Virus record (IMG/VR): IMGVR_UViG_3300013137_000038
Location: 1 to 41,683 of that record
Length of the DNA: 41,683 nt
Source: a virus
Reading direction: 5' to 3' (one strand)
The position numbers and the translations under genes were made by a program. Numbering within the stretch: position 1 is the stretch's first letter; each line of letters starts with the position of its first letter. Below, one piece after another: positions 1-41,683 of this stretch. The notes under the pieces were generated by a model, which saw only the letters and a program-made list of their open reading frames with translations, made no database searches and was not told the DNA's origin.

Positions 1-1463
1 CTGTTTATATTGCTACCATCGTAGCAATGATATTGAAGAATGTTGATTTCTATCTAATTCCACCAAGAATGTCTATTAGTAATGTTATAGCCATATTAGT
101 TAATTCGGATATAAATATTCTATTTACATCATCAAATGTTGCAGAATATCGTGTATCAAATACATTAGCTAGTTATCCGTGTTATAAACTATCTTATAAT
201 ATCGATAACAATGGTATAAATTATACTAAAAGTACAGAATTATCTAGTAAATTAGATATAGATCTGATTAGGCAAATGATATTAGTCATAAATAATAGTA
301 CTTATAAAGCATCTGATGTTGAAAATATCGTAGTTCGTGATTTCAAAATCATAAATAGAGAACGTGAAATAGGTATATTCTCATCTAGTACAGATTCTAT
401 TTATCCAAAATGTGTTTATTTTAGAGATGAAGAAATTGTTAAAGCAATTTTAACATTAGCTGATTCTGATTTATTACCAGAATTACAATCTAAAAAAATA
501 TATTCTGAAGTAGAATTTGCCAATGCTCCTATATGGACTATATTATGGCCTTTATATTCTGGAGCAACGTTTGCCTTTAACATGGATGAAGCAGATATAG
601 TAATAACAAACAGTAGTAAATTTGAACAAACTTGGACACAAATAACCAAGCATGTTTATGATATCAGAATTATAGGAAAACTATTATTTAAAAACTGGCT
701 TGACTGGTTATTCAGAATAATAACACGACACAAACTAAAAACTTATTTTAATTCTGATGTGAAAAAAGAAGCAATCATTATACTGAATGCAACTTTATCA
801 CCAAGGATAATGAAAACTATTGTTGGTTACTTACCATTATATACTACATACGGTGTGCAAGAAACTAATCAAATAATTGCAGTAAATAACTATTCTTCTT
901 TTGAACATACAAAGAATAATTGTGTTGGAGAACCATTACATTCTATAAATGTAAGTTTGAGAGAAGGAGTGTTAAACAAAGGAGAAGGTAGTATTGTTAT
1001 AGCTACAGAACTAACCTCTAAATTTACTGAATTAGAAAAAGGAAGATATTATGATACACAAGACCATGGTTCTTTAGAAGTTTATAAAGGTAAAACTTTA
1101 CTTTTTATATATGGTAAACTTAAATATGCTATTAAGAATGATCCTCATGTTGGCAGTAATTATGAAAACATAGAGAGAATATTAAAGAATATACCATATA
1201 TAAAAGAAGTACTACTTTACAAAAATGAAGAAGATCTACATATAATTGTATATCCTAATACTGATATTGTACAAATTGCAAAATTTGATTTAATTGATTT
1301 TAAAAATTTTATAAAATCTTATAAAACCTATGTAAATATAGCATATGGTTTTGATTTTGTAAAAGATGTAAAATTAGTTTTTGTTGATTTTGCAAAAACA
1401 CATACTGGTAAGATTAAGAAAATATTCTATACTCTTGCCAAGGATTTAACAAACGATCTTTAA
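1..1463 (+). CDS. ANL-superfamily adenylate-forming protein (acyl-CoA synthetase-like), 5'-partial
   Basis: The family activates carboxylic acids (fatty acids, amino acids, aryl acids) as acyl-adenylates. Numbering from the first ATG (position 27), I see an eroded phosphate loop SSSTDSIYPKC at residues 119-129 (family: SGTTGxPK), YGVQET at 275-280 (family YGxTE), YYDTQDHGSLE around 341-351 (family YxTGD, Asp346 kept), YGKLKYAIK (family GRxKDxIK) and a C-terminal THTGKIKK with Lys462 (the A10 catalytic-lysine motif). The frame stays open to position 3 and the extra residues (VYIATIVA) continue a typical N-terminal helix, so the gene very probably starts left of the window; ATG 27 is probably not the start. 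The N-terminal A3 loop is the worst-preserved motif, so activity is uncertain. Stop TAA at 1461. A 1.6-kb non-coding stretch follows. Substrate cannot be told from sequence. Confidence 0.8.
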   Translation, partial: VYIATIVAMILKNVDFYLIPPRMSISNVIAILVNSDINILFTSSNVAEYRVSNTLASYPCYKLSYNIDNNGINYTKSTELSSKLDIDLIRQMILVINNSTYKASDVENIVVRDFKIINREREIGIFSSSTDSIYPKCVYFRDEEIVKAILTLADSDLLPELQSKKIYSEVEFANAPIWTILWPLYSGATFAFNMDEADIVITNSSKFEQTWTQITKHVYDIRIIGKLLFKNWLDWLFRIITRHKLKTYFNSDVKKEAIIILNATLSPRIMKTIVGYLPLYTTYGVQETNQIIAVNNYSSFEHTKNNCVGEPLHSINVSLREGVLNKGEGSIVIATELTSKFTELEKGRYYDTQDHGSLEVYKGKTLLFIYGKLKYAIKNDPHVGSNYENIERILKNIPYIKEVLLYKNEEDLHIIVYPNTDIVQIAKFDLIDFKNFIKSYKTYVNIAYGFDFVKDVKLVFVDFAKTHTGKIKKIFYTLAKDLTNDL

Positions 1464-3052
1464 TGTTATTTAATATATTACGTAGCTGTGAATTGCTACT
1501 CGACCAGAGTGTCAAAACCTTTAAGGAACTGTGGGTGAAAACCCCATCTCCATACGGGGATTAACAGGAAATGGTTGGGTGTATTATTATAACTAATAAG
1601 AAGTCATTCACTCTTTCTAAGACTTAATCGTCTTAATGAACTCATCTAACTGCAAGGGTTGCAGAAGTAACTATGATTCAAGTTAGAATGTCAACAGAGC
1701 AGGACTGAAGTCAATACAAAACGCCAACATTCTTTGAAACATGCATGGAGAAGATGTTTGGTATGTATACTCGTTACGCTTTATTAACCCTGTCAGGTTA
1801 GTAAAGACAGTCTAATAGAAACAAACATGAGTAGCGGAAAGGGTGGAATTCCCTGGTTCAAAAAATTCTCTGTTAAGGCTACCGAAGAAACGCTAGATAT
1901 ACAGTAACAAGGCCCGTGGGAGGAAAAGATTCTTTCGACTAGATGCGAAGATGACGTTTTTTTGTGGAGGTTTGTACATAGGTACAATGGGAAAGGAATA
2001 CAAGATATCTAGATCCCTTGAAATGTGGAATTATAGGGTGACGTACGTACTTACGGGAACATAAAAAGTACAACTACTTCTATCATTTAATGGAGTGATA
2101 GGTTAAAATGAGATCTAACCCCTATCTACGCTAGTTGACGTAAAACAAATATGCAAAGCATTTTTGAAGATAGGAATAATCATGAATAGTAGCATTAATA
2201 TTGTCTTTGTTGGGTCTTACATAAAACTCAAAGTAATCGTAATTCCAAGAGAAATTATAACATGCACCAACATCTTGTTATAATATAGTTCAAAGGAAGC
2301 CCATCGTAATTGGGATGCCTTTAGGCTTCGTGGTTTAAATCCACCATTGAAATGAGAAATAACCTTAGATAATTAATTGGACAATACGAATTTTCCATAA
2401 TTACATGTCAGATTCTGGAGTGTGTAGTTTAAAAACCAATAGTCTTAAGGATGAGTTGGATATTACACAGTGACAGACAGCCTAATTAGTCACCTTAGCA
2501 TTGACTCTTTGTAGGGGGCGAAACCTACACTGTTATATTCACTATTATATATGAGTACATGTGTGAAATCGAAATTGGTAGTATAATTCCATTATTATAC
2601 CCAAATCTACTTAATTTCAAAAAAATTATCAACAATTTTTAGATTTTATCAAGTAGACGTTAGAGCCTGTTGTGAAAGACAGGAGTAAATAGCACTACTT
2701 ATAATAATAGGACATAATATATACAGATACCAATACTTTTTAAAGTAAAACACGATAACGTAAAGCGACTGAAGCTGATCGCATTAATGTAAAATATTGT
2801 TCCATAAAGCAAAGCAGGGAATTAATCATACATGCTTGCAAACCCGAAGCATGCTGAGTAGTTAGCGTAAACCCATCTGAGTAGCTATTGGAGTGTACTT
2901 AACAGTTGCTTACAAGGTCTACCGATATAAGTAGCAAACTTATAAAGATAAAAACATTAGAGTAAAACAGGGGCTACGATTACCTGGTGTAATTATGTTC
3001 TCGTAAGTTAACTACTCGTGCTTCAACACAAGCTTATTTAAAATTTAGTACC
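1464..3052 (+). ncRNA. 1.6-kb ORF-free, hairpin-rich region: candidate large structured RNA(s)
   Basis: No convincing ORF lies here on either strand, in a genome that is otherwise tightly packed. The sequence looks less A/T-biased than the surrounding genes and is rich in perfect hairpins: GTAGC/GCTAC (1482-1499); GGGT-GAAA-ACCC with a GNRA loop (1533-1544); TTATAACA/TGTTATAA (2255-2283); GAAGCC/GGCTTC (2296-2329), directly followed by GTGG/CCAC with a 7-nt loop (2330-2344); TGTAGG/CCTACA (2510-2529); CATGCTT/AAGCATG (2831-2853). I could not assemble a complete tRNA, a group I core or a group II domain V. Phages are known to carry large ornate RNAs (GOLLD, ROOL), often in tRNA-rich regions; I cannot match their consensus by eye. 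Strand is assumed from flanking genes. There may be more than one RNA. The 3' boundary is uncertain because the next ATG at 3053 follows directly. Confidence 0.45.
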
Positions 3053-3487
3053 ATGCAAATAAAAATCTTTGACAAATATAGTCTTATTAAAAGTGATATT
3101 CCAACAATTATCAATAAAAAGACTATTGTGAAAGATGTTAATGTTGGTGGGATAAAACTTTCATATAAAGTTTCAACAGTAAAAGCATTAGTATTGAATA
3201 TTTTCAATAAACAATACATAATACCTATTTCTTTAAAGCCTAAAGATAAAACGAATATAACGTTTCTTAGACCTTATAAGAATAAGTGGGATGTAGGAAG
3301 AAATAAATTACCTCGTTGTTTATGGGGTAAAACTACTGATCCTTTAACAAACTTATGGATAGAATTAGAATTAGATTATACAGATCTTGATTCTGGTGAA
3401 GTCATGTGTAAAAGGGAGATCAGAGATACTAATATTACTAAACATCTTTCAAAGAACAAACAATTGTTCTATATTATAAAAAAATAA
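3053..3487 (+). CDS. Hypothetical protein, 144 aa
   Basis: Unrecognised. The protein is basic and lysine-rich, with a predicted beta-rich pattern in the first 80 residues (alternating hydrophobics around VNVGGIKLSYKVSTVKALVL) and an acidic patch ELELDYTDLDSGE near residues 103-115 before a basic C-terminus. No signal peptide, membrane segment or metal motif is visible. It starts at ATG 3053, preceded by A/T-rich sequence without a Shine-Dalgarno, and directly abuts the structured RNA region; transcription from that region into this gene is plausible. It ends with TAA 34 nt before the next gene, so the two may be cotranscribed. Confidence 0.7.
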   Translation: MQIKIFDKYSLIKSDIPTIINKKTIVKDVNVGGIKLSYKVSTVKALVLNIFNKQYIIPISLKPKDKTNITFLRPYKNKWDVGRNKLPRCLWGKTTDPLTNLWIELELDYTDLDSGEVMCKREIRDTNITKHLSKNKQLFYIIKK

Positions 3488-3521
3488 CAATCATTATTAA
3501 TCAAAATTAAATTCACGTATT

Positions 3522-4007
3522 ATGTCAAAAGAAAATTCAAAAAAGGAACTGTTAAATTTAACTATAACAGTAGAAGAAATTGCACAAGCTGCAAGAAACG
3601 CAACAAGTCTTGAGGATGCTGTTTTTGAAATAGAAACACTTAATCCCAGAAAAATCGTTCTTGAACAAGAAATATTTACCTTAAAAACTACTCCTGTAAA
3701 TGACAGAGTAAAAGGTAAGAAAAAAGAGTTTGCTCCTAAAGTAGTAGGAGTTGTATCTCTTGTGGTAGAATCATTATCAACTGTTGGAAAGTCTGATAGT
3801 GTAACTATCAACGGTACTCTTGATGTACCAAAAAAAGGTAACAGAGTCGTAAAACTTGACGAATGTCTTTTCTCATCTATGGATGATGCAAAAGCAGTTG
3901 CAAGAGTATTAACTGAGATTGAACTTGAAAAAGCACAATCTATTGCTGATGAAGCAATGGAAGCTGTAAACTTCATCAAGAAACAACTCGAAGACGATCG
4001 TTTCTAA
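3522..4007 (+). CDS. Hypothetical acidic protein, 161 aa
   Basis: Unrecognised. Both ends look helical: an N-terminal amphipathic stretch around VEEIAQAARNATSLEDAV and a C-terminal helix rich in Glu and Ala ending in an acidic DDRF tail. The middle (about residues 70-115) has a valine-rich, beta-type pattern (VVGVVSLVVESLSTVG). No enzymatic motif is visible. The gene has better-balanced codons than its A/T-rich neighbours, as often seen in well-expressed small phage proteins (inference). It is followed by a structured spacer that ends in a terminator-like hairpin at 4088-4112, which suggests it is the last gene of its transcript. Confidence 0.75.
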   Translation: MSKENSKKELLNLTITVEEIAQAARNATSLEDAVFEIETLNPRKIVLEQEIFTLKTTPVNDRVKGKKKEFAPKVVGVVSLVVESLSTVGKSDSVTINGTLDVPKKGNRVVKLDECLFSSMDDAKAVARVLTEIELEKAQSIADEAMEAVNFIKKQLEDDRF

Positions 4008-4141
4008 GATATACTGAGGTTGCTACTTCAAGTATAACCGTAGGTTTATCCTTAAACCTCCATCAGCGATGAGTGGACTAAAGGCATGGTGAGTGGTGCT
4101 CACCTTCTTTTTATTATCAATCACAAATCAATATTTACATC
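4008..4141 (+). other. Structured intergenic spacer between two hypothetical genes
   Basis: The spacer is 134 nt and contains two separate hairpins: AGGTTT/AAACCT around 4032-4053 and the terminator-like stem annotated separately at 4088. An additional GGTT/AACC pairing across 4016-4031 would make a compact fold. No ORF is visible. It may simply be a 3' UTR with terminator, or a small processed RNA. Confidence 0.4.
4088..4112 (+). terminator. Rho-independent terminator
   Basis: A GGTGAG stem (4088-4093) pairs with CTCACC (4099-4104) around a 5-nt loop and is followed by a T-rich tract TTCTTTTT (4105-4112). It sits after the 161-aa gene and before the membrane protein gene at 4142. Confidence 0.7.
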
Positions 4142-4735
4142 ATGAAAAGACAATCAATTGTTTATTTATTGATGTTTGCATTTGCGTTTGTTTTACCTTC
4201 GTTCTCATTTCCCGATAAGGATGATGGGAAAGGTCCAGTTGAAAAAACAATGCAATCAACATCTGATAGTGTAGTTGTGAGTGTCAGATTCAACAATCCA
4301 AAGCTTGTGGTAACACAAGGCGATTTGGAGAAGAAGTTTGAGTCACAAACACTAAGTAATAAAGAACTCATTGATGTAGTAAAAGGGTTTAATGAAAATT
4401 TCACTAAACTCAACGAACTACAAGAAAGGAGGTATGAGTTAGCAATAACTCAATTACAGCGACGAACAGGTTACTCTGTTGGTCAAATTAATAAGTTTAT
4501 TTTACAGAAACAACGATTAAATACAGTTATAGCTATAGGTCTTTTATTCTATGCCTTAATACTACTATTAATCTATAATACATCATATCGTAGGTTAAAA
4601 GAAAATATTAATGGTTTATTATTATTAGCGATATCTGTAGGAGCGTTTACCCTTGTAAGTATGGCCTTATTCTGGCCAATGCTCATGGGACAAGACTACA
4701 TTTTGTTTTATAAATTAAGCAATCTTCCTTTCTAA
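4142..4735 (+). CDS. Membrane protein with signal sequence, coiled region and two C-terminal TM segments
   Basis: Unrecognised as a family. Residues 1-22 form a typical signal sequence (basic MKRQ, then a hydrophobic run ending SFSFP). Residues about 60-125 are helical and charged, consistent with a coiled segment. Two hydrophobic stretches near residues 130-149 (TVIAIGLLFYALILLLIY) and 156-178 (LLLLAISVGAFTLVSMALFW) are likely transmembrane. It lies 2 nt upstream of the next gene and about 770 nt upstream of the lysozyme-like gene at 5504, so a holin or spanin-type lysis role is possible. That is context only; the fold does not identify it. It starts at ATG 4142 after a terminator, so a promoter should lie in 4113-4141. 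Confidence 0.7.
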   Translation: MKRQSIVYLLMFAFAFVLPSFSFPDKDDGKGPVEKTMQSTSDSVVVSVRFNNPKLVVTQGDLEKKFESQTLSNKELIDVVKGFNENFTKLNELQERRYELAITQLQRRTGYSVGQINKFILQKQRLNTVIAIGLLFYALILLLIYNTSYRRLKENINGLLLLAISVGAFTLVSMALFWPMLMGQDYILFYKLSNLPF

Positions 4736-4737
4736 GC

Positions 4738-5289
4738 ATGTTAAAAAATCTAATAAATCTCACATCTGGCAATCGTAAAAAAGTTGCTGGTATGTGTGTA
4801 GCATTATTACCACGAGTGGGTTACGCCAGAGTAACCCGCTCTGGTATTGTTATTCTGAAAAAGTCCTGGTGGTCTTTAAGCAGAAAAAGGATACCTATCA
4901 CTGACTTAATACTTAAATATCTACCTCTACAAATAGGGGCATTAGTACGCAAAAAAGCAGAACGTGACGTTTATGTTAGTTTATTTAATTATAAAGTTGC
5001 CACACTTGTTAGTTTAACTAGATATACACCTCATTTGGATTTATTTGCATATGTTTATAAAGAGTATGCTAAGGCTTGCCTTATGGTAGAACCAGAAGAA
5101 GAGGTTGTAGTTGATTATCAAGAACCTATTGCACCAAGAATACAATCATTTAATATACAAAAAGTATTAAAAGATAGTAAACCTGTCTACAATAAGTATA
5201 AAATATCAGACAAAATCAAAAAATTAAAAAGTAGCATTAGTTTAAATCCTATTGCTACCATTATTAACTTGCGTTTGACAACAAATTAA
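4738..5289 (+). CDS. Hypothetical basic protein, 183 aa
   Basis: Unrecognised. Strongly basic at both ends, with a hydrophobic, possibly membrane-associated middle (ILKYLPLQIGALV at about residues 61-73) and an acidic EPEEEVVVDY patch near residue 120. It starts 2 nt after the stop of the membrane protein gene, so the two are probably translated together and may act together. No catalytic motif is visible. Confidence 0.7.
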   Translation: MLKNLINLTSGNRKKVAGMCVALLPRVGYARVTRSGIVILKKSWWSLSRKRIPITDLILKYLPLQIGALVRKKAERDVYVSLFNYKVATLVSLTRYTPHLDLFAYVYKEYAKACLMVEPEEEVVVDYQEPIAPRIQSFNIQKVLKDSKPVYNKYKISDKIKKLKSSISLNPIATIINLRLTTN

Positions 5290-5308
5290 TGTTTTTAGTA
5301 CAGTACAT

Positions 5309-5366
5309 GGCATCCGTGTAAACGGATGTCAACTTGTTTCTTAACAGCCGTCAAGTGGCTACAAGT
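5309..5366 (+). ncRNA. Structured RNA element with GNRA hairpin in a 214-nt gap
   Basis: The gap 5290-5503 holds no clear gene. A 9-bp hairpin (CATCCGT 5311-5317 with ACGGATG 5322-5328, extended by G-U and G-C) is capped by a GTAA (GNRA) loop. It is followed by ACTTGT (5332-5337) pairing with ACAAGT (5361-5366), which encloses AGCC/GGCT (5346-5360). Further downstream two more short inverted repeats (TTGGTT/AACCAA near 5415 and GGTTAT/ATAACC near 5460-5480) precede the start of the lysozyme-like gene. The design suggests a regulatory 5' UTR or small RNA. Confidence 0.45.
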
Positions 5367-5503
5367 GTAAGTATGCATTTGCAGAAACTAATGTTAAGTA
5401 ACAAAGTAATCAAGATTGGTTGTAACCAAATAGCAATATTTACGTATAAGTATTGTTAATGGTTATTCGTAAGGATAACCTATGTGTAACCAAATTTGAT
5501 AAC

Positions 5504-5956
5504 ATGAAGAAAATGCTATTAATGTTTTATCTTGTGTTGTCTTACTCAATGTCGGTATTTATGCCGACTTTGTATGCTCCTAGTGTGCCATATATTAACA
5601 AACAGGTGTTGTTTGAAGAGGTACAACCAATTCAAATAGAATCCGTATATGAACCACTCGTAGATGCAATTTTTCAACATGAAACTAATAAAAACACTCT
5701 AGCTCATAATATACTAGAAAATGCTGTTGGAGGATTGCAAATAAGACAATGTAGGGTAGATCATTATAACAAATTAACAGGCAGTAATTATACACTAATT
5801 GACATGTATGATTTTAATATTGCCAAAGAGGTGTTTTTATACTTTGCAGAAGGCAAATCATTTGAGCAAGCTGCTAAAAGTTGGAATGGCTCTGGTCCAA
5901 TGACCGAAATATATTGGGATAAAATCAAAGCTATCCTAAATAAAAACAAATCTTAA
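5504..5956 (+). CDS. Lysozyme-like transglycosylase (SLT type) with N-terminal signal anchor
   Basis: Probably cuts peptidoglycan. Residues 1-25 form a signal sequence or membrane anchor (MKKMLLMFYLVLSYSM). The catalytic region follows: a Glu in FQHETNK (the general acid position in SLT and goose-type lysozymes), GGLQIRQ (family GLMQI), and AAKSWNGSGP (family AxxYNGG) before a C-terminal IYWDKIKAIL helix. About 150 residues is right for a minimal single-domain enzyme. An upstream in-frame TTG at 5453 would add 17 residues ahead of the signal sequence, so I chose ATG 5504, which puts the signal at the very N-terminus. It may be an endolysin exported by the host Sec system or a virion-associated lysin; the nearby membrane protein at 4142 fits a lysis cassette. 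Confidence 0.75.
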   Translation: MKKMLLMFYLVLSYSMSVFMPTLYAPSVPYINKQVLFEEVQPIQIESVYEPLVDAIFQHETNKNTLAHNILENAVGGLQIRQCRVDHYNKLTGSNYTLIDMYDFNIAKEVFLYFAEGKSFEQAAKSWNGSGPMTEIYWDKIKAILNKNKS

Positions 5957-5960
5957 AAGT

Positions 5961-6050
5961 TCATTTTGATTACTTTGAATCAATAAAAAATCGCTTGGTA
6001 TGTATCACTATAAAACACACAGGCTGTTTTATTCCAATAAATCAAAATGA
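5961..6050 (+). promoter_or_regulatory. Inverted repeat that can cover the start codon of the 149-aa gene
   Basis: TCATTTTGATT (5961-5971) is a perfect 11-nt reverse complement of AATCAAAATGA (6040-6050), which contains the ATG at 6047. The 5' arm can alternatively form a local hairpin TTGATT/AATCAA (5966-5983). This gives two exclusive folds, one hiding the start and one exposing it. The sequence is A/T-rich, so chance is not excluded. Confidence 0.35.
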
Positions 6051-6496
6051 GTATGAAAAAGAAAGTGCAGTTATCAACTGTAATCAAGATCAAAGAACAC
6101 TTAGAAAAGTTGATCTTGAACTCTCAAGAATATATTTCCAAATACAACGAAACGGAAATGAAAATTGACAAATCGTTGGAAACAATTAAACTAGCTGAGG
6201 ACTCCTTAGTTATTATTAAGGAGACAATCCAGGATGCAAATAAACTAAAACATTCTGATGGAAAGACAAATAATTATTATATATATCGTTTGTCTAATCT
6301 TAAGTCTAGGAAGTTATTCTTGCAGAGTATCAAGACATCAGATAAATCTCAGTTAAGCAAAGAACAAATTGACAAAGAGATTGCAGAAATTGACAAAGAA
6401 GTTAACGAAATAAAAGTAAAACTTACTGAGTTCAATTCAAAAGAAATATCAATTGAATTGACCGATAATTTAACTCAACTCGGGTTAAATTTCTAG
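6047..6496 (+). CDS. Coiled-coil protein, 149 aa
   Basis: Unrecognised. Nearly all helical and highly charged, with heptad-like spacing in two blocks: residues about 10-62 and about 95-140 (KEQIDKEIAEIDKEVNEIKVK). No catalytic residues are visible. Two starts are possible, ATG 6047 and ATG 6053; the first is embedded in an inverted repeat. The stop is TAG, one of only two non-TAA stops in this window; two further codons then reach a TAA. It precedes the structured leader of the RNR gene. A structural or scaffold role is a guess. Confidence 0.7.
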   Translation: MSMKKKVQLSTVIKIKEHLEKLILNSQEYISKYNETEMKIDKSLETIKLAEDSLVIIKETIQDANKLKHSDGKTNNYYIYRLSNLKSRKLFLQSIKTSDKSQLSKEQIDKEIAEIDKEVNEIKVKLTEFNSKEISIELTDNLTQLGLNF

Positions 6497-6508
6497 AGTA
6501 GTTAATAT

Positions 6509-6571
6509 ATAAGGGGGAATAACGAAAGTCCAGGTTTAATAGACCGGAAGTGATAATTAGTGCCCCCTTAT
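6509..6571 (+). promoter_or_regulatory. Structured leader upstream of class II ribonucleotide reductase (candidate cis-regulatory RNA)
   Basis: ATAAGGGGG (6509-6517) pairs perfectly with CCCCCTTAT (6563-6571), a 9-bp closing stem. Inside, TCC-A-GGT pairs with ACCGGA (about 6529-6548, one bulged A), leaving a large internal loop of about 11 by 14 nt. The element ends 14 nt before the RNR start codon. A stem plus purine-rich internal loop next to a start codon resembles a riboswitch or attenuator. I recall that a candidate motif named nrdJ RNA has been described from metagenomes upstream of such genes, but I cannot check its consensus. The classical AdoCbl riboswitch boxes are absent. Confidence 0.5.
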
Positions 6572-6585
6572 TCAATTTATGTAAT

Positions 6586-8568
6586 ATGACGTTTAAACTT
6601 AATGAAGAATTTATTAATAAGTATAAAAATATAGAGCCAGCATTTGGCTTTAATGGTCTTGGTAAAATAGCTTATTTAAGAACATACAGCAGATTAAAGG
6701 AAGATGGTACAAATGAAGAATGGTATGAAACTATTAGACGTGTAGTCGAAGGTACATACTCTATTCAGAAGGATCATATTCTTAAATACGAATTAGGTTG
6801 GGATGATGACAAAGGTCAGGAATCTGCCCAAGAAATGTATGATAGAATTTTTAACATGAAATTTTTACCACCTGGTAGAGGTTTATATGCTATGGGTTCT
6901 AATATCATAACTGAAAAAGGTTTATATGCAGCTTTAAATAATTGCGCATTTGTATCTACTGAAATTATAAATACAGACTATAGTAAACCGTTTGAATTTA
7001 TGATGGACTTTTCTATGCTTGGTGTAGGTGTAGGTTTCGATGTTAAAGGTGCTGGTAAATTAACCATTTTAAAGCCTTCTAACGAGACTTTAACTTTTGA
7101 CATACCTGATACTAGGGAAGGTTGGGTTCGTTCATTAGGAATGATCTTAGATGCCTTCTTCAAAGGATTTCCAATACCTCAATTTAATTATACTTTGTTA
7201 CGACCTAAAGGTGCCTTAATTCGTACCTTTGGTGGTAAGTCAGCAGGTTCAGAACCTCTACGTAAACTACATACTCAAATCGAACATGTTTTGTCCAAAA
7301 ATATTGGTAATAAATTATCTGCAGAGAATATTGTAGATATTATGAATATGATTGGTGTTTGTGTAGTAGCTGGTAATGTTAGGCGTACTGCTCAAATTGT
7401 ATTTGGTGATGCTACAGATAAAGAGTATCTAAAACTCAAAGATTATCAATGGGATGAAGATACAGAAAGTTATGTAGGTACTAAAATACATAGAGCAGAA
7501 TATGGTTGGGCTTCTAATAACAGTGTATTTGCAACAATAGGTCAAGATTATACTGAAGTTGCTAATCAAACCGCTATTAATGGTGAACCAGGTTATATGT
7601 GGCTTGACAATGCACAAAAGTATAGTCGTATGGATGGTAATGTAGATAACAAAGACCACCGTGCATTAGGTGGTAATCCATGTCTTGAACAATCATTAGA
7701 ATCTTATGAAATGTGTTGTTTAGTAGAAGTATTCCCAACTAAACATGAATCATTTGAAGATTTTAAACGTAGTCTTAAGTTTGCTTATTTATATGCTAAA
7801 ACTGTAACACTTGGTAATACTCACTGGGTTGAAACTAATAGAGTACAATTACGTAACAGACGTATTGGCACATCTATTAGTGGTATAGCCCAATTTATTG
7901 ATAAATACGGAATAGAAAAATTAAAACAATGGCTTGTAGAAGGTTATAAAGTTATACAGAATTATGATGATATTTACAGTGAATGGTTAGCTATACCTAA
8001 AAGTATTAAAACCACTTCAATTAAACCATCAGGTACTGTTTCATTATTAGCAGGTGTAACACCTGGTATGCATTATCCAGAAAGCAATTATTATATAAGG
8101 AGAATTAGAATATCCATAAATTCTGATTTAGTTCCTCATATAGAAAAAGCTGGTTATCATGTAGAACCAGATATTATGGCACCAAATGATACGTTAGTAA
8201 TTGAAATACCTGTTGCAATTGAAAGTGTACGTACTATTAAAGATATAAGTATGTGGGAGCAATTAATGCTTGCTTCATTCTTACAGGAATATTGGTCTGA
8301 CAACCAAGTTTCATGTACAATTAGTTTTAGTAAAAAGGAAAAACTTCAAATACCATTTGCTCTCAATTACTTCCAGTATAAACTGAAGGGTGTAAGTTTC
8401 TTACCTAAAACAGAAAAATATCAATATGCGCAAATGCCATATGAAGAAATAACTAAAGAAAAATATGATGAAATTATTCAGAATATTAAACCTTTGATTA
8501 TTGAAAATGTTTCAGAGAAGAGTACACCAGAAATGTATTGTAATAATGACAGTTGTCAAATTTTATAA
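6586..8568 (+). CDS. nrdJ: Class II (adenosylcobalamin-dependent) ribonucleoside-triphosphate reductase
   Basis: Reduces ribonucleotides to deoxyribonucleotides using a thiyl radical generated with vitamin B12 coenzyme, supplying dNTPs for phage replication. It matches the monomeric Lactobacillus-type enzyme. Counting from ATG 6586: GRGLYAMGS then Cys120 in NNCAF (active-site disulfide partner), NPCLEQ with Cys366 (thiyl) and Glu368, Cys377 or Cys378 (second disulfide partner), PSGTVSLLAGVTPGMHYP (substrate loop) and the C-terminal redox pair Cys652/Cys657 (CNNDSC). All catalytic residues are therefore present. At 660 residues it is shorter than the roughly 740 of the Lactobacillus enzyme. 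A GTG at 6550 is in frame but lies inside the structured leader, so ATG 6586 is preferred. The enzyme depends on host or gut corrinoids and a host thioredoxin-type reductant, since none is encoded nearby. Confidence 0.95.
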   Translation: MTFKLNEEFINKYKNIEPAFGFNGLGKIAYLRTYSRLKEDGTNEEWYETIRRVVEGTYSIQKDHILKYELGWDDDKGQESAQEMYDRIFNMKFLPPGRGLYAMGSNIITEKGLYAALNNCAFVSTEIINTDYSKPFEFMMDFSMLGVGVGFDVKGAGKLTILKPSNETLTFDIPDTREGWVRSLGMILDAFFKGFPIPQFNYTLLRPKGALIRTFGGKSAGSEPLRKLHTQIEHVLSKNIGNKLSAENIVDIMNMIGVCVVAGNVRRTAQIVFGDATDKEYLKLKDYQWDEDTESYVGTKIHRAEYGWASNNSVFATIGQDYTEVANQTAINGEPGYMWLDNAQKYSRMDGNVDNKDHRALGGNPCLEQSLESYEMCCLVEVFPTKHESFEDFKRSLKFAYLYAKTVTLGNTHWVETNRVQLRNRRIGTSISGIAQFIDKYGIEKLKQWLVEGYKVIQNYDDIYSEWLAIPKSIKTTSIKPSGTVSLLAGVTPGMHYPESNYYIRRIRISINSDLVPHIEKAGYHVEPDIMAPNDTLVIEIPVAIESVRTIKDISMWEQLMLASFLQEYWSDNQVSCTISFSKKEKLQIPFALNYFQYKLKGVSFLPKTEKYQYAQMPYEEITKEKYDEIIQNIKPLIIENVSEKSTPEMYCNNDSCQIL

Positions 8569-8571
8569 ATC

Positions 8572-8997
8572 ATGTATATAAATCAAAAAGGAAAAATCAG
8601 AGAAATTAGGAGACTTGCTACAATAGTAGTACGTAAACAAATAGACTTAAGTTTGTTACCATTACGAGTTGTCTCTAAGAAAAAAGAACCCATTTGGAAA
8701 GGTAAACTTGTATCAGAAAATACTGATGAAATAGGAACTCAATCTGGATTAGAACAAATGGGACTATTAAATCCAGTCTCTTTAAAAATTTCTACTTATA
8801 ATACTAATATGAGTATTATAACATCTCTTGGAATTAGATCAAAAGTATCTAAAGCTAAGAAAAGAAGGATTGGTGTTATATATTTAAGAGAATGGAATAA
8901 AAATCACAGAGGTATTAAGGATAACTTAAACTGCAAAGAACGTAGACTAATAAAATTAAACTACAAGTTTGCAAAATCATTTAAGAAATCAGCATAA
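8572..8997 (+). CDS. Hypothetical basic protein, 141 aa
   Basis: Unrecognised. Very rich in Lys and Arg throughout (KAKKRR, KERRLIKLNYKFAKSFKK), which suggests nucleic-acid binding. No zinc or catalytic motif is seen. It begins 3 nt after the RNR stop, so it is probably cotranslated with it. It ends with tandem TAA codons, and the metallophosphoesterase gene follows after 14 nt. Confidence 0.65.
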   Translation: MYINQKGKIREIRRLATIVVRKQIDLSLLPLRVVSKKKEPIWKGKLVSENTDEIGTQSGLEQMGLLNPVSLKISTYNTNMSIITSLGIRSKVSKAKKRRIGVIYLREWNKNHRGIKDNLNCKERRLIKLNYKFAKSFKKSA

Positions 8998-9011
8998 TAA
9001 AGATCAAAAAT

Positions 9012-10001
9012 ATGTCAAAAAAATTAACAAATGATCAAAAAACAATTATTAAACTCAAAGAAGAGCTTGATAAGACAAAGGAAGCAGTTAATATAATAAA
9101 GGCTATAAAAGTTGAAAATATTCAAAATTTAGATGCTTTTACTATAAAAGAAAATAAATCTTTGAAAGAAGAATGTACTGCAATTACTCAATTTGGAGAT
9201 TTACATATTGATGAATCAGTAAAACCAGATATAACAAATGGTTTAAATGAGTTCAATCCAAATATAGCAAAGATACGAACAGAGAAATATTTTGCTAGAT
9301 TAATTTATATACTTATGCTTTATAAACGAGCTGGTATTAAAATAAATAATTTAGTATTACATCTTGTTGGTGACTTTGTATCTGGTTGGATTCACGAAGA
9401 ATTAGTACAAACAAATGTGATTACTCCTATAGAAGGTTGTCTATTAGTAGAGCAACTACTAATAAAAGGTATAAAAACTATAGCAGAATGGTCTGGTTTA
9501 AAAGAAATAGTAACAGTGTGTAGTACTGGTAATCATAGTAGAATTACTAAGAAAAACCAATTTAAGAATACTGCAATTACTTCTTTTGAATGGATTATTT
9601 ATAATCATATTTCAGACTATTTTGCTTCAAATAGTTATACTAATGTGAAATTTATTATATCTGAATCTCCTTATATTTACTATAATATATATGGAAAAGT
9701 AAATAAATTTTCACATGGCAATCATTTTAAATATCAAGGTGGTATAGGCGGAATTGAAGTACCATTAAAAAAATGGACTCATAGAGAACACACTGTTCTA
9801 CCATTTGATATGGCTTGGATTGGTCATTGGCATCAATATGTTTGCGGTGCAAAAGTAAGGGTTAACGGTTCTGTTATTGGGTATAATGAAATGGGACGAG
9901 CCTATGGATTTACACCAGAACCACCACAAATGCAATTTCAATTACTCGATAAGAAAAGAGGATATACATTAAATACTCCTATAATATTAACTGATTGGTA
10001 A
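9012..10001 (+). CDS. Calcineurin-like metallophosphoesterase (putative DNA-processing phosphatase or nuclease)
   Basis: A two-metal phosphoesterase of the fold that includes SbcD/Mre11. The five motifs are in order: GDLH (Asp63, His65), GDF (Asp121), GNHSR (Asn174, His175), SHGNH (His about 235) and GHWH (His272, His274). Residues 1-40 are a lysine-rich helical or coiled extension. The length (329 aa) fits a phage exonuclease-like member with only the catalytic domain. No SbcC-like ATPase partner is encoded next to it. It lies between the RNR and replication genes, which fits DNA repair, but a nucleotide phosphatase role cannot be excluded. Confidence 0.85.
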   Translation: MSKKLTNDQKTIIKLKEELDKTKEAVNIIKAIKVENIQNLDAFTIKENKSLKEECTAITQFGDLHIDESVKPDITNGLNEFNPNIAKIRTEKYFARLIYILMLYKRAGIKINNLVLHLVGDFVSGWIHEELVQTNVITPIEGCLLVEQLLIKGIKTIAEWSGLKEIVTVCSTGNHSRITKKNQFKNTAITSFEWIIYNHISDYFASNSYTNVKFIISESPYIYYNIYGKVNKFSHGNHFKYQGGIGGIEVPLKKWTHREHTVLPFDMAWIGHWHQYVCGAKVRVNGSVIGYNEMGRAYGFTPEPPQMQFQLLDKKRGYTLNTPIILTDW

Positions 10002-10023
10002 GATCAAATAAAAATCATAAAAT

Positions 10024-10233
10024 ATGTCAACAAATAAACAAACTCGTAAGGAAATTATGGAAAATGAAGCTCGTATCAACGAACTTGAAAGAGCTAAACC
10101 ATATTTACAAAAAGAATTCTTTGAAAGACGTAAAACTCAGCTTTTACAACGTAACGAAGATATTCAGGATAAACTTGAAAAGAAAGAATTAGCACCAGAT
10201 ATTCAATATATAATATCTGAATGTAAAGAATAA
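10024..10233 (+). CDS. Small helical protein, 69 aa
   Basis: Unrecognised. Almost entirely charged helix (ENEARINELERAKPYLQKEF and on), likely a coiled coil. It is preferred over the overlapping ORF at 9995-10192 because its start follows the same spacing and A/T-rich leader as the neighbours (22 nt after the previous stop) and its composition matches phage coiled-coil proteins. It is followed by the tRNA-like element. Confidence 0.6.
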   Translation: MSTNKQTRKEIMENEARINELERAKPYLQKEFFERRKTQLLQRNEDIQDKLEKKELAPDIQYIISECKE

Positions 10234-10236
10234 AGA

Positions 10237-10331
10237 TTTTACCAATAACCCACAGTGGTACAGTGGTCAGAAACACCCTGGGTATCTAGTGAAGACCTGG
10301 GGGTATCCGTTCGAGACGGAATGAGGTAAAA
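10237..10331 (+). ncRNA. tRNA-like structured RNA element, not a canonical tRNA
   Basis: TTTTACC (10237-10243) pairs with GGTAAAA (10325-10331), a perfect 7-bp terminal stem 95 nt apart. Near the 3' side a T-arm-like hairpin TCCG-TTCGAGA-CGGA (10306-10320) carries the box-B-like TTCGA. A D-arm-like AGTGGTCAG is at 10262-10270. However, four nucleotides separate the T-arm from the terminal stem, and no good 5-bp anticodon stem forms, so it cannot be a standard tRNA. It may be a degenerate tRNA, a tRNA mimic or an unrelated structured RNA. It lies in a 145-nt gap between two genes. Confidence 0.35.
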
Positions 10332-10378
10332 ATTTTAATACTAAGAGTTGGAGTATAAATATACGTAGAAAATTCAAT

Positions 10379-11659
10379 ATGAGATCATTTACAAAAACAA
10401 GTGTACTCAAAGAACACTTAAAGAAAAAACCATTACGATTCTATTTACCTGGTAATTTGGCTGGTAATTATTATAAACCTAGACGTAAAAAGATATTACA
10501 GCCATATAATATACAAATAGATGTATATCCAAATCATCTTGTATATATTAATCATATAGAATCAAAAGAATTACTAAAGAAACCCAGTCTAGCCAAATAT
10601 TGGTATAAAACTAAAGAAGAAATAGAAAAAAATGTTTTTTGGCAAGCTTTTTTAGAAGACTGGAATTTCTTACTAGGTTTAGATTTAACTAATCCTAAAG
10701 AAGAAGGTACAGACTTCCTATGGTCATATTTAAGAGGATCACTACCATTTGTTAGACATATTGTTAGACATACTATCAAAACCGGTATTAATCCAATTAA
10801 AAATAAAATAAAATATCGTACTCATATCCTTGTTGAACATCCACATCAAAGTAAAGAAGCACTAGTATGTGTAAAAGATTTAGTTACTAAAGATGTAATT
10901 AGATTATCAAAAGGTATTGCAAAAGTTATGGTTGAAGGTAAACCTCATTTACAGTATTGTTCTAAAAAAGAATGGAGACTGTATAAGAATAGTTTAGACC
11001 CTAAACCAAGAATTGAACAAAAAGTGTCTACTTATTGGAATGAAACTCCTGTTAAACAAACAGAAGAACCAAAGCCAGTAGTAACAAGGAAGAGTAAAAT
11101 TGGTACAGAATTTGTAGTTAAAACTAAACGTATATTAAATTCTTATATACCAAATACTGTAGAAAAACCAAGACCTTTATTCTTTAAGGTTGTAGGCGGA
11201 CAAGTAAAATTGTTACCAAAACCTACAAGAAAACCAAAATCCTATCCGTCTTATGATAGGCATGCAAAGAAGCAATATATCACCATTGAACCACCTATTG
11301 AAAATATTAGGTTAGTTAAATGTACAACTAATAAATATAGTAAACTGTGTGAAGAAGGTGATATAAAATTAGAGACAATTACATCCAAACAAGTAATACC
11401 AAAATATGTAAATGTCCCTATATATGGTAAGTCTCCACATAACAAAAATATTCTATTTAAATACAAAAAATTATTTGTAGAAAACGTTGAAGAAGATGTA
11501 ACTTTTTCACGTCCAATTCGTACTATGTACAAGACCATAATAACCAAACAGTATCCTAGAGATCTGTGTGAACGTAGACGAATAATAAAGAAGAATATGG
11601 AGTTGCTTCGACAGCATGAGGAGAAGCAAAAACAAGAAGAAAATAAATCAAAAACGTAA
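10379..11659 (+). CDS. Large basic hypothetical protein, 426 aa
   Basis: Unrecognised. Strongly basic and proline/tyrosine-rich. A more globular first half (residues about 1-190, with aromatic WQAFLEDWNFLLGLDL) is followed by a long low-complexity, probably disordered basic segment (about 200-400) with repeated K-P and R-K-P patterns, then a charged C-terminal helix rich in Glu and Lys. No catalytic motif is visible. The composition suggests binding to DNA, RNA or the ribosome (inference; it lies two genes upstream of bL12). It starts at ATG 10379 after the structured element. Confidence 0.65.
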   Translation: MRSFTKTSVLKEHLKKKPLRFYLPGNLAGNYYKPRRKKILQPYNIQIDVYPNHLVYINHIESKELLKKPSLAKYWYKTKEEIEKNVFWQAFLEDWNFLLGLDLTNPKEEGTDFLWSYLRGSLPFVRHIVRHTIKTGINPIKNKIKYRTHILVEHPHQSKEALVCVKDLVTKDVIRLSKGIAKVMVEGKPHLQYCSKKEWRLYKNSLDPKPRIEQKVSTYWNETPVKQTEEPKPVVTRKSKIGTEFVVKTKRILNSYIPNTVEKPRPLFFKVVGGQVKLLPKPTRKPKSYPSYDRHAKKQYITIEPPIENIRLVKCTTNKYSKLCEEGDIKLETITSKQVIPKYVNVPIYGKSPHNKNILFKYKKLFVENVEEDVTFSRPIRTMYKTIITKQYPRDLCERRRIIKKNMELLRQHEEKQKQEENKSKT

Positions 11660-11672
11660 TAAAAATCAAAAA

Positions 11673-11945
11673 ATGAAAAAGAAATTTAGAATTAATGGAA
11701 CTCTTCCCAATGAAAATGAAGTAGTTCTTGGTTATGTTGAAACTGTTGAAGAAGTAAATGAAATAATAAAGGAATACGTAGAAGTATTTGGAACAATAAC
11801 TTTTAGAATAAAGTTAGTGACTATGCTTTCCTATGAAAAAGGAACCACAATAATTAATCTATTGTGTGCTTTAACAGGACAACCAAAAAGTAATTTTAAT
11901 TCTATGTATAATCAGCAAAACAATCTAAAATCATGGAAAATATAA
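11673..11945 (+). CDS. Hypothetical protein, 90 aa
   Basis: Unrecognised. After a basic start (MKKKF) it has a hydrophobic-acidic alternation (VVLGYVETVEEVNEIIKEYVEVFG), then ITFRIKLVTML, suggesting a small alpha/beta domain. An in-frame ATG at 11616 would add 19 residues but overlaps the upstream gene; ATG 11673 is preceded by the same AAAAATCAAAA leader seen elsewhere in the window. Its 3' end overlaps the bL12 start by 13 nt, so translation is probably coupled. A partner of the bL12 homologue is possible but unproven. Confidence 0.6.
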   Translation: MKKKFRINGTLPNENEVVLGYVETVEEVNEIIKEYVEVFGTITFRIKLVTMLSYEKGTTIINLLCALTGQPKSNFNSMYNQQNNLKSWKI

Positions 11946-12304
11946 GAAAATTAGCAGAACAAATTGACTCTCTTAAACTTGAAGAAGCAAGAGAATTAGT
12001 TAATATCCTTACTAATGATTTTGGATATATTCTTCCAACAATAACCTCAGCAAACAGTATTACAAAGGAAGAAATAAAAGTAGAAGAAAAAAATACTTTT
12101 GATGTTCTTATTACTTCAATAAATGATAAGAAATTACAAATAGTTAAAGCTTACAATAAAATTGTAGATGGTAAACTAATAGAATCAAAAGCAGTTATCG
12201 AATCTCCTTTACCAATTAAGGTAAAGACTGGAATTTCTAAATCTGAAGCTGAACTAATAAAAGAAGAACTTATTATAGCAGGAGCTAGTGTTGAGATTCA
12301 ATAA
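11933..12304 (+). CDS. rplL: Ribosomal protein bL12 (L7/L12) homologue
   Basis: The bacterial stalk protein bL12 recruits translation factors (EF-Tu, EF-G, IF2) to the ribosome. The 123-residue product (about 121 in E. coli) has both parts. The N-terminal dimerisation-like helix pair is residues 1-31 (MENIRKLAEQIDSLKLEEAR, ending NDFGY). A short hinge follows at about 35-50. The C-terminal factor-binding domain is about 51-123: EKNTFDVLITS aligns with EKTEFDVILKA, KKLQIVKAYNK with NKVAVIKAVRG, and SKSEAELIKEELIIAGASVEI with the C-terminal helix and strand. Lys equivalents of K65, K70 and K84 are kept, while R73 and G79 are replaced. The hinge lacks the usual Ala richness. It overlaps the upstream gene by 13 nt and precedes the DNA polymerase. 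It may exchange into host ribosomes; that is inference. Confidence 0.92.
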   Translation: MENIRKLAEQIDSLKLEEARELVNILTNDFGYILPTITSANSITKEEIKVEEKNTFDVLITSINDKKLQIVKAYNKIVDGKLIESKAVIESPLPIKVKTGISKSEAELIKEELIIAGASVEIQ

Positions 12305-12319
12305 AAAAACATAATAAAT

Positions 12320-14179
12320 ATGATATGGATTTATGACATTGAAACCTTTATAAACTTTTTCATAGTCACATTCAAAAATCCAAAATCTCAAGAAATTAAA
12401 AAATTTATCATATTTGAAGATATCAATCAGGGTGAGGGATTAGTAGAATTTATTCTACATAATTCCTCATCTTGGTTTATAGGCTATAATAATGATAATT
12501 ATGATAACCAAATATTAAATTATATATATAAGAATGCATTTGATATATGTACTCAAGATCCTTACATAACAACTGTAAAGATTAATGATTTATCAAATAG
12601 GATTATATATGATAAATTTATAGAATATAAATATAATTTACCATTTAAGTCACTTGATTTGATGAAAGTAGGTAGATATAAAAAATCCTTAAAATTACTT
12701 GGTGTATCATTAAAATGGCATAAATTACAAGATATGCCAATATCACCTAAAGCACTTGTTAATACAGATCAGATAGATATTATCGCAGGATATAATTTAA
12801 ATGATGTATTGATAACTGAAAAACTATATGAACATCTTAAAGATTCTATTAAATTTAGACATGAATTGTCAAAAATTTATGAAATAGATTTATATGATGA
12901 ATCAGATACAGGTATAGCCGACAGACTACTTGAAAAATTTTATTCAGAAGCAACAGGTCTAACTTATAAACAGTTTAAAGACCTTAGAACGGAAAGAAAA
13001 TTTATAAAATTTGATTGGGTTGTTTTCAAAGATATACATTTTGAAACTGAAGAGTTTAATGAATTATTAGAGAAAATACGAGAACACACTTATTATAAAG
13101 ACCAACCTTTCTTTTCTAGAAAAATAACATTTGATGGAATTACTTATAAATTAGGTATAGGTGGTTTACATTCAGAAGATGAACCAGGTTTATTTGAAGC
13201 AGATGATTGTGTCTCAATAATAGACGCTGATATTGGTAGTATGTACCCAACTACAATGATTAATCATAAATGTACACCAGAACATCTTGGATTAAAGTTC
13301 TTAAAGAATTTTAAACAAATTAGAGATGAAAGACTGGTAGAAAAAAGTAGAGGTAATAAAACTAAATCAGAAGGTTTAAAACTATTAATGAATGCTGCCA
13401 TAGGGAAAACCAGAAATAAGTATTCATTTTTGTATGACCCTTTAGTTAATTTACAAATAACTATTAATGGTCAACTTTATATATTGATGCTAATTGAAAG
13501 ATTAGTAAAGACAGGATTTAAAGTTATATCTGCTAATACAGATGGCATTATAACTTTAGTAAATGATGAAGATTTATATAAAGAAATATGTGAACAATGG
13601 GAGAAGGAAACTGATTATTCATTAGAATATACTTATTATAAGAAATATATTAGAAGAGATGTTAATAATTACTTAGCAATAAAAACAGATGGTAAAGTTA
13701 AAGAGAAAGGGGTATTTACTAAAACTATACCTACTCAATTTAATAATGGAACTGATCCACTAAGTAAAGGTTGGGATAAACCTATAATTTCTATAGCATT
13801 GTACGATTACTTTGTTAATAATATACCAATAATAAATACAATAACGGAACATAAAGATATACACAATTTCTGTATCGCAAAAAGGATTGACGATAAATTT
13901 ACAAATGAATTCCATACTATTAAGAATGGAGAATATAACAAAGAAATATTACAGAGATCAGTACGATATTATGTATCTACGAACGGTGGTGTATTACTTA
14001 AAACTTGTGAAGAAGAAGATAAGACAAGTAATTATGAAGTAAACAAAAGAGTTACTATATTTAATGATATAGTAATTGAAGAAGACTTTTCAAAATATAA
14101 TATTGATTATTCATATTATATTAACAATACTCAAAAAATTATAGATCAAATTATTAATCCACAATTAACACTGTTTTAA
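12320..14179 (+). CDS. Family B DNA polymerase with 3'-5' exonuclease
   Basis: The phage replicative polymerase. The N-terminal exonuclease has Exo I YDIETF (Asp6, Glu8), Exo II GYNNDNYDN and an Exo III-like YNLNDV. The polymerase motifs are A, DADIGSMYP (Asp302, Asp304), B, KLLMNAAIGKTRNKYSF (Lys354 onward), and C, SANTDGI (Asp408). At 619 residues it is compact for family B, typical of crAss-like and some other small phage enzymes, and lacks an obvious terminal-protein priming insertion. It starts 15 nt after bL12. The HAD phosphatase gene follows after 22 nt in the same run. Confidence 0.93.
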   Translation: MIWIYDIETFINFFIVTFKNPKSQEIKKFIIFEDINQGEGLVEFILHNSSSWFIGYNNDNYDNQILNYIYKNAFDICTQDPYITTVKINDLSNRIIYDKFIEYKYNLPFKSLDLMKVGRYKKSLKLLGVSLKWHKLQDMPISPKALVNTDQIDIIAGYNLNDVLITEKLYEHLKDSIKFRHELSKIYEIDLYDESDTGIADRLLEKFYSEATGLTYKQFKDLRTERKFIKFDWVVFKDIHFETEEFNELLEKIREHTYYKDQPFFSRKITFDGITYKLGIGGLHSEDEPGLFEADDCVSIIDADIGSMYPTTMINHKCTPEHLGLKFLKNFKQIRDERLVEKSRGNKTKSEGLKLLMNAAIGKTRNKYSFLYDPLVNLQITINGQLYILMLIERLVKTGFKVISANTDGIITLVNDEDLYKEICEQWEKETDYSLEYTYYKKYIRRDVNNYLAIKTDGKVKEKGVFTKTIPTQFNNGTDPLSKGWDKPIISIALYDYFVNNIPIINTITEHKDIHNFCIAKRIDDKFTNEFHTIKNGEYNKEILQRSVRYYVSTNGGVLLKTCEEEDKTSNYEVNKRVTIFNDIVIEEDFSKYNIDYSYYINNTQKIIDQIINPQLTLF

Positions 14180-14201
14180 TAAAAAATATATACCATAACA
14201 G

Positions 14202-14588
14202 ATGAAGAAAGTTAGTTTTGATTTTGATGATACTTTAACATTAAAAAATGTACAAGACTATGCTAAAGATTTAATCAAAAAAGGAATAGAGGTACACGTT
14301 GTTACATCAAGATATGAAGATCCAAAACAATATACCTTTGAATGTAATCATGATGATTTATTTACAATAATAAAAGAAATAGGTATTGATAAAAAAAACG
14401 TTCATTTTACAAATTTTACATTTAAACACAAGTTTTTTAAAAACAATACTGATTTTATATGGCATTTAGATGATAATTATCAAGAAAAGTATGCGATGGG
14501 ATCAAGTGGTTGTAAAACAATATGTGTACTTCATAAAGATGGAGACTATTTTGAAAATAAGTGTGACGAATTATTAAATATAAATTAA
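14202..14588 (+). CDS. HAD-superfamily phosphatase, 128 aa
   Basis: HAD hydrolases use a nucleophilic Asp to remove phosphate. Seen: FDFDDTLT at residues 6-13 (nucleophile Asp7, acid Asp9), TSR about residue 39 (motif II), and HLDDN near residue 88 with the metal-binding Asp pair. There is no cap domain of note, and 128 residues is short for the superfamily. It sits between the DNA polymerase and an unknown gene, so a nucleotide or DNA-end phosphatase is a reasonable guess, but the substrate is not visible. Confidence 0.85.
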   Translation: MKKVSFDFDDTLTLKNVQDYAKDLIKKGIEVHVVTSRYEDPKQYTFECNHDDLFTIIKEIGIDKKNVHFTNFTFKHKFFKNNTDFIWHLDDNYQEKYAMGSSGCKTICVLHKDGDYFENKCDELLNIN

Positions 14589-14589
14589 T

Positions 14590-14886
14590 ATGTTATATTT
14601 ACAATATGAAGATGACTATGACATATTAGATGAAATAGTCCTTGTGCCTAATTGTGCACCATCAAATAAACAACTTAGATTAGCTTTAGATCTAATAGAC
14701 ATAATACAACCTTTATTTAAAGGTTTACCTATTGAAGATAAAGTTGATGCATTAAAAGACGTATTTAAAATAAGTACGACTAAAGAAAAACTACAGAAAT
14801 TAAATAGTCATAAAGACTTATTATATAAGTATGTAGTTACTATCAAAAACAAAAAAATAATAACAAAACGGGTAAGAAAACAATAA
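14590..14886 (+). CDS. Hypothetical protein, 98 aa
   Basis: Unrecognised. An acidic start (YEDDYDILDEI) leads to helical segments (KQLRLALDLIDIIQPLF, DKVDALKDVF) and a basic tail (KKIITKRVRKQ). The ATG is 1 nt after the stop of the HAD gene, so the two are likely translationally coupled. The next gene follows after 53 nt of A/T-rich sequence in which I see nothing. Confidence 0.65.
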   Translation: MLYLQYEDDYDILDEIVLVPNCAPSNKQLRLALDLIDIIQPLFKGLPIEDKVDALKDVFKISTTKEKLQKLNSHKDLLYKYVVTIKNKKIITKRVRKQ

Positions 14887-14939
14887 CAAAATTTTTCATT
14901 CTGTATCAAATATGGCTACCTCATTATAAATAATAAGAA

Positions 14940-15527
14940 ATGATAATAGAAGTAGATGTTAGATATTTATCAGAGTGCAGAATATCAGTTCACCAATATG
15001 TAATATTGAAACTTGCTTATGAAGGTAATTTAAGAGGATTAGAGAAATATCTAATTGCGTCTTCTACATTGAAAAATATAGTAGATGACTTAATGAACCT
15101 TTACGACAATCAATTTATTGAAAGTCCGCCTAATGTAAACGCAATACTAACATCCATAGTAGTTACCGATAAATATACCAGACTTTTTCTATCCAAAGAA
15201 GATTCATTCGAGGAGTTCTATCAGGAATATCCTGTTAGAGTGCTAAGGCCTGATGGTAACTATGATTATTTAAGAGTAGATCATAAGCGTAGCAAGTTAC
15301 TATACCGTAATATTGTAGGTTCAGATTTGACTAAACATCAAATGTTACTCAAATGTCTTAAAATGGAAATAGAGGATCGCTCCTGTAGAGGTCAACTAGC
15401 TTTCATGAAACGTATGCCTATGTGGCTTTCATCAGAATCTTGGAAAGTATATGCAGACGCTGGTTCAGGTAACCAAGTCTCTACTCCTGATGATAATTTA
15501 ACTAGTTATGGAACAGACATTGAGTAA
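14940..15527 (+). CDS. Hypothetical protein preceding the helicase, 195 aa (possible replication accessory)
   Basis: Not recognised with confidence. Residues 14-60 have the pattern of a helical, winged-helix-like segment (RISVHQYVILKLAYEGNLRG), and the C-terminal tail from about residue 172 is polar and flexible. It overlaps the start of the SF4 helicase gene by 20 nt in another frame, so translation is probably coupled. Helicase loaders and DnaD-like adaptors often sit here in phages, but that is context only. No ATPase motif is visible. Confidence 0.65.
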   Translation: MIIEVDVRYLSECRISVHQYVILKLAYEGNLRGLEKYLIASSTLKNIVDDLMNLYDNQFIESPPNVNAILTSIVVTDKYTRLFLSKEDSFEEFYQEYPVRVLRPDGNYDYLRVDHKRSKLLYRNIVGSDLTKHQMLLKCLKMEIEDRSCRGQLAFMKRMPMWLSSESWKVYADAGSGNQVSTPDDNLTSYGTDIE

Positions 15528-16458
15528 TATGCTACAATATAAACACATTAAAGAGCCAACCGTCGAAATACTCAAATATATTACTAGTAGACGTAATGGA
15601 ACTAGTAAGTCTTTAAAGACTCGATGGCATAAATTTAACAAAGAATGTATGGGCGGTATAGAACCTAATGTTATTTATACCTTTGCAGGTATTTCTGGGG
15701 CTGGTAAATCTTCATTTGTCAATAGTCTGGAAACAGATTTATTTGATTTAAATAAAGACGAAAGCCTCGTAGTACTATCATTTAGTTTTGAAATGTTATC
15801 TTCAAGGCAAATAGGACGTAAATTATCCTACAAGATGCGAAAAACTACCAGTGAATTATATACTGGTACAGAAGATACTAAAGATAAATTAAGTGATGAA
15901 GATATAACTATCATGAAAAAACATGCTGATATAATCAGTCAGTACCCCATTTATTACGTCGATAGCCCAGGTACTGTTGATGAAATACAGAACACAATTA
16001 AACACTTTCAGTTAACAATAGCTCAAAATAAGTGGTTATTGGTAATTCTCGATCATACTTTACTTACTAGAGGTTCCTCTGGTGATAGAGAGAGGGGAAT
16101 TTTACACGAGTTAGAGAAAGTCTTTATAGAAGCTAAAAAGGTAGGTAGGACTACAATATTACAAATTAGCCAAATGAATAGAGATATTGAAAGCAGTGAG
16201 AGAATAGGAAATAAATCTATGCATTACCCGATGCGTAAGGATATTTTCGGTAGTGATTCTATATTTCAAACATCAGATTATGTGGTGGTATTACATAGAC
16301 CTGAACTTTTAGGAATTAAAGAATATGGGCCAAGCGGTTTGCCTGTAAAAGATATGATTTATCTTCATTTTCTAAAAGTACGGGAAGGAGAACCTAAAAT
16401 ATTAACATTCGTTAATAATCTTAAGTACAATTCTATCGAGGAATACAAACTCGGTTAA
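15508..16458 (+). CDS. SF4 (DnaB-like) replicative helicase
   Basis: A RecA-fold hexameric DNA helicase. Walker A GISGAGKS is at residues 61-68, Walker B LLVILDH has Asp182, and a motif-3 style QISQMNRDIESS follows, then a DSIFQTSDYVVVLHRPE segment typical of DnaB-like C-terminal domains. There is no DnaB N-terminal domain; 316 residues represents the ATPase core only. ATG 15508 overlaps the upstream gene; ATG 15529 is an alternative start. The stop at 16458 is 14 nt before the next ATG. Confidence 0.88.
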   Translation: MEQTLSNMLQYKHIKEPTVEILKYITSRRNGTSKSLKTRWHKFNKECMGGIEPNVIYTFAGISGAGKSSFVNSLETDLFDLNKDESLVVLSFSFEMLSSRQIGRKLSYKMRKTTSELYTGTEDTKDKLSDEDITIMKKHADIISQYPIYYVDSPGTVDEIQNTIKHFQLTIAQNKWLLVILDHTLLTRGSSGDRERGILHELEKVFIEAKKVGRTTILQISQMNRDIESSERIGNKSMHYPMRKDIFGSDSIFQTSDYVVVLHRPELLGIKEYGPSGLPVKDMIYLHFLKVREGEPKILTFVNNLKYNSIEEYKLG

Positions 16459-16460
16459 AG

Positions 16461-16466
16461 AAAGGA
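16461..16466 (+). promoter_or_regulatory. Shine-Dalgarno-like site for the 231-aa gene
   Basis: AAAGGA lies 6 nt upstream of ATG 16473. Most starts in the window lack such a site, so this is unusual here and supports the start choice. Confidence 0.55.
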
Positions 16467-16472
16467 AATCAC

Positions 16473-17168
16473 ATGAAAAATTATTTAAATTTATCAAATT
16501 TATCACAGAAATTCACACAGATTGTTCCTTATTTACAATCTAAAAAAGCCAAGAAAGTAAAGAAATCTTTACCATTCGTTGTATTAAACAGCGATAACGA
16601 CTATGGCTTTTATGTCAGACGTTTAGTAAAAGAGATCAAGAAAAATTCTGAACTCCTTGAACAACCTAAAATATTAAGAAAAAAGAGTCTTAAGAATATT
16701 GAGACTGGAGATTTAATCGTATTTGGTGACTGCTTAGGCAATGTTGAATATGATTACAGAATTGAGACTAATCCTAACAGTCTTGATCATCTTGATGGCC
16801 GGTCTTTTAAGGTATATGATATTGTGAATGACTTTGATAAAGTTATTAAGAGACTCAAAAAATATGTTGCTGAAAATAACGGAGAATTTCTCCTTGTTGA
16901 AGACAACGACGAACCACAAGTACGAGTAGCTGAAATTCAGATTGACGTTAACGTGCATAAGAAATCACCCAAAACAGTTATCCCTATCGCTATACTTCGT
17001 AATGATGTATGTGAAGAGAAGGTAACTATATTTGACAACTGGGTGAAAGTTGGTTACAACCAGTATGATATTTATGTCGATTTATTTGGCAGGGAAATTG
17101 TTTACATTGACGGAAACAAGTTCTACGTTAAATCAGATCGTTTTGGACGTAAGTATCTTAGTAAATAA
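16473..17168 (+). CDS. Hypothetical protein, 231 aa
   Basis: Unrecognised. A basic N-terminal third (QSKKAKKVKKSLPFVV) is followed by a mixed alpha/beta region with GDLIVFGDCLG, then a C-terminal beta-rich part (residues about 145-231) with aromatic YDIYVDLFGREIVYIDG. No known motif is visible. It is preceded by a Shine-Dalgarno-like site and followed immediately by an RNA element with interleaved inverted repeats, whose first arm overlaps the stop codon. Confidence 0.68.
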   Translation: MKNYLNLSNLSQKFTQIVPYLQSKKAKKVKKSLPFVVLNSDNDYGFYVRRLVKEIKKNSELLEQPKILRKKSLKNIETGDLIVFGDCLGNVEYDYRIETNPNSLDHLDGRSFKVYDIVNDFDKVIKRLKKYVAENNGEFLLVEDNDEPQVRVAEIQIDVNVHKKSPKTVIPIAILRNDVCEEKVTIFDNWVKVGYNQYDIYVDLFGREIVYIDGNKFYVKSDRFGRKYLSK

Positions 17169-17311
17169 TTACTAACCTAATAGGTTGTAACATGCAGTTA
17201 TCGCAGGTACGAATTACAGTCACTATTCCTTCCACAAGAATGCCGATACCACTGAGGTTCCGCAAGGAAACCCAAGAGAAATTTCAGTTAGTAATTCGGC
17301 ATGTTACAATC
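17167..17311 (+). ncRNA. Candidate pseudoknotted RNA upstream of the Sak4-like gene
   Basis: Two perfect inverted repeats interleave. Arm A AATTACTAAC (17167-17176) pairs with GTTAGTAATT (17287-17296). Arm B TTGTAACATGC (17185-17195) pairs with GCATGTTACAA (17299-17309), extendable by G-U and G-C to 13 bp. The order A-B-A'-B' means a pseudoknot or two exclusive folds. The interior has a GGTTCC-GCAA-GGAAACC hairpin (17256-17272) with a GNRA loop, and a short AACCT/AGGTT hairpin (17174-17186) competes with A and B. The element ends 22 nt before ATG 17333. Confidence 0.6.
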
Positions 17312-17332
17312 TATTTTTAATAAATTAAAAAA

Positions 17333-17986
17333 ATGACCACAGCATATCAATTTGCATTAGTTGGTATGTCTGGACGAGGTAAGACGATGGCATTTAGAAA
17401 CATGGATCCTGAAACTACAGGATATATAAACATGGAAAATAAACCACTGCCATTTCTTAACAAGTTTAAATACTATAGTGCTCCTAATAATTGGCAAGAA
17501 TGTTATCAGAAAATTATCGAATATGCAAAGGACAAGGCTATAACTGTTATAATACTGGATTCATTTTCAGCATATATTGACAGTGTATTAAAAACAGCCA
17601 GAGATACAAAAAGAGGATTCGATATTTGGAATTATTATAACGAAGAAATTGGTAAATTGTTATACGTTGTACAAAATATAAAGAAACACATCATTGTTAC
17701 AGCTCATTATGAGTGGGTTGAAACAGATGAAGGTGCTATTGAAAAACGTATAATGGTTAAAGGCAAAGAATGGAAAGGCATGGTTGAATCTAAATTTACA
17801 ATAGTAAATTATGCCGACATGACTGTCGTAGATAAGAAACGTAATTACTATATTACACTTAACTCTGATGGTAAAAGTTCAGCTAAAACCCCACCAATGT
17901 TTCTTGATGATGAAAATCAAGAACGCATAGATAATGATTATTCGTTATTTATAACCAAAGTAAACAAAGTTTTAAACAACAATTAA
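17333..17986 (+). CDS. Sak4-like RecA-fold ATPase (phage recombination)
   Basis: Sak4-type proteins are minimal RecA-like ATPases that promote single-strand annealing together with the phage SSB. Walker A GMSGRGKT is at residues 11-18, Walker B VIILDS has Asp76, and a motif-3-type IIVTAHYEW follows. The 217-residue length fits a core-only RecA fold. The SSB gene follows 10 nt later, a common Sak4-SSB pairing. The structured RNA just upstream suggests post-transcriptional control of the pair. Confidence 0.82.
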   Translation: MTTAYQFALVGMSGRGKTMAFRNMDPETTGYINMENKPLPFLNKFKYYSAPNNWQECYQKIIEYAKDKAITVIILDSFSAYIDSVLKTARDTKRGFDIWNYYNEEIGKLLYVVQNIKKHIIVTAHYEWVETDEGAIEKRIMVKGKEWKGMVESKFTIVNYADMTVVDKKRNYYITLNSDGKSSAKTPPMFLDDENQERIDNDYSLFITKVNKVLNNN

Positions 17987-17990
17987 GGAG
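17985..17990 (+). promoter_or_regulatory. Shine-Dalgarno site for the SSB gene
   Basis: AAGGAG lies 6 nt before ATG 17997. It is one of very few good Shine-Dalgarno sites in the window and may reflect a need for high SSB expression. Confidence 0.6.
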
Positions 17991-17996
17991 TATATT

Positions 17997-18599
17997 ATGT
18001 CATATATTGTTAACAAGTCTATTAACTCAGAAGCTAGACAAACAAATTTCATAGATGTAGGAATTCACGAAAACGTAGAACTTAAATCTATAGAATATAA
18101 AATAAGCCCAAATGGTAATCCGTTTCTAGTATTAACATTTGAGAAAGACGGTAAGTTATTAACACATACCGAATATGAACCTAAAGACAAAGATGGTGTT
18201 GTCTTAGAAGATAAGAAACGTAATCAAATAAAAAGATTAAAACATATCTTCACTAAATTCGTCACTGAAGATGAATTTACCATCGAAACAGAAACTTTTG
18301 AAGATTTCTGTAAAAGTATAATAAGAATTTTAAAAGGCAAATTTGAAGGTAAAAAAGTAAGAATTAAAGTAGTTTATTCTAATAAGAATTATACTTCATT
18401 ACCAAAATACGTACCATTTATTGAAAGAATGGACGTAAAAAAATCAGATCTTGAGATATTATCAATAGATAAGATGATTAAAGATTTACCTGATAAGGTT
18501 GAAACTACCTTTAATCCTTGGAGCGTTGACTTCTCAAAAGAAAACGTACCAATAAAAGCAGGTAGTCAACCAGAAGACGAGAACGATTTACCTTTCTAA
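17997..18599 (+). CDS. Single-stranded DNA-binding protein with acidic LPF tail
   Basis: Binds and protects single-stranded DNA and recruits partners. The body (about residues 20-150) has the beta-rich, Lys/aromatic pattern of an OB-fold protein, and the C-terminus EDENDLPF (193-200) is the acidic-hydrophobic tip that SSBs use for protein contacts. A 200-residue length is within range. The tail is the strongest evidence; the fold itself is inferred. It lies downstream of Sak4 and is followed by a terminator. Confidence 0.78.
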   Translation: MSYIVNKSINSEARQTNFIDVGIHENVELKSIEYKISPNGNPFLVLTFEKDGKLLTHTEYEPKDKDGVVLEDKKRNQIKRLKHIFTKFVTEDEFTIETETFEDFCKSIIRILKGKFEGKKVRIKVVYSNKNYTSLPKYVPFIERMDVKKSDLEILSIDKMIKDLPDKVETTFNPWSVDFSKENVPIKAGSQPEDENDLPF

Positions 18600-18608
18600 T
18601 ATATCTCC

Positions 18609-18640
18609 AAGGGGTGGACTAATACTCTGCCCCTTTTATA
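18609..18640 (+). terminator. Rho-independent terminator after SSB
   Basis: AAGGGG (18609-18614) pairs with CCCCTT (18630-18635) around a 15-nt loop, followed by TTTATA. It is one of several AAGGGG(G)/(C)CCCCTT stems in the window. Confidence 0.65.
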
Positions 18641-18648
18641 ACACTTAA

Positions 18649-19653
18649 ATGTACAACACTAGAGAAGTAGAAGATAATATTACATTTGATAAAATAGTAT
18701 CAATTGTTAATGATTATTATATTTACTGTTATTATCTAGGTAAGGAAATCAAAATCAATAAACCTATTAATTCTCCTTTTAGGAAAGATGTACATCCCTC
18801 TTGGTCACTATATAGAAACAAAAATGGGGTATTACGATATCGTGATTTTGCAACAGGTGATTCAGGAAATGCAATTACTTTAGTACAACGACTATACGAA
18901 TTAAATTATGGTCAAGCTTTAAAGAAAGTATGGAAAGATCTTATATTAAAAACTCCACACGCATTAAAACGTACTATTAAAAGTATAGAATTACAGCAAA
19001 AAGAAAAGAATATAATAGAAATTAAAAAGAAAAACTTTACAGATAAAGATGTAGAATTCTGGTCTAAATATAAGATTAGTAAAGATACATTGAAGTTATA
19101 TAGAGTTTTCCCAATAAACACTTTTTGGGTAAACGAAAATAAATCGTTTACTTACACAGAAAAAGAACCGATGTATGCATATAACATATATGATAAGTTC
19201 AAAATCTATAGACCCTATTCTAAGAAATTGGATAAGTGGCGTAACAATTGTTCATCTTTTGATATACAAGGGTTAGAACAACTTGTAGATAAGGGTGAGT
19301 TATTAATAATAACTAAATCCTTAAAAGACGTAATGGTCTTACATGAACTAGGTTATAATGCTATAGCACCTCAAAGTGAATTATCGGGTATACCAAAAAT
19401 AATAATGGATCACTTAAAGTTAAGATTCCAAAATATAATAATCATATTTGATTATGATGAAGGTGGTATACAAGGTGCAAAAAAATTATCAGAAAAATAT
19501 TCCATAAAACAAAAATTTATACCTAAACATTATCTTGACTTATATTGTATAAAAGATATAAGTGATTTTATCAAAGAGTTCGGTAAAGAACCTACTTTGG
19601 AAATGTTAAAGGAGCTGTTAGATGAACAACACATCCAATCAAAAAGTTCGTAA
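18649..19653 (+). CDS. DnaG-like TOPRIM primase
   Basis: Synthesises RNA primers for lagging-strand replication. The N-terminal segment SPFRKDVHPSWSLY then DFATGDSGNAITLVQ resembles the DnaG CHC2 region (SPFRxExxPSF, DFxxGxxGdxi) but lacks the zinc cysteines. The TOPRIM domain has LLIITKSLKDVMVL (Glu position replaced by Thr-Lys, as in some phage primases) and IIIIFDYDEGG with Asp268 and Asp270. 334 residues is a single core; no helicase-binding domain is apparent. Its 3' end overlaps the next gene by 32 nt. Confidence 0.85.
   Translation: MYNTREVEDNITFDKIVSIVNDYYIYCYYLGKEIKINKPINSPFRKDVHPSWSLYRNKNGVLRYRDFATGDSGNAITLVQRLYELNYGQALKKVWKDLILKTPHALKRTIKSIELQQKEKNIIEIKKKNFTDKDVEFWSKYKISKDTLKLYRVFPINTFWVNENKSFTYTEKEPMYAYNIYDKFKIYRPYSKKLDKWRNNCSSFDIQGLEQLVDKGELLIITKSLKDVMVLHELGYNAIAPQSELSGIPKIIMDHLKLRFQNIIIIFDYDEGGIQGAKKLSEKYSIKQKFIPKHYLDLYCIKDISDFIKEFGKEPTLEMLKELLDEQHIQSKSS
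19608..19614 (+). promoter_or_regulatory. Shine-Dalgarno-like site inside the primase gene
   Basis: AAAGGAG lies 7 nt before ATG 19622 of the nuclease gene, within the last codons of primase. It supports that start despite the 32-nt overlap. Confidence 0.5.
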
Positions 19654-20080
19654 TGCAACAGTTCTTGAATATAAAGGTATAATATTCAAAAGCAAGTTAG
19701 AATTATATTGCTACAAAAAATTACAAGAAATTTCAATAAATTTTAATTATGATTCTTACAAGTTTGAGTTATTAGAATCTTTTGTATTCGATAATAATTG
19801 CTATGAATTAGTAAAGAAAAAGAATTACAAAAAATTTGAACAAGTAAGGTCTAATGTTAAGGGTATTACATATACTCCAGATTTCACGGGCTATTACCCA
19901 GACGGTACTCTATTTGTAATAGAGACAAAAGGTAACCCAAATGATGCTTTTCCATTACGATGGAAGTTATTTAAATATTATTTAATAAGAAATAGTATTA
20001 AATGTGAAGTATTCATGCCAAGAAATCAGAAACATATAGACGAAGTTATAAACATAATTAAATTAAAGTGCAATGTATAA
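19622..20080 (+). CDS. PD-(D/E)XK endonuclease-like protein, 152 aa
   Basis: Likely a small phage nuclease of the DUF1064 or Holliday-junction-resolvase type. Seen: Glu27 in FKSKLELYC, YTPDF with Asp87, and FVIETKG with Glu101 and Lys103, the classic E...D...ExK active-site layout, then a conserved-looking helix with Arg and Tyr (RWKLFKYYL). All catalytic positions are present. It overlaps both primase (32 nt) and the next small gene (8 nt), so it belongs to a tight cluster. A role in branch cutting or end processing during recombination is inferred. Confidence 0.8.
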   Translation: MNNTSNQKVRNATVLEYKGIIFKSKLELYCYKKLQEISINFNYDSYKFELLESFVFDNNCYELVKKKNYKKFEQVRSNVKGITYTPDFTGYYPDGTLFVIETKGNPNDAFPLRWKLFKYYLIRNSIKCEVFMPRNQKHIDEVINIIKLKCNV

Positions 20081-20228
20081 GCATATATTAATTGAAACAG
20101 TAAACAACACATTAGATTTTTTCAATGTTAAACAGTTTGATTACGACGAGGATCTTAAAGTATATAAATTGTTATCTCAGAATAATGAGTGGCATTTTTT
20201 CCACAACCCTGTTAGAGTCATAATTTAA
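20073..20228 (+). CDS. Small hypothetical protein, 51 aa
   Basis: Unrecognised. An ORF of 51 codons starts at ATG 20073, overlaps the preceding gene's stop by 8 nt and ends with TAA 1 nt before ATG 20230, so it fills the gap exactly. It has a clear mixed composition with an acidic middle (FDYDEDLKVYKLL) and WHFFHNPVRV near the end. The fit to the operon spacing supports it as a real gene. No motif is visible. Confidence 0.6.
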   Translation: MYKHILIETVNNTLDFFNVKQFDYDEDLKVYKLLSQNNEWHFFHNPVRVII

Positions 20229-20229
20229 C

Positions 20230-21204
20230 ATGAAAGACTATTACACAATAAAAAGAGTAAGTAACTCATCATTATCTTGGTTTCAAGTATCACCTAAATA
20301 TTTTAAAATGATGCTTGATAAAGAGATAGAAGAAGAAAATGCATTTATCTTTGAAAAAGGAGAAATGGTTCATGCTTTTATACTCGAACCTAAAGAATTT
20401 GATAAAAATTATGTATTTTTAGATTATGAATCCCCAAAAAGTCAACAACAAAAAGACTTTTGTGATCATGTGGCTAGGTATAAAGATAAAGTAAACCCTG
20501 ATTTATTATTACGTGCATATAAAGATGCTTATAGTAGTAAAGAAAAAGATGAAATATTACTTGAAAAAGCAGAAAAACTAGCGAATCAGTTTAAAGACTA
20601 CATAAAATCTATTAAATTATCTACAGTTAAGAAAGTATTACCTAAAAGTATGCAAGTTAAACTTGCTGAAATAAAAGAAAAGATTATAGATCATAGAATA
20701 GCAAGAGAATTGTTATTTAATGAGCAAAATGAAACGTTTGGTAATACAGAAGAACTATTTATTTCAAACGAATTACCTATATTATGGCTATTTCCTAATG
20801 GTGTAGAATGTAAATCTATGTTAGATAGGATAATTATAGACCATAAAAATAAAGTAATAAAACTTGTAGATTTAAAAACCACAAGTTCATTCAAAGAATT
20901 TAGAGAAAAATTTAATAATTATAGTTATTATCGTCAAATGGCATTCTATTGGTTAGCTATCAAAAGTTATTTCAAAGAGTCAAATCTTAATGGATTTGAT
21001 GACTATAAGAAAGAAACATATGTGATATGCATAAATATGAAAGAGCCTACTGAAATTAAAGTATATTCCGTAAAAGAAAATACTTTAGGACGTGGGCTTG
21101 ACGAAATAGAATTATTAATGAAGCAATTAAAATGGCACTTTGATAATAATAAATGGGATTATCCTATGTATTATTATGAAGGCAAAGGAATAGAGGATAT
21201 ATAA
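20230..21204 (+). CDS. PD-(D/E)XK exonuclease-like protein (DUF3799/RecE type)
   Basis: Matches the pattern of phage exonuclease VIII-like proteins: an N-terminal SSLSWFQVSPKYFK, then KGEMVHAFILEPKEF (family GxxxHaxiLEPexF), a central helical insert (about 85-160), then the core CKSMLDRIII (Asp199) and KLVDLKTT (Asp214, Lys216), followed by YYRQMAFYWLA. The D...DxK layout is intact. It probably makes single-stranded ends for Sak4-mediated annealing; Sak4 and SSB are encoded just upstream. At 324 aa the length is typical. Confidence 0.82.
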   Translation: MKDYYTIKRVSNSSLSWFQVSPKYFKMMLDKEIEEENAFIFEKGEMVHAFILEPKEFDKNYVFLDYESPKSQQQKDFCDHVARYKDKVNPDLLLRAYKDAYSSKEKDEILLEKAEKLANQFKDYIKSIKLSTVKKVLPKSMQVKLAEIKEKIIDHRIARELLFNEQNETFGNTEELFISNELPILWLFPNGVECKSMLDRIIIDHKNKVIKLVDLKTTSSFKEFREKFNNYSYYRQMAFYWLAIKSYFKESNLNGFDDYKKETYVICINMKEPTEIKVYSVKENTLGRGLDEIELLMKQLKWHFDNNKWDYPMYYYEGKGIEDI

Positions 21205-21205
21205 A

Positions 21206-21730
21206 ATGGATGTGATTAATACATATAGTATTGATACAATAACAAAATTTATTACTCCTATGGTTTTTAAAGACAATATAAAATATTCCCAAACCCTTCA
21301 AAATTACAGCAGAACATACTTGTCTATAATTGATAAACCAGAGTACGATGATAAAATAGTAATCGTATCTAATACACCAATAATAGATAAAAAACATATA
21401 TACTATAACACAATGTTAGTTGTAACCTTATTATATGAACCAGAAATAAATAAATATTTAAATATATTTCATATCCCTGAACAATATCAAGATGATGTAT
21501 ATTTAATTATAGCAGGTAAATATAGTGAGATATCTCCAGAATATAAAAGGAAACTATTATACTTTTGGGGACAGGACAAAGACAGTAGATTATTCGGTAT
21601 ATTATATAAAGATAAAACTAAAGTATTTGGTTATAATCAATATATGATGAATAAAAAAAGAATCGATAAATCTAATGAGTATTATGAAAAACCATCATAC
21701 TACGAACTAGTATATGGACTACAAATATAA
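21206..21730 (+). CDS. Hypothetical protein, 174 aa
   Basis: Unrecognised. Tyr- and Ile-rich, mixed alpha/beta, with no membrane segment or known motif. It starts 1 nt after the exonuclease stop and is followed directly by a strong terminator at 21732, so it ends the recombination-nuclease operon. Confidence 0.65.
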   Translation: MDVINTYSIDTITKFITPMVFKDNIKYSQTLQNYSRTYLSIIDKPEYDDKIVIVSNTPIIDKKHIYYNTMLVVTLLYEPEINKYLNIFHIPEQYQDDVYLIIAGKYSEISPEYKRKLLYFWGQDKDSRLFGILYKDKTKVFGYNQYMMNKKRIDKSNEYYEKPSYYELVYGLQI

Positions 21731-21731
21731 T

Positions 21732-21756
21732 AAGGGGGCATTATCGCCCCCTTTTC
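21732..21756 (+). terminator. Strong Rho-independent terminator
   Basis: AAGGGGGC (21732-21739) pairs with GCCCCCTT (21746-21753) around a 6-nt loop and is followed by TT. It begins immediately after the 174-aa gene's stop. Confidence 0.85.
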
Positions 21757-21769
21757 ACAATATAATAAC

Positions 21770-22018
21770 ATGACTTTTAGTTTAACTATATTTCAAACTG
21801 AAAAGCTTAGTGCTTATTTAGTTAACAAAATATTAAGAGATAATATTGCCAAAGGAGTTATAAGTAGTGAAGATAACGAAGTACTTGCAAAGGTACAGGC
21901 AAGATTAGCGGAAGAGGTTATGGCACGCCTCTGTATAACACGTGATAGTGTTACATTCGATGAATTGGTCAGTGCTATAGAAGGCCACATCAATATTAAT
22001 GAATATTTAAACAATTAA
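21770..22018 (+). CDS. Hypothetical protein, 82 aa
   Basis: Unrecognised. Helical, small and mildly acidic (LAEEVMARL, VTFDELVSAIEGHININEYL). It starts 14 nt after the terminator, so transcription presumably begins within or just upstream of that hairpin. The next gene follows after 5 nt. Confidence 0.65.
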   Translation: MTFSLTIFQTEKLSAYLVNKILRDNIAKGVISSEDNEVLAKVQARLAEEVMARLCITRDSVTFDELVSAIEGHININEYLNN

Positions 22019-22023
22019 CAAAC

Positions 22024-22929
22024 ATGACAAAAACCGACATTCTTATTTCAAAAGATCAAGAAATCAAGAGACTTAACGACCAGATAAAAAACCTGGAAGA
22101 GAAAATTACTAACCTTAATATCTCTATTGGCTCTAAAAATGAAGTGCTTAAGTCTGAAAAAGAAAAGCTCGAAAGAGAATTACAACTTGCTAAAGATCAA
22201 CAGAAAGTTATAATTAAATCTGCATCAGGTGCGTCTACAAGAAGAACTTACATATGTAACAATTGTGGTTATGTATGGAGTACTCCTAGCTGTGGTTGTC
22301 CAGAATGTGGATCTAATAGTAAATATGTTTCTTTAGAACCAAACAATAAAACAGAATACAAAAATCTTGATACTGAATTAGCTGAGATTAAAAAGTCTAT
22401 TGAAAAGCAGATGAAGAAATCTGTTTCTGACCTTGAAGAAACACAACTTGATCTTGAGATTAAGATAGAGAGTCTTAACAAAGAATTAGACCGCAAAACA
22501 AAAAGGTATAATTCAGAAATAGACGACTTACAGTCTAAGAATCTAAAACGTATAACTGATATACGTGAGAAACACGTTGAAGAATTAACCGAATTAAAGG
22601 AAGAACTTCGTAAAGTTAAGAAACATCAGACTGAAGAAGAACTTGAGGCTAAACGCAAAGAAGAAATTGAAAAACTTAAAGCTGCTAATACTACACTTGT
22701 AGAGAAAGTTGCAGAATTAGAAAAAGTAGGTTTCTGGCGTAGACTTTGGAATCGTTTATTTATCGACAGAGTTGCAAGAAAAGAAGCTATCAAAGAAGTA
22801 CTTGAAGCTAACGAATTAACTAATAAGATAGAAAAGACTAAACAATCAAATACAAATTGGTCTGGTAACTGTTGGGCACCAGGACACAATGTAACTGATT
22901 ATACTGGTTATGTTTATTATACTGATTAG
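22024..22929 (+). CDS. Coiled-coil protein with internal zinc ribbon, 301 aa
   Basis: Residues 1-65 and about 110-240 are long charged coiled coils. Between them lies a zinc-binding knuckle: Cys78-x2-Cys81 (CNNC) and Cys92-x2-Cys95 (CPEC), with GYVWSTPSCG between, similar to rubredoxin-like ribbons. The C-terminal part has a basic aromatic patch FWRRLWNRLF (about residues 238-247), then a polar, Trp/Tyr-rich tail ending YTGYVYYTD. The stop is TAG, the second of two in the window; reading through would add about 17 residues. The function is not recognised; nucleic-acid or protein scaffolding is possible. Confidence 0.7.
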   Translation: MTKTDILISKDQEIKRLNDQIKNLEEKITNLNISIGSKNEVLKSEKEKLERELQLAKDQQKVIIKSASGASTRRTYICNNCGYVWSTPSCGCPECGSNSKYVSLEPNNKTEYKNLDTELAEIKKSIEKQMKKSVSDLEETQLDLEIKIESLNKELDRKTKRYNSEIDDLQSKNLKRITDIREKHVEELTELKEELRKVKKHQTEEELEAKRKEEIEKLKAANTTLVEKVAELEKVGFWRRLWNRLFIDRVARKEAIKEVLEANELTNKIEKTKQSNTNWSGNCWAPGHNVTDYTGYVYYTD

Positions 22930-22942
22930 AATCAACGTACAC

Positions 22943-23063
22943 GCATTCTTAGGGGTCTAGGAGGCACGATTATTATGTAAATGGTTTCCACTATACTTAA
23001 TAGTTAGAATGCCTTAAACAAGCTTAAATGGGGTATTTGGCCTATGTGGTCATTTACCCCATT
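22943..23063 (+). ncRNA. Structured leader upstream of the AAA+ gene
   Basis: GCATTCT (22943-22949) pairs with AGAATGC (23006-23012), enclosing about 56 nt. It is followed by a second hairpin AATGGGGTA (23027-23035) with TACCCCATT (23055-23063) and an inner GGCC/GGTC pair. The second stem is terminator-like, though the following T tract is broken (ATTATTATTT). Together they could be a terminator plus 5' leader, or an attenuator for the AAA+ gene at 23097. Confidence 0.45.
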
Positions 23064-23096
23064 ATTATTTATTAACAATACCAAATCAATAATCAT

Positions 23097-24131
23097 ATGT
23101 TTTTAGTACAAAAAGATAAACAGAATAAATATGAAGTAATACCACGTGCTTTAAATGATGTTAAAGATAAACTTGAAGCAGGTGTATATAATATACATGT
23201 TGAAAGATCCCCTTGGGAAGGTACACATGTATATCTCGAATTAAACACAAGATATCAAAAAGGAAAAACAATTAATACCGGAGTATTTAAGGAAGCTAGA
23301 GAACATGTTGAGTTTTTTATTGATCCTATAGCTTATGATACAAGACAGGAATTAGGTCTTATGCATAAATTAGCATTAATATTTAATGGTGGACCTGGTT
23401 CTGGAAAAACTTTCTTAGCAGGACAATTAATGGAAACATTAGTAAAAGAAAAAAATGCTGTTTGCATTATGTCAAAAGGAGAACCCAAATTAGATATTCA
23501 TGAGATCATTGATATGATCAGAATTGAAGACCCTAACAGGTTTATTGGGATTCTTATAGATGAGTATGAAAAATGTAACAGTGGTGAACTTGATATGTTA
23601 AGCTTCCTTGACGGTACTAATAGTAGAAATAATGTAATGTTAATAGCAACAGTTAACTCTACTAAGAGATTACCAGAAACGATAATAAATCGTATTGGAA
23701 GGATTGAAAGAGTTTATAATTTTGATACTGAAGACGTTGAAGTTATTAAAGCTATGATTGAATCAGTAATACCAACCGAGTATGCTGATAAAATTAAAGC
23801 TGAAGATGTATCTATGGAATTTATAGAATATGGTATAACACCTTCTATAGACTTTATAACTGTACTTATTCGTAACAAAATATATGAAATAAAGTCAGGT
23901 AAAGAAGCACCTTTGTTATTAGAGAATCTTAAAAAGTCAAAAGCTCGTAAAGATAAAAAGAAAAAACAGCCTGTAGGTTTTGTAACACCAAATGATAATC
24001 GAGGTGAGATTTCAGAAAAAGAAGCTGAAAAAATAGCTGAAATGGAAGAAATTGTACAAGAACAAAAAGAAGCTGCCAACGAAATAATGAAAGCAGTACT
24101 ACTTGGATCAATAGTGAAGAGTAGTAATTAA
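23097..24131 (+). CDS. AAA+ ATPase, 344 aa
   Basis: A P-loop ATPase of the AAA+ type. Walker A GGPGSGKT is at residues 98-105, Walker B GILIDEYE has Asp155 and Glu156, sensor-1-like ATVNSTKRLP follows, and NRIGRIER resembles the arginine-finger region. An N-terminal domain of about 85 residues precedes the ATPase core, and the C-terminal 80 residues form a lysine-rich linker and an acidic coiled helix. Such proteins can be loaders, unfoldases or remodelers; no partner is visible. It is the last plus-strand gene before the convergent terminator. Confidence 0.85.
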   Translation: MFLVQKDKQNKYEVIPRALNDVKDKLEAGVYNIHVERSPWEGTHVYLELNTRYQKGKTINTGVFKEAREHVEFFIDPIAYDTRQELGLMHKLALIFNGGPGSGKTFLAGQLMETLVKEKNAVCIMSKGEPKLDIHEIIDMIRIEDPNRFIGILIDEYEKCNSGELDMLSFLDGTNSRNNVMLIATVNSTKRLPETIINRIGRIERVYNFDTEDVEVIKAMIESVIPTEYADKIKAEDVSMEFIEYGITPSIDFITVLIRNKIYEIKSGKEAPLLLENLKKSKARKDKKKKQPVGFVTPNDNRGEISEKEAEKIAEMEEIVQEQKEAANEIMKAVLLGSIVKSSN

Positions 24132-24148
24132 TAGTGAATGTAAAGAAA

Positions 24149-24175
24149 AAGGGGGTAGTTTTTAATTACCCCCTT
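24149..24175. terminator. Bidirectional terminator between convergent blocks
   Basis: AAGGGGGTA (24149-24157) pairs with TACCCCCTT (24167-24175); inner G-U and A-T pairs extend it to 12 bp with a 3-nt loop. On the minus strand the stem is followed by TTTTTCTTT, a good U tract; on the plus strand the following sequence is weaker. It separates the AAA+ gene from the giant minus-strand genes. Confidence 0.8.
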
Positions 24176-24180
24176 AATCT

Positions 24181-27100
24181 TTAGTTTCTAAACCAATTTA
24201 TTTGTTGTTCTATATCTCGTGCTTTGTATATCTGTTTATACACTGGTATAAAATCTAAGGCTATCTTCTTTAATTTTAACTCCCCTTTAAAGGGACCACG
24301 TTGATACAATTCTGTTGGATTACTTAATTGTGATGTTAAACTAGCAATATTTTGTAGTACTGCTGTAGAGGCCATAGGAGAACGCATAATCTGCATAGCA
24401 CTATCAAGACTAACAAAAAATGTTAATTCTGCCTTTAAACGATATGCTTGATATGCTAAGAAAGATAAGAACCAATTATCATCGTCGTCTTCATCTTTAG
24501 CATTATATAATGCTGCTGCCATTATAATTATAGCAATTAAGAATGCTGCTTCACTTATAGTACGACGTATATTAGCTTTCTCATGATCAGATAAACCTGC
24601 CCAATTTTCTCCCATTACAGAAAAATTAAGTGTAAGTAAATCTTTCCAATAATTTTTAAAGAAACGTAAAGTACTTATATAGTTACCTTCAGTATATTGA
24701 CCTAATCGTTCAACATACTCACGACTACCCCATCTACGTCTGAAACCTGGTACAATAAATTTCCTAAACAAATAAGCCATACGACCTAATGCAGTACGTT
24801 GTATTGCAACTCTACCTAGATCTGAATATTCACCATGTATACGTGAAAGTATACCTTTAATTTTACGTTTAAATAATTGTTGATCTTTTGTTGTCCATTC
24901 TGATTTTTCTAAACTAACGTTTTCTTTAAGTTTTAATTTACCATCTCTAACTTCATACTGATCCATCATTGAACCTAATGGTTTACCTAGTTTGTCATAT
25001 GCCTTTTTTTCTAAAAGCATTGCTATAAGGAATCTATTTTGCAACCAATGTTCACCAGCGTGTTGTACAAAATATATAGAGGTATTACGTAAAAATTTAT
25101 TTGTTGCAGTATTTGTAGTAAACATTGTAGTTACTTCATCATCAAGTACATTAAATTCTTCAAATAATCTACCTGCTAATGACTGAGGTGCTTCTCGACC
25201 AACATCCCCTAATACTTGTGGTAAATAACGAGTATATAAAGCCGTTGCCTTAGAATAATTTTTAGGACTAACATATTCATGTGCTATATTTTCTATAGCC
25301 TGCATAGTTTCACCCATTGCAACGTTAGCAAATCCTTGTACAACGTTACCACCTAATAAATTCAAAGAAGTATATCTATTAAGTACATTTACAAATTTCA
25401 TTAAGTCTATAGATTGTTGTTTCTTTTTTGTACTAACATCTAATAACAAAGCTTCATCTTTAGTATACTTACCATATAATGCCATTTCAAACCAATCATT
25501 AAACATATTGGCAAGAATGGTGGTATCCTTCTTTGCAACTTCCTTTTTCTCATCGTCTAAATTACCATTAGTAGACATAATCTGTTTAAACACATTACGT
25601 TTATATGCCTTACGATCATTAATAAAGAAACGTGCCATTTCTAACTCTGGTAATATCTTACGTTTATTTCTGTAACTATTTGCAGATTCCCAAAATTTAA
25701 AATATATACCAGGTAAATCATAAGACTGATAGTCTTTTTCAATACGTGCTGTATAATGAATAGGTATAAAATATTTAATACGACCAAATTCATTTGTTAC
25801 TTCTTTATTACCACGTTCTATATCTTCAGGTCTAACAAATAGATTAGTATCCATATTAGCTTTTAGTATAGTCAAAGGGTTTTGACCAGCTTTAATACGT
25901 TCACTATTTAATTTAACTACCCCTGGTAATCTATCCCACAATCTGTAACCATTAGGTATCATTTGACCAGCTTCCTTATTCATCTGTTCTATAAAGTTAT
26001 AAAATTTAGCATAAGGATTTTCTGATTTATTTAATTCTTGATATTGTTTATATAAAGATAATTTAGTATCTATACCACACACATGCATAAACTTATCCCA
26101 TTCAGGATTAATGTATTTATCTGAATAGATAAAGAATAAAGATTTATGTTTGCCATACCAATATTCAATCTTAGATATAGTTTCTTCAGTAAGTTCTTCT
26201 ATAGAATCTATATGATTTATATATAAAGAAGGATTAATAGATATATATTCTATAAGCGCATCATACTCTTCTTTACTCATCTGTTCCTTATTATAAGACT
26301 CTTCGATAAATTCTATTAAAGCTTCATCAAATGCGTCTCTATCCCATTGGCGATTTTCTTTTTGAAATTCCCTAATTGCTGATGATATTTCTTCTTTACT
26401 CTTACTTAATTTTTCCTCTTTACGTATCTTATTTATATCTTCCCAAAAAGAACTACGATAGGGTTTAAGTAAATATTGTGTAGGATCTCCATTTTCATCA
26501 TGTTCTAACATAAAAGAATAATAAGACTCTTCAGACTGATAGTTACCTTTTGGCCTAACTTTATGTAATGCTTCAACAGCATCTATTATATCATACTTCT
26601 TATCTATTGCTTCTAGTCTAGCAGTTTCATCAGCCTGTACAAAAGCATTAACAAGAGCAGAGGCGACGGCATCGGATGTATCTAACATGTTGTCTAACCA
26701 TCTAGTTAATTCCCCTATATCTTTAGATGCTATCTCTAATTCTTCATATAACATCCTATAGGTTTCCTTTTCTACCTTTTTATTATCTATCCTTGAATTA
26801 ACATAATCTTTAATATCACCATATGTTTTTTCAAATTCAGATAATGACATCTTACCTTTCTTTATTTCTTTATGTTTTAGTTTTCTATATTCTGATGATA
26901 TACTATCTATATATTTTACTTTAATACCATTATAAAAAGGAGTAAGCCATTTGGCAATCAAATAACGTCCTTCTTTTTTATACTTCTCTTCAAAATATGC
27001 TGTTTTATCTGATATATAATTTAATGCATTTAAATATTTTTTATTAGGTACCATATCCGGATTTTCCATCAATGCTATCCTAAGTTTATCTAATGTTTTA

Positions 27101-29232
27101 TATGCTTGAACAGCATCTTTCCAACGATATAATATACCAGGAGTAAACTCTTTACCTTCCTTCTTATATTCAGCAAGTTCTTTATCTAAAGCTTGTATCT
27201 CGTTATAAGCATTATATATAATCCACTCTAGTGCCTCTGTAACAGATTCACTTGATTGTATATTAGTTATTAACTCTTCAATAGATTTACGACCACCTGC
27301 ATCAAATCTTTTTCTAGATATATCTACTCTAGCATTAAGTTCATCAATAAGTTTATCTAACCATATACCTGCCTCAGATTCTGATTTAGTTACTTTAGCG
27401 TATACATCATCATATTCATCTCGTTCTATCTTAAACTTATTCTCTAGAGTTTTATTGTTTAAATAAGCATCATTACCTTCAATAAGACGCATTGTAGCAT
27501 TGTGTAATAATATATCGCCCTTTTTATTGTAAAAGGATTCTTCTAGGATATCTTCTGATTCAGAAAAAACTTCTATAGAACTAATAACATCTTGGTTTTT
27601 AGAGTTTCGTTCTCCTGTAGTGATAGCATCTAACTTTACTACGTTGATTGAAGATACTGGTAATTTAAGTACTTTTTGTACTAAATAAGCATACATGGAT
27701 AACTGCAAATGTGCAACTTCCTTATCACTATAATCCCCTTTATAACCCTTTTCCCAAAAATTAAACTTACTACCGCTTAATTGACGTTCACCATTCTTAT
27801 CAGTCCAATAACCACGTAATTTTGTTTTGAAATCAAATAACATTATCCTGTTGTCATCACTAATAAGAACAAGGTCAATAACACCAATGATACCTGTATT
27901 TAAATCAGCTACAGCAACTTCTGATAATGCTGTATATTTACCTTTAAGTTCTTTAAATATACTTTGTAAATCTTTTTTAGCCTGTGCAGTTAATTGTACA
28001 CCATATTTACCTGATACATCTTCAACGATATCATTAGATATATTCTCTATATGACCATGTATGGTGCTACCAACACGGATGTTAATATTTGTAGGATCTT
28101 CCTTACCCTTAAAACCATACCCATATTTTTTACATACTCGTTTAACACCTGTTAAATATTCATATGCCTTATCTTTTTTAAATTTGAAATGACCTTTCTC
28201 TTTTGCTATTGTAGGATCTGTCTCTTCTTCAAATTGTTTAGCGTGTTCTATAAATATGTTCTTGATACCTTCTGGAGTTATATTTTCCATACCAGGTATA
28301 TCTTTTATATTCTTCTTTGTCTTAAATGGAATATTTCCACTTAAATCGTATTCACCAGAGTAACTTTCAAGAAACTCACCAGAACCAAATTTATCACCTA
28401 AATCTAGTTTGATATCAGGATCCGCTAACATGTAAGCAAGTTGCTCCATTGTTGTCTTTGGTGTTAATGTAGCAACATTAACTATGCCAAATAGATCTGC
28501 TATAAATTTCCTTATATATTCCCACACTTCTGTTAAAGCTCTAAATAGACCGGTCTCTTGATCCACTAAACCATCTGCCCAGTCTTCTAACAAATAGGTT
28601 AATACTTCTGATTCCTTTGCTATTGTAGGATACTTAATGTATTCTTTTTCAACTATGTCTACTAATTCGTTATATCGTTTATGTAGTTTGGCTTCTTTTA
28701 CTAAATTATCATATAATTTATGATTGTCTCTTTTGATGTGTTCTATAAGTAAATGACCAAACTCGTGTAGAATATCACCTGTAGCAAAATTAGTTTTATC
28801 TATTAACACAACTGGATTCTTACCAGTTAATCTAAATCCTGCAATCTTACCTTCTGGTATTTCACCAGGTAATGCAAAGTCCCACTCATAACCAAGTTTG
28901 TGTGATAACATTGATGCAAGATTGATTAAACTATTTGGAGAAGCAACATTACCTAATAAAGGTTCAGTAGCAAACTCCTCATACCATTTACCATTAACAT
29001 CTGTATACTCAGTTAAATAATACTGAGCTTTAAGACGCATGGATTCATATCTATCATTATTAGTTATTTGTAGTAATTCTTTGAATAATGTACTAGTTTC
29101 ACCAATAGGATTAAAGTCTAATGGATAACCACCATTACGATTCCATAACATGTGTGCCATTTCATGTGAGCCAAATATAGTGACTAACTCTTTATATTGC
29201 TCTGAACTTCTAACTGGACAAATTATACCCAT
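24181..29232 (-). CDS. Giant virion-type protein with zincin, PD-(D/E)XK nuclease and C-terminal TM segment, 1683 aa
   Basis: Part of the giant block typical of crAss-like phages, where such proteins are thought to be injected. Domains: an N-terminal motif ATEPLLGNV region with HEMAH at 23-27, a zincin signature HEFGH at 156-160, a PD-(D/E)XK nuclease at about 400-560 (GVIDLVLIS with Asp about 454, MLFDFKTK with Asp 466 and Lys 468, then HLQLSMYAYLV), then about 900 residues mostly of charged helix, and a hydrophobic stretch FLIAIIIMAAALY near 1565-1577, likely transmembrane, before an acidic DEDDDD. It starts 3 nt downstream of the upstream giant gene's stop, so the two are probably coupled. 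The mix of protease, nuclease and membrane parts fits a role in the first steps of infection (inference). Confidence 0.82.
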   Translation of the reverse strand: MGIICPVRSSEQYKELVTIFGSHEMAHMLWNRNGGYPLDFNPIGETSTLFKELLQITNNDRYESMRLKAQYYLTEYTDVNGKWYEEFATEPLLGNVASPNSLINLASMLSHKLGYEWDFALPGEIPEGKIAGFRLTGKNPVVLIDKTNFATGDILHEFGHLLIEHIKRDNHKLYDNLVKEAKLHKRYNELVDIVEKEYIKYPTIAKESEVLTYLLEDWADGLVDQETGLFRALTEVWEYIRKFIADLFGIVNVATLTPKTTMEQLAYMLADPDIKLDLGDKFGSGEFLESYSGEYDLSGNIPFKTKKNIKDIPGMENITPEGIKNIFIEHAKQFEEETDPTIAKEKGHFKFKKDKAYEYLTGVKRVCKKYGYGFKGKEDPTNINIRVGSTIHGHIENISNDIVEDVSGKYGVQLTAQAKKDLQSIFKELKGKYTALSEVAVADLNTGIIGVIDLVLISDDNRIMLFDFKTKLRGYWTDKNGERQLSGSKFNFWEKGYKGDYSDKEVAHLQLSMYAYLVQKVLKLPVSSINVVKLDAITTGERNSKNQDVISSIEVFSESEDILEESFYNKKGDILLHNATMRLIEGNDAYLNNKTLENKFKIERDEYDDVYAKVTKSESEAGIWLDKLIDELNARVDISRKRFDAGGRKSIEELITNIQSSESVTEALEWIIYNAYNEIQALDKELAEYKKEGKEFTPGILYRWKDAVQAYKTLDKLRIALMENPDMVPNKKYLNALNYISDKTAYFEEKYKKEGRYLIAKWLTPFYNGIKVKYIDSISSEYRKLKHKEIKKGKMSLSEFEKTYGDIKDYVNSRIDNKKVEKETYRMLYEELEIASKDIGELTRWLDNMLDTSDAVASALVNAFVQADETARLEAIDKKYDIIDAVEALHKVRPKGNYQSEESYYSFMLEHDENGDPTQYLLKPYRSSFWEDINKIRKEEKLSKSKEEISSAIREFQKENRQWDRDAFDEALIEFIEESYNKEQMSKEEYDALIEYISINPSLYINHIDSIEELTEETISKIEYWYGKHKSLFFIYSDKYINPEWDKFMHVCGIDTKLSLYKQYQELNKSENPYAKFYNFIEQMNKEAGQMIPNGYRLWDRLPGVVKLNSERIKAGQNPLTILKANMDTNLFVRPEDIERGNKEVTNEFGRIKYFIPIHYTARIEKDYQSYDLPGIYFKFWESANSYRNKRKILPELEMARFFINDRKAYKRNVFKQIMSTNGNLDDEKKEVAKKDTTILANMFNDWFEMALYGKYTKDEALLLDVSTKKKQQSIDLMKFVNVLNRYTSLNLLGGNVVQGFANVAMGETMQAIENIAHEYVSPKNYSKATALYTRYLPQVLGDVGREAPQSLAGRLFEEFNVLDDEVTTMFTTNTATNKFLRNTSIYFVQHAGEHWLQNRFLIAMLLEKKAYDKLGKPLGSMMDQYEVRDGKLKLKENVSLEKSEWTTKDQQLFKRKIKGILSRIHGEYSDLGRVAIQRTALGRMAYLFRKFIVPGFRRRWGSREYVERLGQYTEGNYISTLRFFKNYWKDLLTLNFSVMGENWAGLSDHEKANIRRTISEAAFLIAIIIMAAALYNAKDEDDDDNWFLSFLAYQAYRLKAELTFFVSLDSAMQIMRSPMASTAVLQNIASLTSQLSNPTELYQRGPFKGELKLKKIALDFIPVYKQIYKARDIEQQINWFRN

Positions 29233-29235
29233 GAC

Positions 29236-32200
29236 TTAACAGTTTTTAACATTATTTTTTCCCTCTTTAGTATCTAGTGTTGTGATATTTGGAGTTAACA
29301 CATCTCCTCTAACTTCAAATTCTTTTGGTAATATAACATTATCTGGTATTGCTTTGAAACTGTTAAAAGCTTTAAACACACTCTTTATTTCTTCAATAGA
29401 ATAACCAGCTAAATTAGTTCCAAGTTTTGTTACATAAAATTTCAATTCAGGATGTTCTTTAGCAAATAATAAGAAAGAACCTACACCAGAACTTATATTA
29501 GGATAATTTTTAGTATCAGAAAACAGAGGAATTGACTGTACTCCTTTAGATAAATCTTTTGTTATAATAGCATATGATTGTCCTTGTAAACCTTCGGCTT
29601 GACCATATTTAGCACCAAAGTTTTTAACTGCAATCAACGCTGCACCTTTTCCATGTTTACCTTCTGTATTACTGCCAAATACAAATACTTCATTTGATTT
29701 TAATGATGTAATAGTTTCTGGGGTATATTCACGTTTACTTGTTGCAACAACTACAGGTTTACCCCATGACTCGTTAACAAAATCATTCTTATTCTCACCT
29801 TGAGATTTTGCTAGTTTATCAACCTTTTTATTACCTTCTGTTGTTTTAGTAGGCACCCATTCCATCCTTACAGAACCACCGTTATCAACTATCTGTTTAG
29901 CATACTTCTTAGCTAATTCATATAGTGCATTTATTATAGGTGCACGTGCTGACTTTGGTTGCTTGTCTTTCAAATTAGTTAAATACTTATCTTTAAATAA
30001 CAACATAACTAACTCATTATCATTGTGTATATACAGATGTTCTGATGTATCACGAAATGCCTGTAAAGTAATAACTAACGAGTATAACTCGGCAGTTGGG
30101 TTACTAATATTATCAGGTATTGTGATACCCTTCTGTTCTGCTAATTTACCTAAGAAATTGCGTATATGTTCATTATTACGAACAATACTATACTCCTTAT
30201 CACCAAACTTAGCATACGCTGCAGCACCTAAAGGACGACCTTCTTGGTGTAATAGTGATGAACCATCTATATCAATATGTATTGGATTATTTACACTAGT
30301 CTTGTTATTCACACTAGATTTTAAATTTATATTTTCTAATGCTGCATCATTCTCGTCACCCCTCAAATCATATAACACGGTGCCTTTTATTGCAGCTTCT
30401 CTTTCTTCCATTGCATCAAACTCTGCTTTACGTAACTCATCTATATCCCCTTCATTACCTTGTTCTGTAAATAAACTAGGTCTAACACCAACCACAATTT
30501 GATTACTCAACGGAACACTAACAAAATTACTTTTCTCTTCCTCTGTCATTAAACTCTTCATCATTTTAATATAACCATCAATTGTTATATTAATAGTATG
30601 TGGATTATTAACACTAAGTATGGAACGTAAATGACCACCTTTGGTCTTAATTCCATATTCATGTAACATTAACCCTTTATTACCAAATCCTTTACGTGGT
30701 ACCACTATATAGTAAGGTTCGTTATCAGATTTATCATAACCTATATATTCATATAAATTATCATTGAATGCCACATAAGGTTTATATACATTTTGTTTTA
30801 GTGAGTTTTTGCCCATAAACAAACCACTAAGTTCTTTACTAAACTTAACCTTTATCGCATATTCTTCAACTCCTTTTTCTTTATCACTAAAAGTAGATGA
30901 AATTTCATTCTCTTCAAATCCCAATACCATCTCTGGTGTGTCCCACATATTTGTAAACACATCACGTTTAATATCCTGTAAAAACTCTAAGTAACCAAGA
31001 GGTGAATTAAGTTTCTCTACAACATCTTTAATATATGCATTAAAACTTCGTAATTTTCCATCATATTCTAATTCCCTATTCATATCAACAGGTAACCACG
31101 AAGCATATGAAAATGCTTTATTTTTAAACGCAGATGTATAGAAACCATATATATATAAGAATGTTGCTAGATCTCTAAGTTCTTTGTGTTCACTATATAA
31201 TAACTCTTTAAAATCATTCTTCACTTCATCAACTTCCATACCATCTCGTAATGATTTAAACAAGGGTTTGATATGTGAGTATATAATACCATTACCTTCT
31301 TTATCTTTTATTAGATTATCAGAAAAGTCTACAACTATAGAGTTCAAAAATGAATTTTCACTTACTAATTTGGATAGTTTATGATTACCAGATTTAAGTT
31401 CTACTAAAGTTTTAAAATTAGAATTACCACCTAAGTCAAATATTAAATCCCTCAACTTTGTATAATCCATACCAAAACCTAACTCTTTATCTGCAAAGAA
31501 TCGACCCATAAAATATGTTACGGTTTCATCCATAAGCATCTTAAGTACACCCATACGATTATAATCACCATGAGCTGTACTATTTAATAATTCTTCCAAT
31601 ATAGTATGGAAACCTGGTGCTGAATAAATACTTTCTTCTTTAAGTATGTCATATATCTTAAACATACTATTCTTTATAAGGGTAGGTAAAAATGTATCCC
31701 CTTTTTGATATTCATAATCAGGATCTACAGTTAATATACGTTCTATATTCTTAAACCTACCAGGGTTTGCTAAAGTACCCATAATATTCTCTATAGATTT
31801 AATGAAATGCATTATTTCTATAGGGTTGGAACCATATTTCTTTGTATCAACCCTACAAGCTAACACAAAATTACGTAATAACTCTGCATCTTGTTTAATA
31901 TTAGAAAAATGAACTAATATTGATAGTTGTCTAATATACCAATCTTTATCACGTTTAGAGGTATTTAAATAAGCTAGAGCATCTGCTTGTAGTTGTTTTT
32001 GATTCAATAACTCCTTTAAAGGTATAAGATAACTTTTACTAAATGAATCTTGGTTTAAATCATCTACATCAAACAACCCGTCCCCAACTGCTAAGTCTTT
32101 GTATAAATCATACGTATATTTAATTATATCCTTTGCATCTATTGATGATATGTATTTACGTTTCTTACTACCTTTTGGTTGTGATTTAAAGAAACTAAAA

Positions 32201-35200
32201 GCATAATCTTGTAATATAGGTTGTGCTACAAAATCAAAAGTATCTTCACCTACACCAATTCGTATAAGGAAGTTTACTATATCATGAGTAGCTTCATTTA
32301 TATTTAATGGTGCAGCTATTGGCTTGTTAACACCATCTACATGTATATCAATAAGTCCAGATATCCAACTAGATATATACTTATTATCTTCGCCAACAAT
32401 ACGATTTAATGGCAACTCGTTATTTTTATTCCAACCAAATTTAAGATTAGAACTCATTATAATATCAGCCATTTGTGTTAATGAATGATGATTGTTTGAT
32501 AATGAATAAGGAGCTATACCAAATGTAGAAGAACTAAATTTAGTTTTTATACCTGATTGAAAAGATGGAGTTGTAGTATATAAAGCTGGTACATTGTTAA
32601 GTGATTGTTTAGAATATGCAGCTTCGTAGAAATCAGATTTATTTTCTAATATATCTGTTACTGCACCCAAAGGAGTTGTAACATTAAGAAAATGTTTCTC
32701 ATCTGTCAATACTGTAAATATTGCATCTAGTATTCTATTTTGATTAGCCTTAGATGTGTTCTGACTAACCATAGGTAATTCTGCAAATGATTCTATGGTA
32801 GGTATAAGTTTGGCTGCAACCAAGAAATCACGTAACGTATTAAGATCTTCATCTATTATCTTAATAGTCTCTTCAAGATCCATCTGTAACAATACATTGG
32901 ATAAGTTGTTGTCATCTTCTTCATCATAAGCCTTGTTTAATTTGTCTCTAAGTCTAGATGTTTCAGATGCATAATCTTTAAAATACTTACTTAAAAATTC
33001 TTTCTTTTTACCAAAAGCTTCTGGTATTGAACCAAACACTTCTGGTGAATATTTATAAACATTAAATAATTCTAATAATTTATCATGATATCTCTGTTGT
33101 ACTGTACTATTAGAATCATCTTTAAACTCAACTTTCTTTAGTCCTATAAATTTGTTATTCTCGTATACTTGTTCATAGTTTGGTACTGCTACGAATAGTT
33201 TATCTATATCGAAGTCAGATCCAGTAACAGCGGTAAATTCCAAAGGAAGTTGTATAATATCACCAGATTGTTCTGGTAACAACTCTACAACTTTTAGTTT
33301 AATAATGGAGTTTTGTCCCTGTGTAGGGATACGATAACCAAATATATGAGGGTTGGATTTTAACAAATCGTTTAAATCTTCTCTAGTAATTTTATGATCT
33401 CGTGGAAAGAATTGTTTAAATAATCTAGACGATACACGACATTCCATTTCCTCTACACGTTTACCTTCTTCGTTGTAACGTATAAATTGTAAATCTCTCT
33501 TAACCCCAACTTTACCCATACCAAAATCAGTCATCTGAACTAACTGGTTACCTGGAGTTGTAAGATCTACTGTATTCTCATCTACGATTGTTTTAATCCT
33601 AGCATATACCCACTTCCTATCATTAAATGCATCTAACTCAAGATATTTCTCGCCTGTCTCTGGATCTACTCTAAGAGCTTCCTGAAAGTCATATGACTTA
33701 TTAGCAGACATTGCATCTTGTTGCAACATATCCATAAGTTTTTTATTTGATATCTTACCTTTGTATATACCAAATTTAGCATTAACCTTATGAACACCAA
33801 AATCACTAATAGCATTCCTAGCTTCACATATTGCTTCTAATAAATCTTGACCTGTACCAAACTTACCATATGTACCTGATTTATCATTATCGGCCATTGC
33901 AATCTTCATACCAGCTGTACCAAAGTTTTGTTTGTAAGCATCATGTGGATCAACAACTTGTTGATGTTTTAAATAATCAAACGATTGTTCAAATACAAAA
34001 GCATCAGATAGATCATTAACTTCTGACCTAGTCTGTTTGTTTTTAAACAAGTCCATACCATTGAGACCACCTACCTTTATAGCAGAGTCAAAGTTAAATA
34101 CGTGTACCTTCTGTAATTTTTTATCAGCATACTTACCTTTAGTTTCCATTCTATCCAACACCTCTTCAAGGTGAGTACCTTTAATATGCTGTCTAAATAA
34201 GGTGAACATAGCCATCTTATTATATATAAGTAAATCAATATTGTTAAAATTATGGTTACCCATATACATAGTCTTTAAAGGACTAAATATAACTAGTTCC
34301 GCTTCTAATACTTCCTCTGCTGATAATGTTTTATCAGATTGTAATAAATCGAAAGCACGTTGTTTATCTTTCCCCCAACCCATAAGTCGTTCTGTTATCT
34401 CCTTAAACATCTCTGGAGATATAAATGCAGTACCATCTGTAGGGTCAACGTTTTTGTATTTCTTTAAGTTACCTTGTGCTAAAAGTTTAGCCTCTTTTTT
34501 AATTGCTGCTATTTTAACAGGGTCTTTACGATCATCTGCTGATAGTCTATTAGTAAGCATCTCTTCAAACAAAGAAGTGTGTTTACGTTCAAACATATCA
34601 TAATAACTAGATTCAAACTTTTGTGTATTTAATATAGATACATTATACGTAGTACCACGACCTTTATATTTAGCTCTAAGTCTTGTACCTGTAGAACCTG
34701 TACCAAACCAACGTTTATATATCTGTTCATATGTATCTAGATTACCTGGATCTTTAGGATCGTTACGTTTAAATAAAGCAGGATCACCTAAAAACATTTT
34801 TTCAGACTCTATTACAGCCATTTGATTATTTATCAAAACTTTTGATAATACAGACAATACTGCATAATTTTGTAATTTATCTAAGTCCTTATGTGCATCA
34901 ATCGTACTGGAATGAAATAATTTAGAATAAAAATTTAATTCTCCACCTTCCCCTATAGAAGTGGATATAATTTGTTGTTCACTACAAAATCTTATATCAT
35001 CTTGTAACCTATCATTAAGTGTCTGATTTAAAGCAGCACGTACCTGATCGGCAGTTTTATATTTTTCGTAGCCTTTAAAATGAATAAAGTGATAAGCATT
35101 ACCCTTATCAAAATTGAAGTTACCTGCGTAGTGATAATCACGTATTAAAGTATTATCTAGTTCTTTTATCTTTCTACTAATAGTAACAGCATCTAACCCA

Positions 35201-38200
35201 GATTTTTTAATTTCTTCTTTAGATTTCTTATACTCTTTTAATTCTTTCCTAGCTTTAACAATACGTTCTTTCTCATCTAAATAATAGCCATAGAATAAGT
35301 CTATCACTTCGTCTGTGAACTGTACAGTACCATCAGCATTAGAATGAGTAATTACATTATCTATAACACCCTTTTCATCTTCAATACCTATAACAGGAAC
35401 CCCTTTCATAAGGTAGTAGGTCTGTCTATTAGCTAATATGGGAAATGGTAGCATTTTACCATTGAGTATTGCATATGCTTTGAACAGATAATCTTCTATT
35501 GGGTTAATCTTTAAATATTCACGTCCATTGTCTTTTGTGGCAGAACTCTTAAATGTTGATAAGGTAGATATACCAAAGTTATCTCTAGCTTGTTTAGCAC
35601 GATCAACCTCCTCTGCTGTATTATCCTGTGGTACGAATGAATTAAGAAGCCTAGAATGCTTATTACCTACAAGTTGGACCTTATCCTCAGCCCATTTAGA
35701 ACTACGCTTAATACGTCTTAAATTGTCTGTAACGAGGTTTAATTTAGCATACTTATAAAATGATGCACCCTCTGGTCCAAGTACCATGCCACCTTCTTCA
35801 TGTGTATTAACGTCAGCATAAGCTCTACCTAATGCAGATACAACATCATTCTTTATAATGTTTTTTAAATTATCACCATCAGATATAACATCTGGACCTA
35901 TGATACCTTGTATATTATCAATCAGTTTATATAAATTCTCTTGTAAATTACGACTTGTATTAATTTTATAAGCATACCGCCTAATGACAGAAGGACTCAC
36001 ATCAATATGCATTTCAGATAATATTGTTGCTATAGTAGCAAATAATTTTTCTAAATCTACTTCTGATAATAATTTTTTACCATTACTACTAGTTGTATTA
36101 TAAAAATCAACTACTCGACTGTTATACTTATCTAATAACTCCTCAAAAAATACATCGTTTATAACTTTCTGTTTATATTTAACCTTACCTTCAACAACTT
36201 CTTCTTGAGTTATAATCTTGTTGTCATACATTATAAACTCATTCCATTTAAGTATTGTACCCCTAGCCAAGTTAGAATGAGATGCACTATCAAAGGTAAT
36301 GTTAACACCTACTAGTTGTTTCTCTTGTTTTTCTTCACTAAAAATAGCACGTATGAAGTCGTGTTTATGTGCTTCAAATGCTGTTTGAAATTTAGTCTTA
36401 AAGTCATCACTTGAATTATCAAGGATATCTGCAAGTTCAATATATGGATAATATTCTTGTTCCTGACCAATTTCTCTAATCTTATCAATCATTTCATATA
36501 TATCATCATATGAAGAAATATCATCTAATAATTTGGCCCATACTTTATTCCCATCTGTAAAACCCACTAATCCTAAAGATTCATTAACATCTTCAGAACT
36601 ATGTAAAGTACTCACTACTAATTTAACATCGGCTAATGCATTGTTTTTTAATGGTTTTAAATAATCGGCATTATCATTCATATTAGCCTTGTGAGATTTT
36701 TCATCTTCACTTATATCTGAATAAAAATCATCCCTATCATATATAGAATCATCTTCTATTTCAGACTCCCTATGAACGATACCAATACCACGTAAAAATC
36801 TATTAATATAATGTTTCCATGGAATAAATTTTGTATATTCATTCTGTTCATTCTTTTCACCTAACACATCTTTAAGTAAAGTAAGAGTTTTGGTTGCAGT
36901 TTCTATTTCATTTTCATTTTCAGAAGTCTTAATGAAACCTTCAAGGTTTGTAATAGTTTTTTCTAAACGTGTGATAAAATCATTCCATTTTATTTTTTTG
37001 ATATTATTTAAATCACGTTCATTCTGTAAAAGTTTCTTAGCCAAATATTTAGTAATATCTGAAATATCTTTATATGTTGCTACACTATCAAACTTCTGAC
37101 CCATTATCTCTCTGAGTCTAGGTTCCATACCAAGATTTTCAGTCCTAACTTTAGAGAATCTATATCTACCAGAATATATCTGATTAAACAACCTTTCTAT
37201 ATCATGATGACTTAAACGTTTACCTGTTTTACCAACAAATATAGCACGTATAAAATCAAGTAATTGTTTAAATATACGTCTAATTGATAGTGGTTGAGCA
37301 ACTTTTTCCTTAGCAATAACAAACTCCCTAAACTCCTCTGCTAATTTCTCTTCAACTTCTTTATCAGAATATTTATCTTTAGGCATACTATAAAGTAACC
37401 TAGCAGATCTATAAAATGCTTCACGTTCTTCTTTAGTAAAATAACCTAAACTAACTCTGTGGAAAGCTTCGTGGTAGAGTGTACCAGTCTCTGCTGCTTC
37501 ATATAAAGTAATAGACGAGTGTGAGTATATAGCCCAAGCCTTACGGCCTTTAAGTACCATATTCGCTAACTTCTCCTCTACATTTATTTCATCATCATCT
37601 ATGTTTATACGTTTGCGAATCCATGCTAATTCCTTTATAAAATCTTGTTTCTCATATGGTCTGCGTATAGATTGTTTACGTTCACGTAGATTAGTAAAAT
37701 CATCATTTAGTATATCTTTAAGACTTTGACCCTTTTTAGGTCTACCCCGCTTTTTAGTTTGTATTATTGGTTTTTCAGAATCCTTAACAGGTTCTTCTGC
37801 TTCTACCTCTCCATCTTTTAATTCTGGATATTGTGTATGAATGCCGTAATTGTCCTTCGGATTTTGATTAAAACCTAAATATAAGAAAGGAGTAGTGAAC
37901 AACCTACCTTGTGCATTAGGTTCTATATCTGTAGTAACGAAACCATTATTAATAAGAAACTCTACATAAGATTCACCAGGTTTCCTTACCAACTCTTCCT
38001 GAGTAATATACGAATATTTTTTACCTTTTAAATCTGCAGGGTTAACTTTTAAACCTTTCTTACCTATTCTAAAACTACGACCTTGTAAGAATGTACCATT
38101 TAATTTAAGACCCAACATCTTATTACTGAGATGTACAGCATAAGTTTTATTAGTAGTAAGCCATTTAATAAAGTTTTGCATCTGACTAAAATAAATCTTC

Positions 38201-41200
38201 TCTTCTTCCGTGTTTACAGGAGAAGTTAAATTTATCCTATTATAGTCTATAGTTTTTAATTTTCCTTTTACAGAGGTTGGTACATTAGTTGGGATTACAA
38301 CTGCTTTTCCATCTTTCTCTACTGTATTTAAACCGAAGCAAAGATATATAGCATTTGCTTTACCGTTTTCATCATACCCACGTTCTAAGAATAATCGCTT
38401 ACGACTAAGTTGAAGCCTATGTTCTTCTGACATAGACTTAGCTTTGTTAACATATTTATACCTAGCACTATTAGGATCTGTTAATTCTGCACCATGAACA
38501 ACTAATAAATCAAGTAGTTCACCAGCACTTAAATTCCACACCACCCCATTTTCATCAGAGGGTTTGAGTGTAGGATCAACTGCTACTTTATAATAACCAG
38601 GAAATTTATCACGCCTACTACCTTTTTCGTGAGGACGTATTTTACTACCTGATAATTCACTCTTTGCTAATGTACTAAATGCATTAAATATTATAGCAGC
38701 GTGTTCTTTTGATATAAAAGACTTGTTAAGTTTTATAGCGAAGGGTTTACCATTAGCCGTCTTTTTAGTAATAGTAAACACAGAACCGACCGATGAAAAA
38801 TCAAATTCAACTGCCTCAACACTATCATCAGATTTATGTAACACAGGAGACTCATACCCTTTTGCTTTAGCAAACTTAGTAGAGGATTTAAGTATATGTA
38901 ATTCTACTTCACTAGGTTTAATACCTAAAGTAGTTGCAATATTTCTTTTCCTATCATCAGATATATTTGGTGAATTCGTATTATCAATATTTAAAGGATT
39001 ACCACGGTTAGTACTAAATCCTGTTGTGTAAGCAGTACCACCTTCTAATAAATGTTTAACAATAGTTTGTCTAAGACCAACATAAACATTGTGTTGTGCG
39101 TGAGATTTGATAGTAGGTCTATTAGCCTCTAATGTTGGTAAATAAGTCCTATTTGAAAAAGTTTTACCACCTATATGTAGTTTAACTTTTATTGCAACAT
39201 TACCAACAAACTTCTCATATGATAATAAACTCTTTAAATCTTTAGGATCAAGTTTTTTACTCTTTTTATATTCCTCTAAAGCATCAAGTAGATGTTCTGG
39301 TATACTTTTATTTAAACCTTTTTCTTTCCTTACAGCCTCTAATATTTCATTAAATTTAGCATTATCTAATTCTAATGAATACTCTGCAACAGCAGTTGCT
39401 AAATGTTTTTGATTCTCAGGATTAGATATAAACTCATCTAATGCTTTATCTCGTGAAACTAATTTACCATTATCATCATAGTGAGCATACTGTAGTGTTT
39501 CTATCAACCCACGATCTGGTGTATTAGTTTTACGTTTATTCTCTTGTTTCCTATTCAGAGCAGTAAAATCCCTTTCAGGTGGTAATATTTCATCTAAATC
39601 GTCTGTATCATCTTCTGCAATACCTTCATCTATTTCTACCTTCTCTTCTTTAGATATAGGAGTAACACTTGCACCAGATAAATGAGATATCTCTTTAGTC
39701 TCAAAATCTACTACCGTTATAATATTATCTATATTTTCCCCACTAGGAACTTGGTCTTTACCTTCAGAATCCGTTGTTTTATAATCTATTGATTCAACAA
39801 TACCTTTACGTGTAGTGCCATCTTTAGCTTTATAATTAACTATGGAACCTGCTATAATTTCACTATCGTCTTCTTCTGTAATTTCTGTTGTAACAAGTGG
39901 TTTAACAGGTGTTTTCTTATTACCTAATTCGTCTGCCAACGCCCTTGTTTCTTCAAGATTATCTTTAAAATAATCTATATTTTCTTGATATGAATTTACA
40001 TCTTTTTGCGATTGTATGTATTCATTTATTGAAGATTGTGGTATAGTACCATTCTGTTTGGATTCACTACCAAGTAATTTTTTATCTACAGCTGTGGCAA
40101 GTTTAGCAGATTCTTTCATACCTGCTTGTATAACCGCCAACTTCTCCTTATACCTAGTCTGTACTTTCTCTAACTGTTTCTTGTCTGTTTCAGATATATC
40201 TTCTTTATCAAGTTGCTTATTTATAGAATTTAAACGTCTATTAATATCAAACTTCTCATACCGTAATGCAAATATTTTCCTACCTTCCTCAGATACCATT
40301 TCCCCTTCTGGAGTAGATATATTATAACCTGGTATTTCTATGGCTTTTAATTTCTGTTGATTCTCATCAAGTTTACCATTAAGAAACTCAAGCATATAAT
40401 TACTATGAGCAATTTGCCTAGCTAATGCTATATTCTTGCCAGACTTATCCTCAACAACACCACGTTTAGCAACTTCAGTTTTAGCATCTTTATACTTCAG
40501 TTCCATGTTGTTTATGGACTTCTTTATACGTTCGGTTATATCATTACGACCTTTGAAAAATGTCCTAGAATCTTGATCAATTTCATGATTAGCAAGTATA
40601 TTCTCGTCATCAGTAGCTAAAGCATCTATTATATTTATAAGATGGTCTTTAGTATTAAGATCAATAGAACGCAACGCTGATGCTGCAATAAATTCTTCAA
40701 TTGCATGTTCTTTAGCAATAGGATCGCCTTCTTCATCGGCTTTCATAATGTCTGCATGCAATTTATTAAACATCTCTGAATAAAGGTTAACCTCTTTAAT
40801 TCTGGCCTTATTAGAATTTGCCAATGCCTTTATATTCAAACCAGACCAGAAAGCTTGCATAAATCCTGCACCTATAACACCAAAGAAACCATTAGTCCAG
40901 AATTCACCATCATCGTAATTATCCCCTAATACCTTAAGTAAATTACTTTTATACTCAGGATCACCAAGACGTTTAATCATTTCAGCAGATTGCTTATTTG
41001 CAATAAACTGATATTGTTCTTCTAAACCTTCACTAAGTAGATTTGCTGTATGTTTGGCTGCTTTACTAGCATAAAACTTAGGCATATTATAACCTAAACG
41101 TGAAGCCATGGCAGCTCTTTCTTCTTTAGCAAGTTTAGCCACACCTTTTTTAGCCACACCTTTAACACTAGGTTTAAGTATACCATTAAGTATTTTATAC

Positions 41201-41683
41201 TGTGGTATATCTTGTAACAACAACACCCAGTTTTTACCATAAGTATTAGCAGCACCCATGGCTGCCATCTTATTAGCCTCTTCTGATATTATCGACTCCC
41301 ATTTATTCTTTATCCTATTAAGATCTTTCTGATATTGATCTTGTGTATACTGACCAGGTTTAGGACCCATCTCAGGATCGACTGGAGTAAATATAGGTAA
41401 AGACTTTACTTCTGCATCTATTTGATCTGCATATTTGGAATATAAACTATTCTTAGCATCTATTAAACCTTGTTCATATACACCACTAGCCTCCATCAAA
41501 CTCTCCATATGACGAGACATTATGGCTTGACCTAACGCTGTATCAAACACCTTGCTAAACTTACCAAGTTGACCCATCTCTTTCACAATACCTGTAAGTT
41601 TACCAACCCCTTGTATGGCCTTCATACCAGCCATAGAAGGTACCACTAAAGATACAGTAGATGCAACAGATGGTAGATTCTGC
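29236..41683 (-). CDS. Giant multidomain virion RNA polymerase polypeptide (5'-partial), with zincin, RNase H and macro-like domains
   Basis: The frame is open to the right window edge, so the true start lies outside; GTG 41646 is not the start. Numbering from that GTG: helical and coiled N-terminus (about 1-600), an SH3-like basic segment near 620, an AT-hook-like KKRGRPKKG near 1297-1303, a zincin HEAFH at 1392-1396 with a downstream EEFREF, and the RNA polymerase signature TGSDFDIDKL (Asp2811, 2813, 2815), the DxDxD metal site of crAss-like two-barrel polymerases. The C-terminus adds an RNase HI domain (Asp3794, Glu about 3850, Asp about 3877, Asp about 3943 in NKKVDKLAK) and a macro-like domain (FGSNTEGKHGKGAAL, about 3975-4115) of the A1S_2505 type. 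It probably transcribes early phage genes after injection. Whether it is proteolytically processed is unknown. Confidence 0.9.
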   Translation of the reverse strand, partial: QNLPSVASTVSLVVPSMAGMKAIQGVGKLTGIVKEMGQLGKFSKVFDTALGQAIMSRHMESLMEASGVYEQGLIDAKNSLYSKYADQIDAEVKSLPIFTPVDPEMGPKPGQYTQDQYQKDLNRIKNKWESIISEEANKMAAMGAANTYGKNWVLLLQDIPQYKILNGILKPSVKGVAKKGVAKLAKEERAAMASRLGYNMPKFYASKAAKHTANLLSEGLEEQYQFIANKQSAEMIKRLGDPEYKSNLLKVLGDNYDDGEFWTNGFFGVIGAGFMQAFWSGLNIKALANSNKARIKEVNLYSEMFNKLHADIMKADEEGDPIAKEHAIEEFIAASALRSIDLNTKDHLINIIDALATDDENILANHEIDQDSRTFFKGRNDITERIKKSINNMELKYKDAKTEVAKRGVVEDKSGKNIALARQIAHSNYMLEFLNGKLDENQQKLKAIEIPGYNISTPEGEMVSEEGRKIFALRYEKFDINRRLNSINKQLDKEDISETDKKQLEKVQTRYKEKLAVIQAGMKESAKLATAVDKKLLGSESKQNGTIPQSSINEYIQSQKDVNSYQENIDYFKDNLEETRALADELGNKKTPVKPLVTTEITEEDDSEIIAGSIVNYKAKDGTTRKGIVESIDYKTTDSEGKDQVPSGENIDNIITVVDFETKEISHLSGASVTPISKEEKVEIDEGIAEDDTDDLDEILPPERDFTALNRKQENKRKTNTPDRGLIETLQYAHYDDNGKLVSRDKALDEFISNPENQKHLATAVAEYSLELDNAKFNEILEAVRKEKGLNKSIPEHLLDALEEYKKSKKLDPKDLKSLLSYEKFVGNVAIKVKLHIGGKTFSNRTYLPTLEANRPTIKSHAQHNVYVGLRQTIVKHLLEGGTAYTTGFSTNRGNPLNIDNTNSPNISDDRKRNIATTLGIKPSEVELHILKSSTKFAKAKGYESPVLHKSDDSVEAVEFDFSSVGSVFTITKKTANGKPFAIKLNKSFISKEHAAIIFNAFSTLAKSELSGSKIRPHEKGSRRDKFPGYYKVAVDPTLKPSDENGVVWNLSAGELLDLLVVHGAELTDPNSARYKYVNKAKSMSEEHRLQLSRKRLFLERGYDENGKANAIYLCFGLNTVEKDGKAVVIPTNVPTSVKGKLKTIDYNRINLTSPVNTEEEKIYFSQMQNFIKWLTTNKTYAVHLSNKMLGLKLNGTFLQGRSFRIGKKGLKVNPADLKGKKYSYITQEELVRKPGESYVEFLINNGFVTTDIEPNAQGRLFTTPFLYLGFNQNPKDNYGIHTQYPELKDGEVEAEEPVKDSEKPIIQTKKRGRPKKGQSLKDILNDDFTNLRERKQSIRRPYEKQDFIKELAWIRKRINIDDDEINVEEKLANMVLKGRKAWAIYSHSSITLYEAAETGTLYHEAFHRVSLGYFTKEEREAFYRSARLLYSMPKDKYSDKEVEEKLAEEFREFVIAKEKVAQPLSIRRIFKQLLDFIRAIFVGKTGKRLSHHDIERLFNQIYSGRYRFSKVRTENLGMEPRLREIMGQKFDSVATYKDISDITKYLAKKLLQNERDLNNIKKIKWNDFITRLEKTITNLEGFIKTSENENEIETATKTLTLLKDVLGEKNEQNEYTKFIPWKHYINRFLRGIGIVHRESEIEDDSIYDRDDFYSDISEDEKSHKANMNDNADYLKPLKNNALADVKLVVSTLHSSEDVNESLGLVGFTDGNKVWAKLLDDISSYDDIYEMIDKIREIGQEQEYYPYIELADILDNSSDDFKTKFQTAFEAHKHDFIRAIFSEEKQEKQLVGVNITFDSASHSNLARGTILKWNEFIMYDNKIITQEEVVEGKVKYKQKVINDVFFEELLDKYNSRVVDFYNTTSSNGKKLLSEVDLEKLFATIATILSEMHIDVSPSVIRRYAYKINTSRNLQENLYKLIDNIQGIIGPDVISDGDNLKNIIKNDVVSALGRAYADVNTHEEGGMVLGPEGASFYKYAKLNLVTDNLRRIKRSSKWAEDKVQLVGNKHSRLLNSFVPQDNTAEEVDRAKQARDNFGISTLSTFKSSATKDNGREYLKINPIEDYLFKAYAILNGKMLPFPILANRQTYYLMKGVPVIGIEDEKGVIDNVITHSNADGTVQFTDEVIDLFYGYYLDEKERIVKARKELKEYKKSKEEIKKSGLDAVTISRKIKELDNTLIRDYHYAGNFNFDKGNAYHFIHFKGYEKYKTADQVRAALNQTLNDRLQDDIRFCSEQQIISTSIGEGGELNFYSKLFHSSTIDAHKDLDKLQNYAVLSVLSKVLINNQMAVIESEKMFLGDPALFKRNDPKDPGNLDTYEQIYKRWFGTGSTGTRLRAKYKGRGTTYNVSILNTQKFESSYYDMFERKHTSLFEEMLTNRLSADDRKDPVKIAAIKKEAKLLAQGNLKKYKNVDPTDGTAFISPEMFKEITERLMGWGKDKQRAFDLLQSDKTLSAEEVLEAELVIFSPLKTMYMGNHNFNNIDLLIYNKMAMFTLFRQHIKGTHLEEVLDRMETKGKYADKKLQKVHVFNFDSAIKVGGLNGMDLFKNKQTRSEVNDLSDAFVFEQSFDYLKHQQVVDPHDAYKQNFGTAGMKIAMADNDKSGTYGKFGTGQDLLEAICEARNAISDFGVHKVNAKFGIYKGKISNKKLMDMLQQDAMSANKSYDFQEALRVDPETGEKYLELDAFNDRKWVYARIKTIVDENTVDLTTPGNQLVQMTDFGMGKVGVKRDLQFIRYNEEGKRVEEMECRVSSRLFKQFFPRDHKITREDLNDLLKSNPHIFGYRIPTQGQNSIIKLKVVELLPEQSGDIIQLPLEFTAVTGSDFDIDKLFVAVPNYEQVYENNKFIGLKKVEFKDDSNSTVQQRYHDKLLELFNVYKYSPEVFGSIPEAFGKKKEFLSKYFKDYASETSRLRDKLNKAYDEEDDNNLSNVLLQMDLEETIKIIDEDLNTLRDFLVAAKLIPTIESFAELPMVSQNTSKANQNRILDAIFTVLTDEKHFLNVTTPLGAVTDILENKSDFYEAAYSKQSLNNVPALYTTTPSFQSGIKTKFSSSTFGIAPYSLSNNHHSLTQMADIIMSSNLKFGWNKNNELPLNRIVGEDNKYISSWISGLIDIHVDGVNKPIAAPLNINEATHDIVNFLIRIGVGEDTFDFVAQPILQDYAFSFFKSQPKGSKKRKYISSIDAKDIIKYTYDLYKDLAVGDGLFDVDDLNQDSFSKSYLIPLKELLNQKQLQADALAYLNTSKRDKDWYIRQLSILVHFSNIKQDAELLRNFVLACRVDTKKYGSNPIEIMHFIKSIENIMGTLANPGRFKNIERILTVDPDYEYQKGDTFLPTLIKNSMFKIYDILKEESIYSAPGFHTILEELLNSTAHGDYNRMGVLKMLMDETVTYFMGRFFADKELGFGMDYTKLRDLIFDLGGNSNFKTLVELKSGNHKLSKLVSENSFLNSIVVDFSDNLIKDKEGNGIIYSHIKPLFKSLRDGMEVDEVKNDFKELLYSEHKELRDLATFLYIYGFYTSAFKNKAFSYASWLPVDMNRELEYDGKLRSFNAYIKDVVEKLNSPLGYLEFLQDIKRDVFTNMWDTPEMVLGFEENEISSTFSDKEKGVEEYAIKVKFSKELSGLFMGKNSLKQNVYKPYVAFNDNLYEYIGYDKSDNEPYYIVVPRKGFGNKGLMLHEYGIKTKGGHLRSILSVNNPHTINITIDGYIKMMKSLMTEEEKSNFVSVPLSNQIVVGVRPSLFTEQGNEGDIDELRKAEFDAMEEREAAIKGTVLYDLRGDENDAALENINLKSSVNNKTSVNNPIHIDIDGSSLLHQEGRPLGAAAYAKFGDKEYSIVRNNEHIRNFLGKLAEQKGITIPDNISNPTAELYSLVITLQAFRDTSEHLYIHNDNELVMLLFKDKYLTNLKDKQPKSARAPIINALYELAKKYAKQIVDNGGSVRMEWVPTKTTEGNKKVDKLAKSQGENKNDFVNESWGKPVVVATSKREYTPETITSLKSNEVFVFGSNTEGKHGKGAALIAVKNFGAKYGQAEGLQGQSYAIITKDLSKGVQSIPLFSDTKNYPNISSGVGSFLLFAKEHPELKFYVTKLGTNLAGYSIEEIKSVFKAFNSFKAIPDNVILPKEFEVRGDVLTPNITTLDTKEGKNNVKNC

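Follow-up and report, generated by a model that had tools for sequence, protein, structure and literature searches.

What occupies the one long stretch without genes in a crAss-like phage fragment: a structured RNA, a regulatory leader, a DNA element, an intron or a decayed gene? The window, meaning the whole 41,683 nt of the IMG/VR virus record analysed, has the gene set of a crAss-like phage and is a fragment of one. A ribonucleotide reductase (RNR), exonuclease, DNA polymerase, DnaB-like helicase, AAA_24 ATPase and primase were identified in it with PHROG and Pfam, and the primase is 39–45% identical to gut Crassvirales primases among the best records listed. The RNR in this replication region (6550–8568) is of Class II (B12-dependent).

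The block and its two neighbours are arranged as follows:

27..1463, + strand: upstream neighbour, 478 aa, a divergent relative of the ANL superfamily (AMP-forming acyl/aryl-CoA ligase), assigned from Pfam domains in homologues and a MenE profile match
1464..3052, + strand: the entire large structured RNA region, 1589 nt, free of genes in 14 syntenic records, with homology shown by nhmmer and no codon periodicity
3053..3487, + strand: downstream neighbour, a conserved 144-aa protein, used as synteny anchor

A conserved non-coding block

Positions 1464–3052 are, as first proposed, the largest gene-free block: in the ORF list they form the only one in the window above about 170 nt, and their 1589 nt are about ten times the next largest gap (about 167 nt). 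Between the stop of ORF 27–1463 and the start of ORF 3053–3487 the plus strand holds no ORF of at least 60 aa; the minus strand holds one chance ORF of 64 aa. G+C content rises from 0.23–0.28 in the surroundings to 0.31–0.39 in the gap. No clear promoter or terminator marks the RNA in the window's own subgroup (A, below).

The region is not protein-coding. Between the window and its close relative L009, mismatches in the gap fall evenly on the three codon positions (0.31/0.33/0.32) and 4 of 27 indels have a length divisible by three, whereas the adjacent upstream gene gives 0.33/0.23/0.45 and two of two. The longest open stretch in the gap is 71 codons, and no frameshifted coding remnants, the alternative raised alongside the original RNA proposal, were found. 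Identity over the region is 68%, against 66–74% for the flanking genes. Although non-coding, the RNA is thus conserved as well as the genes are, a sign of strong selection acting on the RNA itself.

Relatives were reached by several routes. An RNR protein search led to two records (L002 and L003), each with a gene-free gap of 1.58–1.66 kb at the corresponding position, flanked by homologues of the same pair of genes; blastn blocks link these gaps to that of the window at 70–83% identity, while the upstream neighbour is just 24–26% identical. A profile of the three gaps detects the syntenic gaps of L009 (E 2e-94) and L007 (8e-68), both obtained solely via their DNA polymerase. The gap of L089 is matched at E 7e-135 by a profile of six gaps not containing it. 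L089, L022 (the same contig as L011) and L027 (found via a DNA motif) complete subgroup A.

In subgroup B, which comprises six divergent records (L090–L095), the gap measures 1.35–1.66 kb and is followed by a homologue of the 144-aa gene; the gene that precedes it has the size of the upstream neighbour. Matches of the gap profile to this subgroup are weak, fall in the same pair of blocks (E from 1e-5 to 0.03) and are absent from L093. L095 belongs to a contig from a Clostridiales MAG and shares 97% identity with L092. A search for further members by DNA motif yielded one new record with the first motif and none with two later ones, whose other matches were due to chance, and blastn of the gap against phages and plasmids gave no match.

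In all, 14 distinct records hold a gene-free gap of 1.35–2.0 kb, about the size of 16S rRNA, in the same place between the ANL-ligase-related gene and the small conserved gene, and it is present in every record in which both flanking genes were located (n = 14). The ligase relative accompanies the RNA throughout subgroup A, and in subgroup B by position and size. PF00501 is found in four of seven homologues of this neighbour (best 7e-14) and is missing from the window's own copy; its profile matches MenE (3ipl, E 4e-9), and with the window protein as sole query no relatives were found. The 144-aa protein has no Pfam or PHROG match. The subgroup B copies of the ligase-related gene look degenerate.

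Among more distant relatives, gene-free, G+C-rich gaps of 0.9–1.3 kb were also seen in L106 (7390–8701, G044), L109 (2362–3261, G042) and L107 (7530–8448, G032). They gave no profile match and could be diverged or other large RNAs.

Covarying domains and a tRNA-like block

The evidence for structure is covariation among relatives, not stability. The block had been described as dense in stable hairpins. This stands as a description, down to the GNRA-capped stem that had been singled out, but not as an excess over chance: folding energies of single sequences in 200-nt windows give z from –3.7 to +1.1, and coding regions of the same phage fold equally well. Hairpin density is therefore a true description but no evidence alone, and single-sequence folding was rejected as evidence of structure. 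The elements read from the sequence or from alignments are:

1533..1544, + strand: GNRA (GAAA) capped stem GGGU-GAAA-ACCC, read from the sequence; a similar hairpin in L009, not kept further out
1685..1779, + strand: domain 1, a long covarying hairpin with a conserved GAAACAUGCAUGG apex and nested helices (alignment A5)
1827..1892, + strand: domain 2, a GGGUGGAAUUCCC hairpin within a 5-bp helix; more conserved than any other element, and found in all 14 relatives and both subgroups
2283..2354, + strand: domain 3, a tRNA-like block (alignment A7)
2300–2314, + strand: hairpin CCCA-UCGUAAU-UGGG, part of domain 3
2317–2326, + strand: GCC-UUUA-GGC arm, part of domain 3
2330–2344, + strand: T-arm GUGG-UUUAAAU-CCAC, part of domain 3
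2660..2698, + strand: domain 4, a GUGAAA hexaloop hairpin (2666–2683), then conserved AAUAGCACUA (alignment A8)
3011..3030, + strand: conserved 3'-terminal segment around CUACUCGUGCUUCAACAC (six-sequence alignment), about 25 nt before the next start codon

Covariation, which the original prediction had put forward as the check on its RNA reading, is present among the relatives. With the four window domains aligned over 7–8 relatives, 34 of 46 pairs are changed on both sides; in each domain the covariation score lies above that of every one of 500 shuffles, and sliding the partners by 1–3 columns makes it collapse. The controls throughout are shuffles, sliding and one coding control, not R-scape; the sequences number 14 distinct ones in all, and the global fold outside the tested domains is provisional.

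Domain 1 has 15 of 18 pairs changed on both sides (score 0.560 against 0.248 when shuffled, 0/500), and domain 4 has 5 of 6 compensatory pairs (0.937 against 0.308, 0/500). In the outer helix of domain 2 all five pairs are compensatory and 100% paired (13 sequences, both subgroups), and the GGTGRRATTCC motif with its flanking helix occurs in 14/14 relatives across both subgroups. A covariance model of domain 2 (R1) scores 78 bits in the window and 46–70 bits in eight further records, each time at the syntenic gap. All of these records except L095, the near-copy of L092, are in the training alignment, so the scores test consistency and do not count as independent evidence. In the 3'-terminal segment, GCTTCAAYA is present in all six aligned sequences.

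A full-length consensus fold of L090, L091, L092 and L095 has 321 pairs with 97% of cells paired, and 69 double-changed pairs against 4–8 in slid controls. Its 5' and 3' ends pair, closing the molecule, and a U-run then lies at the 3' end. In RNA sets of three sequences, double-changed pairs make up 20–28% (environmental) and 23–31% (gut, below), against 8–9% for RNR genes at similar identity; each of these folds was optimised on its own alignment, so that the comparison with the coding control is all that counts. Alignment folding favours the plus strand, but it does so for the coding control too, and this preference was not used.

Domain 3 resembles part of a tRNA. It runs from the UCGUAAU-loop hairpin through the short GCC/GGC arm and a CUUC to the T-arm, with 8 of 11 pairs compensatory and 100% of cells paired where both sides have letters; the alignment behind these figures (A7) omits long insertions that some relatives carry in the arm loop. 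Twelve of the 14 relatives have the T-arm, which is canonical in L089 (GUGAG-UUCGAAU-CUCAC). As in tRNA and tmRNA, a UUNRAAU loop sits on a stem of 4–5 bp, here with the short arm and CUUC before it; unlike in these, the window RNA lacks a D-arm, a canonical acceptor stem and a CCA end, none of which was seen in the block, and T-loop position 56 is not conserved (C, U, A or G). No tRNA was called by ARAGORN or Rfam in the RNAs of the window and its homologues, and the T-arm of L089 alone gave a weak match to the tmRNA model in Rfam (E 3e-4, below the cut-off). Around the T-arm block, a helix resembling an acceptor stem (UUCAA/UUGAA) can be drawn by eye for the window, L009, L007 and L027, but it does not suit every relative and was left out. 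Read conservatively, the block is a T-loop motif serving as a structural module; it may possibly descend from a tRNA.

Known RNA families and the gut gaps

Across the 14 records the RNA keeps its place, its length class and its secondary structure, and it belongs to no known Rfam family. Whole-Rfam scans of the window gap and its homologues found no family above the cut-off, with GOLLD, ROOL, introns, tRNA, tmRNA and riboswitches included; matches to Hrs13 and snoJ33 were sub-threshold and set aside as chance. The view that the block is no tRNA array and no group I or group II intron is thereby confirmed (ARAGORN, Rfam). Membership in GOLLD or ROOL, in turn, fails: neither the models of the two families nor the whole-Rfam scans gave a match, and the resemblance is in kind only (large, ornate, phage-borne). 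The GOLLD model (RF02032) scores nothing above 5.3 bits in the window and 21 related records, against a gathering score of 150. The ROOL model (RF03087) matches 0 of 22 records; no positive control matched there, so the weight lies on the whole-Rfam scans.

To our knowledge, very few large structured phage RNAs are known, and their functions are open. GOLLD is a very large, ornate RNA of phages and prophages with unknown function, 800 nt long, in whose linker tRNAs can lie (PMC12286853). The window RNA is likewise very large, ornate, phage-borne and associated with tRNA features; it differs in being about twice as long, in holding no complete tRNA, and in its fixed place before the replication genes of crAss-like phages. 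ROOL, also large, ornate, borne by phages and prophages and of unknown function, forms an RNA nanocage (PMC12286853), whereas the window RNA is 2–3 times longer and is not matched by the ROOL model. The orphan ncRNA of the lytic phage ICP1 (~800 nt, in a roughly 1-kb ORF-less gap) is the most abundant ICP1 transcript (PMC7567579). The window RNA is similarly an orphan in an ORF-less gap, in another phage group, and is likened to it by description, not sequence. No ncRNA in crAss-like phages was found described in the open-access literature.

A long non-coding gap with conserved, covarying multi-domain structure is what marks a large ornate structured phage RNA, and this is what the window holds. 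The window RNA is a new family of this known kind, larger than the named ones. The suggestion of a new large RNA family, made at the outset, is strongly supported by position in 14 records, homology, the lack of codon periodicity, compensatory changes and the lack of an Rfam match.

Annotated Suoliviridae genomes from the human gut carry unannotated gaps of 1.85–2.5 kb at the equivalent place, upstream of the replication module:

NC_055875 18887–20962: cr10_1 gap
NC_055872 53706–55625: cr118_1 gap, which belongs by position only
NC_055897 12592–14440: cr114_1 gap
NC_055894 45796–47875: cr6_1 gap
NC_055873 42136–44616: cr1_1 gap
NC_055898 47392–49596: cr115_1 gap
NC_055868 44405–46918: cr50_1 gap
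NC_055893 60882–63028: cr4_1 gap

The gaps of cr1, cr10, cr50, cr55, cr114, cr115, cr125, cr6 and cr4 are linked to one another by nucleotide similarity. Between cr114 and cr115 the indels break the frame (0/38 multiples of three), compensatory changes are found in two groups of gut gaps, and the five gut gaps scanned have no Rfam match inside. These RNAs have their position upstream of the replication module, size class and structured nature in common with the window RNA. They differ from it in that neither nhmmer profiles nor R1 match the window family, and their flanking proteins are unrelated to the window's by profile comparison. An equivalent position, not homology, is therefore reported.

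Other structured elements were seen in these and related genomes. The cr6_1 gap (1739–1849, in L100) and the cr114_1 gap (1500–1610, in L099) share a block of 80 nt at 85% identity across these genera (GAAGAACGGCUGACUCAU...CACGUUCUAGUA). It lies towards the 3' end of the gut RNA, and its fold covaries and may contain a pseudoknot. Outside the gaps, L096, L099, L100 and L101 carry several Hatchet ribozymes, RAGATH-7-associated, RAGATH-9 and RAGATH-22 RNAs and permuted tmRNAs. In Cellulophaga phage phi14:2 (NC_021806), a 1.7-kb stretch (2905–4601) whose ORFs were withdrawn in RefSeq shows by eye a tmRNA-like sequence and about 650 nt resembling another structured RNA.

Interpretation of the locus

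We consider it probable (roughly 60%) that 1464–3052 is the plus-strand gene of a giant structured non-coding RNA of a crAss-like phage clade, a discrete and compact molecule acting in trans. The main rival, which we hold to be unlikely though worth serious attention, is a giant cis-acting 5' leader of the following operon, controlling the 144-aa gene and later genes like an oversized riboswitch or thermosensor. The RNA is co-directional with both neighbours, always precedes the same gene in the environmental clade, and has its conserved 3' segment just before that gene's start codon, all of which would suit a leader. Against this, the paired ends and U-run of subgroup B could terminate the RNA before the gene, and the gut structures precede a gene unrelated by profile comparison, so that, if the RNAs are related, this gene is no constant partner. 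The leaders we know of are also far smaller than 1.35–2 kb.

A DNA element such as a replication origin, with conserved palindromes acting as DNA, would fit a place upstream of the replication module (RNR, exonuclease, DNA polymerase, DnaB, primase) and an occurrence of once per record. It is improbable because the helices are of RNA type: the compensatory changes lie in such helices, with some G–U pairs, a T-arm and a GUGAAA hexaloop. The large, ornate build might also recall a self-splicing intron or other mobile ribozyme, and gut crAss phages do carry a group I intron and small ribozymes elsewhere. This is slightly less probable still: Rfam gives no group I or group II match in the window, the block interrupts no gene but sits between two that are separate and complete in the relatives, and it keeps one fixed site in 14/14 records rather than being scattered. 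As for a decayed or recoded coding sequence, the length would suit a 500-aa gene, yet the flat codon-position substitutions, frame-breaking indels, short open stretches (71 codons at most) and compensatory pairing in four domains leave it hardly any credit.

Under the preferred reading, a free-standing RNA gene, the RNA would be released as a discrete molecule of about 1.3–2 kb, as the closing helix and U-run of subgroup B alone suggest. Its several domains would pack compactly through T-loop, GUGAAA-loop and GNRA-type contacts, and the T-arm block may be a contact site, either within the RNA itself or for a partner that binds tRNA or ribosomes. By analogy, a free-standing "ornate" phage RNA like GOLLD or ROOL would be the likeliest function. 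Both of these form RNA-only cages, and orphan RNAs of a comparable sort in other phages reach high expression or are induced at lysis (PMC12286853, PMC7567579). The RNA may act in trans during infection, as proposed for GOLLD and ROOL (PMC12286853) and the abundant ICP1 RNA (PMC7567579), perhaps as a scaffold or an assembly, possibly a homo-oligomer, in which phage molecules are housed or which engages components of host translation; oligomerisation and trans function are both suggested by the analogy.

An RNA family kept at one locus through deep phage divergence must do something important, and the structured RNAs at the equivalent locus of gut crAss phages make the question testable. More tentatively, and with the balance tilting against it, a giant structured RNA of 1.3–2.5 kb at the head of the replication region could be an ancestral and widespread component of Crassvirales, in environmental and human-gut lineages alike. 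If true, it would rank with the largest structured RNAs known from phages, and would have an RNA-scaffold role in infection by some of the most abundant viruses of the human gut.
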